This document shows positions 1-64,000 of a DNA stretch of 64,000 bases, piece by piece. The notes under the pieces are model-generated. The model was not told the origin of the DNA. It did no database searches and worked only from the letters and a program-made list of their open reading frames with translations. Location: NCBI GenBank assembly GCA_905235475.1, contig CAJOLU010000002.1, forward strand, positions 32,601 through 96,600, written 5' to 3'. A program made the position numbers and the translations under genes. This DNA comes from an uncultured Clostridia bacterium (lineage in GTDB: Bacteria > Bacillota > Clostridia > Christensenellales > UBA1242). Position 1 is the first letter of the stretch, and every line of letters begins with the position of its first letter.

Positions 1-3000
1 TCATTTTCACTAATGGCATTATCCAGCAATTTGATATTAATAGTTTTATATAATGCTCTTCTAACTTCTGGTGTTATTAAAGCTTGATTTAACACAACAC
101 CATTATAATAACTAAATGGCATTAAATCAAAATCATCAAACACTAAATATCTTGTCACATTGTTGCCAGATTTTGTGGCTGTGAAGTTCATATTTGAAAT
201 TCTATAAGTAAATTGTGGCACAAAGTTTTGATACAAAACCTTTGATGCTGTGCACCCATTTTTCATAGCATAAATAAATGTTCCATAAATATAGTTTTCA
301 CGCCCTAGGTATGAGTCAATGTTGAACATTGTTTTAGCATTGGCTCCTTTTCCAGAAACCTTAAGCCATTTGTTTTGCCAATCTATGTTGGTTTCTGTGA
401 TTGTTCGAAGAACTTTGTTCTCTGCTTCATCAATGTCCAAATTCTCCGCCTTAACATACATCACATCCGCATATGAACTCAATTTTGCCTCTTCAATTTT
501 CACAAGTGTGTTATTTACGTCGTAATATACTTCAAGAGCATCAAATAAAATATCTAAAGTTCTTTGTAGGTAAAGTGCTTGTTCAAACAACATTTCTTCA
601 TAAACCTGTGCTCCCGTTAATGCATAACTAGCTGCGGTGCCTTCTGGTTCTAAATATCGTTCATCTTCTCCTCCGTTAATATTTGAACCGTCTAGTCTTA
701 TTCTTTCATTAAATGCTGTAACATAATAATAATTTGCACCATTTAAAACATTTTCATAAACATCTTCACTAAATTCAACCTTTCTATATACAAGCGAATT
801 TGATAAACAAATGTAGTTTTCGCTAACTTCTGCATTTAAGAAATTGCATGTAAACACGCCATCACTAAATGAAATAACATCATTTGATAAATCTAATTCA
901 TAATAATTGACGCCACCAACACCATTATAGAATAGTTTTGCTGTGTTTGTTGCTATGTCCCAAGCATAATATATATAGTAGTATGTTGTTTGAGTGTTTC
1001 CATCCCAATTAACATTTCCATCTTTATCAATATTAACTCGAACAAGTGCTGGTGTTTTGTCTGATGTTGTTAAAGTGTTTGAAGACTGAGGAGACCTTGT
1101 TGTGAATTGATATTCGTCCCAACTCAAACTCTTTTGACCTGGTTGACCCAAAACCACCAAACTATCCATTTTGGTGTTTTCTCTATCGAACACACCAAGT
1201 CCAGTGATCTGACCAAGCCCGTTTCGCTCTTCTTCCACACTATAAATCTTTTTATAGCCACCGATCCCTGAATCATAGAAATATTTGCCAACATAAGTGT
1301 TGTTTAACACACTTTCATATGTTGCATAAGTTTCAGCAAAGTTTAAATCATACACATTATCGGTATCTTGAAGTGTGTAATCATTTACCACAATAGTTGA
1401 TTCTGTTGCATTAATATATTGGCTCAAAATCTTTATATATTCATTTAAAGTTTCATCATAATAATATTTGCCAACAACCAAATTTAAATCTATCAAATAT
1501 TTTGACAATTTTGTTTTACTAACAACTTCTGGAACATACACTGGAGTTATGTCATTAACAATAGCATTAAGATTTGTTGCCTTTGTGTAGTTAATTGAAG
1601 CATTAATCACATAGTTCCAATCCAACTTAGCCCAAGTGTTACCAAATCCACAAATTGTGCTAATTGGAATTGCAAAGTTATATATTGTTGTGTTTGCGTT
1701 GGTGGTTTTTGAAGTTAAATATTTACCTTCAGATCTGCCTTTAAGTGATTCAATCACACACTTATTATCTTCTGTGAGTGTTAAATATGTTGGGCCTAAT
1801 GTGCTATTATCTATATATTCGCCATCTTCAATTGGAAGCAATTCAACAGAAAAACTTTCAAAGGTTGATTTATCAACATTTGAATATATACTATTATTAA
1901 CTGTTATTTGAAGGTTTAATGGAAGGTTTGAGATATTTGTTTCAACACTAACCGATTCCACTCCTTCTCCCTGATATGCGTAGTAAACATAGACTGCATT
2001 ACTTTGTCCACTTGATTGAATATAACCAAATTCGTTATATTGAACATAAATTTCATATATTCCTAACTTATTATAAAAGAAACTATATGGATTAAATGAA
2101 TAAACAAAGAAGCCGCCAACAGTTTCTAACCTTTGATTTTCAACAACTATTTCATTTAAGTCTGTGTTTAAAATGTTTCTAATTGTGATATTTGCTGTTC
2201 TAACCCCATCTAATGGTCTCATCAAAATTTTAACATTATTTGTTGAAACATCGGCTGAAGCATAGAACACATTTTCTTCTTCAACATAAATGATTGGGTT
2301 GGCGAACTGTCCATCAAAACAGTTAATGCTTGCCATCGCATTTGTGCCAAGATAGAATTGTGTTCCAATAATACGAACATAAACATTATAATTCTTTGTG
2401 GCTGTGAAAATATCTGAATCAGCACTATATTTAACTGTAAAGACTCCCATTTGTGTATCTTCATCATAAGCATAATCCAAAGTTATGCTAACACCATCTG
2501 GGAAAGTGGATTGTCTGTCTTGCCATTCGCCATTAATGTTAGTTATTAATTGAACCATAAATGTGCCATCACTATTCTTTACAACACAAATTTTATAGCC
2601 TAAAACTCTAACACTATTATTAGATATGTCTGAACCTTGTTTTTGGAAATAAATTTCAAAACCTTCAAGTTTTTCCTCGTCATTAAAGTTCTTAAATTCC
2701 ACCTGAACATCTCGTCTTGTTGCGTAACTTTGTGCTTTGCCACCATCTTTAACAACAATGTCAACTGGATTCAAACTTTCTGTTATGTCATAATAAACTT
2801 CTGGGCTGCTGTGAGGAGATTCAACATTCCACTCTGTGTGTTTGGAAATTGCATACAAATAATATCTTCCAGCACCAAGTCCATTTTCTGTGATCAAAAT
2901 GTTTTTAATATCTATTTTAATATCAGATGAATCACCAGCATCTTGATGATATACTAACACATTTCCATCAGATAGATATAGTTCATATTCTAAGCCCAAA

Positions 3001-6000
3001 ATATAAGCTTGTTCTTTCTTAATAATAAGCAAGTCAGGATTTTTTGAATCGAAGTAAACTGTTGGAGCGATTAAACTAGGCGTGTATGCAAACACATTGC
3101 TCACCGACCATTCACTGGCTCTATATTGTGGATAATATGCTTGAGTGATTGTTGTGACAATAAAACCATCATTATTTACATTACTTGATGTAACCAAAAC
3201 ATAGTCATCATCCACTTTCACATAGTGGCCAATATAATCTTGCTTTGCACTAAAAGTTCCTGGATATTCTTCAAGGCCTTCAACAAGTGCATATTTATAT
3301 GCATTGGCTTGAACTTTTGCAAAAATATCGTGTTTTCCATTCTTTAACTCTGGTTTAGTTTCAAAAATATTTATTGCTGTTCCATCCCAATCATATTCAG
3401 CATAAACAATGGCATCTTCATCATTTATATCTTGATCAACATAAATTTGAACAGTGTATGGGTGAACTTTGTTGTCACTTGTGTAAACTGAAGCATTTTC
3501 AACTTCACTCCAAGAAACAACACCACCTTCAATGCTTAAGTTTTGTGGAGCCATAAGTGTTTGAGATGTGTAGTAAATTTTATAATCAACATCTCGCATA
3601 ACAATGGCAACAGCATTCGCTGGAACAACTTTAATAAAGAGTTTTCCAACTTGATTAAAGTTTAGAGGGAATCTAAACACATAATAATCAAAACTAGAAA
3701 TAGTTTCTATTTCACCATTATTATATCGGTTCAAGCAATCATCTTTACTTACTGGAATGCTTTTAATAAGGCCATCATCATCAAACTTATAATATATAAC
3801 AAATGTTTGAATTGTTGAAGTTTGAGAAATCTTATATTTAAAAGTTAATTCATTTGTGAGCACATCATAGTCAAAATATTCCACTTCTTCCATATGGAAT
3901 GCATCATTATAGTTAATGATTTTGTTATTAAGTCCTATAATATAGCCCGCTCTTTCTGCTGTTATATAGTTGTTTTTATTATCTTTGGTTATATCAAAAG
4001 AAACATCTAAGTGAATGTTTGTCATTCCGTTAAATTTAAAATAGCTTTCATCAATATCTATCTTTGTTTCTTTGTTTGTGAAACCACTCAAATAAACATT
4101 TAAAGTGTTTGCAAAAGCATTTGAATCAGCTTCTGCCTCTTCATAAGAGTAACCACTATCATCGTTGTTTTTGCTAAACCAGAACCTAAAATTGTTTGCG
4201 TATTTTTCTGAATAGAACTTTATGTAATATGAAACCCCACTTTCCGTTCTTGTTCCACCAACACTAACATTCTTTGTGAAATCATATGCATATTCAATCT
4301 TGTATCGATATGCCTCATTAACCGAAATTCCATCAATAATTGCGTCTTTAAACTCTTTTTCACTTGAACTTGCAAGATAGTTGTTGCAGTTGTTTGCCTG
4401 AACTCGAACAATGTTATTTCCTGGAAGAGCATATTCACTTATTTCAAGTCCATAATATTTTTGACCATCAAATGTATATAAATTAGCAACAGAAAATGAT
4501 ATATTTGTTACCGCTTTCCTGCCATTAACAAACACATCAAAAGTTTGACTTTCATCAAACATTGTTCTATTTGATAAATCTGTGTATCGCCAGAAAACAT
4601 AATATTCATTTGAATCTTGGCCCGCAGCATTTAATTGGCTGGTGTGTGACAAAATTGGAGTGTTAACATATTTTATAAGGTTAAAGGAAGCATTATTTGA
4701 ACTTACACTCCTAGTGTATCTACTGTCTGCACCCTCTGCAACAGCATAAAATGTGTAGGTGCCCGGATTTTTATCATCAAAATAGTGTTTAACATTAGTA
4801 ATTTTTATGTATTGGTCACCCTCATCATAACCCAAAGTTAAACCATCAACTCTTGTAAAGAGATATCCACCAGTAATGGTGTTATCATCAACATTAACTG
4901 TGATTATTGCATTTTGAACATCTGTGGAATAGATTTGATATTTGCTTGCATATTCAACTTCTTTAAATGTTATCACAACATCATCACTTTCTTCTTTAAT
5001 AGAAAAGTTTTTAGGTGATTCAAGTTTTATGGTATGGTCAACAATCGTGCCAACAACATCTGAATCTTCAAATAGTAAATAACCACCCAAAGATTTTAAT
5101 GTTACATAATATTTGCCAGCACCATAAATGTTAAAGAAGTTTGTAAGAGAATATCTATATGTGGAAAGTTCAAGAGCAACTTTTGGAATAATTTGTTCTC
5201 GCAAAAGCGTTCCTGAAGCACTTTCGCCCTCATATATTTTTATTTCAAAACCATTGTTATCAGTGGCTCTTGGAGCCATAAAAATGGTTCTTATTATGTT
5301 TCCATCGCCCCCAATAGGTGCTTGAACTATTTGGCTATTTGCTCCATACACAATATTTTGAGATGCATCTTCATAACTTAATTTTGGTGTTGCCAGTTTT
5401 GTTCCAACAGTATCATCAAATCTTATGATAACCCTAACAAAACCAATGCTTGGGTCAAAGTATTCTTGTTGTCGAAGTGATTTAACACTAATTTTATAAT
5501 ATCCTGTTGGACTTAAATTCAAATCAAAATATAAAGTATTTGTGCTGTCAACTATTTCATAATACTTTTCTGTTGAACCAGGTTTTGTGATATAGCCACC
5601 ATCATACACACCATTGCCATTTGCATCAACAAATGATTCGCCAATATCGTAAAAACCATTATTGTTTAAATCCTCAAAAATTTCTTCATTTTCATTTTGA
5701 ATATAAACATAATAATATGTCCTTTCGCTTTCCAAGTTCCAAGAAACTCTAATTTGTTCATTCACGCGTTCAGCATATAGGTTTGAAATTGGTGCTGTTG
5801 TGGCGCGAAAATCAGGCAAATAGGCAACATCACTGATTTCAGAATCATCAATATATTTTGAAGTATTAAATGCTCGCACACTAACATTATATTTACCATA
5901 TCCCTCAGGTTCAAACTCATAAGAAGTTTCTTGAGGGTTTGTTAGTGTGGCCGCCAAGTTTCCATTGATGTAAACATAATAACCCTCAGCATATTCTTGT

Positions 6001-6899
6001 TCATTCCACTCAAAGAAATATTTGTTGCCTATAAAACTATAGTTCGTTATTTGTGGCTTTTCAATATACTTGTATGTGAATATATCCGCCTCTCCAAAAT
6101 TATCGCCATTTTTCACAAACTTGTTTTCTGATGTTGCCCTAACTTGCACAACAAATTCGTTTCCAGCATAACCTCTCATTGTGTTTAAAACATCTTGTGG
6201 CACAATATATGAGTTACCTGAAATAATTTGAGGAGTTTCAAAAAGTGTTTCATCTGTTTCTTTATACTTTATGTTTAATTCATATTTAACATTATATTTT
6301 GTTGCATTTGAAACACTTCTCCAGCTTACACTAATTCCTTCTCTTGTGGACTGTGCCACAACTGATGGAGTTTGAAGAGTGTAACGATTTATAACCATTG
6401 CTTGATATGGATCACTTAAAAGAGAACTATAAGATTCAACTTTTCGATATATTGCTTGAACTGAAAAATAATAATCTCCAATTGCCGCAATGGTGTTTGT
6501 TACATCAACTGATGTTCTTGTGGTATTAATATATGGTATTACATTAGCAAATTTTTCTTCAATGGCATTTTTAACTTCATCTTCGCCCTCAAACATATAA
6601 ATTGAATAGTAGTCTGCATATTTAACGGGCTCAAAGAGTAATTCATATTTGCTATTGTCAAACTCAATCGTTTCCTCAATTCTAACATTTTGAGGTGTTT
6701 CAAGTTGGCTTGCAATAACACTTTTTTTGTTTTGATTGAAAACCACGACAAAAGTTACAACAAAAGCAAGCAAAATGATAAATACCGATAATATTATTAT
6801 CAGTTGTTTCATATTCCTTTTTTGAGAATTTTTTAAAACATTCTGCCCCATCATTTCTGTTGCGTGAGTATTTGCTCTATTTTTATTTTCTTTTGACAT
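1..6899 (-). CDS. Giant membrane-anchored FN3-like repeat protein (3' end cut by window edge)
   Basis: The frame starts at an ATG (complement of 6897-6899) behind an AAAAGGTG ribosome binding site and stays open to the left edge, giving at least 2299 residues. A positively charged N-terminus (about 1-30) is followed by one strongly hydrophobic segment (about 31-53, IIILSVFIILLAFVVTFVVV), which reads as an uncleaved signal anchor placing the rest outside the cell. The remainder is a long chain of beta-rich modules of about 90-110 residues, each opening with a motif like LxTPxxVxxxxxxxxxxxxW and closing with YxVxVRAxx, as in fibronectin type III or Ig-like stalks. No catalytic domain or LPXTG was seen in the visible part. 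It follows the lipoprotein gene by 29 bp and is probably co-transcribed with it. A surface or adhesive role is inferred from architecture only. Confidence 0.8.
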   Translation of the reverse strand, partial: MSKENKNRANTHATEMMGQNVLKNSQKRNMKQLIIILSVFIILLAFVVTFVVVFNQNKKSVIASQLETPQNVRIEETIEFDNSKYELLFEPVKYADYYSIYMFEGEDEVKNAIEEKFANVIPYINTTRTSVDVTNTIAAIGDYYFSVQAIYRKVESYSSLLSDPYQAMVINRYTLQTPSVVAQSTREGISVSWRSVSNATKYNVKYELNIKYKETDETLFETPQIISGNSYIVPQDVLNTMRGYAGNEFVVQVRATSENKFVKNGDNFGEADIFTYKYIEKPQITNYSFIGNKYFFEWNEQEYAEGYYVYINGNLAATLTNPQETSYEFEPEGYGKYNVSVRAFNTSKYIDDSEISDVAYLPDFRATTAPISNLYAERVNEQIRVSWNLESERTYYYVYIQNENEEIFEDLNNNGFYDIGESFVDANGNGVYDGGYITKPGSTEKYYEIVDSTNTLYFDLNLSPTGYYKISVKSLRQQEYFDPSIGFVRVIIRFDDTVGTKLATPKLSYEDASQNIVYGANSQIVQAPIGGDGNIIRTIFMAPRATDNNGFEIKIYEGESASGTLLREQIIPKVALELSTYRYSLTNFFNIYGAGKYYVTLKSLGGYLLFEDSDVVGTIVDHTIKLESPKNFSIKEESDDVVITFKEVEYASKYQIYSTDVQNAIITVNVDDNTITGGYLFTRVDGLTLGYDEGDQYIKITNVKHYFDDKNPGTYTFYAVAEGADSRYTRSVSSNNASFNLIKYVNTPILSHTSQLNAAGQDSNEYYVFWRYTDLSNRTMFDESQTFDVFVNGRKAVTNISFSVANLYTFDGQKYYGLEISEYALPGNNIVRVQANNCNNYLASSSEKEFKDAIIDGISVNEAYRYKIEYAYDFTKNVSVGGTRTESGVSYYIKFYSEKYANNFRFWFSKNNDDSGYSYEEAEADSNAFANTLNVYLSGFTNKETKIDIDESYFKFNGMTNIHLDVSFDITKDNKNNYITAERAGYIIGLNNKIINYNDAFHMEEVEYFDYDVLTNELTFKYKISQTSTIQTFVIYYKFDDDGLIKSIPVSKDDCLNRYNNGEIETISSFDYYVFRFPLNFNQVGKLFIKVVPANAVAIVMRDVDYKIYYTSQTLMAPQNLSIEGGVVSWSEVENASVYTSDNKVHPYTVQIYVDQDINDEDAIVYAEYDWDGTAINIFETKPELKNGKHDIFAKVQANAYKYALVEGLEEYPGTFSAKQDYIGHYVKVDDDYVLVTSSNVNNDGFIVTTITQAYYPQYRASEWSVSNVFAYTPSLIAPTVYFDSKNPDLLIIKKEQAYILGLEYELYLSDGNVLVYHQDAGDSSDIKIDIKNILITENGLGAGRYYLYAISKHTEWNVESPHSSPEVYYDITESLNPVDIVVKDGGKAQSYATRRDVQVEFKNFNDEEKLEGFEIYFQKQGSDISNNSVRVLGYKICVVKNSDGTFMVQLITNINGEWQDRQSTFPDGVSITLDYAYDEDTQMGVFTVKYSADSDIFTATKNYNVYVRIIGTQFYLGTNAMASINCFDGQFANPIIYVEEENVFYASADVSTNNVKILMRPLDGVRTANITIRNILNTDLNEIVVENQRLETVGGFFVYSFNPYSFFYNKLGIYEIYVQYNEFGYIQSSGQSNAVYVYYAYQGEGVESVSVETNISNLPLNLQITVNNSIYSNVDKSTFESFSVELLPIEDGEYIDNSTLGPTYLTLTEDNKCVIESLKGRSEGKYLTSKTTNANTTIYNFAIPISTICGFGNTWAKLDWNYVINASINYTKATNLNAIVNDITPVYVPEVVSKTKLSKYLIDLNLVVGKYYYDETLNEYIKILSQYINATESTIVVNDYTLQDTDNVYDLNFAETYATYESVLNNTYVGKYFYDSGIGGYKKIYSVEEERNGLGQITGLGVFDRENTKMDSLVVLGQPGQKSLSWDEYQFTTRSPQSSNTLTTSDKTPALVRVNIDKDGNVNWDGNTQTTYYYIYYAWDIATNTAKLFYNGVGGVNYYELDLSNDVISFSDGVFTCNFLNAEVSENYICLSNSLVYRKVEFSEDVYENVLNGANYYYVTAFNERIRLDGSNINGGEDERYLEPEGTAASYALTGAQVYEEMLFEQALYLQRTLDILFDALEVYYDVNNTLVKIEEAKLSSYADVMYVKAENLDIDEAENKVLRTITETNIDWQNKWLKVSGKGANAKTMFNIDSYLGRENYIYGTFIYAMKNGCTASKVLYQNFVPQFTYRISNMNFTATKSGNNVTRYLVFDDFDLMPFSYYNGVVLNQALITPEVRRALYKTINIKLLDNAISEN

Positions 6900-6928
6900 A
6901 GTTTTCACCTTTTCTTTTTAAACTTAAA

Positions 6929-9900
6929 TTACAAAACTGTGTAAGTTTTTAATATTGGATAATTTGTTCCATCAAAGTAGAATAAATTCAATTCTTTAAT
7001 CATGCTATCATATAACAAGTTTGTGTTCAACGTGCCAAGAGGATCAGTAGCATTTGGATAGTAAACACTTGTTGGCATATATTGAAGCGTATTATTTACA
7101 TCATTAATTGTTCCAAAACTTACAAAAGCCCCTTCACCAATGCCAGCCTTGAGGTCTACCTCAGAAACTCCAAAGCTCCTCTCACTACCATTAAGTCCAC
7201 CAACATAGTTTGTGCCATCACTCAAGTAGTAACAATAATCGGCTATAACTGAATTTGCCGCAGAAAGACCATAGAAAGTTGAGTCATTAGTTGATACATA
7301 ATTATCATTATAATCAACTCTGTTTGCCACGTTTATGCAGTTCATTAATATTATGTCACCAGACCTTGAGCCAACAATTCCAGAAATCACCGCTTGAACT
7401 TTTGTTGTGCCACCATTATTAGCATATCGAATTCCATTCACAACTTCCAAACCTCCTGCCTGCAAGCAGTTAACAACAAATGTTCTTGCACCACCAAATC
7501 CCAAAATTCCGCCTGATTGTGATTTTGTTCCTTCAACAGTTCCCACTTGTTGTGTGGCATATGAGGTTAATTTTCCTTCATTTGTTGAACCACTAATCAC
7601 ATTTACCCATCCGTTTTCATTATCCAAACTTGGGGCAAATGTTGAATAAACAATTCCACCAATTTGTGATGCACCTAGGTTACCTGTGTTCTTACAGTTA
7701 ATCACACTTGCACCATAAATAGCACCAGCAATTCCTCCCATACGAATAGTTGAGTTTAACAAGTTTGAGCCACGCGTTAGAGTGATGTTCACATCGGTCA
7801 CACAATTAATAATTTTTGCTTTCCTATCAACATCTTCCCCATCTTCCAAAGGCAAATATGAGTTTGATGAATCAAGTCTTGCAACAATTCCACCATATAA
7901 GATTTCCGATGCAGCATTTGTCACACTAAAATTAATTCCATGGTTTTCATTATTCTTTAATTCATCAGACATCTCAAGTTTACAGTTCACAAACCATGCC
8001 CCATAACCATAAGTCGCAAAGAACCCAATGTCTGAGAATAGTTGACCATAATCAAATTCAGCAATTTCAAGTGTTACATCATTAATAATACCACGTCTTC
8101 CAAAGAAGTTATTGTTTGCTGAGCCAGCACCCTCAACTGGTTTTCCATAAACAGCGTAGAATAAACCAGCATTAATAGCACCCTCATACACTTGATAATT
8201 ATGAATGGTATGTCCATTTCCATATAGCCCACCTGCAAAGAAAGTGAATTCATTGTCATCAAACATAAAGTTAGAGCAAAGACGGGTTGAGTCTATTCCT
8301 CCAGACGCAACATAGAGGTCGTCTCCATCATATAATGTAACATCTTCATCTAAACTGAAGTAAAGTGTTTGCAATTTTTTAATGTTATAGAATTGTTCGG
8401 TTGCAGAAATGCTTTTACTAAAGAAACCATCTTGAGTTGGAGTTATTGATTGAATAACAAATGGATTCTCCATTGTTCCTTGTCCACCAGCAAACTTATC
8501 AAACTTAAGCTCTTCGGAACTTACAATTTCACTTGGAATAACGTTGGCACTTGTTGATGAAACTTGAATGTCAACCAAAAATGTTCCAACATTCCAAAAT
8601 GGCACACTTGCATTTACTGTTCCGTCCATATTATAGGTTAACATAAGTTCATCTTCTGTGAATATTTTAGGTTCACTTGCAGTGATTGAGCTCATACTCA
8701 ACGCATTATCTTCTGGGCTTCTAAACTTATATGATACAATAAATTTATCATTTGAAGCACCTTGTGATTGTTGAGTGTAGTTCCACTCAAGTTTTAACCC
8801 ATCATCTGAAATACCAACCTGATTTATTTTTGAGAATCTATATGCGCTCATATATTTCTCTTCACTATTCAAATAGTATGAACCATCATTAGCTCTTTGA
8901 GTGAAGTAAGAAATTCTAACAGAGAAGTTTGAATTTTCAAATGAACTTTTACTAAAATTCAACGTTCCAACAAAAGTGTCGTTTGTTAAATTATAATTAG
9001 GCTCTTCTTCGCCATCTCCAGTTATTTTTCTAAATTCCACACCATCAATCATTACAAAAAGTTCTTCATCGGCGTTTTGTTGTTTCCATTCAAATAATCC
9101 ATCTTCATTTATTTTAACTTGAGAAACATCTGCCAACTTTTTAACGTTTATGCATTCATTAGAATATTGTGAGTTAACATAGTTGCCATATTGAGAAACA
9201 GTGCTGAGTGCCACACCTTTATGCCTTACTTTAATGCTTGAAATATTTGTCATTGCAACAATTGCTTCAATTTGAGCCAAGTTGTCAGCACTGTAAGCAG
9301 ACAAATCACCAAAAGTATTTAGTGTTAACAGAGTTTGATTTGTTGTGATTTGCGCTGAAGTTACATCATCAATTAAAATCTCATAGTCATTGTAGTTAAA
9401 TGAATCTTGATTTTCTCTCCATTTCAAAATTCCATCTTCAATTTCTAGTATTGGCTTTCCAGCAATAGTTACTGAAAATGCAGAAGTGTAGTCACTGTTA
9501 ATCCAAGCCCCATCTTTATTTGAGTTTGGAGTTCCAACACAACAAACTTTAATGTCTAGAGTTTGCCTTTCTGTAATTCTTGAACTTAAATCAAAATAAG
9601 CTTCATTCAAACTTGATTGTGCTTCTTGGTCACCATATAAAACATTATAATAACTAAACGTTGGCAATCCAAGTTGTGTTGTTTCACTCGCACTAATTTT
9701 GTCCCAAGTGATTTCTCCATCAACAATTCTAACTCCTGTTGGAATTGCCCATTTATTCACATTATGAACAGCTGTTGGCTGTGAATTGATATATGCCCAT
9801 TCTGTTTCATTTGAAAGCATATTGGTTCCCATAGATTGCAATGTGAATCTAATTTCACCCGTCTTTCCTTGCAATGGTGCAAGTGGCATTTGATATTTAA

Positions 9901-12900
9901 CTACGCCATTTTGTTCTTGGCAGTCCACAATGTCAGTTTGAATAAATTTATTACTTTCATTACCTCTTTCATAAACAACCGCGGTGTAAGAAGTTGCATT
10001 ATTTATTGCATTCCATTTAATAATTCCATTTTCAACATAGAATGTTGGAGCACTTAATTGCGTAACTGGATTTTCAAAACCCGTGTAAACACTTGAATCA
10101 ATATAATTTTCACCATTTCCCAAAACTTTCATTTGAACTGTAAACACTCCAGCACGACTATTTAGGCTCATATCATAAGATGTTTGTGATGCATCTAACT
10201 GAATTATTTCTGGGCTAGATAGAAGATTGTTTTCATAGAATATAAGTTCATAACCGAACTTTGTGTTATTTGAATCAACCCACCTAATAAGCCCATCAGA
10301 AACACTTAAAACTGGTTCAGCAAGTTTAACAGCAAAATAATCTTTAGACTCAGGAGAACTTAATGTAAGAGCACCATTTGATTGTGCTAAATTAGAAGCG
10401 TTAGAAGCGTCAATAATAGCCCTAACAGTTAATCTGTTTGAACCCGCATTAAGAATACTTAAATCAAAATAATCATCAACAACATCATTTTGAATACTTG
10501 AACCATTTGAAGAAATTGAATATAACCCAACTCCAGCACTATCTATCCAAGAAAGCCTATATTCACCATCTTGTTCCGAAACATCCAAATTTGTTGGTTT
10601 TGCAAGTCTATTGATCACAAAGTTATTTGTTCTAACATTGCTCTTAACATAACCAGCTTTCACTGCTTGAATGCTTATCTCACATCTTTCCAAAGTGTGG
10701 GAATTTCCAAATTCAAATTCTGGATTTATGTCAATCCCCAAATCTTCAACCAATGTTGAAGAAATTAGTTTTGTTCCACCCGTTGAAAGAGTTTGATAAA
10801 CTCTAACTATGTAATCAACCTTATTTTCATCACCTGGATAAATTCTGCTCCAAGTGATTTTGTTATATGGATATTCATTCTTAACTTCAAGAGTTGAATA
10901 ATCAACTTCTTTTAGTTTCACAAATGAAAACTCGTTTGAATAAGCACTTGAAATAACCTCTGGTCTATCGCTTAAGGCTTGTATTCTAACCTTATATCTT
11001 CCATAATCCAAAGCACTTGTGTTCCAAGTTGTTCCATTAATAATAATAGGTTCTCCCCAGTTATCCAATTCATTGATTTTGAACTGAAGTTGATATCTGC
11101 TAGCATAAGTTATGTTTGAATTAACTGTTGCACTAACACTATTCCAACACACTTCATATTGTTCTTCATCAACAAACAATGTTGGTGCCGACATTCTGTA
11201 TAATTCCAATGATGTTCTTGAGTAGTTTGAATTAACATAATATTCATCATCTCCGTATGCCATAGCTGCAACAGTTAACTTCCCTTCTCTTGCGTCCTGT
11301 GCCATCAAATCAGCATAACCCACTTGCCAATATCCATTCAATTCACTATCTGTTGTTCTATATGAAGTGGAACCAGATGAGTTTGTTAAAGCAATTCCAT
11401 AAACGCTACTACCTTGAACCATAGAGCCACGAATAAAATCGCCATAAACTTCTGGAACACTTGGTGTGGCCAATTTCGCAAAAGTTAATGAAGAGCCATA
11501 CCCTGAACTCAAAAGGTAAATTCTTTGCCCATCAATCTCAATAACATTACCATCTTCTCCGCCCAAAATTTCCGCTCTCATTGCAACACTATTTCTGCCC
11601 TCATAGCAATCACTTGGTGCCAAACTATAGGTCGTGTTATATTGCTCAATTCCATTAATTATTGTTGTTTGATTAACATAAATTGGGATATTTCCACCAA
11701 TTTGCAAAACATATCTAAACTTATTTTTAATTTGTTCATTAATTTCGCTAATACCAGTGTTTAGCGTATCCCACGCAAATCCACCATTGGAAATTCTAAT
11801 ACCAGTTGGAGCATTTAGACGATAAAAGCCAATCTTTTCAGACTCTTCAGAGTTGAGATATCTCACATCAGATTTATTGTTAATAACTTTAACACTAAAC
11901 ACATATTCTCCAAAACCAGAATTTGTTAAATATGATGTTAGGCTTTCTCCATTTTTATTTGAAGAAACTTTTATTTGAATATCTCCACTTGTGTTATTTC
12001 CGTTTGCTTTATTGTGCACAGTAATAACAATATCACACTCGCTAGAAATAAAGGTTGAACTATTATTCCAACTTAAATATCCATCTCCATTGATTTTAAG
12101 GCTTGTTGGGGCCTCTTGTTTTATGAATGGAAGCATATTATTTATGTCTTCAGTTGTGTATTCTTTAGCAGACCTCACAAACAAATCGTCCCCAATCGCT
12201 CTAACACAAACCTTATAATCTCCTGCCGGATAAGAAACAACTTCAGTGTTTGCAAGTGAATATGAAGTTTGTGCTGCACCCAAAGCAATTACATCATGTT
12301 TCTGTTTTGTTTCAAGTTCACCATTTTGTGAATTTAATTCCTGAACACTGTAAATAAGTTCCAAAGAATAACCTGTTGCACCCGCAACTTGATTCCAAAC
12401 AAGTTCACCACCGCCAGTGCGCACAATAGGGTTTTGAAGTTTTGTGAAATTCAAATTTGCTTTATCACTTTCAATATAATGCATTGCATTACCTTCTTGA
12501 AGGTTTTGCTTTGGTTTTGCCACAACGGAAATTATATTATCTCCCTCAACAAAACCAATTCCATCATCAAAAGAGAATGTTGTTTGGTTTATGGTTGTTT
12601 TCACTTCATCATTCAAAAGAATTTGATATTCACCAGCAAAAAGAACATCATCCCAAGTTAAAATTGTTTGAGAACCACCACCAAGTGTTGCTGTTAAGTT
12701 TTCCACTTTTGCAAGTTTGACGGTGTCAACCAAAGAAAATGCCCCATCAAGTTTTTCTAAGCCATTTCCTTTTGCCCTAACTTTTATATTATTTGTTTCT
12801 AAATCCAAGTCATCAGAATTTAACTCACATCTATTTACATTCACAACAATAGGGTCACCATCGTTAACAACAACTTCATATTGGCTTGCGTTTGGAACAG

Positions 12901-13957
12901 CATCCCAAACCACAACATTTTCCATTAACGCAACACCAGTTGGAGCACTTAATTGATAAAAAATCTTGCTCCCACTTTGAACTGGGTCAAAAAATCTTTG
13001 TCCATCACCTTTCAAGTTAACAGAAATTTCAAACTCACCCGTTCCAAAGTCTTCGCCAATATTGTCGTGAGGGATTGTCCAGCAAACATAATTGTTCCCA
13101 TCAATTATTCTTTGAGACTTTTCAAAAGAACTCAAAGTGTCTGCATCAAGTTCTTCGTTTTGGGTTTTGTTAAAGATTGAAATGTCATAACTTTCTGGTG
13201 TTGCCACATAGTCTTGAGAATAAATTGGAACCAAAATCTCATAATTCTTCACTTCAATTCCACTTGGTTTATCTAGTATTGTGAAAACATACCTTTGGGA
13301 ATAAGCCGAATCTCTAAAAGTTTCTTCATCATCACTTAAAGATTTCACCCAAACAGAATAAGTTCCAGATTGGTTAAAAGAATTTTCGCCGAAAACATAA
13401 GATAGATTCCTTCCAACATCAAATTCTTCCGCCAAATCAATATCTTCAACATCACCAGAAGCAATTGCTAGCGTGTAGCAAGGATTATAATTGGCAATCT
13501 TAATATCACCATCGCTTTCATCAACAAACAAAACCTCATCCCAAACAATAGATTTTTTGTTGTTGTCATACCTTAAATTAGATGGAGTATCCAAAGTTAT
13601 TTTATCTGCCAAAATTTTAACTCTAAAAACTGTTCTAAGTCTAGAGTCATAGTCTGGAGTAACCAAAATTTGCGCTTCGTGAGCCTTCCCATCAACCACC
13701 AAAGCGCTAACCAAACCATTTTCATCAACGGTCACATACTCCCCACCTGAAATAACAGAATAGGTAACCGATTTATTGGTTGCCTCTTCTGGAGTGAAGT
13801 TGACCTCAAGTTGAACTTGCTCTCCTTGTAAAACAGAATAGAATGCTTTATTGGAAGAAATTCCATTAAGCGGAACTCCTTGTGAGCACGCCACCAAAAT
13901 TGGAGCGAACAACAAACAAAGAATTAATCCAAAAACTGTGTGTTTAACTTTTCCCAT
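6929..13957 (-). CDS. Giant lipoprotein with Ig/FN3-like repeats and C-terminal beta-helix-like region
   Basis: 2342 residues. The N-terminus is a lipoprotein signal peptide with lipobox LVAC (Cys24), so the mature protein is expected to be lipid-anchored on the outer face of the membrane. Residues about 30-110 resemble a bacterial Ig-like (Big2) domain (VTYSVISGGEYVTVDENGLV). About 115-1800 are repeated FN3-like units marked by a W-D/N-x-V...A-x-x-Y-x-V pattern. After about 1830 the sequence changes to short Gly/Asn-rich turns (GNGHTIHNYQV, GGIAGAIYGASVINCKNTG, GGILGFGG), typical of GLUG-type or right-handed beta-helix repeats. The start follows an AGGGGAT ribosome binding site. It heads a two-gene unit with the downstream giant protein. 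Function is unknown; polysaccharide or host-surface binding is a guess. Confidence 0.85.
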   Translation of the reverse strand: MGKVKHTVFGLILCLLFAPILVACSQGVPLNGISSNKAFYSVLQGEQVQLEVNFTPEEATNKSVTYSVISGGEYVTVDENGLVSALVVDGKAHEAQILVTPDYDSRLRTVFRVKILADKITLDTPSNLRYDNNKKSIVWDEVLFVDESDGDIKIANYNPCYTLAIASGDVEDIDLAEEFDVGRNLSYVFGENSFNQSGTYSVWVKSLSDDEETFRDSAYSQRYVFTILDKPSGIEVKNYEILVPIYSQDYVATPESYDISIFNKTQNEELDADTLSSFEKSQRIIDGNNYVCWTIPHDNIGEDFGTGEFEISVNLKGDGQRFFDPVQSGSKIFYQLSAPTGVALMENVVVWDAVPNASQYEVVVNDGDPIVVNVNRCELNSDDLDLETNNIKVRAKGNGLEKLDGAFSLVDTVKLAKVENLTATLGGGSQTILTWDDVLFAGEYQILLNDEVKTTINQTTFSFDDGIGFVEGDNIISVVAKPKQNLQEGNAMHYIESDKANLNFTKLQNPIVRTGGGELVWNQVAGATGYSLELIYSVQELNSQNGELETKQKHDVIALGAAQTSYSLANTEVVSYPAGDYKVCVRAIGDDLFVRSAKEYTTEDINNMLPFIKQEAPTSLKINGDGYLSWNNSSTFISSECDIVITVHNKANGNNTSGDIQIKVSSNKNGESLTSYLTNSGFGEYVFSVKVINNKSDVRYLNSEESEKIGFYRLNAPTGIRISNGGFAWDTLNTGISEINEQIKNKFRYVLQIGGNIPIYVNQTTIINGIEQYNTTYSLAPSDCYEGRNSVAMRAEILGGEDGNVIEIDGQRIYLLSSGYGSSLTFAKLATPSVPEVYGDFIRGSMVQGSSVYGIALTNSSGSTSYRTTDSELNGYWQVGYADLMAQDAREGKLTVAAMAYGDDEYYVNSNYSRTSLELYRMSAPTLFVDEEQYEVCWNSVSATVNSNITYASRYQLQFKINELDNWGEPIIINGTTWNTSALDYGRYKVRIQALSDRPEVISSAYSNEFSFVKLKEVDYSTLEVKNEYPYNKITWSRIYPGDENKVDYIVRVYQTLSTGGTKLISSTLVEDLGIDINPEFEFGNSHTLERCEISIQAVKAGYVKSNVRTNNFVINRLAKPTNLDVSEQDGEYRLSWIDSAGVGLYSISSNGSSIQNDVVDDYFDLSILNAGSNRLTVRAIIDASNASNLAQSNGALTLSSPESKDYFAVKLAEPVLSVSDGLIRWVDSNNTKFGYELIFYENNLLSSPEIIQLDASQTSYDMSLNSRAGVFTVQMKVLGNGENYIDSSVYTGFENPVTQLSAPTFYVENGIIKWNAINNATSYTAVVYERGNESNKFIQTDIVDCQEQNGVVKYQMPLAPLQGKTGEIRFTLQSMGTNMLSNETEWAYINSQPTAVHNVNKWAIPTGVRIVDGEITWDKISASETTQLGLPTFSYYNVLYGDQEAQSSLNEAYFDLSSRITERQTLDIKVCCVGTPNSNKDGAWINSDYTSAFSVTIAGKPILEIEDGILKWRENQDSFNYNDYEILIDDVTSAQITTNQTLLTLNTFGDLSAYSADNLAQIEAIVAMTNISSIKVRHKGVALSTVSQYGNYVNSQYSNECINVKKLADVSQVKINEDGLFEWKQQNADEELFVMIDGVEFRKITGDGEEEPNYNLTNDTFVGTLNFSKSSFENSNFSVRISYFTQRANDGSYYLNSEEKYMSAYRFSKINQVGISDDGLKLEWNYTQQSQGASNDKFIVSYKFRSPEDNALSMSSITASEPKIFTEDELMLTYNMDGTVNASVPFWNVGTFLVDIQVSSTSANVIPSEIVSSEELKFDKFAGGQGTMENPFVIQSITPTQDGFFSKSISATEQFYNIKKLQTLYFSLDEDVTLYDGDDLYVASGGIDSTRLCSNFMFDDNEFTFFAGGLYGNGHTIHNYQVYEGAINAGLFYAVYGKPVEGAGSANNNFFGRRGIINDVTLEIAEFDYGQLFSDIGFFATYGYGAWFVNCKLEMSDELKNNENHGINFSVTNAASEILYGGIVARLDSSNSYLPLEDGEDVDRKAKIINCVTDVNITLTRGSNLLNSTIRMGGIAGAIYGASVINCKNTGNLGASQIGGIVYSTFAPSLDNENGWVNVISGSTNEGKLTSYATQQVGTVEGTKSQSGGILGFGGARTFVVNCLQAGGLEVVNGIRYANNGGTTKVQAVISGIVGSRSGDIILMNCINVANRVDYNDNYVSTNDSTFYGLSAANSVIADYCYYLSDGTNYVGGLNGSERSFGVSEVDLKAGIGEGAFVSFGTINDVNNTLQYMPTSVYYPNATDPLGTLNTNLLYDSMIKELNLFYFDGTNYPILKTYTVL

Positions 13958-14340
13958 TTCTTATCCCCTATTGTTTTTATGTTTTGTATAATTCAAGCAT
14001 CTATGCAGTCAAAACCAAAGATTGCTACTTGATTTTATATTATATATTATAATATATTCAAGTAACAAAATCAAACAGATTAAAGCAAAATTCAACAATA
14101 AAGTTAAATTTTTTTAACACCTAAATGCGCTATTTTTGACACTATATTAACAAATTTTGCACATTGTTTTGAATAAAAAAATATATATTTTGCATTTTTG
14201 AACACATTTTTCATAAAAATTTCAATTTTTTAACATAAAATTTTCGCAAAACATAACCCACCATATAATACAAACAAATATATCTCGAAAACCATTTGAT
14301 TTTATGTTTTAATTGTGTTATAATAGAAATATAAATTTTT
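13958..14340. other. AT-rich intergenic region upstream of giant lipoprotein gene
   Basis: 383 bp of very AT-rich DNA with no credible ORF. Apart from the candidate minus-strand promoter at its left end and presumably a tRNA promoter at its right end, no structured element stands out. Confidence 0.6.
13985..14012 (-). promoter_or_regulatory. Candidate promoter for giant lipoprotein operon
   Basis: On the minus strand a TTGACT -35 (complement of 14007-14012) and a TATACA -10 (complement of 13985-13990) are 16 bp apart, just upstream of the lipoprotein start at 13957. The spacing is slightly short, so this is a moderate call. Confidence 0.45.
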
Positions 14341-14415
14341 GTTCCCATAGGTAAAGGGATATACCTTCGACCTCCTAAGTCGGGATTGCTGGTTCGAGTC
14401 CAGCTGGGAACGCCA
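14341..14415 (+). tRNA. tRNA-Arg (anticodon CCU)
   Basis: Cloverleaf with acceptor GTTCCCA/TGGGAAC, discriminator G, encoded CCA (14413-14415), a T arm with GGTTCGAGTCC, and anticodon loop CTCCTAA, which gives anticodon CCU reading AGG. A hairpin terminator follows directly. Confidence 0.95.
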
Positions 14416-14419
14416 TAAA

Positions 14420-14449
14420 AATCATCACAACATTGTGGTGATTTTTTTA
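14420..14449 (+). terminator. Rho-independent terminator after tRNA-Arg(CCU)
   Basis: Stem AATCATCACAA/TTGTGGTGATT with a 2-nt turn followed by a T run. Confidence 0.85.
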
Positions 14450-14582
14450 TTCAACATAACCCCAAACCAAAATAATAAATAAGATTCCCAACCATTTCTT
14501 AAACTTCACATAAATTATAACAACATTTGTTCCACAAACTTTCTTAAAAAGCCAAAACAATAAACATCAAATTTTCATAAAC

Positions 14583-14610
14583 AAAAAAATCAGTGAGAAA
14601 TTCACTGATT
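14583..14610 (-). terminator. Terminator after tRNA-Arg(UCG)
   Basis: Stem ATCAGTGA/TCACTGAT at 14589-14609. On the minus strand it is followed by seven T residues, placing it just downstream of the minus-strand tRNA. Confidence 0.8.
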
Positions 14611-14617
14611 TAATTTT

Positions 14618-14694
14618 TGGCACCCCCAGCAAGACTCGAACTCGCAACTTTCTGGTTCGAAGCCAGACACTCTATCCAGTTGAGTTATGGGGGC
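14618..14694 (-). tRNA. tRNA-Arg (anticodon UCG)
   Basis: Minus-strand cloverleaf with acceptor GCCCCCA/TGGGGGT, encoded CCA, T arm GAGTTCGAGTC, anticodon stem TCTGG/CCAGA and loop CTTCGAA (anticodon UCG, reading CGA). Length 77 nt. It is convergent with the other tRNA-Arg. Confidence 0.95.
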
Positions 14695-14861
14695 TTGAAG
14701 ATAAGGTTATAATATCACAAAAAATTAATTTTTGCAACTATATATTGCGTTTGTAAATAAATAATAAAAGATAAATTTGCAAAAATTAAATACTAAATTT
14801 TGAAAAATAACTCAATTTTTACATATTTTTTACATTTTTTAAGCAAAAATATTGCATTTTG

Positions 14862-14891
14862 TTGACTTTTTTTAAAAATTTAGTATATACT
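14862..14891 (+). promoter_or_regulatory. Promoter of small membrane protein gene
   Basis: TTGACT (14862-14867) and TATACT (14886-14891) separated by 18 bp, 28 bp before the ATG at 14920. Confidence 0.7.
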
Positions 14892-14919
14892 ACTTATATC
14901 AAAAAAGGAGTGCGAAATT

Positions 14920-15462
14920 ATGGAAAATAAGAAAACAAATTCATTCCCTTTTGTTTTCGTCTTTGTTGCAACCATATGTTTTATTCTCATCTTGGGTTGG
15001 TCTTTTGGTGCCACATCTGGTTACGGACTCATCACAGTTTGGTCAAACTTCTGTTTGTGTATATCTGCCCTACTGCAAATAATTTCAATAATTTTGCTAG
15101 TGCTATTACTAATCACAAGTCTTTGGGGTTGGGGATATAGCATGGGCAAATGTGCAGAATTAAAAATTGGTAAATATGGAATGAAAGCAATTTGCGAGTT
15201 GTTATACACAATTTTTGTTTGTCTTGCTGTTTTGGTGTTCTTGTTCGCTGCCATAGGTTTTGGAGGGGTGACCATTGGTTCAATCCTATATCTAATTGTC
15301 AGCATTGGTTCATACATTTTGTATATTGTGTTTAGAAGTCGTGGGCTCATTGACAAAAATGGAATCTTGGAACAAGTGGAAAACTTTGGTGATGATAGTG
15401 AAACAACAGTTGTGAAAAAAACAAGAAAATCCAAAAAATATAAAGATGAAGATGAAGAATAA
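14920..15462 (+). CDS. Four-helix membrane protein of unknown function
   Basis: 180 residues. Hydrophobic segments at about 9-30, 38-65, 86-113 and 120-140 suggest four membrane helices; the C-terminal ~30 residues are charged (KKTRKSKKYKDEDEE) and probably cytoplasmic. A consensus promoter and an AAAGGAG ribosome binding site precede the ATG, and a terminator follows, so it is a monocistronic unit. I do not recognise the family. The overlapping minus-strand ORF has no ribosome binding site and is a shadow. Confidence 0.75.
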   Translation: MENKKTNSFPFVFVFVATICFILILGWSFGATSGYGLITVWSNFCLCISALLQIISIILLVLLLITSLWGWGYSMGKCAELKIGKYGMKAICELLYTIFVCLAVLVFLFAAIGFGGVTIGSILYLIVSIGSYILYIVFRSRGLIDKNGILEQVENFGDDSETTVVKKTRKSKKYKDEDEE

Positions 15463-15463
15463 T

Positions 15464-15496
15464 AAAAATGGCAATAAAGCCATTTTTATTTTTTTA
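15464..15496 (+). terminator. Terminator after membrane protein gene
   Basis: AAAAATGGC/GCCATTTTT stem with a 6-nt loop and a T run. It may also serve the convergent acetyltransferase gene. Confidence 0.8.
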
Positions 15497-15537
15497 ACTT
15501 TTTTGTTTCAAAACTGTTATTATTCAACATAAAATAA

Positions 15538-16107
15538 TTATTCATTATTAATCTTTTTTGTTTTCTCTTCCATAACACCAACAAAAAAAGTGTTATCTTC
15601 CAAGTTTTTTCTAATCGTTGTGCCAGCACCAATAAAGCAGTTATTGCCAATATCAACTGGTGCAACTAAATTTGTGTTTGCACCAATAAATGTGTTTTTA
15701 CCAACATATGTTTTTTGCTTTATTTTCCCATTATAGTTTGCAAACACAGTCCCGCACCCAACATTGGTGTTTTCACCCACATAAGCATCTCCAATATATG
15801 CATGGTGGGCAGCCTTCACGCCACGTTCTAATAGTGAGTTCTTAACCTCAACAAAATCGCCAATCCTACAATCCTGTTCAATAAAGGCATTTTGCCTCAA
15901 ATAAGCAAATGGCCCCACTCTAACATTTTGCCTAACAACACAGTTTTCCAAAACACTATTAATTATCACAGCCCCATCACACACAATGCTATTTGTGATT
16001 TTGGAACCATAGATTTCACACTTCCCAAGAGTTGCATTTTCCACATAGTTGACCCCAACAAGTTTTGCTTCTTTTGATATTTTGTTATTTCCACTCAAAT
16101 AATTCAT
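15538..16107 (-). CDS. Stand-alone GlmU-type left-handed beta-helix acetyltransferase domain
   Basis: 189 residues made almost wholly of hexapeptide repeats. It matches the C-terminal half of GlmU (glucosamine-1-phosphate N-acetyltransferase): GPFAYLR, IGDFVEVKNS, a His-containing KAAHHAYIGDA segment corresponding to the catalytic His region, VGCGTVFANYNGK and FIGANTNLVAPV. The N-terminal uridylyltransferase domain of normal ~450-aa GlmU is absent, and the ORF begins cleanly, so it is not obviously a truncation at this locus. It may acetylate an amino-sugar phosphate or act with a separate uridylyltransferase. No sugar genes are adjacent. Confidence 0.8.
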   Translation of the reverse strand: MNYLSGNNKISKEAKLVGVNYVENATLGKCEIYGSKITNSIVCDGAVIINSVLENCVVRQNVRVGPFAYLRQNAFIEQDCRIGDFVEVKNSLLERGVKAAHHAYIGDAYVGENTNVGCGTVFANYNGKIKQKTYVGKNTFIGANTNLVAPVDIGNNCFIGAGTTIRKNLEDNTFFVGVMEEKTKKINNE

Positions 16108-16178
16108 ATATTTTTATATGCCAAAATAAAAAAAGTTGTTTAAATTGTTATATTTTTTATTTTGAGTGCATTTTTTTA

Positions 16179-16207
16179 TTGATTATTTTATTCCATTCTG
16201 GTATAAT
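16179..16207 (+). promoter_or_regulatory. Promoter of ABC exporter operon
   Basis: TTGATT (16179-16184) and a perfect TATAAT (16202-16207), 17 bp apart. A transcript from here would have a leader of about 180 nt containing the palindromes at 16232-16344. Confidence 0.6.
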
Positions 16208-16344
16208 GCTTCAAACCATAGAAGCATTTCATTATAATGTTTCACATTATAAAAGTTTTGTTGTAATGTTTAATGTTATAAAGTATCATTATGTAAGATA
16301 GTTTATATCACAAAAAGGTTTTATTATAATGTTTTTCATTATAA
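16205..16344 (+). promoter_or_regulatory. Cluster of palindromes between promoter and ABC exporter genes
   Basis: There is a hairpin AATGCTTC-N8-GAAGCATT (16205-16228). Three 21-bp dyads of the form TTATAATG-N5-CATTATAA follow at 16232-16252 (perfect), 16261-16281 (imperfect) and 16324-16344 (perfect). They sit downstream of the predicted start site, so they could be repressor operators or RNA hairpins. No regulator gene is adjacent. Confidence 0.6.
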
Positions 16345-16394
16345 AGAATTTCGTTTTCCATTAAAATTAAAAACTAAAAATTTAAGGGGTTAAA

Positions 16395-18119
16395 ATGTTT
16401 AAATTATTAAAATATATGACAGGTAAGGAATGGTTGCAATTTTGTCTTATTATTGTGTTTGTTGCCTGTGATGCGTTTTTTACAATACAACTTCCAGAAA
16501 GTATGGCACAAGTTATTTTTATGGTTCGAACAAGTGCCCCAATTTCTGAAATTGCAATAGAAGGGCTTATTATGCTGGCATATGCGTTTGGCTCACTATT
16601 AAGTGTTGTGCTCGCAGGATATTTTTCCGCAAGAGTTAGTGCAAAACTTTGTCAAACAATTAGAGCCAATCTCTACACCAAAGTTGGAAACCTTTCCATG
16701 AACGAAATTAACAAGTTTTCAACAGCCAGTTTAATCACAAGGTCCACAAATGACATCACACAACTTCAACAAACTTATGCAATATCTTTTAGACTTTTGT
16801 TCACAGCACCAATTCTTGCAATTTTTGCAATCATTAAAATTGTTGGCAAGAGTTGGCAACTTTCTTTAACAACTGCTGGATTTATCCTACTTCTCACCGC
16901 ACTATTTATTGGAATTATGTTCTTTGTGTTCCCAAAATTCAAGGTAATGCAAAAACGAGTTGATAATCTCAACCTTCAAACAAGAGAAAATCTAACTGGA
17001 ATAAAAGTTATTCGTGCCTACAACGCACAAGAAAAACAAGCAAAAAAGTTTGAAAAAGCAAATAAAGACTTTTATGATATTAATATATTTTTAAACAAAA
17101 CAATGGCAGTTTTGTCACCCTTTATGGGGCTTATTATGAATGGATTATCTCTAACACTCGTTTGGCTTAGCGCATATTTAATTGGTCAAGGCAGTTTGTT
17201 TGTTGAAGACATGATGGAATTTACGCAATATAGCACAATTTTAATGACAAGCATAACAATGCTTTCAATGATGTTCTTAATTCTTCCAAGAGCCAATGTT
17301 TGTGCAAAAAGAGTTAGGGAAGTTTTGGAATGTGAATCAAGCATTATAGACGGAACAAAAACTGATGTTAAAGACATTGGAACAATAGAATTTAAAGATG
17401 TTAGTTTTGCATATCCAGAAGCAAGTGAAGAAGCATTAACAAACATCAATTTCAAACTAGAAAAAGGCAAAACACTTGCAATCATTGGTTCAACTGGAAG
17501 TGGAAAATCAACCATCTTAAACCTTATTATGCGTTTTTATGATGCAACTTCTGGCGAGATTTTAATTGATGGAACAAACATAAAAGACATAAAACTTGAA
17601 TCGCTTTATAACAAAATTGGCTATGCCCCACAAAAAAGTGCAATCTTTTCTGGAACAGTTAAACAAAACATTGGCTATGGTATGGATGAAACAGAACATG
17701 AGCAAGATGTTCAAAAAGCTTTGCAAGTTAGCCAATCCAAAGAGTTTGTTGACAAACTTGAAAACGGCATCGACAGCCAGATTAGTCAAGGCGGAAACAA
17801 TGTTTCAGGTGGTCAAAAACAAAGAATCACAATCGCAAGAGCACTTGCAAGAAATAATGAATTCTTGCTTTTAGATGACAGCCTTTCTGCTCTAGACTTT
17901 TTAACAGATAAAAAATTAAGAAAAGAGTTAAACAAAGAATATAAAGACACCACTAAAATTATTGTTGCTCAACGAGTTGGCTCCATTATGGATGCAGACA
18001 ATATTATTGTGCTAGACAACGGAAAAATCGTTGGGCAAGGCAAGCATTCTGACCTTTTATCTTCTTGCCAAATCTATCGTGAAATTGCCTACTCTCAACT
18101 GAATAAGGAGGAATTATAA
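16395..18119 (+). CDS. ABC exporter half-transporter, degenerate-site subunit
   Basis: 574 residues: six-helix exporter membrane domain (about 1-310) and nucleotide-binding domain (about 335-574). Walker A GSTGSGKST (~364) and signature VSGGQKQR (~470) are canonical. Walker B reads LLLDDS, with Asp in place of the catalytic Glu, and the H-loop His is Gln (VAQRVGS, ~525). This is the pattern of the non-hydrolytic site in heterodimeric exporters such as BmrCD or TM287/288. It ends 1 bp before its partner gene starts. Substrate unknown; drugs, lipids or peptides are typical. Ribosome binding site AAGGGG. Confidence 0.9.
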   Translation: MFKLLKYMTGKEWLQFCLIIVFVACDAFFTIQLPESMAQVIFMVRTSAPISEIAIEGLIMLAYAFGSLLSVVLAGYFSARVSAKLCQTIRANLYTKVGNLSMNEINKFSTASLITRSTNDITQLQQTYAISFRLLFTAPILAIFAIIKIVGKSWQLSLTTAGFILLLTALFIGIMFFVFPKFKVMQKRVDNLNLQTRENLTGIKVIRAYNAQEKQAKKFEKANKDFYDINIFLNKTMAVLSPFMGLIMNGLSLTLVWLSAYLIGQGSLFVEDMMEFTQYSTILMTSITMLSMMFLILPRANVCAKRVREVLECESSIIDGTKTDVKDIGTIEFKDVSFAYPEASEEALTNINFKLEKGKTLAIIGSTGSGKSTILNLIMRFYDATSGEILIDGTNIKDIKLESLYNKIGYAPQKSAIFSGTVKQNIGYGMDETEHEQDVQKALQVSQSKEFVDKLENGIDSQISQGGNNVSGGQKQRITIARALARNNEFLLLDDSLSALDFLTDKKLRKELNKEYKDTTKIIVAQRVGSIMDADNIIVLDNGKIVGQGKHSDLLSSCQIYREIAYSQLNKEEL

Positions 18120-18120
18120 T

Positions 18121-19953
18121 ATGAGCGAAAAACAACAAAACAATCCTCCAAGACACGGCAATAGAAACGCTATGGGAAGCATGGTGGGAGGAGCAAAAGC
18201 AAAAGACTTTAAAAAAGGCTTGAAACGATTTTTAAAATATTTAGCACCTTTCTATGTTGGACTTATTTTTTCAATTATTTTTGCAATTAGTGGAACAGTT
18301 TGTTCAATTTTGGGACCAAAACTTTTGGGAGACATCACTGACGTTGCCTCAACCCCAATGTATGGAATTCCAATCAATTATTCAAAAGTGACCTATTTGG
18401 GAATTTGGTTAGTTTGTCTATACTCATGTGCAGCACTTTTTGAATATTTGCAGAACTATATCACTGGTGTTATTTCAGCCAAAATTGGTCGAAAAATGCG
18501 AAGTGAAATAAGTCAAAAAATTGATAGATTACCACTTAAATATTACGACAAAAAAAGTTATGGCGACACACTATCTAGAATCACCAACGATGTTGACACA
18601 ATTGTTCAAAGCGTGAACCAAAGTTTGGGGCAAATTATTTCAGCCCTCACAACAGTTGTGGGAATTATTATAATTATGTTCGTCATTAGCTGGCAACTTG
18701 CACTTGTTTCTCTAATTTGTGTTCCCCTTGGCTTTTTATTTGTGTTCTTTATTGTTAAAAAATCACAAAAATACTATAAAATTCAACAAAAAACTTTGGG
18801 AGAACTTGATGGCCACATTGAAGAAGTTTATTCTAACCTCAACATTGTGAAAGCCTACAACGGAACTCAAAAAGAATCACAAAAGTTTGAAAGTTTAAAC
18901 AACACACTATATAAATCTGGTTACAAAAACCAATTTTTTGGAAGCATTATGATGCCACTTATGCAATTCACTGGAAACTTTGGCTTTATTGCTGTTACAA
19001 TTGTTGGTGGAATTTTGGCAGTTAATGGTGCTGTTTCTATTGGTGCAATTATGTCATTTATTTTATATGTTAGAATTTTCTCAAGGCCACTTCAATCAAT
19101 TGCATCAATTGCCAGCGTTTTACAATCAACGGTTGCCGCCTCTGAAAGAGTTTTTGAATTTTTGGATGAAGAAGAAATTCCAAAAGAAAAAGAATGCCTA
19201 AAAGTTCTTTCAAATCCAGAAGGAAACATTTCATTTAAGAACGTTAAATTTGGTTATGATGAAAATAAAACGGTTATTAAAGACTTTTGTTTAGAGGTTA
19301 AAGCAGGACAAAAAGTTGCAATTGTTGGGCACACCGGGGCTGGAAAAACCACTATTGTAAACCTCCTTGAAAGATTTTATGAACTAGATGATGGAGATAT
19401 TTTGATTGATGGAGTTTCCATTAAAGAAATGTCACGAAAAGATGTAAGAACACTTTTTGGAATGGTTTTGCAAGACACTTGGCTTTTTGAGGGAACAATT
19501 AATGAAAATCTTCGTTTTGGAAATGATAATGCGAGCGATGAAGAAATCATTCAAGCCACAAAAGATGCTGGAATATACGACTTTATTGAAAAACTTCCAA
19601 ACAAATTTGAAAGCACAATATCAGAAAACACAAACATCAGCCAAGGGCAAAAACAACTTCTAACCATCTCTAGAGCAATGATACAAAATGCGCCAATGAT
19701 GATTTTAGATGAAGCAACAAGTTCAGTTGACACAAGAACAGAAACCCTCATTCAACAAGCCATGGACAAATTAAGCAAAAACAAAACAAGTTTTGTGATT
19801 GCTCATAGGCTTTCAACAATCAAAAATGCAGATATTATTTTGGTTATGGAAAACGGAGATGTTGTTGAAAAAGGAAATCATCAAACTCTTCTAGATCAAA
19901 AAGGAAAATATTATCAACTCTACAACAGTCAATTTACTGATGAGTTAGAGTAA
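18121..19953 (+). CDS. ABC exporter half-transporter, catalytic subunit
   Basis: 610 residues with membrane domain (about 35-345) and nucleotide-binding domain (about 370-610). Walker A GHTGAGKTT (~402), Walker B MILDEATSS with catalytic Glu, and H-loop IAHRLST (~560) are intact, but the signature motif is altered to ISQGQKQ. In a heterodimer with the preceding protein, its good Walker motifs face the partner's canonical VSGGQ, making one competent and one degenerate ATP site. The N-terminal ~30 residues are polar. Ribosome binding site AAGGAGG. Multidrug or lipid export is the family expectation. Confidence 0.9.
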   Translation: MSEKQQNNPPRHGNRNAMGSMVGGAKAKDFKKGLKRFLKYLAPFYVGLIFSIIFAISGTVCSILGPKLLGDITDVASTPMYGIPINYSKVTYLGIWLVCLYSCAALFEYLQNYITGVISAKIGRKMRSEISQKIDRLPLKYYDKKSYGDTLSRITNDVDTIVQSVNQSLGQIISALTTVVGIIIIMFVISWQLALVSLICVPLGFLFVFFIVKKSQKYYKIQQKTLGELDGHIEEVYSNLNIVKAYNGTQKESQKFESLNNTLYKSGYKNQFFGSIMMPLMQFTGNFGFIAVTIVGGILAVNGAVSIGAIMSFILYVRIFSRPLQSIASIASVLQSTVAASERVFEFLDEEEIPKEKECLKVLSNPEGNISFKNVKFGYDENKTVIKDFCLEVKAGQKVAIVGHTGAGKTTIVNLLERFYELDDGDILIDGVSIKEMSRKDVRTLFGMVLQDTWLFEGTINENLRFGNDNASDEEIIQATKDAGIYDFIEKLPNKFESTISENTNISQGQKQLLTISRAMIQNAPMMILDEATSSVDTRTETLIQQAMDKLSKNKTSFVIAHRLSTIKNADIILVMENGDVVEKGNHQTLLDQKGKYYQLYNSQFTDELE

Positions 19954-19954
19954 C

Positions 19955-19988
19955 AAAAATGCCACTAAATAAGTGGCATTTTTCTTAT
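19955..19988 (+). terminator. Terminator of ABC exporter operon
   Basis: AAAAATGCCACT/AGTGGCATTTTT stem followed by a T-rich tail. Confidence 0.85.
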
Positions 19989-20004
19989 TTTAAATATTTA
20001 TTTA

Positions 20005-20033
20005 TTGACTTTTCATTTATGAAATGTTAAACT
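20005..20033 (+). promoter_or_regulatory. Promoter of valS
   Basis: TTGACT (20005-20010) and TAAACT (20028-20033) with a 17-bp spacer, 34 bp before the ATG. There is no room for a T-box leader. Confidence 0.6.
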
Positions 20034-20067
20034 TGAATAAATAAACTAACAAAAAGGACAAAACAAA

Positions 20068-22479
20068 ATGTTAAGCAAAAAATATGACTTTAAAGAAACA
20101 GAACAAAAATGGCAAAATTATTGGAAAGACAAAAACATTTATGCATATAAGCCAAGAGATAATAGGCCAAAGTATTTAATTGACACTCCACCGCCAACAA
20201 TTAGTGGGCCAAGTTTACACACAGGGCATGTGTTTAGTTACACTCAAATTGATGTTATTGCAAGACACAAGCGAATGAGCGGTTTTGATGTTTACTTCCC
20301 TATGGGTTTTGATAACAACGGGCTTCCAAGTGGAAGATATGTTCAAAAAAAATATAATCTAAACCCAGATAATTCAACAAGAGAAGAACTCACACAAAAA
20401 GTTTCTGAGGAAATGGAAAACATTTTGCCAATTTATAAAGATTTGTTTTTCAATCTTGGATTTTCTTGCAACCTAGAACAATACTACACAACAATTTCGC
20501 CAGCGTGCCAAAAAATAAGCCAACAATCTTTCATTGAACTATATGAAAAAGGCGAAGTTTCAAGAAGAAAATCAGCAACCCTATTTTGTCCAGAATGCAG
20601 AACGGCAATTGCTTCTTCTGAAATTGACACAAAAGAAATTGAAAGCAAAATGAACTATATTTATTTTGGCGTTAAAGATAGTGATATAAAACTTGAAGTT
20701 GCAACCACAAGACCAGAACTTTTGCCAGCATGTGTTTGCGTCTTTGTTAACCCAAACGATAAAAAACACAACAGCCTTATTGGAAAAACAGCCATAAGTC
20801 CAATCTTTGGCAAAGAGGTTCCAATTCTAGCAAATGAAGAAGCGTTGATGGACAAAGGAACTGGGGTTGTTATGTGCTGCACCTTTGGTGATGAAAAAGA
20901 TATGGAATGGCAAAAGTCCTACAATCTTCCAGTTTTGGAAGCAATTGGTCAAAACGGCCGTATGACGGCACTTGCTGGCGAATTTGAAGGACTAAAGATT
21001 CGCGAAGCAAGAGAAAAAACAATCGAAAAACTAAAAGAACTAAACCTTTTGTATAAGCAAGAAGACATCACTCACCTAGTTGCAACACATGAACGTTGTG
21101 GAAAAGAAATTGAAATCCTAACAAAGCAACAGTGGTTTATTGACCTTCTTTCTCACAAAGATGAAATTTATCAAAAAGGCTTGGAAGTTAACTGGCACCC
21201 AAAAACAATGCAAAAGAGATTCCTAAACTGGGTTGATGGTTTAAAGTGGGATTGGTGCATATCTCGTCAAAACTTCTATGGTGTTCCCTTCCCAGTTTGG
21301 TATTGTAAGAAATGTGGAAAAGAAAAACTTGCAAGCATTGATTCTCTTCCAGTTAACCCAACACAAACAAACCCAACCACTCCTTGTGAATGTGGCTCAA
21401 GTGAGTTTGAACCTGAAAAAGATGTTTTCGACACTTGGCAAACATCTTCCCTAACACCACAAATTTGTATGGACCTTGGATTTAACACAGGGCTTTCTGG
21501 CGACTTTTTGCCAATGAGCCTAAGACCAAGTGCACACGACAACATTCGTGTTTGGAACTTCTACACAATTGCAAAAAGTTTGCTTCACTTTGGAAAACTT
21601 CCTTGGACCGACATTATGATTTCTGGTTATGCTGTTGATGAAAAAGGCGATAAAATTTCAAAAAGTAAAGGAAACGAAAAGCAATCTCCTCAACAACTTG
21701 TTCAAATCAACTCTGCCGATGCAACAAGATATTGGGCAAGCAATATTTCAATTGGGCTAGACACAGTTTTGGCACAAGAACAATTAACAAACGCTCAAAA
21801 ACTTATTCAAAAGATTTTTAACGCAAGCAAATTTGTTATTTCTTTCTTGGACGGTGCCCCAACAGAAATGCCAGAAAAAATGGAAATGATGGACACTTGG
21901 ATTTTGGGTAAACTTAAAATAACAACTCAAAACTTTAATAAATATATGGAAAGTTATGAAATGGGTTTAGCACTAAAAGAAGTTGAAAAGCTTTTTTGGA
22001 ACTTCTGTGACAACTATATTGAAATTGCAAAAAACAGATTATATAAACCTGAGATATATGGCGAGGACGCAAAGAAGAGTGCTCAATATGCCGCAAAAAC
22101 TGTTTTGAAGGCATTGCTCAAATTGTTCTCAATTTATATGCCACACATAACAGAAGAAATTTACATGGATGCTTTTGCAGAAGAAGATAACGAAGCTTCA
22201 ATTCACACCTCTGGCTACACTGATGTTTCCGCTTTCTCAACAGACAAAAATGACGCCGGTGATTTGGTATCACAAATTGTTGCTCAAATTAGAGGTTATA
22301 AATCTCAACAAAATGTTTCTTTAAAACACGAGATTGAAGAACTCACGATTTGTGGATATCCAGATGTGATTAAAAAAGCAGAACAAGACATCAAAGCAGT
22401 TGGATCTGTTAAAAACATAAAATATATTCAACAAGAAAACAAAGAAGTTATCATCAAACTTGCTCCAATCAATGAATAA
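20068..22479 (+). CDS. valS: Valyl-tRNA synthetase
   Basis: 803 residues, class I synthetase charging tRNA-Val. The HIGH motif is HTGH (51-54) within PPPTISGPSLHTGH, and the KMSKS motif is KISKSKGNE (~530). An editing (CP1) domain lies between them, with Cys-rich segments (CPEC ~175; CKKC...CECGSSE ~410-450) that probably bind zinc. The text around DNNGLPSGRYVQKK resembles the shorter archaeal/rickettsial-type ValS lineage rather than the ~880-aa Bacillus form; that assignment is from memory of the family. Own promoter and terminator, so monocistronic. Confidence 0.92.
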   Translation: MLSKKYDFKETEQKWQNYWKDKNIYAYKPRDNRPKYLIDTPPPTISGPSLHTGHVFSYTQIDVIARHKRMSGFDVYFPMGFDNNGLPSGRYVQKKYNLNPDNSTREELTQKVSEEMENILPIYKDLFFNLGFSCNLEQYYTTISPACQKISQQSFIELYEKGEVSRRKSATLFCPECRTAIASSEIDTKEIESKMNYIYFGVKDSDIKLEVATTRPELLPACVCVFVNPNDKKHNSLIGKTAISPIFGKEVPILANEEALMDKGTGVVMCCTFGDEKDMEWQKSYNLPVLEAIGQNGRMTALAGEFEGLKIREAREKTIEKLKELNLLYKQEDITHLVATHERCGKEIEILTKQQWFIDLLSHKDEIYQKGLEVNWHPKTMQKRFLNWVDGLKWDWCISRQNFYGVPFPVWYCKKCGKEKLASIDSLPVNPTQTNPTTPCECGSSEFEPEKDVFDTWQTSSLTPQICMDLGFNTGLSGDFLPMSLRPSAHDNIRVWNFYTIAKSLLHFGKLPWTDIMISGYAVDEKGDKISKSKGNEKQSPQQLVQINSADATRYWASNISIGLDTVLAQEQLTNAQKLIQKIFNASKFVISFLDGAPTEMPEKMEMMDTWILGKLKITTQNFNKYMESYEMGLALKEVEKLFWNFCDNYIEIAKNRLYKPEIYGEDAKKSAQYAAKTVLKALLKLFSIYMPHITEEIYMDAFAEEDNEASIHTSGYTDVSAFSTDKNDAGDLVSQIVAQIRGYKSQQNVSLKHEIEELTICGYPDVIKKAEQDIKAVGSVKNIKYIQQENKEVIIKLAPINE

Positions 22480-22485
22480 TTGCAA

Positions 22486-22520
22486 AAAATAACACAAAAA
22501 ATTGTGTTATTTTTGTTTTT
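22486..22520 (+). terminator. Terminator of valS
   Basis: AATAACACAA/TTGTGTTATT stem with a T run. Confidence 0.85.
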
Positions 22521-22596
22521 TACCCCACAATTTTTGCAAAATTTAATTTTTGTTAAATCTTTCATATCAAAAATGTATTAAGCATAAAATGTTAAT

Positions 22597-22854
22597 ATGT
22601 TTTATGATAAGTTTTTTGATTCACTAAATTTGAATGAACTATCTGCCCCATTTAATTTTTTTTGTTTTGGATGGAACTATTTTTGTTTAGAAGGAAAATG
22701 CACTATTTCATTATTTTCAAGTGTGAAAATTGTGTTATCCCTAAAAAAACAACAAGTGTTTATTTGTGGAAATAATTTATCCATAAAAGATATGGACAAA
22801 GGTCACATCACAATTGTTGGAAACATTGAAACAATTTCTTCAAAGGAACAATAA
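22597..22854 (+). CDS. yqfC: YqfC/YabP-family sporulation protein
   Basis: 85 residues. It has the small beta-rich character of the YabP/YqfC family (hydrophobic strands, ISLFSSVKIVLSLKKQQVFI, then GNNLSIKDMDKGHITIVGNIE) and lies 9 bp upstream of yqfD, the conserved arrangement in spore formers. Function is unproven; the family is mother-cell specific in Bacillus. It opens the yqfC-yqfD-ybeY-era-yqzL-recO run. Confidence 0.75.
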   Translation: MFYDKFFDSLNLNELSAPFNFFCFGWNYFCLEGKCTISLFSSVKIVLSLKKQQVFICGNNLSIKDMDKGHITIVGNIETISSKEQ

Positions 22855-22863
22855 CACCTCACA

Positions 22864-23961
22864 ATGAAAACAAGCCTTGTTATAAAGGGCGTAAACTTTT
22901 CAAATTTATTGGAAGAATTCAAAAAACAAAACATCAAGATTTTCAACATAAAACGCATAAGTGCGTGTGAAATTGAAATATCTTTCACCAATAAACAAAA
23001 GTCAAAAATTATTGCAATTTTAAATCAAAAATGCTATACTATATCAAGTCAAAAAAAATCCCAACTCCCATTTTATTTAAAGCCATTTAAAAACACTGCA
23101 ATTATTGTTGGAATTATTTTTGGTTTTCTTCTAAACATTATGGCAAGTTTTTTTGTTTGGAACATCAATCTTGTGGGCGATGCAAGTTTAAGTAGTGACA
23201 TCACAAAAACGTTAAATGAAAACGGAATAAAGAGATTTGCGTTAAAGTCTCAAATAAGCGCACAAACCATTAAAAAAATCTTGTATGAAAATGTTGACGC
23301 AATAAGCCTTGTTAGTGTTTCACAAAGAGGAACCACCCTTTTTATTAATTACACCAAAAGAGTGAATGCCCAAACTGACTTCAGCGAAAGCGAAAACATT
23401 ATTGCAAAAAGTGATGGAATGATTGCAAGCATTCTAACTCTTTCTGGCACTCCACTTGTAAGCCCGGGCGACTATGTTAGAAAAGGGCAAATTTTGATTG
23501 CTGGAACAACTGCTGAGGGCGAAAAAGTGAAGGCACGTGGACAAGTGTTTGCATATGTGTGGAAAAGTGCAACGGCAGAATTTCCATTAACCACCATTTT
23601 GTGGGCAAGAACAAACAACACATGCACAAACTTTAAAGTAACCTTTAAGGATTCAACGCTATTCCAATCGCACAACACCCACTCTTTTAAGAAATTTGAA
23701 ACGGAAGAAAATATTTCTTATCTAACAGACAAAGTTTTGCCAATCAAAATTGTGGAAACAATTGAATATGAACTTGAACCAATTGAAACAGAACAAGACT
23801 TTGAACAGAACAAACAAAAGGTTATTGCCGAAGCAAAAATGCGTTGTTGGGAACAAATTGCGGGAGATGAAAACATTTTAGAAGAAAAAACAGAAACAAA
23901 CTTTGTGTCTAACATTTATTTTGTGACACATTATATTAAAATAAAGGAACAAATAAGTTGA
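22864..23961 (+). CDS. yqfD: Sporulation protein YqfD
   Basis: 365 residues. A cytoplasmic N-terminal part (1-75) is followed by one membrane helix (about 79-100, AIIVGIIFGFLLNIMASFFV) and an extracytoplasmic domain with the YqfD signature region (GDASLSSDITKTLNENGI, then GTTLFINYTKR). Mid-region PGDYVRKGQILIAGT resembles a lipoyl/biotinyl-like hairpin. In Bacillus, YqfD is a stage IV sporulation protein. It overlaps ybeY by 4 nt. Confidence 0.85.
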   Translation: MKTSLVIKGVNFSNLLEEFKKQNIKIFNIKRISACEIEISFTNKQKSKIIAILNQKCYTISSQKKSQLPFYLKPFKNTAIIVGIIFGFLLNIMASFFVWNINLVGDASLSSDITKTLNENGIKRFALKSQISAQTIKKILYENVDAISLVSVSQRGTTLFINYTKRVNAQTDFSESENIIAKSDGMIASILTLSGTPLVSPGDYVRKGQILIAGTTAEGEKVKARGQVFAYVWKSATAEFPLTTILWARTNNTCTNFKVTFKDSTLFQSHNTHSFKKFETEENISYLTDKVLPIKIVETIEYELEPIETEQDFEQNKQKVIAEAKMRCWEQIAGDENILEEKTETNFVSNIYFVTHYIKIKEQIS

Positions 23962-24458
23962 AATTAAAATTAGAATTACAAAACAAAACAAACTGCACTT
24001 TTGCAGATGAAAAACTCTTAACAAAAATTGGAAAAGAAGTTTTAAAAATTGTTGGTCAACAAAATGCTTGTGTGAGTTTAACAGTTTTTTATGTTGATGA
24101 AAAAGAAATTAAAGAAATTAATAAAAATTATAGAGACAAAGACAAAGAAACAGATGTGATTAGTTTTAGGCTTGTTGATAATCCACAAAACCTTTCACTC
24201 ACAAAGGAAAACTTTCGTTATGAGTTTGATGAAGCAACAAAAACAATCTATTTAGGAGAAATCTTTATTTGTGACAAAGTGGCAACACTCCAAGCAAAAG
24301 ATTTTTCAAACACACCTTTCCGTGAGGCATGTGAACTTTTTGTTCATGGCATGCTCCACATCTTGGGTTGTGACCACCACAAAGAAGAAGAAACAGCCAT
24401 TATGAAACATTATGAGGAACAAATGATTGTTTTTCTAGACAAAAACAAAATAAACTAA
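23958..24458 (+). CDS. ybeY: Endoribonuclease YbeY
   Basis: 166 residues. Carries the metal-binding signature HGMLHILGCDH (H-x3-H-x5-H) near residue 130-140. YbeY acts in 16S rRNA 3'-end maturation and ribosome quality control. The start is a TTG overlapping the yqfD stop, behind AAAGGAAC; translational coupling is likely. Position directly before era is conserved in Bacillota. Confidence 0.92.
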   Translation: MKLKLELQNKTNCTFADEKLLTKIGKEVLKIVGQQNACVSLTVFYVDEKEIKEINKNYRDKDKETDVISFRLVDNPQNLSLTKENFRYEFDEATKTIYLGEIFICDKVATLQAKDFSNTPFREACELFVHGMLHILGCDHHKEEETAIMKHYEEQMIVFLDKNKIN

Positions 24459-24473
24459 AAGGAAAACAAAAAT

Positions 24474-25367
24474 ATGGAATTTCATTCAGGATTTGTTGCA
24501 GTTATTGGAAAACCAAATGTTGGTAAATCAACACTAATTAATGCAATTATTGGGAAAAAAGTGTCAATCGTTTCGCCAAAACCACAAACAACCAGAAACA
24601 AAATTTTGGGAGTTTGGAACAGCCCTAACACCCAAGTTGTTTTTGTGGACACCCCCGGAATTCACACAGGTCCAACAGTTCTTGATAAGTATATGGAAAA
24701 AAGTGTTGAAAGTGCAACACAAGACATTAACCTACTTTTATATGTTATTGACGGCAGTAAGCCATTTTCAAATAATGAATTAAAACTTTTGGAAGACTAC
24801 ACAAACAACTCTTATCCAGTTTTTGCTGTTGTTAACAAAATTGACTTAACAAACTATGAAAAACTTTTTCCAGAACTTGAAAAACTGAACAAAATTGAGA
24901 AACTAAAAGAAGTATTCTGCATCTCTGCCCTAAACAGCAAAAACTTGGAACCACTTAAAGAAAACATCAAAAAATATATGACTGATGATATTGAATATTT
25001 CTCAAAAGATGAAATAACCGACAAGTCTTTTGGATTTATGGTTGCAGAAGCTATTAGAGAAAAAATGCTTTGGTTACTTTCTGACGAGGTGCCACACGGC
25101 GTTGGCGTTGTTGTTGATGAAATGGAAGAAAATGAAAAATTCACACAAATTTCAGCAACAATTTTCTGCGAAAAGCCAAGTCACAAAAACATTATTGTTG
25201 GTGCTGGCGGGCAAATGCTAAAAGAGATTGGAAAAAGTTCTAGGCTTGCCATAGAAAAGTTTTTGGGCAAAAAAGTTAATTTAAGCCTTTGGGTGAAAGT
25301 TAAAGAAGATTGGCGTAACCGCGAAGGCATTTTGGGTAATATTGGTTACTCCATTGATGAATTATAA
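24474..25367 (+). CDS. era: GTPase Era
   Basis: 297 residues. GTPase motifs: G1 GKPNVGKS (12-19), G3 DTPG (~62-65), G4 NKID (~125), followed by a C-terminal KH RNA-binding domain (about 200-297) with GAGGQMLKEIG. Era binds 16S rRNA and assists 30S assembly. Ribosome binding site AAAGGAAAAC. Confidence 0.95.
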   Translation: MEFHSGFVAVIGKPNVGKSTLINAIIGKKVSIVSPKPQTTRNKILGVWNSPNTQVVFVDTPGIHTGPTVLDKYMEKSVESATQDINLLLYVIDGSKPFSNNELKLLEDYTNNSYPVFAVVNKIDLTNYEKLFPELEKLNKIEKLKEVFCISALNSKNLEPLKENIKKYMTDDIEYFSKDEITDKSFGFMVAEAIREKMLWLLSDEVPHGVGVVVDEMEENEKFTQISATIFCEKPSHKNIIVGAGGQMLKEIGKSSRLAIEKFLGKKVNLSLWVKVKEDWRNREGILGNIGYSIDEL

Positions 25368-25414
25368 TAAAATAAACATTTTTGGCAATCATAACATTAT
25401 TAGGAGATGCCAAA

Positions 25415-25570
25415 ATGAAAGAAAAAGATGTAAGTGACCTTGTTTTTAACAACTTTTTAGAAACAGGACAAATTGGATATTATTTACTATACAAAAAACT
25501 GAAAAAAGAAGAAAAAAATGAACCAAGAAATCATAACAAAGGCGATAGTGATAAAAAGCGTTCCGTATAA
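25415..25570 (+). CDS. yqzL: YqzL-like small protein
   Basis: 51 residues. Chosen start ATG 25415 follows TTAGGAG; an upstream in-frame start lacks a ribosome binding site. The core LVFNNFLETGQIGYYLLYKKL matches the short YqzL pattern (FxxTGxIxxYLLYK), and YqzL lies between era and recO in Bacillus. Function unknown. Its last 53 nt overlap recO in another frame. Confidence 0.75.
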   Translation: MKEKDVSDLVFNNFLETGQIGYYLLYKKLKKEEKNEPRNHNKGDSDKKRSV

Positions 25571-26249
25571 GGATAATGACAAGATTTTAACACTTCTCAC
25601 ACCAGATCATGGCAAAATTAGTGCAAGCCTAAGGGGCGCAAACAAGCCAAAAGCAAAGTTAAAATTTGCTGGGCAACTTTTTTGTTTCGCTGAATTTGAT
25701 TTAATTCAGTTTGGTTCAAACTTCACAGTTAAAACAGTAACAGAAATTGAAAGTTTTTTTGATATTTCAAAAGATTTTCAAAAACTTTCAATTGGTTCAT
25801 CAATTTTGGAAATATGTGACAAAATCACAAAAGAGGGTGAAACAAATTGTTATCCCATTTTTTTAAGCACGCTAAAAGCCCTTCAAACACTTGTGTTTTC
25901 ATCAACAAGCCCAAAACTTGTTCTAGTAAAGTTTATGCTAGATGCTTTTAAATTTTGTGGGTATGAACTCACAATGGATAGATGCAAAAACTGTGGAGCA
26001 AAATTTAATGGTAATATTTTTATGAATATTGAAACAGGTGCTTTTGTGTGCCCACTTTGTAAAACTGAAGAATGTATGAACATATCACTGGGTGCCTTTA
26101 ATATCATAAAACTTGTGTCGAACACAGAATATCAAAATCTAAAATCAATTACGGTGCATGAGCATCATTTAGATGAAATATTAATACTATTAAATGCAAA
26201 TTTCACTGGAAAATTTGAAATTATTATAAAAAGTTTAAAAAATTTATAA
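25518..26249 (+). CDS. recO: DNA repair protein RecO
   Basis: 243 residues. N-terminal OB fold (about 1-80, containing KAIVIKSVPYKDNDKILTLL) and a C-terminal four-Cys zinc site CKNC...CPLC (about 157-180). RecO loads RecA with RecR and anneals ssDNA. The start lies inside yqzL, behind GAAGAAAAAA; overlap and order suggest coupling. Confidence 0.9.
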   Translation: MNQEIITKAIVIKSVPYKDNDKILTLLTPDHGKISASLRGANKPKAKLKFAGQLFCFAEFDLIQFGSNFTVKTVTEIESFFDISKDFQKLSIGSSILEICDKITKEGETNCYPIFLSTLKALQTLVFSSTSPKLVLVKFMLDAFKFCGYELTMDRCKNCGAKFNGNIFMNIETGAFVCPLCKTEECMNISLGAFNIIKLVSNTEYQNLKSITVHEHHLDEILILLNANFTGKFEIIIKSLKNL

Positions 26250-26347
26250 AAAATAAAAGTAATTTTCAATCTTGTTAACAAATAATATCGTTACAAGAAA
26301 ATAAAAGTAAATTTTTAAAGTAAAAAACGCTATTTATTGGGGATTTT

Positions 26348-28141
26348 ATGTCAAACTCAACATTCACACCTGAGTGGAAAGATGAACTCAAATCACGCAG
26401 TGACATCGTTTCCACTGTTTCAAAGTATTTAAAATTAGAAAGAAAAGGCAAAAACTATTGGGGTCTTTGCCCTTTTCACTATGAAAAAACCCCAAGTTTT
26501 TGCGTTAACGAAGTGGACCAATTCTTTAAATGCTTTGGGTGTGGCGAAAGTGGCGATGTTATAACCTTTGTCAGAAAGTTTGAAGGCGTTGATTTTATGC
26601 AAGCAATTGAAATTCTAGCCAAAAACGCGGGAATGGAAGTTCCAAAAATAGAAAACAATCAAGAATTAAAGAAACAAAAAGAGGAAAAAGAACAAGTTTT
26701 GCAAGCCCTTCGAGCCGCTGCAATGTTCTATCACAAAACGTTAATGTCTGAAAGAGGACAAGTTTGTATGAACTACCTCAAAAATAGGGGCGTTAACAGC
26801 ACAAGCATAACAAACTTTGGAATGGGCTACTCCCCTGACTTTGAGTCGATGAAAAACGCTTTACTAAAACAAGGATTTAGCCTTGACACTTTAAAGAAAG
26901 CAGGACTTGTGGACACTTCTGCAAATGGAAAAACTTATGACGCTTTTGCTGAAAGATTAACTTTTCCACTTATTAACACTTATGGCGATGTGATTGGTTT
27001 TTCTGCAAGAATTATTGAAAATAAAGATTTTGCAAAATATAAAAACAGCACTCAAACAATTGTATTTGACAAAAGTCATGTTATCTTTGGAATTAACTTA
27101 ATTAAAAAACTGCGAAATGAACTTCATTCCAATGTTCCAAGAATTATTTTAGTTGAAGGGCAACTTGACGTTGTTGCAATGCACCAAAATGGATTCAACA
27201 ACACTGTTGCATGCCTTGGAACTGCTCTAACACCATTCCACGCCAAAGAACTTAAAAAGATGACCGACAATATTATTCTTCTTTTAGATGGTGATGGCGC
27301 TGGGCAAAAAGCCACAATGCGAAGCATTGATATATTAAGACCAAGTGGACTATCAATAAAAGTTGCCACTTTACCAGAAAAACTTGACCCAGATGAGTTT
27401 TTGAAAAAATACTCAAAAGAAGATATGCAAGCACTTTTGGATAACGCAGTGGAGGCAATGGAATATCAATTGCAAACAATTGCTCAAAACTATGATTTAA
27501 CATCAAAAGAACAAAAAGCAAACTACATAAAAAGTGCGTTGGCACTCATTAAAACCCTTGACACAGACGCTGAAAAAAGCATTTATTTGGATAGTGTTAG
27601 AAAACTAACAAACATTCCTGTTGATGTGTTAAGACAAGACCTCGACAATATAAAAATAGAAAAACCAAAAGAAATAGATGAAAAACGAAATCTATTTATT
27701 AAAGAAAATATTGAAAAAGATGCCTTTATTATTGCAGACAAATTCATTTTGGCATCACTACTCTACAAAAAACCTTGGGCAAAAATTGAAGAATGTGACA
27801 ATGTTAGTTTCATACTCCCAGACGCAAAAACACTATTTGACTACTTAAAGCAATCAACACCAGAAAAGCCAGCACTGGTTGGCGGAGTGTTTGACAGAAT
27901 TGATGTGGACAATAGCCCTTTTGTGCAAAGTGTTATTAACTGCACATTCAATGATGAAACAGGACAAAAAGTTTGGAATGACTGCTTAGTCAAAAATGAA
28001 CAACGACAAATTTTAATGGAAAAAGATGAACTTGAAAAACAATTAAGCACAGCGAATGTTGATGAACGAAAAGAGATTGCGAAAAAACTTTTTGAATTAG
28101 ATATAAAAATTGCAAAATTAAAAGCAAAAATAAACAATTAA
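26348..28141 (+). CDS. dnaG: DNA primase DnaG
   Basis: 597 residues. N-terminal CHC2 zinc ribbon (C41, H44, C62, C65), Toprim core with [14 protein letters not shown] and DGDGAGQKA (about 265-320), and a C-terminal helicase-binding region rich in Lys/Glu. Synthesises RNA primers with DnaB helicase. It is followed 13 bp later by rpoD, the conserved macromolecular synthesis arrangement. Ribosome binding site TGGGGAT. Confidence 0.95.
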
Positions 28142-28154
28142 GGAGAAAAATATT

Positions 28155-29213
28155 TTGGAATTTGATTTAGAAGTTGAAAAACTAAAGGAACAAGGCCTAC
28201 AAAAAGGATATATTAATGAAGATGATATTTACTTAAAACTTTTGAAGTATGAATTAACAGCAGAACAACTGGAAAATGTTATGCAAGACATAAGAAAAGC
28301 CGGCATTGAAATCAAAAAAGAGGAAGAGGGCTTAGACAACGATGATGATGCCATGCTTGAATCTCTTATGAACCAAGCAAACATTAATGACCCAGTGAAA
28401 ATGTATTTTAAAGACATTGGAAAAGTGAGCCTACTCACCCCAGAAGAAGAAATTGAACTTGGTAAAAGAATTATGGCTGGAGATGAAGAAGCAAAGAAGA
28501 AACTTGTTGAAGCAAACTTAAGGCTTGTTGTTTCAATTGCAAAACGTTGGGTTGGAAAAACAAGCATGAGTTTTAGCGACCTTATTCAAGAAGGAAATAT
28601 GGGGTTAATTAAAGCCGTTGACCGTTTTGATTATAGGCGTGGTTTCCACTTTTCCACATATGGAACTTGGTGGATAAGACAATCAATCTCTCGTGCAATC
28701 GCCGACCAAGCAAGAACAATTAGGCTTCCCGTTCATATGGTTGAAACAATTAACAAGTTAAGCAGAGTTACAAGGCAACTTTGGCAAGAACTTGGCAGAG
28801 AGCCACTAGACAGTGAAATTGCAGAAAGAATGGGAATTAGTGAAGAAAAAGTTGGAGAAATCAAAGAAATTGCACAAGAACCAACATCTCTTGAAGGTCC
28901 AGCTGGAGAAGAAGGCGACAGCGAAGTTTCCGACTTCATTCCAGATGAAAACGCAAAAAGTCCTGTGGATGCCGTTACTCAAACAATTTTGAAAGATGAA
29001 CTGCTTTCTGTTATCGACACATTAACCCCAAGAGAGCAAAAAGTTATTCGTTTACGTTATGGTTTAGATGACTCTCACCCACGAACCCTTGAAGAGGTTG
29101 GAAAAGAATTTAATGTCACACGTGAAAGAATCCGTCAAATTGAAGCAAAAGCACTTCGCAAACTTCGCAACCCATCAAGAAGTAAAAAATTAAAGGATTT
29201 CTATGATGAATAA
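28155..29213 (+). CDS. rpoD: Primary sigma factor RpoD (SigA)
   Basis: 352 residues. A TTG start at 28155 behind AAGGAGA. Short region 1.1, then [16 protein letters not shown] (region 1.2), 2.1-2.4 with [20 protein letters not shown], region 3, and 4.2 helix-turn-helix [20 protein letters not shown]. It directs the TTGACA/TATAAT promoters seen throughout the window. Ends overlapping the next gene by 11 nt. Confidence 0.95.
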
Positions 29214-29889
29214 TTTGTCTATAAGACAGCAAGCCCTTGTTAATGTTTGCAAAAAAGCAAATTCAACTTGTGATGTTGGGTGCGACCATGGTTATATTGG
29301 AGTCACCCTACTTGAAAACAAGAAAACAAATTTCTTAATTGCCACAGACATCAGTGCACCATCAGCCAAGAAAACAGAAATTTTGCTACAACAAAAAAAT
29401 CAACAACAAAACGCAGATGTTCGTGTTGGCGATGGTTTGCAAACAATAAAAACGGGTGAAGCCCCAGAGCAAATAATCATTGCAGGAATGGGCGGAAAAG
29501 AAATTGTTCACATATTAAGTGAATATAAGAACACACAACAAACGAAACACTTTGTTTTTCAACCAATGAATGAACTTGTGTTTTTCCGAAAATATTTAAG
29601 TGATAATAACATAAAAATCAAAAAAGATATTGTTATTTTTGATAAAAAGTTTTATCATATAATAACAGCCACACCAAGCAAGCAAACTCTATCCCCTTTT
29701 AAAACAAAATGGGGAGTCAGTTCCAAATTTAGAGATAACAATTATTATTTATGGCTGAATGAAAAAGAAAAAAAGATAAAAAAAATAATAAGTAACCTAC
29801 CCAAAAATAGTGAGAAAACAAAAATGTTTAATTCTTGCTTAAACGACATAAAAAAAATAAAAGCCACAAAAGGAGCAAAAAAATGTTAG
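29203..29889 (+). CDS. trmK: tRNA (adenine22-N1)-methyltransferase TrmK
   Basis: 228 residues. Rossmann SAM-binding motif [15 protein letters not shown] (about 23-37), second motif [11 protein letters not shown] (about 92). TrmK (YqfN) methylates A22 of tRNA and lies downstream of sigA in Bacillota. Start overlaps rpoD. Confidence 0.9.
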
Positions 29890-30578
29890 AAGCAATATTA
29901 GAATATCAAAAGAAAGATGGCGAACTTGTGAAAATAGAAAAAGAAATTTCAGAAAGTAAAGCAAAAAAGGTTGTTAACCAAATGGTTGGTATTGTTAAAG
30001 ATGCACAACAAAAAATTGTTGCAACTGAAAAGAATGCCGACCAACTCATCAAAAACTTTGAGGAGTTAAATAAAACTTTTGCAGAACAACAAAAGCAGGC
30101 AATGAAATTTCTAAAACTAAAAGCAGAAAATGAACAAGATGAAGCAATATTGGAATATGAAAAAAATATTAAAGAGATAACAACCAATCTTCTATTAATG
30201 CAAAAGAACATTGCAAAACTTTCAAAAAACATCACCGACACCCTCAAACAATTCGAACAATACAAAAATGATGTTATTGAAGCAAAGAAAAAACACACTC
30301 AAGGAATGAATGCCTACAACAAACTTATTGAGAGCCACGCAAAAGAAGTTGAAAACCTTAAAAAAGAACTTACAGAACTAGAAAAGAAAGTTGACCCAAA
30401 ACTTTTAGCAAAATATAAAAAGATGAGAGAAGACAAAAAGTTCCCAATCTTTGTTCCACTTCTAAACTCTTCTTGTGGTGGATGTTCAATGGGACTCGCA
30501 GTTTCACAACTCAACAAACTGGACGAAAAAGGAATGCTAGAGTGTGAAAACTGCCACAGAATTATTTATAAAAAATAA
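29883..30578 (+). CDS. Coiled-coil protein with C-terminal C4 zinc ribbon
   Basis: 231 residues from ATG 29883, which follows AAAGGAGC and overlaps the trmK stop by 7 nt; the longer frame has no ribosome binding site. Residues 1-180 are a Lys/Glu-rich coiled coil, and the C-terminus holds CGGCSMGL...CENCHRIIY, the C4-type zinc ribbon of the CT398/zf-RING_7 family. Often located next to trmK/nif3; molecular role not established, nucleic acid binding suspected. Confidence 0.8.
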   Translation: MLEAILEYQKKDGELVKIEKEISESKAKKVVNQMVGIVKDAQQKIVATEKNADQLIKNFEELNKTFAEQQKQAMKFLKLKAENEQDEAILEYEKNIKEITTNLLLMQKNIAKLSKNITDTLKQFEQYKNDVIEAKKKHTQGMNAYNKLIESHAKEVENLKKELTELEKKVDPKLLAKYKKMREDKKFPIFVPLLNSSCGGCSMGLAVSQLNKLDEKGMLECENCHRIIYKK

Positions 30579-30599
30579 TATTTGCAAAAAAAATATATA

Positions 30600-30641
30600 A
30601 AAAAGTTGTTAAAATTTGAAATTTAACAACTTTTTTTTACT
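30600..30641. terminator. Bidirectional terminator between zinc-ribbon gene and ung
   Basis: Stem AAAAAGTTGTTAAA/TTTAACAACTTTTT serves both convergent genes, with T runs on both strands. Confidence 0.8.
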
Positions 30642-31305
30642 TAATATTCCAATCTATTGGCTCAATGTTATGCTCTTCCAAAAACTTGTTGGCTTTGCTA
30701 AAATGTTTGCATCCAAAAAATCCATTATATGCAGAAAGTGGGCTTGGGTGAGCTGCAGTTAAAACAAGGTGCTTCGTTTTATCAATATTCTCCCCTATTT
30801 GTTTGGCGTTATTTCCCCACAACATAAAAACAATTGGTTCTTCTCTCTCGTTTAGTTTTTCAATAATTTTTTGTGTGATTTGCTCCCAACCTTTGTTCTT
30901 ATGTGAATTTGCTTGCCCACGCCTAACTGTTAGCACAGAGTTTAAGAGAAGCACACCCTGTTTTGCCCACGAGGTTAAGTCGCCATGTGTTGGAATTGGG
31001 CAACCAACATCGTTATGTATTTCAGTGTAGATATTTGCAAGACTTGGAGGAATGGGAGTGGTTTTTGGAACTGAAAACGAAAGCCCCATCGCTTGTTCTG
31101 GCTCGTGATATGGGTCTTGTCCAATAATCACAACTTTCACATTTTTATAAGGAACAAGATTAATGGCGTTAAAAATATCTTCTGCCACTGGATATATAGT
31201 GTAGTTTTTATATTCATTTCCCAAAAACTTTTCCAGATTTTTGTAGTTTTCGCTATCAAACTCATCTTTAAGTATTTCAAACCAATTTTTTGCAATCCTA
31301 ATCAT
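30637..31305 (-). CDS. ung: Uracil-DNA glycosylase
   Basis: 222 residues, family 1. Active-site motif GQDPYHEPEQAMGLSFSV with catalytic Asp, and the DNA-intercalation/His motif HPSPLSAYNGFFGC near the C-terminus. Removes uracil from DNA in base-excision repair. The start is preceded by AAGGGG. Confidence 0.96.
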   Translation of the reverse strand: MIRIAKNWFEILKDEFDSENYKNLEKFLGNEYKNYTIYPVAEDIFNAINLVPYKNVKVVIIGQDPYHEPEQAMGLSFSVPKTTPIPPSLANIYTEIHNDVGCPIPTHGDLTSWAKQGVLLLNSVLTVRRGQANSHKNKGWEQITQKIIEKLNEREEPIVFMLWGNNAKQIGENIDKTKHLVLTAAHPSPLSAYNGFFGCKHFSKANKFLEEHNIEPIDWNIK

Positions 31306-31423
31306 TTTGATCCCCTTATGATTTTATTATATCACACTTTTTTGTTCTAAACAATCCAAAATATTATACAAAACAAAAATAATATGATATAATTTTGTTG
31401 ATGAAAAAGTGAGGTGCAAAAGT

Positions 31424-31885
31424 ATGACAGAAAGATATCGTGCAATTATAATCAAAGACGGAAAACTTGTTGTTATGGAAAGATTTAAGAATGGAAGGCA
31501 CTATTGGGTTTTCCCAGGTGGTGGACGCGAAGGCGAAGAAACGGAAGCAGAATGTTGTGAAAGAGAGGTTATGGAAGAATTTGGCATTGAAGTAAAAGCA
31601 AAAAAAATGATTTACTTTATGGAACAATCAGGAACACTTCAAGGGTTTTTTGTTTGCGACTGGATTAACGGGGAAATACACAAAACAGATGCAGTGGAAT
31701 ATTCTTCATATGATCCAGATGTTTATGGCACATACAACCCAACAACAATTAATGTTGATGAACTTGAAAACTATCCAACATTATATCCACAAGAAATAGC
31801 AGAGCAACTTATAAAAGATTTAAAACAATATGGAACCGAGTTAAATAGGCCACTTCTCAACTTTAAACTAACCTTACATGAATAA
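31424..31885 (+). CDS. Nudix hydrolase
   Basis: 153 residues from ATG 31424, which has GAGGTG 7 nt upstream; the in-frame GTG at 31409 lies before that site. Nudix box G-x5-E-x7-REVMEEFG is complete (residues about 33-55, GGGREGEETEAECCEREVME). Hydrolyses a nucleoside diphosphate linked to another moiety; the substrate cannot be read from sequence. Confidence 0.88.
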   Translation: MTERYRAIIIKDGKLVVMERFKNGRHYWVFPGGGREGEETEAECCEREVMEEFGIEVKAKKMIYFMEQSGTLQGFFVCDWINGEIHKTDAVEYSSYDPDVYGTYNPTTINVDELENYPTLYPQEIAEQLIKDLKQYGTELNRPLLNFKLTLHE

Positions 31886-31921
31886 TAAAAAAGATTAGAA
31901 AAATTCTAATCTTTTTTTATT
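31886..31921. terminator. Terminator between Nudix and M18 peptidase genes
   Basis: AAAAAGATTAGAA/TTCTAATCTTTTT stem with flanking A and T runs, usable from both sides. Confidence 0.8.
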
Positions 31922-31950
31922 TGCAAAAATTTAATGCAAAATTTTTGTAA

Positions 31951-33312
31951 TTATTTGATTTTTATGTTATAAAACGCAACATATGCTCTATATGCCTCAT
32001 AAACATCAACCTTTGAAGTTATTTCCCATCTTGCGTGCATATTGAGAACTGGAACTCCAGCATCAATAACGTTCATTCCAAACTTTGCCATAATGTAGGC
32101 AATTGTTCCACCGCCACCTTGGTCAACCTTTCCCATTTCTGTTGCTTGAAAAGCAACATTTTCTTCATCTAATTTTTGCCTTAATGTGGCAATAAATTCT
32201 GGGTTTGCATCATTCGCCCCAGACTTTCCATAAGCACCAGTGAATTTGTTAAAACTAATTCCTTTCGCAAAATGAGCATCTGTTGCTGGGTTAAATGCAG
32301 CTGTAAAGTTTGGATCAACTGCAGCAGTAACATCACTTGAAAGCATATTAGAGCGATTTAATGCTCTTCTAAGAGCAAGTTCGCTATATTCCCCACATAA
32401 ATTCATAACTTCTGCAACGGTGTTCTCAAACCACTTACTGTGCATACCGGTAGCCCCAACACTTCCAATTTCCTCTTTATCAACAAGCAAATTACAAACT
32501 GTGTGAGTTGGATTTTCCACTTTCATAATTGCCATAAGTCCAGTGTAAGCACAAACTCTATCATCTTGGCCATAACCAATAATCATACTCTTGTCTAACC
32601 CAAAATCTCTTGCTTTCCCAGCAGGCACAGCCTCAATTTCAGCAGAGAAAAAGTCATCTTCCTCAATTCCTTTTTCTTTCAAAATGTCTAGAATAAATGC
32701 CTTAAACTTGTTGTCTTTTGCATCAACCTTTGCCATATTGCCCGCAATAATGTTAAGGTCTTCACCATTTATTTCATCTTTCTTTTCTGGTCCTTTTTCA
32801 AGGTGTGGCAAAAGGTCAGAAATTCCAACAACTTGGTCATCATTTTCCCCAACAACAAAATCAATTTTGCTTCCATCTTTTTTAACAATAACCCCATGAA
32901 GAGCAAGTGGACTTGCTGTCCATTGATATTTTTTGATTCCACCATAGTAGTGAGTGTCTAACATACAAAAGCCCTGACTTTCATAAAGTGGCTTTGCTTT
33001 AAGGTCTAGTCTTGGAGAGTCAATGTGTGCTCCAACAATGTTCAATCCACTTTCAAAAGGCATTGTTCCAATCACAAAAAGTGCAACGGATTTATCCATA
33101 TTAACTGCATAAACTTTGTCTCCAGCCTTTAATGTTTTCTTTTGCTCCATTAAAGTTTGTAAGTTTTGAAAGCCATTCTTTTCCGCCAAATCAACGGCAA
33201 ACTTTGCACATTCTCTTTCTGTTTTGTTATTAGATAAAAACTCTTTATATCCATCACAAAAATCAAAAACTTCTTTTGTGTCTTTGTATTTTTCCCATAA
33301 ATTTGTTTCCAT
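31951..33312 (-). CDS. M18-family aminopeptidase
   Basis: 453 residues. Motifs of M18 aspartyl-type aminopeptidases: VGAHIDSPRLDLK (first zinc His/Asp), DKEEIGSVGATGMHS (catalytic Glu and metal ligand), and C-terminal NMHARWE with the last metal His. Cytosolic dodecameric zinc peptidases that remove N-terminal residues. ATG preceded by AAGGGGGC. Monocistronic. Confidence 0.93.
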   Translation of the reverse strand: METNLWEKYKDTKEVFDFCDGYKEFLSNNKTERECAKFAVDLAEKNGFQNLQTLMEQKKTLKAGDKVYAVNMDKSVALFVIGTMPFESGLNIVGAHIDSPRLDLKAKPLYESQGFCMLDTHYYGGIKKYQWTASPLALHGVIVKKDGSKIDFVVGENDDQVVGISDLLPHLEKGPEKKDEINGEDLNIIAGNMAKVDAKDNKFKAFILDILKEKGIEEDDFFSAEIEAVPAGKARDFGLDKSMIIGYGQDDRVCAYTGLMAIMKVENPTHTVCNLLVDKEEIGSVGATGMHSKWFENTVAEVMNLCGEYSELALRRALNRSNMLSSDVTAAVDPNFTAAFNPATDAHFAKGISFNKFTGAYGKSGANDANPEFIATLRQKLDEENVAFQATEMGKVDQGGGGTIAYIMAKFGMNVIDAGVPVLNMHARWEITSKVDVYEAYRAYVAFYNIKIK

Positions 33313-33403
33313 AATTTTGCCCCCTTAATCATTCTACTACAATTATATAACAAAAATGCTGTCTAGGCAAACAAAAACAAAATAAAAACTTTTAAAAATT
33401 AAA

Positions 33404-33432
33404 ATAAAAAAGAGTTTGCAAAAAACTCTTTT
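33404..33432. terminator. Terminator downstream of XRE regulator
   Basis: AAAAGAGTTT-GCAAAA-AACTCTTTT hairpin at the 3' end of the regulator gene, with an A/T run on each side. Confidence 0.65.
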
Positions 33433-33673
33433 AATCTATATCCAGATTTTCAAAATTAAAAATATCACTATTAAAAAACTCTTGAACACTAACCCCAAGT
33501 TCACGAATGATGAGTGCAATATTTTTAAAGTTTGAAGCTTTTGTTTTATTCCCTAAAATGGAAGTCATTGTGCTATGATAAATTCCAGTGTTTTGCTCAA
33601 GCCTATATTGCGTCATCTTTTTTTCTTTTAAAATTTGCCGAACTCTTATGGCAAATGCTTGATTTAATGTCAT
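33431..33673 (-). CDS. XRE-family HTH regulator
   Basis: 80 residues from the ATG at 33673, which follows GGGAGA; a longer frame has no ribosome binding site. HTH core MTQYRLEQNTGIYHSTMTSIL (about 20-40), then LGVSVQEFFNSDIF, typical of small Cro/C1-type regulators. Divergent from a lipoprotein operon; the region between contains a repeated 20-bp element likely to be its operator. Confidence 0.85.
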   Translation of the reverse strand: MTLNQAFAIRVRQILKEKKMTQYRLEQNTGIYHSTMTSILGNKTKASNFKNIALIIRELGVSVQEFFNSDIFNFENLDID

Positions 33674-33729
33674 AAAAACATCTCCCAACTTAACTATGTA
33701 TAGTTTATCATACGCACAAAATATAATAT

Positions 33730-33802
33730 GTAGCATAAATTGGTCAAAATGCTTGATTTTTTGTAAATTTATGTTATAATAGGTAGTATGAATTGGTCAA
33801 AA
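33730..33802 (+). promoter_or_regulatory. Divergent promoter with duplicated operator-like element
   Basis: Two 20-bp direct repeats, 33730-33749 and 33783-33802, match at 18 of 20 positions and share AATTGGTCAAAA. They flank a promoter TTGATT (33753-33758) / TATAAT (33775-33780), spacer 16 bp. The right copy sits in a dyad ATTGGT-CAAA-ACCAAT. Probably bound by the adjacent XRE protein. Confidence 0.6.
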
Positions 33803-33875
33803 CCAATTTTTAAACAATATACTAAATTTTTGCGTTTTACCTTTTTATATATAGAAGAGTTTTACCCTCTTCTCA

Positions 33876-33921
33876 AAAATAGTAATCTTTTAGTTCTTTT
33901 AGAACTAACAACTATTTTTGC
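33876..33921 (+). promoter_or_regulatory. Leader hairpin upstream of lipoprotein operon
   Basis: Nested dyads: outer AAAAATAGT/ACTATTTTT enclosing TTTAGTTC-TTTT-AGAACTAA, about 90 nt after the promoter. The 3' arm ends in five T residues, so it could act as an attenuator. Confidence 0.5.
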
Positions 33922-33954
33922 TGAAACAAAAAGTATATATAGGAGGTGTTACAT

Positions 33955-33975
33955 ATGCAGAACGGAAAAACATAG
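33955..33975 (+). CDS. Possible 6-codon leader peptide
   Basis: ATG 33955 has the best ribosome binding site nearby (AGGAGGTG, 9 nt upstream) yet encodes only MQNGKT before a TAG. It lies between the leader hairpin and the lipoprotein gene. It may be a regulatory leader peptide or simply a decayed gene start; I see no further evidence. Confidence 0.3.
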   Translation: MQNGKT

Positions 33976-34014
33976 AAATAGAATTTAAAAAATTTTAGAT
34001 AAAAGGAGGAAAAA

Positions 34015-34653
34015 ATGAATAAAATAAAAAACTCCCAAATATTTTTTTCTTTTTTACTCTTAACAATTATTACTTTATTATTATTCACTGGATGCACTGA
34101 AAACAACAAAATAGATAATAGTGATGAATATAATTACTATGAAAGTCAAGAATATATCAATTTAAGCGGTTATTATAAAATGATAGAAATATTAAAAAGA
34201 GAAGGCAAGCCATTTGCGTTTAATAGTCCTGAAAGTTATGAATTAACATATGATTGGGAAGATAATAGTAACTTTAATTATCGTTTGGAAATGTCCTATG
34301 ATGATGAAGAAAAATTATTAATACTAACCTATATTCTCACAAGCAAAACAAATAATAATTTTGAAATGACAACACAAATTCTAATCCCCCAAAAACAATC
34401 GTTAACTTATGATAGCTTTTTCCTAGTTATGGATGGCCAAACACGAAAAGCTTTTGGGAAATTTAATATTTATCCTGCAACATATAACGGGTATACTTTA
34501 TTATCATTTGAAAAATACTTTGGTTCAATCAGTGAACAAGTAGCTAGAGAATTCGGTTCAGCAAATGTTAGTCTTATATTAAATGAGATAAACAAAAAAT
34601 TAATCAACTTCAATTTTTCAGTTAAAGATTTGGGTTTTATAAATTATGAGTAA
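34015..34653 (+). CDS. Putative lipoprotein of unknown function
   Basis: 212 residues. Signal peptide with hydrophobic stretch (10-23) and lipobox FTGC (Cys27), then a polar Asn/Asp-rich linker and a globular domain of mixed composition. Ribosome binding site AAAGGAGG. Followed at 8 bp by a small membrane protein, forming an operon with the 53-aa ORF. No family recognised. Confidence 0.8.
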   Translation: MNKIKNSQIFFSFLLLTIITLLLFTGCTENNKIDNSDEYNYYESQEYINLSGYYKMIEILKREGKPFAFNSPESYELTYDWEDNSNFNYRLEMSYDDEEKLLILTYILTSKTNNNFEMTTQILIPQKQSLTYDSFFLVMDGQTRKAFGKFNIYPATYNGYTLLSFEKYFGSISEQVAREFGSANVSLILNEINKKLINFNFSVKDLGFINYE

Positions 34654-34661
34654 GGAGAAAA

Positions 34662-35000
34662 ATGGACGAAGAAGTAAAAACAAAAGGCATAGACTGGTTT
34701 ATGGTCATATCTATAGTAGTGTGCATTGTTGGAATTATAGTGATTTCTTCATCAAACAAAATTGAAAAATATTCAACAGAAGAATATTGGGTGGCAAAAG
34801 ATTATCATCATGTTTATGATAAATATTCAGGAGAAATTGTTGACTACATAGAAAAAAATGAAACCTGCAAAATAGACGGAAACACAATAACTGTTACAAA
34901 AACTGATTACACTCTTAACACGGTTGGATGGATTTTAATGCTTTTAGGTGGTGGCTTTTTTATCACTATTATTATAGAAAAACATAAAGAAAAAAAATAA
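34662..35000 (+). CDS. Small two-helix membrane protein
   Basis: 112 residues with membrane helices at about 12-31 and 85-106 and a polar loop between (KIEKYSTEEYWVAKDYHHVY...). Ribosome binding site AAGGAG. Second gene of the lipoprotein operon; function unknown. Confidence 0.75.
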   Translation: MDEEVKTKGIDWFMVISIVVCIVGIIVISSSNKIEKYSTEEYWVAKDYHHVYDKYSGEIVDYIEKNETCKIDGNTITVTKTDYTLNTVGWILMLLGGGFFITIIIEKHKEKK

Positions 35001-35017
35001 TTAAAAGGAATAAAAAA

Positions 35018-35179
35018 ATGGAAAACAAACAAGAAAAAGAAAAAAATGTTTTTAAAGGACCAATTATTTACACTGTTGTAACTGAAAATGGTGAAATGCT
35101 AACATTGAATGGAGAAGAATACCAAAAATATAAGAAGTCAATCTATGATAAAATGAAAAATAGAAAAAGAAGAATATAA
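35018..35179 (+). CDS. 53-aa cytoplasmic protein
   Basis: Short ORF starting at ATG 35018 behind AAAAGGAAT, 17 bp after the previous gene and before a clear terminator. Very Lys/Glu-rich ends with a middle part reading GPIIYTVVTENGEMLTLNGEEY. The good ribosome binding site, operon position and terminator support a real gene. Function unknown. Confidence 0.65.
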   Translation: MENKQEKEKNVFKGPIIYTVVTENGEMLTLNGEEYQKYKKSIYDKMKNRKRRI

Positions 35180-35186
35180 CAAACAA

Positions 35187-35215
35187 AAAAGACTGAAAAA
35201 TTCAGTCTTTTTTTA
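35187..35215 (+). terminator. Terminator of lipoprotein operon
   Basis: AAAAGACTGAA/TTCAGTCTTTT stem and a T run. Confidence 0.85.
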
Positions 35216-35257
35216 TGTTTTTCTTTGCTTTTAATGATTATTTTTGCAAATGAGTAT

Positions 35258-35731
35258 TTATATCACTTTTTCAATTTCTCCAACAAACACATAATGCCCT
35301 TGTTGATTTTTATATATTTTTTCCTTAATCTCTTCATCTAGATTATTTACATTAATCTGGCTCATATAAAGTTTTTTGCAAACAAAAGTTTGTTTTGCCT
35401 CATTAAATGTGACGCCCTCACTCAAAAACTTTGGAGTGAGTGAAACTTCTTGCATCTTGTTAGTTCCCCTGCCCGTTTTTGAGCCTAAAAGAGTTAAATC
35501 TTTTTTGTGACTTTCATCATAAAAACTGACTGTAAAATATTTTTGTTTTTTCAAAAACTCCAAAGTGTATCGCTCTGGGCGAACATAAACTGTTATGGTT
35601 TTTTTAAACCACAAAACGCCAAAACTTCCCCAAGAAATTGTCATACTGTTAAAGCCCTTTTCATCTCCAGCTGTGAGTAGTGCCCACTCATTATTTAATT
35701 TATCACACAAGTTATTAACTATATCTTTCAT
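35258..35731 (-). CDS. Flavin reductase-like FMN-binding protein
   Basis: 157 residues from the ATG at 35731, which follows GGAGGG. Split-barrel flavin reductase pattern: NSMTISWGSFGVLW, then ITVYVRPERYTLEFLKK and YFTVSFY. Such proteins bind FMN and reduce flavins or act as uncharacterised flavoproteins. Monocistronic. Confidence 0.82.
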   Translation of the reverse strand: MKDIVNNLCDKLNNEWALLTAGDEKGFNSMTISWGSFGVLWFKKTITVYVRPERYTLEFLKKQKYFTVSFYDESHKKDLTLLGSKTGRGTNKMQEVSLTPKFLSEGVTFNEAKQTFVCKKLYMSQINVNNLDEEIKEKIYKNQQGHYVFVGEIEKVI

Positions 35732-35826
35732 TTTTCCCTCCACTAGATATTAATATTATATACTTTTTAAGCATAACATATTTAAAAATTTTTACAAACA
35801 AAAAAAGAGTTTTAAAACTCTTTTTA

Positions 35827-36111
35827 TTATTTTTCTTCTTTTGCATAAACACTAACAACTTTCTTGTCGTTTTTTGTTCTCTCAAATTTAACTTGTCCAC
35901 TAATTAGAGCATAAAGTGTGTAGTCTTTTCCAAGTCCAACATTGTTGCCTGGGTGATATTTTGTTCCTTTTTGTCTAACCAAAATTTCACCAGCGTTAAC
36001 ATAAGTCATATCACTTCTTTTAATTCCTAAGCGCTTTGATATACTGTCACGACCGTTTTTAGAACTACCTTGTCCTTTCTTGTGGGCAAATAATTGAATG
36101 TTAATAAACAT
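35827..36111 (-). CDS. rpmA: 50S ribosomal protein L27
   Basis: 94 residues from the ATG at 36111 (GGAGGTG upstream). It carries the Bacillota N-terminal extension MFINIQLF before [15 protein letters not shown]; in Staphylococcus and relatives the Prp protease removes this extension between Phe and Ala. The Prp gene lies immediately upstream and overlaps by 11 nt. Confidence 0.96.
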
Positions 36112-36439
36112 TTTGCACCTCCAATTCAATAAAATCACTAAATTCTTCCCTTAAATCCTGAATTCCACAGAGCATTGTGTTTAAAATCACATTAGAATCA
36201 TGTTCTTGCTCCTCGGTCATCATTTCTGGGAGAATGATTGCAAAATAAGCGTTTTCATCATCTCGTTTAATTTCCACATTGATGGCAGCAACCATCAAAA
36301 GCCCAAGAGCTGCAGTTTGAACAATGCTTGAAATTGCACTGCAAACAATGTCTTCTCCTTGAACTCCATAGCCTGTGTGTCCATCACACTCAACTGAAAT
36401 TATGCTTTCTTGCTTCTTTTTAATTTTAATTTTTGTCAT
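36101..36439 (-). CDS. prp: Ribosomal processing cysteine protease Prp
   Basis: 112 residues. Family motif [18 protein letters not shown] contains the catalytic His and Cys. Cleaves the N-terminal extension of L27. Located between rplU and rpmA as in other Bacillota. Confidence 0.92.
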
Positions 36440-36441
36440 AA

Positions 36442-36750
36442 TTACTTACCAATTGAAATTATTTTAATTTTGGTATATGGTTGACGATGTCCTTGCGCTT
36501 TGTGGTGAGTATTCTTCTTTTTGTATGTAAAAATGTTTAATTTTTCACCCTTTCCGTGTTCAACAACTTCGGCAACAACTTTTTGTCCAGAAACTTCTGG
36601 TGTGCCAACGCTAACTTTAGCGTCATCACATATCATAAGTGGAGTGAATTCAACTTTCTTACCAACTTCTGCATCAAGTTTTTCAACTTCCAAAACATCA
36701 TTGGCTTGAACTTTGTATTGTTTTCCACCTGTTTGAATTATTGCGTACAT
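36442..36750 (-). CDS. rplU: 50S ribosomal protein L21
   Basis: 102 residues, full length: MYAIIQTGGKQYKVQ at the N-terminus and YKKKNTHHKAQGHRQPYTKI near the C-terminus. First gene of rplU-prp-rpmA. Ribosome binding site GAGGAGG. Confidence 0.97.
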   Translation of the reverse strand: MYAIIQTGGKQYKVQANDVLEVEKLDAEVGKKVEFTPLMICDDAKVSVGTPEVSGQKVVAEVVEHGKGEKLNIFTYKKKNTHHKAQGHRQPYTKIKIISIGK

Positions 36751-36870
36751 TTTTTAACCTCCTCTCTCCAATCTCGCTAAATTTAGGCTTTTGCTTGTTT
36801 CATCAAATATTTTGTGCCAGATTTATGCGGATAACGAGCATATTATAACATAACTTTTTAAAAATTGCAA
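36751..36870 (-). promoter_or_regulatory. rplU promoter and likely L21 leader
   Basis: Minus-strand promoter TTGCAA (36865-36870) and TATAAT (complement of 36842-36847), 17 bp apart. About 85 nt of leader precede rplU, the position where Bacillota carry an autoregulatory L21 leader RNA; I did not verify its consensus fold. Confidence 0.55.
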
Positions 36871-36938
36871 TAGAAAAAATTTATTATTTTTACATATTTT
36901 ATGACTTTCAGCACAGAATAACCAAAAAGGAGAAACAA

Positions 36939-37400
36939 ATGGAAAACAAAAAAGAAACAAAACCAGACACCGACTTACTTCAAAGTGTTTTGCATAACAG
37001 TGAAATCAGCATAACTGCGATAAACTATTTACTTCCAGAAGTTAACAGCACAAATTTAGAAGAAAAAATTAGAGAGCACAAGAAAAAATTTATTGAAATC
37101 ACACAAAAAACAAAAGATTTAGCCAAAGAACTTGAAATTGAAATCAAACCAAACAATGCGTTCAAAAAAGGAAAAATGTGGTTTTCAATCAAAACTTCAT
37201 CATTTTTTAATGATGACACACAACACCTTGCCGAAATTATGATTGTGGGTTACTTTATGGGAACAATTAATATGATTAAGAGTTTGGCAGACTGTAAAGA
37301 TGCCAGAAATGAAATACTTACTCTTGCAAGAGAACTCAAGAAACTTGATGAAGATGGCGTGAATGATATGGTTCCATTTTTAGAAAGAGCACAGAAGTAA
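36939..37400 (+). CDS. Helical cytoplasmic protein of unknown function
   Basis: 153 residues, mostly charged helices without membrane segments. Ribosome binding site AAAGGAG. Contains EHKKKFIEITQKTKDLAKEL and a more hydrophobic stretch around 95-115 (LAEIMIVGYFMGTINMIKSL). No family recognised. Confidence 0.7.
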   Translation: MENKKETKPDTDLLQSVLHNSEISITAINYLLPEVNSTNLEEKIREHKKKFIEITQKTKDLAKELEIEIKPNNAFKKGKMWFSIKTSSFFNDDTQHLAEIMIVGYFMGTINMIKSLADCKDARNEILTLARELKKLDEDGVNDMVPFLERAQK

Positions 37401-37424
37401 AAAGAAGCAGATTTCTGCCTCTTT

Positions 37425-37631
37425 TTACTCTTTTTTGTGATAAACATCAAACAAATCATTTGGAGTGCATTCCAAAATATCACAAATATTTTTAAGATTT
37501 TCAAACTTAATGCTTGATGTTTCATTATTCACAATTCTATTAAAATTTTGATAACTAAGCCCCAATTGATTATAAAGCCAATATTTTGTTTTACCCTTTT
37601 CTTTTAATATTTCTAAAATTCTTAGCTTCAT
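37425..37631 (-). CDS. Small XRE/Cro-type HTH regulator
   Basis: 68 residues, a single HTH domain of the YozG-like type: KTKYWLYNQLGLSYQNFNRIV and FENLKNICDILECTPNDLF. Divergent from the SLOG-domain gene, with a duplicated 14-bp element in the shared promoter region. Confidence 0.85.
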   Translation of the reverse strand: MKLRILEILKEKGKTKYWLYNQLGLSYQNFNRIVNNETSSIKFENLKNICDILECTPNDLFDVYHKKE

Positions 37632-37645
37632 TATATTACCTCTAA

Positions 37646-37714
37646 ATTATATAATGCACTAATTATATATTAAAAATTCATTTGACATATAGACTTTTAT
37701 ATTATATAATGCAC
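37646..37714. promoter_or_regulatory. Divergent promoter region with duplicated ATTATATAATGCAC
   Basis: The 14-bp element occurs at 37646-37659 and 37701-37714, exactly 55 bp apart. The right copy covers the -10 of a perfect plus-strand promoter (TTGACA 37682-37687, TATAAT 37705-37710, 17 bp); the left copy falls where the minus-strand -10 would lie. Good candidate operators for the 68-aa HTH protein. Confidence 0.65.
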
Positions 37715-37819
37715 ACATTACATAATATAAAAATTTTATAACAAAATTATATTATTTAATATTAATTTTTATTTATAAACTATATTTTATACAATAACAC
37801 CAAACAGCAGGAATCAATT

Positions 37820-38392
37820 ATGAATGTTAAAAACACAAACCAAAAAGTATGTTCTTTTTTCGGACATAGAAAAATAAAACTTAATAAAGAAATATTAAAA
37901 GAAAAAACTGAAAAAGTTATTAAAGAATTAATAATCAATTATGAAGTAAGAACATTTTTATTTGGAGGTCATAGTGAATTTGATGAACTTTGTCAAACAA
38001 TAGTTAGTGAATTAAAAATAGATTACCCAAACATCAAAAAAATCTCTTATACATGCAGAAATGAAAGTTGTCATCTAGAAAGCAAAAAAGATTATTTGAA
38101 AAAAATCTATTCTTTTTTAGATGAACAACACAATATATTATGTTTTGTGGATGAAGAATTTGAATATAAAAATAAATATATTTCTGGAAAAGCTAACTAT
38201 GTTGAAAGAAACCAAGCCATGATAGACGATAGTGATTATTGTGTTTTTTATTATGATGAACAATATAAGCCTCAAATGCGAAAACACAGCAAAACAGCTA
38301 TCACTTTTTATCAACCAAAAAGTGGAACAAAGCTAGCCTATGATTATGCAAAACAAAAAAAGAAAATTTTAATAAATGTTAATAAATTATAA
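37820..38392 (+). CDS. SLOG-superfamily protein (YpsA/DUF1273-like)
   Basis: 190 residues. Starts with FFGHRKI, then FLFGGHSEFDELC and RNQAMIDDSDYCVFYY, which follow the YpsA/SLOG pattern: N-terminal GHR, a Gly-Gly nucleotide-binding turn and an R-N-x-x-M-I-D motif. SLOG proteins bind nucleotides or nucleotide-derived signals and often occur in defence and stress contexts. Ribosome binding site AGGAA. Confidence 0.7.
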   Translation: MNVKNTNQKVCSFFGHRKIKLNKEILKEKTEKVIKELIINYEVRTFLFGGHSEFDELCQTIVSELKIDYPNIKKISYTCRNESCHLESKKDYLKKIYSFLDEQHNILCFVDEEFEYKNKYISGKANYVERNQAMIDDSDYCVFYYDEQYKPQMRKHSKTAITFYQPKSGTKLAYDYAKQKKKILINVNKL

Positions 38393-38399
38393 CTTTTAT

Positions 38400-38430
38400 T
38401 AAAAAAGAAGCAAAAACTTGCTTCTTTTTT
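38400..38430. terminator. Bidirectional terminator
   Basis: AAAAAAGAAGCAA/TTGCTTCTTTTTT hairpin between the convergent SLOG and amidase genes. Confidence 0.8.
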
Positions 38431-39502
38431 AGTTCCGTGGAAATGGGCGTGAAGTGCTGATATCTTGAATTGCACTCCATGTTTTTGGGCCCACAATTCC
38501 ATCAACAGTGAGTCCATTTTCTTGTTGAAAATCTTTCACTGCCCGTTCTGTGTTAGAACCAAAAATGCCGTCAATCGTTCCAACTGGATATAATTTTGAA
38601 TATAACTTTCTTTGCAAATATTTAACTTCAGAGCCAATACTTCCCTTTCTTAACACTCTATTTTGTGGATTTAATAGGTTTATACTATTCCAAGTTTTTG
38701 GTCCAACAATTCCATCTGGAGTTAAATTGTTTGCTTGTTGAAAGGCAATAACAGCATTTTGTGTGTTTTGCCCAAAAATGCCATCAACACTTGAGATATT
38801 ATAGCCATCTATTTTTAACATAAATTGCAAATATCTAACAAGCCTGCCTCTATCTCCAACACGAAGTGTTGCAAAACTATCATTCTCAATTGGAATGTAA
38901 TTCACATTCAAAAATTGGCTAACCCCTTTGGCTGCACTCCTTCCAATAACTTGTTGATAGTCTGGGTCTATCATAAGTTTTGCCTCTTCAAAGTTTGTCA
39001 TAAAACCAGCCTCAATAAGTCCAGATGGAACACGAACAGCAGAGAGAACCGCAATATCCAAAGTCTTCACTCCCCGCCCGTTTAATCCTGTTGCAGACAC
39101 AGCCTCATTATAAACATCTGTTGTTAATTCTCTACTCTCTGTTGCAAACTGATTGATTGGCGAATAATATGTTTCAATGCCATTAGCACTTGAAAAACTT
39201 TGGCCATCGCCAGCAGCATTATATGCAAAGGTGTAAACAAGTGTTGGCATTGCCCTGTTAATAACATTCACTCTTGCCGAAACAGACAAATCTTGCCTGT
39301 TGGGTTTCACATCTAGAATGTAATATCCAACACGCAAACAATCGGCCAAAAAGTAGTTTTTTGCCCAAAAATTAAATTCATTTTCGTATATCGCCCTATT
39401 AATATATGGCATAATAGGTGTTCTTTTCCCTGGTGTTGGTGGATTGATTCCATGTTCATCATTTCCAGCAATCAAAAATTCTTCTGCATTATTATAAGCC
39501 AT
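38429..39502 (-). CDS. Amidase_3-like cell-wall hydrolase with two peptidoglycan-binding domains
   Basis: 357 residues. N-terminal part (1-200) resembles N-acetylmuramoyl-L-alanine amidase: AGNDEHG at the first zinc-His position, SARVNVINR, GIETYYSP and VPSGLIEAGFMTN with the catalytic Glu. At the usual S-I-H-x-N-A position the sequence is TFAYNA, so the second zinc His is not evident. Two PG_binding_1 domains follow (about 215-280 and 288-350), each ending DGIVGPKTW. No signal peptide, which suggests a spore or mother-cell role or export by another route. Confidence 0.8.
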   Translation of the reverse strand: MAYNNAEEFLIAGNDEHGINPPTPGKRTPIMPYINRAIYENEFNFWAKNYFLADCLRVGYYILDVKPNRQDLSVSARVNVINRAMPTLVYTFAYNAAGDGQSFSSANGIETYYSPINQFATESRELTTDVYNEAVSATGLNGRGVKTLDIAVLSAVRVPSGLIEAGFMTNFEEAKLMIDPDYQQVIGRSAAKGVSQFLNVNYIPIENDSFATLRVGDRGRLVRYLQFMLKIDGYNISSVDGIFGQNTQNAVIAFQQANNLTPDGIVGPKTWNSINLLNPQNRVLRKGSIGSEVKYLQRKLYSKLYPVGTIDGIFGSNTERAVKDFQQENGLTVDGIVGPKTWSAIQDISTSRPFPRN

Positions 39503-39555
39503 AAACTCCTCCCATTTTTTAGAAGTAGTTTATGCGATATTCAAAAAAGTGTTAA

Positions 39556-39780
39556 CTATTCTCCAAAAGTGTTCGCTTTTGAAACAGATTTTGATGTCTT
39601 TGCTGATTCTGCCAATTCTCCCCCTCTCTTGTTCTTTCTTTCTTTCATTGTGGAAAAAATCTCTTTAGCAGTTTCTTCTAAATAATTTCCATTCGCATCA
39701 AAGCATTCCTCAAAAAAAATCTTCCATTCGTTTTGATATTCTTCATCTTTTTTGCATAAGCCACTCAAATCTGTTTTCAT
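39556..39780 (-). CDS. Small charged hypothetical protein
   Basis: 74 residues from the ATG at 39780, preceded by AAGGAAGG. Acidic N-terminal half (DEEYQNEWKIFFEECF), Lys/Ser-rich C-terminus. It lies between the amidase and tRNA-Leu. No family recognised. Confidence 0.55.
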   Translation of the reverse strand: MKTDLSGLCKKDEEYQNEWKIFFEECFDANGNYLEETAKEIFSTMKERKNKRGGELAESAKTSKSVSKANTFGE

Positions 39781-39842
39781 ACAACCTTCCTTATATTTCA
39801 TTTGTTTTTCTTTTGACTAAACCTAAAATTTTTAGATTTATG

Positions 39843-39929
39843 TGGTGTCGAAGACGAGACTCGAACTCACATAGGGCAAGCCCCACTAGGACCTGAACCT
39901 AGCGCGTCTACCAATTCCGCCACTTCGAC
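39843..39929 (-). tRNA. tRNA-Leu (anticodon CAG)
   Basis: Class II tRNA with long variable arm. Acceptor GTCGAAG/CTTCGAC, discriminator A, encoded CCA, anticodon stem CTAGG/CCTAG, loop TTCAGGT (anticodon CAG, reading CUG), T arm GAGTTCGAGTC. Confidence 0.95.
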
Positions 39930-40038
39930 ATATTTCTTTGCCGCCTTGTTTGGAGCAACAAAAATATTTTAACACTAAATGTAAAAATAGTCAATTTATA
40001 AATAAAAAAAAGAGCATTAATATCTAAAATACTCTTTT

Positions 40039-40545
40039 TTAATTCCATTTTTCATCTTCAATTAAAACAATTTTGTTTTCTTTTAGTGTTTTAGGAACAT
40101 CAATAACTCTTTGGTTTGTTGAACCTTTAAACTTTAATCGATAATCTCTTTTTTCTTTCACAAAAGGTCCGTCAACCAAAACGTCAATATACTCCAAAAG
40201 TTCATAAGCCCCATCAACATTGATAAGTTCTTCAAAGATGTAGCCAGTGTAGCAAAACAAGTTGAGCCCAAGTGACTTTATCTCTTTTGCAAGATGTAAC
40301 AAATTTCTTGTCTGAAGCATTGGTTCTCCACCACTAAAAGTCACTCCATCTAAAAGCGGATTAGACTTTATTTTTTCTAAAATTTCTTCATCGTCTTCTT
40401 CATATCCACCACACAAAGGTTGCGTTTGTGGATTGTGACATTCAGGACAACTTCGTGGGCAACCTTGCACAAAAACAGTTAGTCTTATGCCTGGCCCGTC
40501 AGTTATGGAATCGTTAACCATTCCAGCAAGTCTAATTTTAGACAT
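40039..40545 (-). CDS. nrdG: Anaerobic ribonucleotide reductase activating protein
   Basis: 168 residues from the ATG at 40545, which overlaps the nrdD stop by 8 nt. Radical SAM motif CPRSCPEC (C-x3-C-x2-C) and SGGEPML. Generates the glycyl radical in NrdD using SAM. Translationally coupled to nrdD. Confidence 0.93.
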   Translation of the reverse strand: MSKIRLAGMVNDSITDGPGIRLTVFVQGCPRSCPECHNPQTQPLCGGYEEDDEEILEKIKSNPLLDGVTFSGGEPMLQTRNLLHLAKEIKSLGLNLFCYTGYIFEELINVDGAYELLEYIDVLVDGPFVKEKRDYRLKFKGSTNQRVIDVPKTLKENKIVLIEDEKWN

Positions 40546-42853
40546 TGTGTTTAACCCTATCTTTCTCTTCCGCTTTCTTGGCATCATTAAATCTTTCTAA
40601 TGTTCCCACCAAATAACCTGTGATTCTTCTAATTCTCTCGAACTTAACCCCATCAGAACCTTCTTTTCTGCCACATTTAGGGCATGTGTCACCAATAATT
40701 CCACAATACCCACAAACTGGGTCACGGTCAACTGGGTGGTTAATTGAACCATAACCAATTCCACATTCCTTCATATATCTAACAATTTTTTCAAAGGCAT
40801 CTAAGTTATTTGTTGTGTCGCCATCAAGTTCAACATATGTGATATGCCCTGCATTTGTTAGTGCATGATATGGTGCTTCAATCTTAATCTTATCAAACGC
40901 ACTCAAACTGTAATAAACTGGAACATGGAAACTATTTGTATAATAATCTCTGTCTGTAACACCTTTAATAACTCCATAGCGTTTCTTGTCTAGTCGAACA
41001 AACCTTCCACTTAATCCTTCTGCTGGTGTTGCCAAAAGTGTGAAGTTTAGTTTCTTCTCTTGAGACAGTTTATCGAGATAATCTCTCATAAAGCCAATAA
41101 TTTTAAGTCCCAACTCTTGTGCTTCTTCACTTTCTCCGTGATGTTGCCCTGTTAAAGCAATCAAAGTTTCAGCAAGACCAATAAATCCAACAGAGAATGT
41201 TCCATGTTTCAAGATTTCTCCAACTTCATCATTTGGTTTTAGTGTGTCACTATCAATCCAAACATGTTGTCCCATCAAGAATGGATAGTTTTTCACCTTT
41301 TTCTTTGCTTGAATTGCAAATCTATCTAAAAGTTGAGTCGTCACAAGATCCATCTCGTTTTTGAGATCAACAAAGAACTTGTTTATATCTTTATTAGCTT
41401 CTATTGCAAGCCTTGGAAGGTTGATTGATGTGAAACTTAGGTTTCCTCTTCCATATGTTATTTCTCTTGTTGGGTCGTAAACATTACCCAAAACTCTTGT
41501 GCGGCAACCCATATAAGCAACCTCTGTTTCTGGGTGACCTGGTTTATAATATTTTAAGTTATATGGAGCATCAATAAATGAGAAGTTAGGGAACAATCTT
41601 TTTGCACTGACTCTGATTGCAAGTTTGAATAAGTCGTAGTTTGGGTCGCCCGGGTTGAAATTGATGCCCTCTTTCACTCTAAAAATGCTAATTGGGAAAA
41701 TTGGTGTTTCTCCACAACCAAGACCAGCTTCAACTGCTAAAAGCATATTCTTTATAACCATTCTCCCCTCTGGAGAAGTGTCTGTTCCAAAGTTAACAGA
41801 AGAAAATGGAACTTGTGCCCCTGCACGGCTGTGCATTGTGTTCAAGTTGTGAACAAGTGCTTCCATTGCTTGGAAGCAGTCGTTATCGGTTTCCAACTCT
41901 GCATATTTCCTTGTGAATGCCTTAATTTTTGCAAAATCGTTTTCCTCAATTCCAGCAAAGAACTTTCTTTCAACTTCGTCAAAGTTGTCATCTTGAACAA
42001 GTTTTGGGAACACTCCCTCTTTTTCAAACATTTCATTAAAAAGCCTTTTCATATCTTCATATTGAAGGTTTCCGCCAACAACAAGTTCATATGCTTTTGA
42101 GAAATGTTTAATGTAGTTTTTCTTATATGTCTTAACAATTCCTGGAGCCAATCCATAGTCAAAGTTTGGAATGCTTTGTCCTCCGTGTTGGTCATTTTGG
42201 TTTGCTTGAATTGCAATACAAGCAAGAGCAGAATATGTTCTTATATCATTTGGCTCACGCAAAAATCCATGGCCTGTTGAAAAGCCACCCTTAAAGAGTT
42301 TTAGAATATCTATCTGACAACATGTTTCTGTTAGTGTGTAGAAATCAAAATCGTGAATGTGAATGTCTCCAGACAAATGTGCTTTTGCCTGCTCTGGTTT
42401 TAAAACATATTTTGCAAAGTAGTCTTTTGCACCTTCAGAACCAAACTTAAGCATTGTTCCCATTGCAGTGTCGCCATCAACATTGGCATTCTCACGCTTG
42501 CAATCACTTTCTTCAGCCTCTTTTGTGTTGATTTCGTCATAAATCTTCATAAGGCTTGTTTTCATATCTCTAACCTTTGAACGCTTTGCCCTATAAAGAA
42601 TATATTCCTTTGCAACATTTTTATAGCCGTTTTGCATCAAAACTTCTTCAACGATATCTTGAACAGATTCCACATCAGGAACTTCGTCAACAAATCTAGC
42701 TTCAATTTCAACCTCCACAAGTTTTGAAAGTTTTTTGCAGTCGTTGATTTCATCATTCCCTATTGCATCCATTGCCTTTAATATTGCTTTTTCAATTTTT
42801 GAAACATCAAAATCGGCAACACGACCGTCTCTTTTAATAATTTGCGTAATCAT
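40538..42853 (-). CDS. nrdD: Anaerobic (class III) ribonucleoside-triphosphate reductase
   Basis: 771 residues from the ATG at 42853 behind GGGAGGAAA. N-terminal ATP-cone (MITQIIKRDGRVADFDVSKIE), catalytic barrel, four-Cys zinc site CGYC...CPKC near 715-735, and glycyl-radical loop RRITGYLVGTLERFND near the C-terminus. Reduces NTPs under anaerobic conditions, implying an anaerobic host. Upstream NrdR boxes show transcriptional control by NrdR. Confidence 0.95.
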   Translation of the reverse strand: MITQIIKRDGRVADFDVSKIEKAILKAMDAIGNDEINDCKKLSKLVEVEIEARFVDEVPDVESVQDIVEEVLMQNGYKNVAKEYILYRAKRSKVRDMKTSLMKIYDEINTKEAEESDCKRENANVDGDTAMGTMLKFGSEGAKDYFAKYVLKPEQAKAHLSGDIHIHDFDFYTLTETCCQIDILKLFKGGFSTGHGFLREPNDIRTYSALACIAIQANQNDQHGGQSIPNFDYGLAPGIVKTYKKNYIKHFSKAYELVVGGNLQYEDMKRLFNEMFEKEGVFPKLVQDDNFDEVERKFFAGIEENDFAKIKAFTRKYAELETDNDCFQAMEALVHNLNTMHSRAGAQVPFSSVNFGTDTSPEGRMVIKNMLLAVEAGLGCGETPIFPISIFRVKEGINFNPGDPNYDLFKLAIRVSAKRLFPNFSFIDAPYNLKYYKPGHPETEVAYMGCRTRVLGNVYDPTREITYGRGNLSFTSINLPRLAIEANKDINKFFVDLKNEMDLVTTQLLDRFAIQAKKKVKNYPFLMGQHVWIDSDTLKPNDEVGEILKHGTFSVGFIGLAETLIALTGQHHGESEEAQELGLKIIGFMRDYLDKLSQEKKLNFTLLATPAEGLSGRFVRLDKKRYGVIKGVTDRDYYTNSFHVPVYYSLSAFDKIKIEAPYHALTNAGHITYVELDGDTTNNLDAFEKIVRYMKECGIGYGSINHPVDRDPVCGYCGIIGDTCPKCGRKEGSDGVKFERIRRITGYLVGTLERFNDAKKAEEKDRVKHNV

Positions 42854-42901
42854 TTTTTCCTCCCAAATATTTATAAGCTGCATTTTTAATCAACTGCACC
42901 C

Positions 42902-42960
42902 AGTATAGCAAGGCACTATATCTTGTGTCAATAAAAAAATCAAAACACAACATATAGTGT
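42902..42960 (-). promoter_or_regulatory. nrdDG promoter with two NrdR boxes
   Basis: Promoter TTGACA (complement of 42926-42931) and TATACT (complement of 42902-42907), 18 bp apart. One NrdR box (GCACTATATCTTGTGT, 42913-42928) lies inside the promoter; the second (ACACAACATATAGTGT, 42945-42960) is upstream, centres 32 bp apart, about three helical turns. This is the standard NrdR arrangement. Confidence 0.88.
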
Positions 42961-43425
42961 TTTATTTTTGTGCAATTTATACAAATTTTCAAAAATTTAC
43001 TTTTTTTGATTTGACTTTTATTTAAGCTTTAGAATGTGCCTTATTTACGCAAGTGGGCTTGCATAAAAATAATAAAAATTGAATAAATAAAAACACATTT
43101 TTGAATATATATACACATAAACAATACTATATATGCCATTTTATCGTGTTTATGTGCATATTTATTATATTAATGTTATATTTATAAATTTTTGTATTAA
43201 TACAATTTCTGAGCATAACAAAACTAAAATTAGTTGCCAAAAAATTTTATTTAAGCAAAAATTGAATTAAAATTTCAACTTTTATGGCACAACTTTTTGT
43301 TATAAAAATTTAAGCAAAATATTTTAAAATAATTTTTCTTATATTTATGCAAGATTGTGAATAAATATAAAGAGAAATGCTTTTTATCACATTCCTCTTT
43401 TATGTATATTCATAAATATAATTAA
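42961..43425. other. AT-rich intergenic gap
   Basis: 465 bp, almost all A/T, with no ORF. Its right end carries a hairpin AAAGAGGAATG/CATTTCTCTTT (about 43369-43402) that can terminate the minus-strand transporter gene. Nothing else recognisable. Confidence 0.6.
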
Positions 43426-44091
43426 TTATTTATTTTTGTTTTCCAAAGCCTTAACAGCTTTTATCATCAGTGGGAAAAACAATCCACCAACAATATTGCC
43501 AAGAGTTATCATCAATAGATATAGAAATGCTTTTAGGTTATATGCCCCAGCAAAAGCAAAGTAGAATGAGTCTGCAATGCAGTGTTCAAATCCACAAAGA
43601 ACAAACACAGAAACTCCAAAGAATAACGCCACCATTTTTGCCAAACTGTTTTCAAAGTTTTTGTAACCATAAACAGCCAAGAAAATTAACATATTACAAA
43701 AAACTCCAAGGAAAAACAAACTCAACACATTGTCGCTTAACTTCGTTTCCACCAATGCCACCACAGCATCTTGAAGAGCTGTGAGCCTTGTTGCCCCAAC
43801 CATTAAAGCCATCAAAATTGCTCCAACAACATTTCCAATCCAAATAAGCACTAGTTTTAGAATAAAACTTGGTTTATTGTCAAAAGCATAACACACTTTT
43901 CCTGTAAAGAGCGAAAAGTTAAAGTTTAATATCATAAACAGCCCAACCACAAAGAACAATGCCCCAACAATTTTGTTTCCAGATGCCAAAAACGCAACAC
44001 AACCAAACGAAATGCACATTCCAGCCAAAATAGATAACAACAATTCTTTCACAATGTCGTTAAAAATCATCTTTTGTTTAACTTTTTCCAT
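43426..44091 (-). CDS. Formate/nitrite transporter (FNT) family channel
   Basis: 221 residues with about six membrane helices. FNT features: SLFTGKVCYAF in the first half and CGFEHCIADSFYFAFAGAYN, corresponding to the GFEH-x-x-A-N-M central His loop. Formate, nitrite or hydrosulfide are known substrates of the family; formate would suit an anaerobe with class III RNR. Slightly shorter than usual (about 260-280). Confidence 0.82.
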   Translation of the reverse strand: MEKVKQKMIFNDIVKELLLSILAGMCISFGCVAFLASGNKIVGALFFVVGLFMILNFNFSLFTGKVCYAFDNKPSFILKLVLIWIGNVVGAILMALMVGATRLTALQDAVVALVETKLSDNVLSLFFLGVFCNMLIFLAVYGYKNFENSLAKMVALFFGVSVFVLCGFEHCIADSFYFAFAGAYNLKAFLYLLMITLGNIVGGLFFPLMIKAVKALENKNK

Positions 44092-44221
44092 AACAATTTT
44101 CCTTTTTCCGCCCCTATTATATTACTTATTTTTTGTTTTGGCAAGAAAAATTTATTTATAGTATTTTTTGTTAGACATTTTTTTATTTATTTCCTATAAT
44201 ATATTTATCAAGGAGTTTTAT

Positions 44222-45001
44222 ATGGAACTATTTGTGGCAGGATGCAGCACTTCGTGGACAGAAAGAGCCACAAGTTGCTATTTAGTGAATAATCACATTT
44301 TATTCGATTGTGGTGAAGGAACCATTAAAAACATCACAAAGTGTTGTGGCTGGAAACTCGTGAAAGGCGTGGACAATATTTTTATCACACATTTCCACTC
44401 TGACCACCTTTTTGGAATCACACCATACATAGCGCAACTTGTGGTAACCTATCCAAAAACGCACAAAAAACTTAACATTTATGGTCCAAAAGGCATAAAA
44501 AAAATGATTAACTTTTTCCTTCCTAACAGCATCTATAGAGGAAAGTTAAATTTAAAAGAATATTTAAACATTGTTGAAATCAAAACATTTAAAGAGAAAT
44601 TTTTTGTTGATGACCTTGAAATTGAATGTCATAAACTAGTGCACGGAAATTTTGTTGATGTTGGATATATCATCAAAACAAAAGATGGCATCTTGGGCTA
44701 TACAGGTGACTCCACATATGACCAAAATCTTGTTGAATTTGTTAAAAAGTGTGATACCATTATTTGTGATGTTTCTGCAAACGAAAACTCTTTTTCTCAT
44801 ATGGGAGTGAAAGGCTATAAGAGCCTTGAAAAGGAATTTCCAAACAAAACATTTTATGCAGTGCATTGTGGAGATGAAATTTTTGATAACGCCAAAACAC
44901 TTGGTTTAAACTGTTTAACAGAGCAAACATTTTATACCCTATCAAACAAAAAACTGAAAAAACAAAATAAAAAAATTCGCGATGCTAATTTAAAAAATTA
45001 A
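44222..45001 (+). CDS. Metallo-beta-lactamase-fold hydrolase (RNase Z-like)
   Basis: 259 residues from ATG 44222 (CAAGGAG upstream); an upstream in-frame start lacks a ribosome binding site. Motif HFHSDHLFG gives the HxHxDH zinc site; a later GYTGDST supplies the bridging Asp and HCGDE a C-terminal His. Resembles RNase Z/ElaC or a related phosphodiesterase. No exosite arm insertion was identified, so tRNA 3' processing is plausible but unproven. Confidence 0.82.
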   Translation: MELFVAGCSTSWTERATSCYLVNNHILFDCGEGTIKNITKCCGWKLVKGVDNIFITHFHSDHLFGITPYIAQLVVTYPKTHKKLNIYGPKGIKKMINFFLPNSIYRGKLNLKEYLNIVEIKTFKEKFFVDDLEIECHKLVHGNFVDVGYIIKTKDGILGYTGDSTYDQNLVEFVKKCDTIICDVSANENSFSHMGVKGYKSLEKEFPNKTFYAVHCGDEIFDNAKTLGLNCLTEQTFYTLSNKKLKKQNKKIRDANLKN

Positions 45002-45107
45002 CACCATCAATAGTGGTCGGGTATAATTCCCTCCAGTATTGACCCCAGCGAATTCTACATATATTATACTCAATTTTCACAAAAAAGTCAACTGATTTAT
45101 GAAAAAT

Positions 45108-45177
45108 GTGCGGGTTAAACACCACATAAATTTGCCAGCCATACAATAAAACAAACTTTATGCCGCACCCACATTAA
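45108..45177. other. Long imperfect hairpin in intergenic region
   Basis: GTGCGG (about 45108) and CCGCAC (about 45163), with flanking AATGT/ACATT, can form the base of a 70-nt stem-loop. No promoter assigned; may be an RNA structure or a decayed repeat. Confidence 0.3.
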
Positions 45178-45179
45178 AA

Positions 45180-45213
45180 AGAAAAAGCCCCAATTTTATA
45201 GGGCTTTTTTATT
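45180..45213. terminator. Terminator downstream of 4-TM protein gene
   Basis: AAAAAGCCC-CAATTTTATA-GGGCTTTTT hairpin usable from both strands. Confidence 0.75.
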
Positions 45214-45221
45214 GCTTTTTA

Positions 45222-45692
45222 TTATTTGCTTGCTTTTCTTGCAAATAACCAATTGCACAAACAAAGAACTGCTGGAATTATAAACATAAGGTAAGCACCA
45301 ACTCCAATGTGTGCTTTAATAACTGAAGTAGTGGCATCACCTGCCATAACACCAACCCCAATAAATGCAAGAAGTGTGCAAAGAACAAAAATTGAAAGCA
45401 AAACATTGTTAATCAAATTTAAATTTGACTTTGCTTTAATTTTAATGACTTTTAGGTCAACTAATAATAGGAACAATCCATATAAAATAGCGATTATTCC
45501 AAATATTAATCCAATAATTGCAAACAATCTAAACATAACAAATCCGTTCAAACTTAGGTCATCACCAATCAATTCCCAACCTGTATAGTTCACACTTGAT
45601 CCAAGAATTGAGCCAATAAAGCAAGTTACACTCAATCCAATAATTGCCATAAGACCACCAACTATTGAATTAATTGCTCCAACAAATTTCAT
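45222..45692 (-). CDS. Four-helix membrane protein of unknown function
   Basis: 156 residues from the ATG at 45692, behind AAAGGGGGAA. Hydrophobic segments at about 5-28, 48-78, 92-112 and 125-148. No family recognised; no enzymatic motifs. Confidence 0.7.
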   Translation of the reverse strand: MKFVGAINSIVGGLMAIIGLSVTCFIGSILGSSVNYTGWELIGDDLSLNGFVMFRLFAIIGLIFGIIAILYGLFLLLVDLKVIKIKAKSNLNLINNVLLSIFVLCTLLAFIGVGVMAGDATTSVIKAHIGVGAYLMFIIPAVLCLCNWLFARKASK

Positions 45693-45773
45693 AATTGTAT
45701 TCCCCCTTTCACACGAGCATAATAGCACTTTTTGTATTTTGTTGTCAAGAATATTATAGTAATTTAACAAAAA

Positions 45774-46865
45774 TTAATATAAAAATCTATTTTTGTTTTG
45801 AATATACATATTTTTTTTATCACAACTTTTGTTGTTATTTGATTTTTGGGATTCTTTTTCTTTTTTCTCGTGTTTTGCCACAATGTGTTCAATTTGCTTG
45901 CGAGCGAAAATTTCATCAACAATAAACCCTGCCTCTGGCTCATCGCAAATTGTTGTCACCCTTTTTTCTTCCTTTATAATATCACTTAATAGTTCATTCT
46001 TTTTTCTAAAATGTGGGTGGTTATAAATATTAAAAATTTTCATCACATATGCAATGTTTTCTTGAAACGAATTACTAACACAGTTTTTCATAAATTTTGG
46101 CAAACATCTTTCAATGTCTTCCCCAATTTCATAATTAACACTTGGCTTGTGCATATGTGGAAAAGGTATGCAATAAACATCTGGAAGACTGCCATTGTTT
46201 CCCACCCTTGCTTTTTGGCGCAGACGCATATCAACCGTCTTCAAATATGTGACCTTTGTTGCATTATGGTTTTTTAGTTCGTGTTTTGTATATTCATTCC
46301 CAGCAATTTTATGTGCTTCAACTGTTCCACTATCAAGCCTACCCAAAAACAGCCAGCCATCTTCTTTTCCACCCACAATTCCGTGCATACTAATTGCATA
46401 ATGCCCATCATCAACAGAATTTGTTGCTATGCTAAATCTATAAATCGATGGCACATCTTTTGCTGCATTTGGGGCAACAGCATAAAAACTAGTTCTTTCC
46501 ACAACCCCACTAGATGTGCAAAAACTGCCATAAAACTTATCAACAATCACTTTTGGTGTTTTATACATTTCTCTAAGTTGTTCACAACTATATTCAAAAT
46601 GGTAGTCTTGCATACTTCTTTTTTCGGTCAAAACAGGCAAATTTGCAAGTGAGTAGTCTGATGGCACTTTGCATAGTTTTTCAGTTAACTTCAAAGAAAC
46701 TAAAGTTGGGTCTTTTTTGTTCCTATAATAATCCCTTTTATTTAATATTTTATCATCATATTCTTCATATGGGATGTCTCTTCCCATCAATTCGTTGAAC
46801 TTTAATAAATTATTGCTCTCAACAAACTTCATCATTTCCAGTTTTTTGTCGTTTGCTTTCGTCAT
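45774..46865 (-). CDS. Uncharacterised 363-aa protein
   Basis: 363 residues, soluble, ATG preceded by AGAGAGGTG. The middle section reads like an enzyme or binding fold (ISMHGIVGGKEDGWLFLGRLDSG, KVTYLKTVDMRLRQKARVG, PFPHMHKPS). The C-terminus is a Lys/Asn-rich tail. I do not recognise the family. Monocistronic. Confidence 0.7.
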   Translation of the reverse strand: MTKANDKKLEMMKFVESNNLLKFNELMGRDIPYEEYDDKILNKRDYYRNKKDPTLVSLKLTEKLCKVPSDYSLANLPVLTEKRSMQDYHFEYSCEQLREMYKTPKVIVDKFYGSFCTSSGVVERTSFYAVAPNAAKDVPSIYRFSIATNSVDDGHYAISMHGIVGGKEDGWLFLGRLDSGTVEAHKIAGNEYTKHELKNHNATKVTYLKTVDMRLRQKARVGNNGSLPDVYCIPFPHMHKPSVNYEIGEDIERCLPKFMKNCVSNSFQENIAYVMKIFNIYNHPHFRKKNELLSDIIKEEKRVTTICDEPEAGFIVDEIFARKQIEHIVAKHEKKEKESQKSNNNKSCDKKNMYIQNKNRFLY

Positions 46866-47017
46866 TTGTTCACCTCTCTGTTGATATTATACCACTAAAA
46901 TAGCCAATTTTCAATACCCAATTTCAAGTTTGTAGCGAGTTATTATTCACATTATTTTAGGTGTTTGCATATTTTGCTGTGAGTGGCTAAAAAAAACAAT
47001 AAGGAGATAATAATTAT

Positions 47018-47572
47018 ATGGCAGAATATAATGTCACCATAACAAATGGTCAGGGCTCAAAAGAAATGAAAGCTGGAACATATTCAGCACAAGCAATCAG
47101 TGCACCTGGCTATGACTTAACAACATTAAGCCCAACATCAATAACAGTTAACTCAACATCACAAACACATGCATTCACTCTAAGTGCATCAGGAACACTA
47201 ACGCTCATCTTTAACGAAACAGGGGCTGCTGGCGGAAAACCAATCACTTCGGGTAGCGTTGTGATGACCAACCAAGATGGAACAATTGAATATGGCTCAC
47301 CTGTTTCAATCAACTCAGTGGGAACCGCTATTTTTGAAAATGTTCCATATGGCAGCAGTGAAGCACCTTTCACACTCTATTTCAAACAACTTGCAACAGA
47401 CGATTATCACAACATTTACACTAATGTTATAACAGTTTCAATGAGTGGACAAACTCAAACAAACTATGTTCAAAACACCCCTATCGCTGAACAAAACTTC
47501 ACTTTAACAGACGCAAACTATCCAAACCTTCCAATTCCAAATGCCACACTAAATTTTGAAACAAATGAGTAA
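47018..47572 (+). CDS. Beta-sandwich-like protein, first of a pair
   Basis: 184 residues, Thr/Ser/Asn-rich, no signal peptide. Two Ig-like or prealbumin-like domains are suggested: about 1-55 and 58-155, with SGTLTLIFNETG and TAIFENVPYG, the latter typical of Cna-B/SpaA-type turns. The C-terminus LTDANYPNLPIPNATL is shared with the next ORF. Ribosome binding site AAGGAGAT. The absence of a secretion signal suggests a structural particle, spore-coat or phage-tail-like role, but this is not established. Confidence 0.65.
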   Translation: MAEYNVTITNGQGSKEMKAGTYSAQAISAPGYDLTTLSPTSITVNSTSQTHAFTLSASGTLTLIFNETGAAGGKPITSGSVVMTNQDGTIEYGSPVSINSVGTAIFENVPYGSSEAPFTLYFKQLATDDYHNIYTNVITVSMSGQTQTNYVQNTPIAEQNFTLTDANYPNLPIPNATLNFETNE

Positions 47573-47577
47573 ATAAA

Positions 47578-47904
47578 ATGTCTAATGTTAAACTTTGTTT
47601 ATATTCATCACGTGTGCCTTGCCAAATCAAAGTTTTTTCAACGAATGGCAGACTAATAGCACAAAAAGTGATGCACTCAAACTATGATTATCTTTATTTT
47701 TACTCAAACACACCAAATTTAGTGGTCCGCTGCGAAGCGAACAATCAAACAAATGTGAGATTCATAAATATAAGGCCGTGTTCTTGTTCACAGATGTATT
47801 TATGTTTCAATTTTAGAAGGCAAATAGCTTTGCAAAACTTTTTGCTTACAGACGCAAATTATTCTTTGCCAATCGCCAACGCAATTCTGCGATTTTCAAA
47901 TTAA
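47578..47904 (+). CDS. Second protein of the pair, sharing a C-terminal motif
   Basis: 108 residues, ATG 5 bp after the previous stop. Body is Cys/Arg/Tyr-rich and unlike the first protein, but the C-terminus FLLTDANYSLPIANAILRF matches it. This suggests a common assembly or targeting tag. The upstream ribosome binding site is weak, so translation may be coupled. A terminator follows. Confidence 0.6.
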   Translation: MSNVKLCLYSSRVPCQIKVFSTNGRLIAQKVMHSNYDYLYFYSNTPNLVVRCEANNQTNVRFINIRPCSCSQMYLCFNFRRQIALQNFLLTDANYSLPIANAILRFSN

Positions 47905-47905
47905 A

Positions 47906-47935
47906 AAAACACCTAAAAAGGTGTTTTTTTAGTTT
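47906..47935 (+). terminator. Terminator between the 47-kb pair and the CRISPR array
   Basis: AAAAAACACCT/AGGTGTTTTTT hairpin. It can end the plus-strand pair and, read from the minus strand, the pre-crRNA transcript. Confidence 0.8.
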
Positions 47936-47938
47936 ATA

Positions 47939-49884
47939 CTTTTTGTTCTATTCTAAATACCATAACACTCAAACTCAAAGAGCCAACTAACAACTTAAAT
48001 TCTCGTATGAGTACCATTTAGAATAACATAACACTCAAACTCCATTATATCGCCAATTTTAATATTAACAGTATGAGTACCATTTAGAATAACATAACAC
48101 TCAAACTTGTTGTAGTTCTGCTATTTTTTTGTCTTTGTATGAGTACCATTTAGAATAACATAACACTCAAACTTATATGAGTTCTCAAGATATAGATGAT
48201 TAGTATGAGTACCATTTAGAATAACATAACACTCAAACTGCTCATCAATTAACAAATGAAATGTAAGAGTATGAGTACCATTTAGAATAACATAACACTC
48301 AAACCACCAGAACTTTTGACTGTTGTTGCAAATAGTATGAGTACCATTTAGAATAACATAACACTCAAACCCTATTATCACAGTATCAGCATCAATGTTG
48401 GTATGAGTACCATTTAGAATAACATAACACTCAAACAATGGTAGTGTGAGAACAAATGCAAACACTGTATGAGTACCATTTAGAATAACATAACACTCAA
48501 ACACAGGAATTCGACTTCCGACCGTGTTCGGAGTATGAGTACCATTTAGAATAACATAACACTCACTCAAACTTTGTTTTATCGTTCAAACGAAACTGTT
48601 TCGTATGAGTACCATTTAGAATAACATAACACTCAAACTGCGTCTTGGTAAAGCTTAATAAGCTCGTTGTATGAGTACCATTTAGAATAACATAACACTC
48701 AAACTGGTAAGCCGCCACTAAACAATAACAATTAGTATGAGTACCATTTAGAATAACATAACACTCAAACAAATATTAACCAAGCTATGGCGTGTTTCTA
48801 GTATGAGTACCATTTAGAATCACATAACACTCAAACTTTAAAATTTTCTTGGATTGCTTTTAACTGGTATGAGTACCATTTAGAATAACATAACACTCAA
48901 ACATCGACCACCAAAGGTTGCACAAAGCCATAGTATGAGTACCATTTAGAATAACATAACACTCAAACAAACAAGTCTGTTAGGCACAAAGAAAAAATGT
49001 ATGAGTACCATTTAGAATAACATAACACTCAAACATATGAGCTGTCTTTCTTTTTGTTGTTTGCGTATGAGTACCATTTAGAATAACATAACACTCAAAC
49101 CCTCTGAGTGCTTTATATTCAAGAGCATATGTATGAGTACCATTTAGAATAACATAACACTCAAACTTGCGCTTGAGCTTGCTGCTCTTGAGTCTTGTAT
49201 GAGTACCATTTAGAATAACATAACACTCAAACGAGATATGAGATACAATAGATTTAGAGATTGTATGAGTACCATTTAGAATAACATAACACTCAAACAC
49301 AATGCAATACGCAAAGCAAAACGGAACGGTATGAGTACCATTTAGAATAACATAACACTCAAACAAAGACCTAAAGGCAAGCTAACACTAGGACGTATGA
49401 GTACCATTTAGAATAACATAACACTCAAACACCAAAGAGGGTACAAAATGTAAATTCAAAGTATGAGTACCATTTAGAATAACATAACACTCAAACACAG
49501 GAATTCGACTTCCGACCGTGTTCGGAGTATGAGTACCATTTAGAATAACATAACACTCATTTCTATTGTATGGACTTGCTTTTGGTATGAGTACCATTTA
49601 GAATAACATAACACTCAAACCCATTCCCATAACTCTCAACAAAGTTGTCAGTATGAGTACCATTTAGAATAACATAACACTCAAACTCACAATATGAGAA
49701 CACATAAAAGTAAATTGTATGAGTACCATTTAGAATAACATAACACTCAAACTTTTTCGTGGTCTTTTAAGTATTCATCTTTGTATGAGTACCATTTAGA
49801 ATAACATAACACTCAAACTTCACCGTGCTTGAACTTAACAATTCCGTCGTATGAGTACCATTTAGAATAACATAACACTCAAAC
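47939..49884 (-). CRISPR. Type II CRISPR array, 29 repeats plus one degenerate terminal repeat
   Basis: 36-bp repeats starting GTTTGAGTGTTATG and ending GGTACTCATAC on the minus strand, alternating with 30-bp spacers at a 66-bp period. The first leader-side repeat is 49849-49884; repeats run to 48005-48040; a degenerate terminal copy is at 47939-47974. Orientation comes from the GTTT start typical of type II repeats, the leader anchor at the right end, and the tracrRNA anti-repeat. Deviations: one SNP repeat (48801-48836), a repeat with 4 extra bp (48533-48572) and one truncated repeat (49527-~49559). One spacer occurs twice (48503-48532 and 49497-49526). Confidence 0.98.
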
Positions 49885-49970
49885 CTCAAATTTAAGTATT
49901 ATATATAACGACTTTTACTCTAAATGGTACAAATTTATCTTGATAAGTATAAGCATTTTACCCAATTTTG
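49885..49970 (-). promoter_or_regulatory. CRISPR leader with ATTTGAG anchor
   Basis: Read on the minus strand, the leader ends in AATTTGAG directly against the first repeat. ATTTGAG is the known leader-anchoring sequence of type II-A systems, recognised by the Cas1-Cas2 complex. A TATAAT (complement of 49898-49903) lies 14 bp before the repeat, so the pre-crRNA probably starts within a few bases of it. The leader also holds a 12-bp inverted match to the repeat (49919-49930). Confidence 0.8.
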
Positions 49971-50204
49971 TCAATCTTCTGTTTGAATATTTTTATGAAT
50001 TTCACACATATCTTTATCTATAACAACAGTTGGAATACTTAAACTATATTTATCAAAAGGACTTATTAACAACACATTGATATCATTATATGTTGCCTGT
50101 TTTATTAGTTGTTCAATTTCACCTTTTTCAAGGAATTGCTCCAAACCATTTAGTTGCAAATCCAATTTGCACCTATTCTTTATCACAACTGTTCTAAACC
50201 CCAT
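49971..50204 (-). pseudogene. In-frame Cas1-Csn2 fusion remnant (adaptation genes deleted)
   Basis: 77-aa ORF starting 1 bp after the cas9 stop, where cas1 normally begins in type II-A operons. Its first 18 residues, MGFRTVVIKNRCKLDLQL, are the standard N-terminus of type II Cas1. The rest does not continue as Cas1. Instead EQFLEKGEIEQLI...INVLLISPFDKY...VVIDKDMCEI resembles the C-terminus of Csn2 (pattern FLTKDEV..L....NLTVLFLE....YILDEDYF). The simplest reading is one deletion of about 1.6 kb that joined codon ~18 of cas1 to about the last 55 codons of csn2 and removed cas2. The product lacks the Cas1 active site, so no spacer acquisition is expected from it. It could still be expressed. 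Confidence 0.75.
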
Positions 50205-50205
50205 A

Positions 50206-53200
50206 TCACACCTTCTTACTCAAAACAATTGTTTTATATTTCAGCCCAGTCACAGATTGTTTCAAAAGTTTTATGTTCTTGCCTGTAATATTCTTTCCTA
50301 AACGAATCATACACATCCCTTTGTCACCACCAATAAATGTTAAATCAATTGTTGGTTTCCCTGCAAACTTTTTAATAACCTCAAGTAACACATATGCTTG
50401 TTCAGTTAATCCAAGTTCTTTAAATTTATCGAACCCAGTTTCCATTGTTCCTTTAAGGTTTTTGCTAATTGCATCACATTCTAAATAAAAAGGGGTTTCC
50501 GTAAATTTTAAGAGTTGTTTATATAATTCTTCATTTTGATGCCTACTCAATTTTTGATATACCTTTGTTTGAATGTCTGATTCATCAATTTCACCAAAAA
50601 TAATTTTATTATTTTCTGTTTCATTTAGAACAAGCCATTCCGCATTCTTATCATCTGTTCCAGAAGGATAAAAGGCTGAAAAATTATTTTTACCTCCCAA
50701 CTTTAGATTATTAAACTTAACTATACCATTTTTTATATAGTCTTCTTGTTCCACATCATAATAAATTTGGCTAACATTTTTCAAAATAAATCTATCACCA
50801 GTTGTTCCTGTTATTAAATATTTTTCTTTATTAATAAGCACTGTTGATTGTGCTGTTAGTTTATCATAAATAATTTTAGCATTGGTTAATTTATTCTCAG
50901 ACATTAAATATTCAAAGATCTTTTCTTGATTGTTGTTATAATCTTTTATCACATAATAAGGCACTCTTTCAATGGTTGTTTTTCTTGTTGCAGCAGAAAT
51001 CAATTCTCCTGATTTGTTATATTTGGCTGGTTTATCATCACTTTCAACAACCATATAATAAGCAATCTTTGCACTATTATATCCACCATATTTCTCTGTG
51101 TTATTTAGTGGTCCAATAGTTTTTTGTCTAATATCTGCTTTTGATTCAATTTTCACATCAGAAACTCGTTTTTGATGTTTTGTTGCTTTATATAATGTTT
51201 GATCATAAAATGCACCATTATTTTTTACAATATTTGCACGATGAGTGACAGTTATTGTATTTTTCTTGCATTGCTCATAAATTCTATTCACATCATCTTG
51301 TCCATTCCAAACAATTTTTCCTTGTGCATTTTTAACTTCTTTATCAAATAATTTCAGTCTAAAATTAAGTTGTATTCTTTTTCTATCTTTATCTGTTTTT
51401 GCGTTTGCACATTCTTTATTTTGGTCTTCAATATCTTCACGCTTTTTCTTTCCCCAAACTGCTGGATTGTTTGTCCATTTTTCACTAAACACATTGCCAA
51501 CAACAATGTTAAGAAAAGCATCTTTTGCGTGGTGCAAATCATTTATGTCTCTACATTTTATAATATCATATTTTTTCCTAAATGCTGAAACAAGTTCTGC
51601 TTTTGAAAAGCATACATCAACTGAATCAGAATATTGTTTTTTCAACAAGTTTATAACAGACATAACTTCTTGACTAGTTGTTACCAAATCACGAGCAACA
51701 AATTGTGTTAATTCCTGCTCACTAAATGGTTTTGAACGCGTTAACTTTTCAAATTTTTCATTAGTTATGAGTTGTAAATCCTTCCATCCCCTCCATAACG
51801 GCATTCTCGCATTCCTAATTTCATCATCAATTGGGTAAGTGTTGGTTTTCTTAGCATTACAAACCTTATGTGCTAAAACGCGATTGTTAAAACTATCATC
51901 TTTCACAATTGATTGTGGAACAATGTGGTCAATATCACAATATTCCGTTTTATATAAATTATTTATTTCTATTTTTTCTCCACAATATGGGCATTTTCCC
52001 ATTTGCTGATAATAAAGAGTTAGTTTATCACTACGTTTAAAATCAATTTCTTTTTCATTATTAAAAAGAGTGTTGTCACTTTTAAGTTCCAGCAAAGTTT
52101 CTTTTATGCTCCCATCTTTTGTCTGACCTATTGCTGTTTTATATATTTCTTGCATATTTGCTTGTCTTTTGTCTTTTATCTTTTTATTTGCCTCTTCTGC
52201 ACGAGTAACTTCAACAAAAATTTTGCTAGGAGCATTTCCAATAATCTCTTCTAATTCTTGAACAATTTTCACAGCTTGCCAAACACCTCGCTTAACAGAT
52301 GGCGAGCAATATAGTGCTTCAACATCATCATATCCAATTTTAAAGTTTTCTCTCACTTGATTTTCTTCCATCAAGTTTAAGATTTCCTTAATATCATATG
52401 CTGACATAATTTCTTGTAAGTTATTTTGATTTTCCCACATTAAATTAATTATAGAAATAACCTCACCAGTTCTTATATCTATAATTTGTTCTAAAAATTC
52501 TCTTGAAAATTGACCCCATTTAGAGAAATTTAATTGCTTAAATGCCTTAATTTGTTCTTCCGTGAAATTAAGCGTTGGATACATTCCATCCTTTAAATTA
52601 TTTCTAATTTTATTTACAACACGCTGTTTGTCTGACATAATTGTGTGATAAAAAATTAAATCTTCTGCAAACTTTAAACCATCAGCGCTATCTATATCAT
52701 CCCCAATTATATTTTTTATTGTTATGTATGAAGAAAAATCATTCATAAATTCACGAGTTTTACTGCCTTTTGTTTGATTTCCAAACCCAGAAATTGTTGC
52801 CTCTTTCCAAAAATCTTCTGTGTATTTATCTGGGAAATTCTCACTTAAACATTTTTTAATATCCTTATCTGTTACTTTTTTCTTAACCTTAAATAGTTTT
52901 TCAAAAATAGTTTGTTTTTCTTTTGTTGTTAATCTTTCTCCGTTCACAGACAACGTGTTCAATTCATTCAATACCCTAAATTTGGCATATAAAATAGATT
53001 GATATGGAAGAACACTTTTCCCATAAATATAGGTGCAACGATTTGTCATCCTTGTTATAAACTCTTGTTCCGCCTGATCACAATCCACTAAAGAATTGAA
53101 ATTCCAAGGTGTTAGTTTTTCACTTGATTGTTGTTTGGTCCAAACATTTGGACTAATTTCGTTATCACTTGTATTTAAACCACCTTTGATTGGCCCAACA

Positions 53201-54720
53201 TAATATGGAACACGAAATTGCAAAATTTTTATAATTTTTTCTGAATTAGTTAACCCTGTTTCATCTTTTTCAGCCAAAAATGTATATTTTGCCTCATTTG
53301 TTTTCAAAATTTGTTTTGCCTCTTCAATTAATAAACTATTTGGATAAACAGAATTATCTTTTGAATGTGGCTTTGGCAAAAAGTTGTCTGCATCAATATA
53401 ATCTAAAATTTCTTTTTTCTTTTGTTCATATTCATCATTCGTTTCCACTTCGGCTGGTGTGTTTAAAATGGATTTAACATATTTATAAAACCCTTCAGAA
53501 CTTCTATCAAACTCAGCCTTTTTGCCATCTTTTGTAAGCCCAAGAATATACTTTTTGTTGTCAAAAAAATCTTTGCCACCATATACATATAAAACATAAT
53601 TTGACATACCCTTTTGGCTAAAATGCTTATCCCTAAACATTTCATTATATTTGCTTGGATAATATGTTTTTATAAAATTTTTAAACATTTTTAATTGATC
53701 CTTGTGGGTTTTATACTTTTTAACTAACGCTGAACAAACATATTTTTCGCCACCCAAAAGTCTTATTAATTTTAGTTTAGTATATGCATCTTTCACCGTC
53801 TCCACAAGTTCAACAAGTTCTGTTGTTGCACCAGCGTTCAAAAGTTCTTGAAGTTGATTTAAATAATCTTCTTTATCAAACTCAATTTGGCTTGGTTTAT
53901 CAAACTCCAAGCCTGCAGCCTTTTTTATTTCCGACAATTTTAATATTCCATTAACCAAACATTCAGTAATTGCCTTCAAAACTTTATTGTTTTTTGTGTC
54001 AAGAATTTCGCACAATTCTTCCTTTAATTTAGTTTTTGTGAATTTTTTATCTTTATAACTATTTAATATATCATTTTCAATTTCTGGAGTAATGTTTTTA
54101 AACTCATATTGCGCAGCCTTTTCATCAAACAAATTTCCCAATTTTTGATTTATTATTTTGAAATTTTCAACAATACTATTTTGCTGTTCATCTTCTTTGT
54201 TGTTTACAGAAATGTTATCATAAAAATGGCCTCGATATTTCAAAATATTACGCAACGCCAAAAACAATAAACGAATATCTTTTGCTTGATTATTTAATAA
54301 ATTTTCTCTTAAATGCATTGCTGTTGGATAATCTTTATAATAACTTCTATCAGTATATAGCTGGCCATTCATTGTGCCATCAAAAATAGAAAATTTAGTA
54401 TTATTTAATTTTTTGTCTTTATCTTCAATCCAAAGTGAACTATTTTTCAATCTCGTTAAAAAATTGGAATCAACTTTGTTTATTTCTTCTTCAAAAATTC
54501 CACAAAGCCAATTATACTCCATTTGCTTTCGTGCCAAACGGCGCCTTGCACCACGAAAACCTCTACGATTTTCTGCAGATTCTGCCTCCTCAAACAATCT
54601 CACTCCCCAAAGATATTTGCCCTTTTTGTGCAACACATTGTAGTTTTCATCAGTCACAGCCCAGCCCACACTTGTTGTTCCTATATCTAATCCCAAAAAA
54701 TATTTAACATTATTGTTCAT
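50206..54720 (-). CDS. cas9: Cas9 endonuclease (type II-A-like)
   Basis: 1504 residues, longer than the usual ~1370 of II-A. RuvC-I FLGLDIGTTSVGWA (Asp12); Arg-rich bridge helix RRGFRGARRRLARKQ (about 52-66); alpha-helical REC lobe to ~830; RuvC-II IFVEVTRAEEANKK (~837); HNH with CPYC (~910) and DIDHIVPQS...NRVLAH...CNAKKT (~930-955); RuvC-III DLHHAKDAFLNIVVGNV (~1064); C-terminal PAM-interacting region with KYGGYNSAKIAYYMVV and a final SVTGLKYKTIVL as in II-A proteins. All catalytic motifs look intact. Ribosome binding site AAAGGAG. The upstream region is shared with the divergent tracrRNA. Guided by crRNA:tracrRNA to cut DNA. Confidence 0.97.
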   Translation of the reverse strand: MNNNVKYFLGLDIGTTSVGWAVTDENYNVLHKKGKYLWGVRLFEEAESAENRRGFRGARRRLARKQMEYNWLCGIFEEEINKVDSNFLTRLKNSSLWIEDKDKKLNNTKFSIFDGTMNGQLYTDRSYYKDYPTAMHLRENLLNNQAKDIRLLFLALRNILKYRGHFYDNISVNNKEDEQQNSIVENFKIINQKLGNLFDEKAAQYEFKNITPEIENDILNSYKDKKFTKTKLKEELCEILDTKNNKVLKAITECLVNGILKLSEIKKAAGLEFDKPSQIEFDKEDYLNQLQELLNAGATTELVELVETVKDAYTKLKLIRLLGGEKYVCSALVKKYKTHKDQLKMFKNFIKTYYPSKYNEMFRDKHFSQKGMSNYVLYVYGGKDFFDNKKYILGLTKDGKKAEFDRSSEGFYKYVKSILNTPAEVETNDEYEQKKKEILDYIDADNFLPKPHSKDNSVYPNSLLIEEAKQILKTNEAKYTFLAEKDETGLTNSEKIIKILQFRVPYYVGPIKGGLNTSDNEISPNVWTKQQSSEKLTPWNFNSLVDCDQAEQEFITRMTNRCTYIYGKSVLPYQSILYAKFRVLNELNTLSVNGERLTTKEKQTIFEKLFKVKKKVTDKDIKKCLSENFPDKYTEDFWKEATISGFGNQTKGSKTREFMNDFSSYITIKNIIGDDIDSADGLKFAEDLIFYHTIMSDKQRVVNKIRNNLKDGMYPTLNFTEEQIKAFKQLNFSKWGQFSREFLEQIIDIRTGEVISIINLMWENQNNLQEIMSAYDIKEILNLMEENQVRENFKIGYDDVEALYCSPSVKRGVWQAVKIVQELEEIIGNAPSKIFVEVTRAEEANKKIKDKRQANMQEIYKTAIGQTKDGSIKETLLELKSDNTLFNNEKEIDFKRSDKLTLYYQQMGKCPYCGEKIEINNLYKTEYCDIDHIVPQSIVKDDSFNNRVLAHKVCNAKKTNTYPIDDEIRNARMPLWRGWKDLQLITNEKFEKLTRSKPFSEQELTQFVARDLVTTSQEVMSVINLLKKQYSDSVDVCFSKAELVSAFRKKYDIIKCRDINDLHHAKDAFLNIVVGNVFSEKWTNNPAVWGKKKREDIEDQNKECANAKTDKDRKRIQLNFRLKLFDKEVKNAQGKIVWNGQDDVNRIYEQCKKNTITVTHRANIVKNNGAFYDQTLYKATKHQKRVSDVKIESKADIRQKTIGPLNNTEKYGGYNSAKIAYYMVVESDDKPAKYNKSGELISAATRKTTIERVPYYVIKDYNNNQEKIFEYLMSENKLTNAKIIYDKLTAQSTVLINKEKYLITGTTGDRFILKNVSQIYYDVEQEDYIKNGIVKFNNLKLGGKNNFSAFYPSGTDDKNAEWLVLNETENNKIIFGEIDESDIQTKVYQKLSRHQNEELYKQLLKFTETPFYLECDAISKNLKGTMETGFDKFKELGLTEQAYVLLEVIKKFAGKPTIDLTFIGGDKGMCMIRLGKNITGKNIKLLKQSVTGLKYKTIVLSKKV

Positions 54721-54761
54721 TTTTATTGACTCCTTTCAAATTTTATGATACATTTATAGTG

Positions 54762-54852
54762 TACTTAGAATAACATAACGAAAGTTCAAATAAATGTAAT
54801 CTAAGTTGTTGCCATTAGTATTGGCAAGTCCACCCTATGGGTGGATTTTTTT
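54762..54852 (+). ncRNA. tracrRNA
   Basis: The segment ACTTAGAATAACATAACG...AAGTTCAAAT (54763-54791) is complementary to the crRNA repeat. A ~15-bp upper duplex (TTAGAATAACATAAC) and a lower GUUUGA:UCAAAU stem are separated by a bulge on the tracr side (GAAAG), as in known II-A duplexes. Downstream are hairpin TTGCCA/TGGCAA (54809-54827) and terminator TCCACCC/GGGTGGA with seven T (54829-54852). A TTGACT (54726-54731) with a weak -10 (TACATT 54749 or TATAGT 54755) could drive it; the 5' end is approximate. It is divergent from cas9, and its terminator abuts the fic stop codon. Confidence 0.88.
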
Positions 54853-55837
54853 ATGTTTTAAAATACATTTGGCTTTTACTGGTTGGCTTATCTGGAATTG
54901 TCATACCCACGAGGCCCGCTTCTATTGCTGGATTTAAGTAATTTTTTCTAAATCCCGCACGAGATTTTAGTTTTAATCTTTCCATAATCATTTGTGCCGA
55001 TTGCGGATAAGTTTCCATCACTTCCATAAGTTTGTTTATTTGAATATTCAAGTGATTATAATGATTCCTTGTATCTAAAACAATATCTTTTATAGCTTTG
55101 TTAATCACATCAAGCATAAACAAAATAAATGCGTTTGATTTTTTCTCCTCAGTTGACTTTTGAATTGCCTCGTAATACTTTTCTTGATTATCTTTTATAA
55201 CACTTTCTATTGGAATATATTTAAAAATTGGTTTCCAACTGGCAAGCAGTGCTGTTTGCCATAGTCTTCCCATTCTTCCATTCCCATCACGAAATGGATG
55301 AATAAATTCAAATTCATAGTGAAACACGCTTGATTTTATAAGCATTTGAACATCAGAATTGCCAATCCAATTAAAAAGATTTTCCAAACATTCAGGAACC
55401 ATTTCCCAAGGTGGCGCAGTGTGAACCGAATTGCCTTCCTCATCAAAAACCCCAACATTATTTGTGCGAAGTTCTCCCGCTTGTTCAACCAAACCATTCA
55501 TCATTACTTTGTGAACTTTTAACAAATCTTTTATCTCATATGGATTAATATCGTCTAATTCCTTATAGGCAGCAAACGCATTTTTAACAGCCAAAATATC
55601 ATCAACTGGGCCCAAAACTCTTTTTCCGTTTAACACATCGGTTACTTGTTCCAAACTTAAAGTATTTTTCTCAATAGAAAGCGTTGATTGAATGCTTTTA
55701 AGCCTAGAAACTCTTCTTAGCCTTGGCAATTTTTCAAGTTCATTAACATTTGAAAGTTTTCCTAAATTCTCCATTATTTCTGCAGATAATTCAAACATTT
55801 CATTTGTCATATCAAAAGGTGGAATATAATTAATCAT
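54851..55837 (-). CDS. Fic-domain protein (AMP transferase family)
   Basis: 328 residues. Fic core HPFRDGNGRMGR (about 182-193) with catalytic His and anion-binding Asn. The N-terminal inhibitory helix is present (STLSIEKNTLSLEQV, about 69-83; Glu kept, next residue Lys rather than Gly/Asn), marking a self-inhibited class II Fic. A C-terminal winged-helix-like segment (SAQMIMERLKLKSRAGFRKNYL) follows. Transfers AMP or another nucleotide to a protein. Ribosome binding site AAAAGGAG. The stop lies in the tracrRNA terminator T-run. Confidence 0.9.
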   Translation of the reverse strand: MINYIPPFDMTNEMFELSAEIMENLGKLSNVNELEKLPRLRRVSRLKSIQSTLSIEKNTLSLEQVTDVLNGKRVLGPVDDILAVKNAFAAYKELDDINPYEIKDLLKVHKVMMNGLVEQAGELRTNNVGVFDEEGNSVHTAPPWEMVPECLENLFNWIGNSDVQMLIKSSVFHYEFEFIHPFRDGNGRMGRLWQTALLASWKPIFKYIPIESVIKDNQEKYYEAIQKSTEEKKSNAFILFMLDVINKAIKDIVLDTRNHYNHLNIQINKLMEVMETYPQSAQMIMERLKLKSRAGFRKNYLNPAIEAGLVGMTIPDKPTSKSQMYFKT

Positions 55838-56004
55838 AAAAACTCCTTTTTCATTTTTCTAACAAAATTATAACATAAAAAATTTTAAAATAGCAACTTC
55901 TTGAACATTATTCTGTACATTTTTCTTAACATAATTAAAAACTTTTTTATTTTATCATATATATTATTCTATACATTATTCTATTTGTTTAGCAGTTTCT
56001 ATTG
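55838..56004. other. AT-rich region upstream of fic
   Basis: Very AT-rich; probably holds the fic promoter on the minus strand. No ORF supported. Confidence 0.5.
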
Positions 56005-56103
56005 TCATTTTTTAGTGGATATATCCATTCTATCCAGCACAACCTCAGCTGTATCCAATTCTTCATTTGCTCTATCTTCAACATAAATAGTATTAATAAT
56101 ACA
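56005..56103 (-). pseudogene. C-terminal gene remnant
   Basis: A minus-strand frame ending TIYVEDRANEELDTAEVVLD...STKK plus stop has protein-like composition but no start codon or ribosome binding site; an in-frame stop lies ~33 codons upstream. Looks like the 3' end of a lost gene. Low certainty. Confidence 0.3.
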
Positions 56104-56162
56104 TTAGTAATAACTCTTGTATGTATTTGGACATAATCTACATTTCATATTTAACTTTCTGC

Positions 56163-56255
56163 ATATACCTGTTAGTCGACTACTACCGCACCCGAAAAAA
56201 GAATAAAGAACTCAAGCAACAAAAAAAGCAGTAACATTTTGTTATTGCTTTTTTT
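56163..56255 (+). repeat. ~92-bp direct repeat, copy A
   Basis: Near-identical to 56580-56670 with about four differences. Contains the palindrome TAGTCGACTA and ends in a terminator-type hairpin GCAGTAACA-TTT-TGTTATTGC with a T run. Confidence 0.85.
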
Positions 56256-56424
56256 TATTTTTAATTATATTATTTATATCTTTTTTCTTATCTAATTCTT
56301 TTGTTTCAACTTTTTTACCATCACAGTATAAATAAAATTTTGAGCCATCCGTCCTCGTAACAACTAACCCAATTGGACCATCCTCAAATCCAGTCTGATT
56401 TTTATCTTCTTTAAAATCTTCCAT
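56242..56424 (-). CDS. 60-aa hypothetical protein between the direct repeats
   Basis: ATG preceded by GAGGGAAAT. Short beta-hairpin-like core (GPIGLVVTRTDGSKFYLYCDGKKVET) and a Lys/Asn-rich tail. Its 3' end enters the terminator hairpin of repeat copy A. Function unknown; the two repeat copies bracket it like a cassette. Confidence 0.55.
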   Translation of the reverse strand: MEDFKEDKNQTGFEDGPIGLVVTRTDGSKFYLYCDGKKVETKELDKKKDINNIIKNKKKQ

Positions 56425-56579
56425 TATATTTCCCTCAACTTAACAATAATTGTATCACTGCCATCATCATTTGTCAAATTCTGCTTAGACATAGCTTAAA
56501 ACTTACTATTTCTTTCATAAATAGCTTCGTTTTCCCTTTTACTCTCAATTGATGACGTATCTCTTGCTTTACTGGCATG

Positions 56580-56670
56580 ATATACCTATTAGTCGACTAC
56601 TATCGCACCCGAAAAAAGAATAAAAACTCGAGCAACAAAAAAAGCAGTAACATTTTGTTATTGCTTTTTT
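56580..56670 (+). repeat. ~92-bp direct repeat, copy B
   Basis: Second copy, 417 bp to the right of copy A, again with TAGTCGACTA and the same hairpin terminator. The promoter of the first small RNA begins 30 bp further right. Confidence 0.85.
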
Positions 56671-56700
56671 ATAAAAAGTTAACATTTTTTTGCAAAACAG

Positions 56701-56795
56701 TTGACTTTTTTGTGAAAATTGAGTATAATATTTATGAATTTGAGATAATAACGTTTGCTTTTAGCGAGCTATAAACACCTTCTCAAATTTTTTTT
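56701..56795 (+). ncRNA. Putative small RNA 1 with its own promoter and terminator
   Basis: Perfect promoter TTGACT (56701-56706), 17-bp spacer, TATAAT (56724-56729). Predicted RNA from ~56736 has a closing stem AATTTGAGA (56737-56745)/TCTCAAATT (56781-56789) followed by a T run, giving about 60 nt. No ORF with a ribosome binding site. The promoter is repeated identically at 56926. Confidence 0.6.
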
Positions 56796-56905
56796 ATTTT
56801 AATTTCATAAATAATGTTTTTATTTTTTGTTTCACCAACATTAACTGTGACATTATATTTCCCATTTTCTTTTTGAATTTGATTTTTAAAATAATGCCAC
56901 TTGTT
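56783..56905 (-). pseudogene. C-terminal remnant of a possible toxin/nuclease domain
   Basis: Minus-strand frame WHYFKNQIQKENGKYNVTVNVGE...YEIKIKK plus stop resembles the C-terminal strands of phage/MuF-associated nuclease-type domains (K-W-x-x-Y-K...V-x-V-N-V-G-E...Y-D-I-K). The upstream part of the frame is antisense to small RNA 2 and has no plausible start, so this looks like a fragment. Confidence 0.35.
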
Positions 56906-56925
56906 AATATGCTGATGTTTAACAA

Positions 56926-57009
56926 TTGACTTTTTTGTGAAAATTGAGTATAATAACCATGTAAGCTTGAGATTTAGAACTTCGTGTTCCAATTGGTCTC
57001 AAGTTTTTT
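56926..57009 (+). ncRNA. Putative small RNA 2, tandem paralogue of small RNA 1
   Basis: Promoter TTGACT (56926-56931)/TATAAT (56949-56954) with the same 17-bp spacer sequence as small RNA 1. Predicted RNA from ~56961 has stem CTTGAGA (56966-56972)/TCTCAAG (56997-57003) plus a T run, with inner hairpin GAAC-TTCGT-GTTC. About 45-50 nt, no ORF. Confidence 0.6.
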
Positions 57010-57029
57010 GTTTCTAAAAGAAACTAAAT

Positions 57030-57091
57030 AAAGAGTAAGAGTTATGTTAAAGTATGAGTACCACTTAGAATAACATACAAGTTCACTCTTT
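57030..57091 (+). repeat. Orphan CRISPR repeat/anti-repeat-like hairpin
   Basis: 57052-57077 matches the first 26 bp of the plus-strand CRISPR repeat at 25 positions; the one difference (ACTTAGAA for ATTTAGAA) is shared with the tracrRNA. It sits in a hairpin: outer AAAGAGT (57030-57036)/ACTCTTT (57085-57091), inner TATGTTA/TAACATA. It lies 2.2 kb right of the tracrRNA, with no second array copy nearby. Confidence 0.75.
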
Positions 57092-57187
57092 GTTCGTGCA
57101 TACCGCCCTTGCATATTTGCCATATAATTATTTGTAAAATTAAAATAAATTGCACGACAAAAAATTATAGAAAGCCCAAAACAAAAA

Positions 57188-57222
57188 TAAAACTGACAAA
57201 AAGATTCTTGTCAGCTTTATTG
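57188..57222. terminator. Terminator downstream of ferritin-like gene
   Basis: Stem AAACTGACAA...TTGTCAGCTTT; on the minus strand it follows the stop region of the ferritin-like gene. Confidence 0.55.
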
Positions 57223-57264
57223 AATATAAATAATATTTTCTTATTTTAATATTTAATTTTTAGT

Positions 57265-58509
57265 TTATTTTTCGCATTTTCGGGCAAGTGTGGTGTTATC
57301 CTTTTTGCGGTTTTGCAAAGCCTTTACTGGGTTTGGGCTATCTTCATATCTATAGTCTTTGCCTATGATATCAATAGACCTTTGAATAACAACATGGCTT
57401 GGCGTTGTTTCCTCATTAACAACTTGATTTTGGTAAACCTCATAAACATTGTTTTCTGGCAAATCACAAATATCTAAATATTCTTTGTTAAGAGTTGTGT
57501 TTGTAACTGTGTTTTTAAGCACATCTCGCACATATTCTTTATTTGTTCCCAGTTCCAAAAGTAAAGGAAAATCACCCGCGCCAACAACATCTTTATATGA
57601 CTTGTGTTCATATTTTTCTAGCAAAGCAGAGGCAATTTTTAGGTGTGAACATTCCATTTCAAAATGCTCTTCCCATATTTTGCGAATATTCTCATCTTGT
57701 TCTGAACTCATTGCGCTATAATATAAATAACACTCTGTAAACTCGTGCATCACCCACTGTTCAAGCCACGAGCAAGTTGGGTCTTTAAGCGATTCATATT
57801 GAGACACATGTTCTTCTTCAATCATTGCAATTTCGCTATATAATTTTCTACCCAAATCATTTTTATACCACTGTGCGATGTTCATATAATAATTCATTGT
57901 TTGTTGTTCCGCTGCAGTTATAATGCTTGCAACAAGTTTTGTGTATATGCTTGATTGTTTTGCTTTCATATGTGCTTTTAAGTCTTGAGTTGGAAATCTG
58001 TGCTCTGCAATAGTTGGTCTGCCTGGTGTGATTTCAGTAAATCCGCCAACAAGTGTTTTGGCGTCCATATTTTTATCTATCTTTAGCAAATTTGCAAAAC
58101 GATACAAGTGGTCAAAATCTTCTAGTAGTGCAAAATCAAGTGCTTTTTTGTTGTTTTCATCTGTTTCATACTTAGCAAGACACGCTGTTAAATCAATAGC
58201 CAGTTGTTCATATGCAATTGTTGTTTCCAAAATGCTTTCGTTAATTGGTTTTAGTGCAGCAATACGCTTTTGTTGTTGCTGTTCCTGTTTTCTCACAATT
58301 GCAAGTGCTTCTAAGATTTCATCAACATCGCAGTGCCTTGCAAACTGGTGCATAAACCAAACAGACTCATATTCAGTGCCATTCATAAGTATTACCCTAC
58401 ATTTTGTGTATGGACCTGTTTTGTTTTTGTTATACGCCTTTGGATATGCATTTTCAAGGCTTATGAAATAATCTGTTAAATCTTTTGTTTCAACATTAAA
58501 TGGATTCAT
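57265..58509 (-). CDS. Ferritin-like domain protein
   Basis: 414 residues from the ATG at 58509, behind GGGAGGGAA; a longer frame has no ribosome binding site. The middle (about 195-330) has the four-helix diiron pattern: EQQTMNYY, IEEEHVSQYESL, MHEFTECYLYYS and EMECSHLKIA, giving paired E/ExxH ligands. N- and C-terminal regions are not recognised. A role in iron/oxygen handling is inferred. Monocistronic. Confidence 0.75.
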   Translation of the reverse strand: MNPFNVETKDLTDYFISLENAYPKAYNKNKTGPYTKCRVILMNGTEYESVWFMHQFARHCDVDEILEALAIVRKQEQQQQKRIAALKPINESILETTIAYEQLAIDLTACLAKYETDENNKKALDFALLEDFDHLYRFANLLKIDKNMDAKTLVGGFTEITPGRPTIAEHRFPTQDLKAHMKAKQSSIYTKLVASIITAAEQQTMNYYMNIAQWYKNDLGRKLYSEIAMIEEEHVSQYESLKDPTCSWLEQWVMHEFTECYLYYSAMSSEQDENIRKIWEEHFEMECSHLKIASALLEKYEHKSYKDVVGAGDFPLLLELGTNKEYVRDVLKNTVTNTTLNKEYLDICDLPENNVYEVYQNQVVNEETTPSHVVIQRSIDIIGKDYRYEDSPNPVKALQNRKKDNTTLARKCEK

Positions 58510-58710
58510 ACATTCCCTCCCAACATAATTATGAAGTAATCCATTCAATTTTATACACATAAATTTATCTTCCCTATAAAATACACTCAAGAAGTGATAA
58601 ATAACAAAAAATATGAGTTTTGATATCTAGCGTTCTTTTATATTAATATAAAATAGACAAAATAAAATGTTTTTAATATAATTTATGTTATAAAAATAAA
58701 GGTAACATTT

Positions 58711-58812
58711 ATGGAAACAACAAAGGAAACACAATTTCTTAACTAGACAACAAATAGCATATTTTTGCAAAAAAGTTAAAAGTGGTTCATTTTTTGAACC
58801 ACTTTTTAATAT
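58711..58812 (+). ncRNA. Possible short transcript with strong bidirectional terminator
   Basis: An 11-codon ORF (METTKETQFLN, ATG 58711, weak AAAGGTAAC) is followed by hairpin AAAGTGGTTCA/TGAACCACTTT (58780-58808). The hairpin also terminates the minus-strand gene ending at 58816. The plus-strand transcript is speculative. Confidence 0.3.
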
Positions 58813-58815
58813 AAT

Positions 58816-59298
58816 TTATTTTGAAAATAAATCCAACAAATATTCATTATTATGCAAATAGATTATTTCCTTATTATATTTTTTAATATCATCAATAGAT
58901 TTCAACACATTGTTAATATTTCTCTCAGCAACCTCAAGAGTATTACCTCGAGAGATGTAATCATTTTTCAATTGTTCCAATTTGTCTTCAGCAGGCACAA
59001 CAAAATCAAAATCAATATTATTTTCAATCAAAAAATCAATATTTGTTTGTTTTAATGCCATAACAACAATTTTATCTTGCGCCAATCCATTCTTAACAAA
59101 ATCTATAAGATTTTGAGGAAAATCAGGATTTAATTTCATTTCCATTGGTTGACCTTTAATCTTTTCCAAATATTCTTCAGATAAGTTTGCTGTGTTCAAA
59201 TTTTGGAAATGGCTCAATCTAACATCTAGAATGTTTTTATTGCATTTTGCAGCGTAAGTTTTACCCAAACCTGGATAAACTAGGTATACCTTCTCCAT
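58816..59298 (-). CDS. P-loop-like nucleotide-kinase-type small protein
   Basis: 160 residues. N-terminal YLVYPGLGKTYAAK is a P-loop-like G-x-G-K-T motif, followed by DVRLSHFQNL, as in small phage or bacterial nucleotide-kinase/AAA-like proteins. C-terminus is Asn/Lys-rich helical. ATG behind AAAAGGAG. Substrate unknown. Confidence 0.6.
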   Translation of the reverse strand: MEKVYLVYPGLGKTYAAKCNKNILDVRLSHFQNLNTANLSEEYLEKIKGQPMEMKLNPDFPQNLIDFVKNGLAQDKIVVMALKQTNIDFLIENNIDFDFVVPAEDKLEQLKNDYISRGNTLEVAERNINNVLKSIDDIKKYNKEIIYLHNNEYLLDLFSK

Positions 59299-59458
59299 AA
59301 TTTTCTCCTTTTAGGTTAATTTATTAATTACATAGTAATTAATATTAGTTGCAATAATAGCATACAAAAATTAAAAAAACAAGTAGATTAATTAAAATTT
59401 GTTAAAAAAACTATGTTTTGCACTAATATAATCAGCAAAACTTGCGTTAATTTTAAAA

Positions 59459-60151
59459 TCAACTCTTATGATTTAAAATAATTGATTCAAACCACTGCTC
59501 TTGAAATTCAGTTAATGCTCTTATTTGGTCATCAGTATAATTGTTACCATCTTTCACAACAACAAGTTTATCATCATCGTCATTTGTCCTATGAATAATT
59601 GCAATAACTTTGCCGGTAAATTCTTCAAGTGGCTCAAATTCGCCAAGAACATATGCATCTAATTCCTCTCCATCACCCGACACTGTGTTTGGAATATATC
59701 CATAATTAACAGGATATATAAAACCATGCTTTGGATGTTTGCTCCCAAGTGGCCTATCCATTTTTACATTTACAATTTGACCAATAAATCCTTTGTTCAA
59801 AGTTTGCACACCTAAATGTGGCACCTTAATTTCAATACCAACAACCCCATATTTAGATTGCTCTTCTTTATTGTAATACTTCTCCATATCACTTGGCAAA
59901 GCCTCTTCTTCTTTTGTATAACCAAGAGCTATTTTATCAAAATGTTTATAAAGTTCTTCAAAAGATGTAAAAATATGAAGAGCAATGACTTCTGTCAATA
60001 TTTCTTCTCCATTGGAGATGTTTGTAAATCGTATCATATCTTTTGGATTTATGTTTTGTCGCTTTTCATCATAAAGACGCATTTCTATTGTTTTTAAACC
60101 TTTCTTAATGTCATTAAAAGGTTTTTCATTCAATTTCATATCGTGAATCAC
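59459..60151 (-). CDS. ASCH domain fused to inorganic pyrophosphatase-like domain
   Basis: 230 residues from a GTG at 60151, 8 nt after AAAGGAG. N-terminal ASCH fold (about 1-105): HDMKLNEKPFNDIKKGLKTI with EMRLYDEKRQ, an RNA- or nucleotide-binding domain. C-terminal part (about 115-230): DRPLGSKHPKHGFIYPVNYG and GDGEELDAYVLG, the pyrophosphatase-type acidic metal site. The pairing suggests an RNA- or nucleotide-linked pyrophosphate reaction; not established. Confidence 0.8.
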   Translation of the reverse strand: MIHDMKLNEKPFNDIKKGLKTIEMRLYDEKRQNINPKDMIRFTNISNGEEILTEVIALHIFTSFEELYKHFDKIALGYTKEEEALPSDMEKYYNKEEQSKYGVVGIEIKVPHLGVQTLNKGFIGQIVNVKMDRPLGSKHPKHGFIYPVNYGYIPNTVSGDGEELDAYVLGEFEPLEEFTGKVIAIIHRTNDDDDKLVVVKDGNNYTDDQIRALTEFQEQWFESIILNHKS

Positions 60152-60393
60152 AACAATATCTCCTTTAAAACTTTTCTTCACTTAAATATACATAAGTTTT
60201 TTTGTTTTTTCAAGTGTTTTATCACAGAAATTCATAACTAACTAAGTTACAAAAACAAAAAATATAAATCTAATTTATAAAATTTACATTATCTTTATCG
60301 GAAAATCCAACCCACAATAAAAATACTTATCTTTTATTTTAGTTAAATTTTTCGAGCAAAATTTGTATCATTTTTTGAAAACATTATATAAGT

Positions 60394-61188
60394 TTATGTT
60401 TGGGACTGCCCTTTTGGTAGTTTTGCACTATTGTTATCAAACAAATCTTTTTTCTTTCTTGCTTTCACAAACAAAAACATTGGTCTATCTTTCTCATATT
60501 TATATTTTTCTTTAAGTTTTATTGCTTTTTCGTCTGCATAAGAATCTTGAAAAAGCTCTATTTCAAAACCATTTTGAATTAGGTTGTTCACAATCGTTGA
60601 ATAAGTGCGGTGATATTTTGTCACAATGTTATCGTTCCAAACATTTTCTCTTTTTGTTTCGTTTTCATAGTCGCTTAAAAGATAATAAGTTTTACCATTT
60701 AATTCAATTGTTTTTTGTTGTTTTTCATCATAAAAAACAATGGCTGTTAATAATGGGCTTTCTTGTGAGAATAATAAAATACCGCTTGGGTTTAGAAGTT
60801 TGTTAATATCAAATAATAGTTTGTTAAAATCTTGTATGTAGTGAAAAGCAAGCGAACTGTAAACAAAATCAAATTTTTCTTGAATACTTCCAATTTTTTC
60901 CATTTCCAAAACCATATAATCAATCTTTTTGTCTGCATTTTTTTGTTTCGCTTCTTCAATCATGTTTTTTGAAATATCTATTGCAACAACCTTGTCTGCA
61001 CCATTTTGCACAAAAAACATATCCATATTGCCATCGCCACACCCAAGATCCAAAATCTTTTTTCCAGAAAAATTTGGCATAAGTTTTTTAATGATTGGAT
61101 TTTCAATGAGGTTGTTTGCGTTCACAACCTCCTTTCTCATTTTTTGATAAGAATCAAAAAATGTTTGACTGTCATACACATTTTTCAT
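60394..61188 (-). CDS. Class I SAM-dependent methyltransferase
   Basis: 264 residues. Motif I ILDLGCGDGNMDMFF (about 46-60), motif II VVAIDISKNMIEEAK, and FVYSSLAFHYIQDF. Methyltransf_11-type fold; the substrate is not identifiable. ATG preceded by GGAGGG. C-terminal ~25 residues are polar. Confidence 0.88.
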   Translation of the reverse strand: MKNVYDSQTFFDSYQKMRKEVVNANNLIENPIIKKLMPNFSGKKILDLGCGDGNMDMFFVQNGADKVVAIDISKNMIEEAKQKNADKKIDYMVLEMEKIGSIQEKFDFVYSSLAFHYIQDFNKLLFDINKLLNPSGILLFSQESPLLTAIVFYDEKQQKTIELNGKTYYLLSDYENETKRENVWNDNIVTKYHRTYSTIVNNLIQNGFEIELFQDSYADEKAIKLKEKYKYEKDRPMFLFVKARKKKDLFDNNSAKLPKGQSQT

Positions 61189-61419
61189 AATTTCCCTCCA
61201 TTAAAAAAATTTTAACACACACTTTATAAAAAGTAAGCTACATTTAACAAAAAACGCACCAGTTCAATTTAAGTTTTAATTGGCGAAAAGCCCGACTTTC
61301 CATAAAAACACTTTATTTGTAGTAAAAAATAGTGCAAATCAACCAAAATAATTCTGGGCATTTTTGACCGCATTTTCGCCCACACGAAATACTATCGGTT
61401 GAGAAATAACCCACATTTT
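61189..61419. other. Intergenic region, no gene seen
   Basis: 231 bp. Shares a 13-bp piece GTTTTAATTGGCG with 61978-61990, otherwise no recognisable element. Confidence 0.4.
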
Positions 61420-61905
61420 TTAAATTTTCAATGGATTTTTTTCATAATTAAATATTATGGGCGAACAGCTTGGAACACCTAAAAATGGAACATCATTTGA
61501 AGGTTTTATTGAATAGCTTTTATTTATAAATGCACTAATATTGACACCGCTAGTAACACATATTACAATATCTTCTTCGTTAAATTTATAAATTATGTCA
61601 TCAATACAGTTTTGAACCCTAGTTTGTAAATGTATCCATGATTCACCATTTATACTATCAAATTCATTCAGTCTATCATCGAAAATAATTTCCACATTAA
61701 GATAAGTGTTTATTATTTCCGCAGTTTTTTTGCATCTAAAAAAAGGAGAAGTATAAATTGCTTTTATATGTTGCTTTACTTTTTCATTATTAAATAATTC
61801 AGCAACGAGTTGGCAGTCTTTATACCCAATTTCAGTTAAATCATCATCTTGACTTGGTGGATTACCCATATTCCTATTTCCATGGTGTACATAAATTATT
61901 TTCAT
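61420..61905 (-). CDS. Histidine phosphatase-like protein with altered active site
   Basis: 161 residues. Phosphoglycerate-mutase-like fold: N-terminal YVHHGNR (usual R-H-G has His for Arg; nucleophile His kept), SPFFRCKKTAEII. The second catalytic His of the late V-x-H-G motif is replaced (CVTSGVNI). Either a weak phosphatase or a pseudo-enzyme. ATG preceded by TAGGAG. Confidence 0.65.
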   Translation of the reverse strand: MKIIYVHHGNRNMGNPPSQDDDLTEIGYKDCQLVAELFNNEKVKQHIKAIYTSPFFRCKKTAEIINTYLNVEIIFDDRLNEFDSINGESWIHLQTRVQNCIDDIIYKFNEEDIVICVTSGVNISAFINKSYSIKPSNDVPFLGVPSCSPIIFNYEKNPLKI

Positions 61906-61950
61906 ACATACTCCTAAAATAACATCATTTTAATACATACTTTTTAAAAT

Positions 61951-61980
61951 AAAGACTGACAAGAATGTTCTTATCAGTTT
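61951..61980 (-). terminator. Hairpin downstream of the frameshifted peptidase/VWA gene
   Basis: On the minus strand ACTGATAAGAA-CA-TTCTTGTCAGT followed by CTTTATTTT. A second larger hairpin with arms CTGTAAAG/CTTTACAG precedes it at about 61990-62030. Confidence 0.6.
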
Positions 61981-62040
61981 TAATTGGCGGAGCTGTAAAG
62001 ATTAGTGTTTTAAAACTTTTTCTTTACAGCCCCTTTTATT

Positions 62041-63618
62041 TTACTTTGATAATTCCGGTTCTGCAGCTGCTCGCTCGGCATTTATCAAGTTTTGTAAGTC
62101 TTTTGGATAAACATCAATAACTTTACCACAGCAAGGGTGGAAGTGTGGAAGTCTCGATTGCTATAAACAAGCCAAATAACATTTGTTCCTTTCAAATCTT
62201 CTTTTGGCATTGTTCCCGGGCAAGGCTCTCCGTCAGTAAACACAATTTTGTTCACTTCCCGTTTTTTAGAGAATGAACGAACTGCCAAATCCCAATCTTC
62301 CGTCCAAGCTGAATGACCACGAGCTGCTGATGGGATTTTAAAATTGTCAATATCTTTGTTTGACTTTATTTCAACCATTCCCCAGAATTGTTCGTTAAAG
62401 CAACCAACTTTTAGTTTAGACTCTTTAAGTATTGGTTTTAACTGTCTTAGGAAGGCTTTGACCATTTCAAGAGATACTGAGCCGGAAACGTCTATCATAA
62501 CTTCGGTTTCTGCTTGGTCTTCAACATCATTTTCTTCAAGTCTATAAGCATAGTTGTTTTCTGCGATAGACCTACGTTGAGACCAAATTGTTTCAGTTTT
62601 CTCGACTTCTCGCCTTAGTAACAATTTCCAATCAAGAATAGGTTTTGCTTCGCCAACCGAACCAAATTCAATGTTGCCACTTTCGGATTTTTTCAATTCT
62701 TGGTCGCGCATCCTTTCCATATTTCGTTTTGCACGTTCACGTCTCTCTTGACGATTTTCTTGGAATTCAGCTCTTTCATCAAACTGAGACTCATCAAATT
62801 CTGGTATTTGTGCATTTGGGTCTAACTGGCTATTTTTAGAAGTCTGACTTTGACTTGGCTGACCATTTTCAGCAGACTTCTTTTTTTGCCCATTTCCTTG
62901 TTCTTGGCCTTTCTTCAAATGCTTTTTCCCAAAGACTATGGTCGTCAGCAAATTGTTCGCCACTACCAGCACCTTGCTCTTGTTGTCCACCTTGGCTCAG
63001 CTCACCAGATTTGCCACTTTGTTTTGAACTTTGACCTTGGTCTCTTTGATTTTGCTCAGAGTCGCCTTGTTGGTTCTGTTCTTGTCCTTGTTGACCACTT
63101 TGGCTTTGGCCTTGACCATTTTCCTGACCTTGTTGTTGCTGTCCGTTCTGGCCTTGATTTTGACCGTTTTCTGTTTGTTGCTGTTCACGTTCTTGTTTTT
63201 CTTTTAAAAGTTTTTCGTAAAATTCTTCAGCACTGTAATTCAAGGCTTCTGGCATATTAACATAGCCTTCCTTAATTTTAAATCCGTCACGCTCTAGGTT
63301 TGCATTGATAATGGCGTCTGTGGCTTGGTTCCAAAGTGTTGGATCGCGCCTTTGTCCATCTTTCCCCATAATTCTATACATGTGCTCAAATTTTACATGC
63401 ATAAGTTCGTGGGCTATAATAAACAATTTATCATCATCACTTAAACTTGCAAGATAATCTGGGTCAAAGTAAATATTCTTTCCGTCAGTTGCTGCTGTGT
63501 GATACTTTAAATCTGTTTTGTATTCCAAATTTGCAGCTGCTATTTGTGCACCAAAACGGGGATATCTTGCTATCAACAACCTTTTCACATCAGTCAAGAG
63601 TTTTTCATCATATTCCAT
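62041..63618 (-). pseudogene. Frameshifted DUF2201-type metallopeptidase/VWA protein
   Basis: Two ORFs cover one gene. The first (62869-63618, AGGAG before the ATG) has a zinc-peptidase motif HELMHVKFEH (~72) and a long Gln/Gly-rich linker. The second (62085-~62930) continues in another frame with VWA motif MIDVSGSVS and FTDGEPCPGT. A +1 nt shift near 62890-62920 (A-rich, including a 7-A run) separates them. A second break near 62140, an 8-bp tandem duplication (CTTCCACA/CTTCCACC), cuts off the usual C-terminus FHPCCGKVIDVYPKDLQNLI, which is readable in the next frame to a TAA at 62041. Usually paired with an AAA ATPase, as here. Confidence 0.75.
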
Positions 63619-63627
63619 GGGCTACTC

Positions 63628-64000
63628 CTAAAATGCCACAACGGCAAAATGATATAATTCTTGGGATACTTTTTTTAAAGCGGCTCTATCTTTAACTGTG
63701 AAAACTATAATGCAATTATCTGGTAGATGGTAACCATTCATTTCTCTGTCTTTAACAAGTCCAACATATCTATTTTGGTCTTCCACAGACAAATCATCAA
63801 TACCTGTAATCACAAAGTAACAAATTTTACTTAAATTGCTTTTGATTTCAATTTTGTCAGCAAATGGTGGTTTGTCGCCTGTAAGTAGGAATTTATCACT
63901 GACATTTGCTTTCATTGTGAGAGTAGGCGATAATTCTTGAACATCTTCGGTTTTTATGATAGCGCAAGTTGCTTTTGAATTTCTTTGTAAATCAATAAGT
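63628..64000 (-). CDS. C-terminal part of AAA-type (MoxR-like) ATPase, cut by window edge
   Basis: The minus-strand frame is open to the right edge; the visible 123 residues include GDKPPFADKIEI, YFVITGIDDLSVEDQNRYVGLV and an end in ELYHFAVVAF. This reads as the C-terminal lid region of an AAA+ ATPase, partnered with the metallopeptidase/VWA gene 9 bp downstream. The Walker motifs are outside the window, so the class is inferred mainly from context. Confidence 0.6.
   Translation of the reverse strand, partial: LIDLQRNSKATCAIIKTEDVQELSPTLTMKANVSDKFLLTGDKPPFADKIEIKSNLSKICYFVITGIDDLSVEDQNRYVGLVKDREMNGYHLPDNCIIVFTVKDRAALKKVSQELYHFAVVAF

What the first reader, a model, noticed from the sequence alone, without database searches (positions are those of the whole stretch)
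49971..50204. Adaptation module collapsed into a 77-codon Cas1-Csn2 fusion behind cas9
The ORF directly after cas9 begins like Cas1 (MGFRTVVIKNRCKLDLQL) and ends like Csn2 (EKGEIEQLI...NVLLI...VIDKDMCEI). One in-frame deletion of roughly 1.6 kb would explain it and leaves a system with a complete Cas9, tracrRNA, leader and array but no spacer acquisition. The join keeps the frame open, so a small chimeric protein could be made. Csn2 C-terminal fragments lack the dsDNA-ring core, so function is doubtful, but a frame-preserving join in an otherwise intact locus deserves a test for selection.
Basis: partly seen in the sequence, partly recalled or inferred. Interest (0 to 1): 0.85.

Follow-up and report, generated by a model that had tools for sequence, protein, structure and literature searches.

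The report
Cas9 locus lost its spacer-acquisition genes
Behind an intact Cas9 gene, a deletion has cut out the genes that add new phage memories and left a 77-codon scar made of the start of Cas1 and the end of Csn2, and the same kind of loss turns up separately in several related bacteria.

Summary
The 77-codon ORF at 49971-50204 (-) starts 1 nt after the cas9 stop. Residues 1-19 match the Cas1 start of related type II-A loci; residues ~20-69 match the last ~50 residues of Csn2 (TIGR01866, 35.9 bits, cut-off 35). Relatives carry cas9-cas1-cas2-csn2-array, so about 1.6 kb is missing. No Cas1 or Cas2 was found elsewhere in the 88%-complete genome.

The loss recurs: 8 of 118 related loci (this one included) have lost most or all of cas1, five of them also cas2 and most of csn2, on five separate Cas9 branches. 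All 8 keep the csn2 3' end, where the array promoter usually begins; 7 of 8 keep a piece of the cas1 start. Several remnants were assigned by eye.

Best explanation: deletions bounded by what immunity still needs (cas9 stop, array promoter), leaving fixed-memory Cas9. The chimera is most likely a by-product: in-frame joins are 5 of 7 scorable (P about 0.045, hand-called, uncorrected), two are out of frame. Adaptation-less loci are known; the repeated scar and a promoter-based reason for its ends are the new detail.

The parts
49971..50204 (-). 77-codon chimeric ORF (scar): Cas1 start joined in frame to Csn2 end
50148..50204 (-). cas1 5' remnant, codons 1-19
   Evidence: 17 of 19 identical to Cas1 of L082; PADLOC Cas1_II E 0.0026
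49998..50147 (-). csn2 3' remnant, about residues 170-220 of 220
   Evidence: TIGR01866 167-222
49971..49997 (-). 8-codon extension beyond the usual Csn2 end, plus stop
50206..54720 (-). cas9, 1504 aa, uninterrupted; D12, E837, H932, D1067 are among the columns invariant in 12 aligned Cas9s (that these are the catalytic residues is general knowledge, not a call)
49946..49974 (-). array promoter candidate TTGACA-17-TATACT; the ORF stop lies inside the -35 box
   Evidence: score 11 of 12; reached by 7 of 2000 single-base shuffles
49916..49930 (-). leader anti-repeat that pairs with the first repeat
   Evidence: fold z -7.0
47939..49884 (-). CRISPR array: 30 repeats of 36 nt (last degenerate), 29 spacers, 28 different
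57052..57077 (+). tracrRNA anti-repeat candidate, upstream of cas9 on the opposite strand
   Evidence: 17 of 18 match; that listing stopped at seven hits a strand and this was the seventh on +; sequence; no Rfam match at gathering score in 47000-60000

Best explanation
A type II-A locus lost its adaptation module in a deletion of about 1.6 kb, running from codon ~19 of cas1 to residue ~170 of csn2. Shown: the anatomy, the homologies, the intact relatives, and repeated loss of the same kind. Inferred: Cas9, tracrRNA and the array still give immunity with a fixed spacer set; the deletion ends are set by what that immunity needs, the cas9 stop upstream and the array promoter downstream, whose -35 box usually begins at or near the csn2 stop. 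The 77-aa product may be translated from its place behind cas9 but is most likely a non-functional by-product.
For: Profile matches to Csn2 and 17 of 19 identity to a Cas1 start. Full cas1, cas2 and csn2 in 52 of 60 loci with at least 2,300 nt behind cas9, and the three genes found in 14 of 14 more with 1,900-2,299 nt. No Cas1 or Cas2 match in the own genome. Five full losses on separate branches of a 73-sequence Cas9 tree. csn2 3' end kept in 8 of 8 cas1-deleted loci. The best promoter match starts 0-1 nt after the csn2 stop in 7 of 12 scanned relatives and overlaps the stop in 2 more. Cas9 has one uninterrupted frame over nearly the whole model in 6 of the 8. L105 against intact L069: Cas9 dN 0.078, dS 0.620, a ratio like that of the pair L079/L069, 0.183 and 1.662. 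One spacer matches microvirus capsid genes.
Against: No reads, RNA or protein data. The genome is 88% complete, so cas1/cas2 in trans is not excluded. 5 of 7 scorable joins are in frame, more than one third. Two of the 8 cas1-deleted loci have a frameshifted or shortened cas9 (L122; G934 behind L220), so immunity is not kept in all. In 3 of 12 relatives no good promoter was found at the csn2 end, and in L098 the best match lies elsewhere. The L105 dN/dS covers time before the deletion too. None of 27 order-level loci had the loss.
Confidence: 0.86

Rival explanations
1. The 77-aa chimera is a functional small protein, for instance one that binds or tunes Cas9, and is kept by selection.
For: In frame, directly behind cas9; in-frame joins 5 of 7 scorable; both pieces as conserved as in intact genes.
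Against: The other scars keep different residues and two are out of frame (L076, L220); L105's first join was later frameshifted. AlphaFold2 mean pLDDT is 68.7, with 46 and 62 for residues 1-10 and 11-20; this is weak evidence. Recent deletion explains the conservation.
Confidence: 0.05
2. Assembly join: the deletion is a chimera of the assembly, not of the genome.
For: The window lies in an incomplete 10-contig assembly; no reads could be examined.
Against: Comparable cas1 losses in seven other assemblies; here the join is in frame and lies in a continuous locus with promoter, leader hairpin and array.
Confidence: 0.05
3. The locus still acquires spacers using Cas1/Cas2 from another system in the same cell.
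For: In-trans adaptation is documented for a type VI-B locus (PMC8092290, outline and passages). The genome is 88% complete.
Against: No Cas1 or Cas2 match in the held genome; the 28 repeat matches found all lie in this array (arrays with other repeats were not searched for).
Confidence: 0.07

Closest known systems
Type II-A CRISPR-Cas (cas9-cas1-cas2-csn2-array)
   Same: Cas9 family, array geometry (36 + 30), leader hairpin with the first repeat, csn2 remnant, order of what is left
   Different: No cas2, 19 codons of cas1 and the last ~50 of csn2; the module is reduced to a 77-codon scar
Degraded type II loci of Mollicutes (PMC6882279 and PMC11893278, passages read)
   Same: Inactivation or loss of cas genes; 8 of 21 systems degraded in the survey of PMC6882279
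   Different: In the M. gallisepticum passages the losses hit cas9 or take tracrRNA and the four cas genes together, leaving only the array; here cas9, leader and array remain
Adaptation-less loci that acquire in trans (PMC8092290, passages read)
   Same: Effector and array without cas1/cas2
   Different: No Cas1 or Cas2 of another system was found in this genome

Membership tests
Type II-A CRISPR-Cas | Cas9 effector | tested here: met
   TIGR01865, 764 bits, residues 7-1493; best PDB matches are Cas9
Type II-A CRISPR-Cas | complete csn2 gene | tested here: not met
   only model positions 167-222 of 222 remain; no other Csn2 in the genome held
Type II-A CRISPR-Cas | cas1 and cas2 | tested here: not met
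   19 codons of cas1; no match elsewhere in the genome held
Type II-A CRISPR-Cas | array with leader at the cas side | tested here: met
Type II-A CRISPR-Cas | tracrRNA | tested here: inconclusive
   anti-repeat candidate at 57052-57077 (+); transcript not shown
Csn2 protein | full-length Csn2, about 220 residues | tested here: not met
   about 50 of 220 residues
Cas1 integrase | full Cas1 with its catalytic part | tested here: not met
   first 19 of about 286 residues only; that the catalytic residues lie further on is general knowledge
Interference-competent Cas9 locus | cuts DNA guided by its spacers | not testable with these tools
   needs an experiment

The most novel reading that the evidence does not exclude
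In this group of bacteria selection repeatedly converts II-A systems into fixed-memory, innate-like Cas9 immunity by cutting out the acquisition genes, and the surplus of in-frame joins (5 of 7 scorable) means that uninterrupted translation across the scar, between cas9 and the array promoter, is itself useful, for instance by avoiding premature transcription termination.
Probability: 0.15. Interest if true: 0.6.

Novelty: new member of a known kind. Interest (0 to 1): 0.36.

Why it matters
It shows what survives when a Cas9 system stops learning: in most of these loci effector, leader, promoter and memory stay while the acquisition genes go, and this happened more than once. The cost of spacer acquisition becomes testable by comparing sister lineages with and without the module (L105 against L069 is such a pair). 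It also warns that small ORFs behind cas9 can be deletion scars rather than new cas genes or regulators.

Tried and rejected
A stand-alone small protein family was rejected: the matches are to Csn2 and Cas1 only, and each relative's scar is made of different lengths of cas genes. No conserved Cas1-Csn2 fusion was seen in the loci examined; L098 has a different in-frame join. A first genome-contig scan with the single Cas9 confirmed no relative; the scan with the alignment worked. Exact scans of viral contigs with the cores of spacers 14, 1 and 6 found nothing. A PDB search with an intact Csn2 found nothing at E 0.001. Rfam gave five matches, all below their gathering scores. The duplicated spacer: only its two array copies were found in the genome at up to 2 mismatches. 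Paper searches; the one paper with both 'Cas1-Csn2' and 'fusion' uses the former as a primer name in the passages shown. These cover open-licence PMC only.

Rows dropped: 10 of the 84 loci have less than 1,900 nt behind cas9 and were not counted. Of 349 relatives only the best 80 were held. 13 of 40 order-level stretches were duplicates; order- and class-level hits at contig ends or already held were not fetched. L211 shares a probe with L162, but its cas frames differ in length and it was counted apart. L208 was counted although its contig ends inside csn2, 1,597 nt behind cas9; it has cas1 and cas2. Three of ten junctions (L122, L218, the second of L214) could not be scored for frame.

Full report
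What is there. The ORF 49971-50204 (-) has 77 codons, starts 1 nt after the cas9 stop, and is read on the same strand as cas9. Residues 16-69 match the end of Csn2: TIGR01866 positions 167-222 of 222, 35.9 bits against a cut-off of 35; Pfam PF09711 just below its cut-off (22.4 against 23.7); ten PADLOC Csn2 models, best E 1.3e-10. Residues 1-19 are the start of Cas1: PADLOC Cas1_II gives E 0.0026, Pfam and NCBIfam give no Cas1 hit, and 17 of 19 residues equal those of L082 Cas1, which sits at the same place behind cas9. The BLAST E-values come from a database of 15 sequences, and the alignment to Cas1 beyond residue 19 is not meaningful.

Size and ends of the gap. Csn2 of the 12 nearest intact relatives stops at ..C(E/V/I/L)I; here 8 further codons follow and the stop lies inside the -35 box of the array promoter.

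The rest of the locus. cas9 is uninterrupted, 1504 aa, and D12, E837, H932 and D1067 are among the invariant columns of 12 aligned Cas9s; that these are the catalytic residues is general knowledge. The array has 30 repeats and 29 spacers. The leader pairs with the first repeat (z -7.0), the kind of hairpin that PMC12080349 describes for type II-A (abstract and passages seen). An anti-repeat on the + strand at 57052-57077 is a tracrRNA candidate; a promoter-like TTGACT-17-TATAAT at 56926-56954 was read by eye, and a terminator-like hairpin lies between the two, so the transcript is not settled. The array matched 13 phage records at E up to 1: eight microviruses at spacer 14 and five others at E 0.6 elsewhere, which look like chance. 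In four of the eight that were read, the spacer has 1, 2, 2 and 3 mismatches, and three of the four carry GGG directly 3' of it. These are the same gene region, not independent.

Own genome and kin. 839,660 bases in 10 contigs, 88% complete. No Cas1, no Cas2, no other Csn2, and no copy of this repeat outside this array. In the genus, 2 of 9 genomes carry a Cas9 match, the other one only 31% identical. In the family, 19 of 309 genomes carry a Cas9 of this kind, and two of those, this one and G215 (L047/L122), have lost the module.

Survey. A scan with the Cas9 alignment found 349 relatives, of which the best 80 were kept. With this window and three loci from whole genomes that makes 84. Sixty have at least 2,300 nt behind cas9: 52 carry full cas1, cas2 and csn2; five lack cas1 and cas2 (this window, L076, L098, L105, L122); three have a damaged csn2 only (L048, L071, L086). 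Fourteen more with 1,900-2,299 nt show all three genes. The order-level search added 27 new loci, none with cas1 deleted, three with split frames in cas1 or cas2. The class-level search added 17, three with cas1 deleted (L214, L218, L220) and one with cas1 split over three frames (L216). In all, 8 of 118, or 7 of 117 without the window that started the search. L218 and L220 are close kin (90-93% DNA identity in the two main blocks) and may share a first event, so 'at least seven events' is an inference; only five were placed on the tree, on five separate branches with intact loci between them.

The scars. L098: cas1 residues 1-51, found by profile, joined in frame to about 12 residues of the csn2 end, with a TTG start. 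L076: cas1 1-16 joined out of frame to the csn2 end. L105: cas1 1-10 joined to the end of cas2, and csn2 (found by profile) with an internal deletion of 444 nt. L122: cas1 not seen, about 13 codons of csn2 left, cas9 frameshifted. L214: cas1 ~1-8 joined in frame to ~221-281, and cas2 1-33. L218: cas1 1-62, with cas2 and csn2 whole. L220: cas1 ~17 codons joined out of frame to csn2 residue ~23; its Cas9 match begins at model position 244. The cas1 remnants of L076 and L105, the first codons in L214, and the csn2 ends of L076, L098 and L122 were read by eye from translations; the profiles did not report them. On that reading the csn2 3' end is kept in 8 of 8 and the cas1 5' end in 7 of 8.

Why these ends. 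In 12 relatives scanned, the best promoter match in the leader starts with its -35 box 0-1 nt after the csn2 stop in 7, overlaps the stop in 2, and is poor or elsewhere in 3. Among the five full losses it lies at or within the csn2 end in four (this window, L122, L076, L105) and elsewhere in L098. A deletion past the csn2 end would remove array transcription, and one into cas9 would remove the effector. The ends are thus where a locus that still needs interference would tolerate them. This is inference; L122 and L220, with damaged or shortened cas9, show that interference is not kept everywhere.

Is the chimera selected? Seven of ten junctions could be scored for frame: in frame in this window, L098, L105 (both) and L214; out of frame in L076 and L220. 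Five or more of seven has P = 99/2187, about 0.045, at one third each; this is worked out by hand, uncorrected and after the fact. L105's first join is in frame only up to a later one-base insertion. The Cas1 piece of this window is 79% identical to relatives (79% among intact pairs) and the Csn2 piece 38% (30% expected from a linear fit on Cas9 identity, extended beyond the range of the intact pairs; the six most distant intact pairs average 37%). So the deletion is recent on this branch or the pieces are constrained; the data cannot tell these apart. AlphaFold2 gives the ORF mean pLDDT 68.7, the Csn2 part better than the Cas1 part.

Mechanism of deletion. Against its near relative L069, the first L105 junction lies in 13 bases that align to both sides, imperfectly. 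L220 against L218 shows a junction with no shared bases in the alignment. For this window no relative is near enough.

Known or new. Degraded and adaptation-less CRISPR loci are known (PMC6882279, PMC11893278, PMC8092290, passages). I found no description of repeated cas1-to-csn2 scars in the listings of searches, which cover only open-licence PMC papers and of which I opened few.

Noticed in passing
window 49497-49526 and 48503-48532 (array): Spacers 6 and 21 are identical, and each follows an irregular unit: a short 22-nt spacer with an altered repeat start, and a repeat with what looks like a 4-nt insertion. This looks like rearrangement within the array rather than two acquisitions.
   Followed up: partly
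L071:14256-16175: csn2 keeps only its first ~65 residues and its frame runs on into a 640-codon frame of other sequence, which by eye (no search) resembles a flavoprotein; cas1 and cas2 are intact.
   Followed up: no
L047:6920-7000 (same locus as L122): Between the cas9 stop and the csn2 remnant lies a stretch that by eye resembles the anti-repeat, which may mark how the deletion was joined.
   Followed up: no
window 56926-57016: Promoter-like TTGACT-17-TATAAT followed by a terminator-like hairpin with a T run, just upstream of the tracrRNA anti-repeat candidate; a possible separate small RNA (read by eye).
   Followed up: no
L033-L044, leaders: Several leaders of the family carry a short anti-repeat-like stretch that by eye changes along with the repeat between species, as expected for a leader hairpin.
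   Followed up: partly
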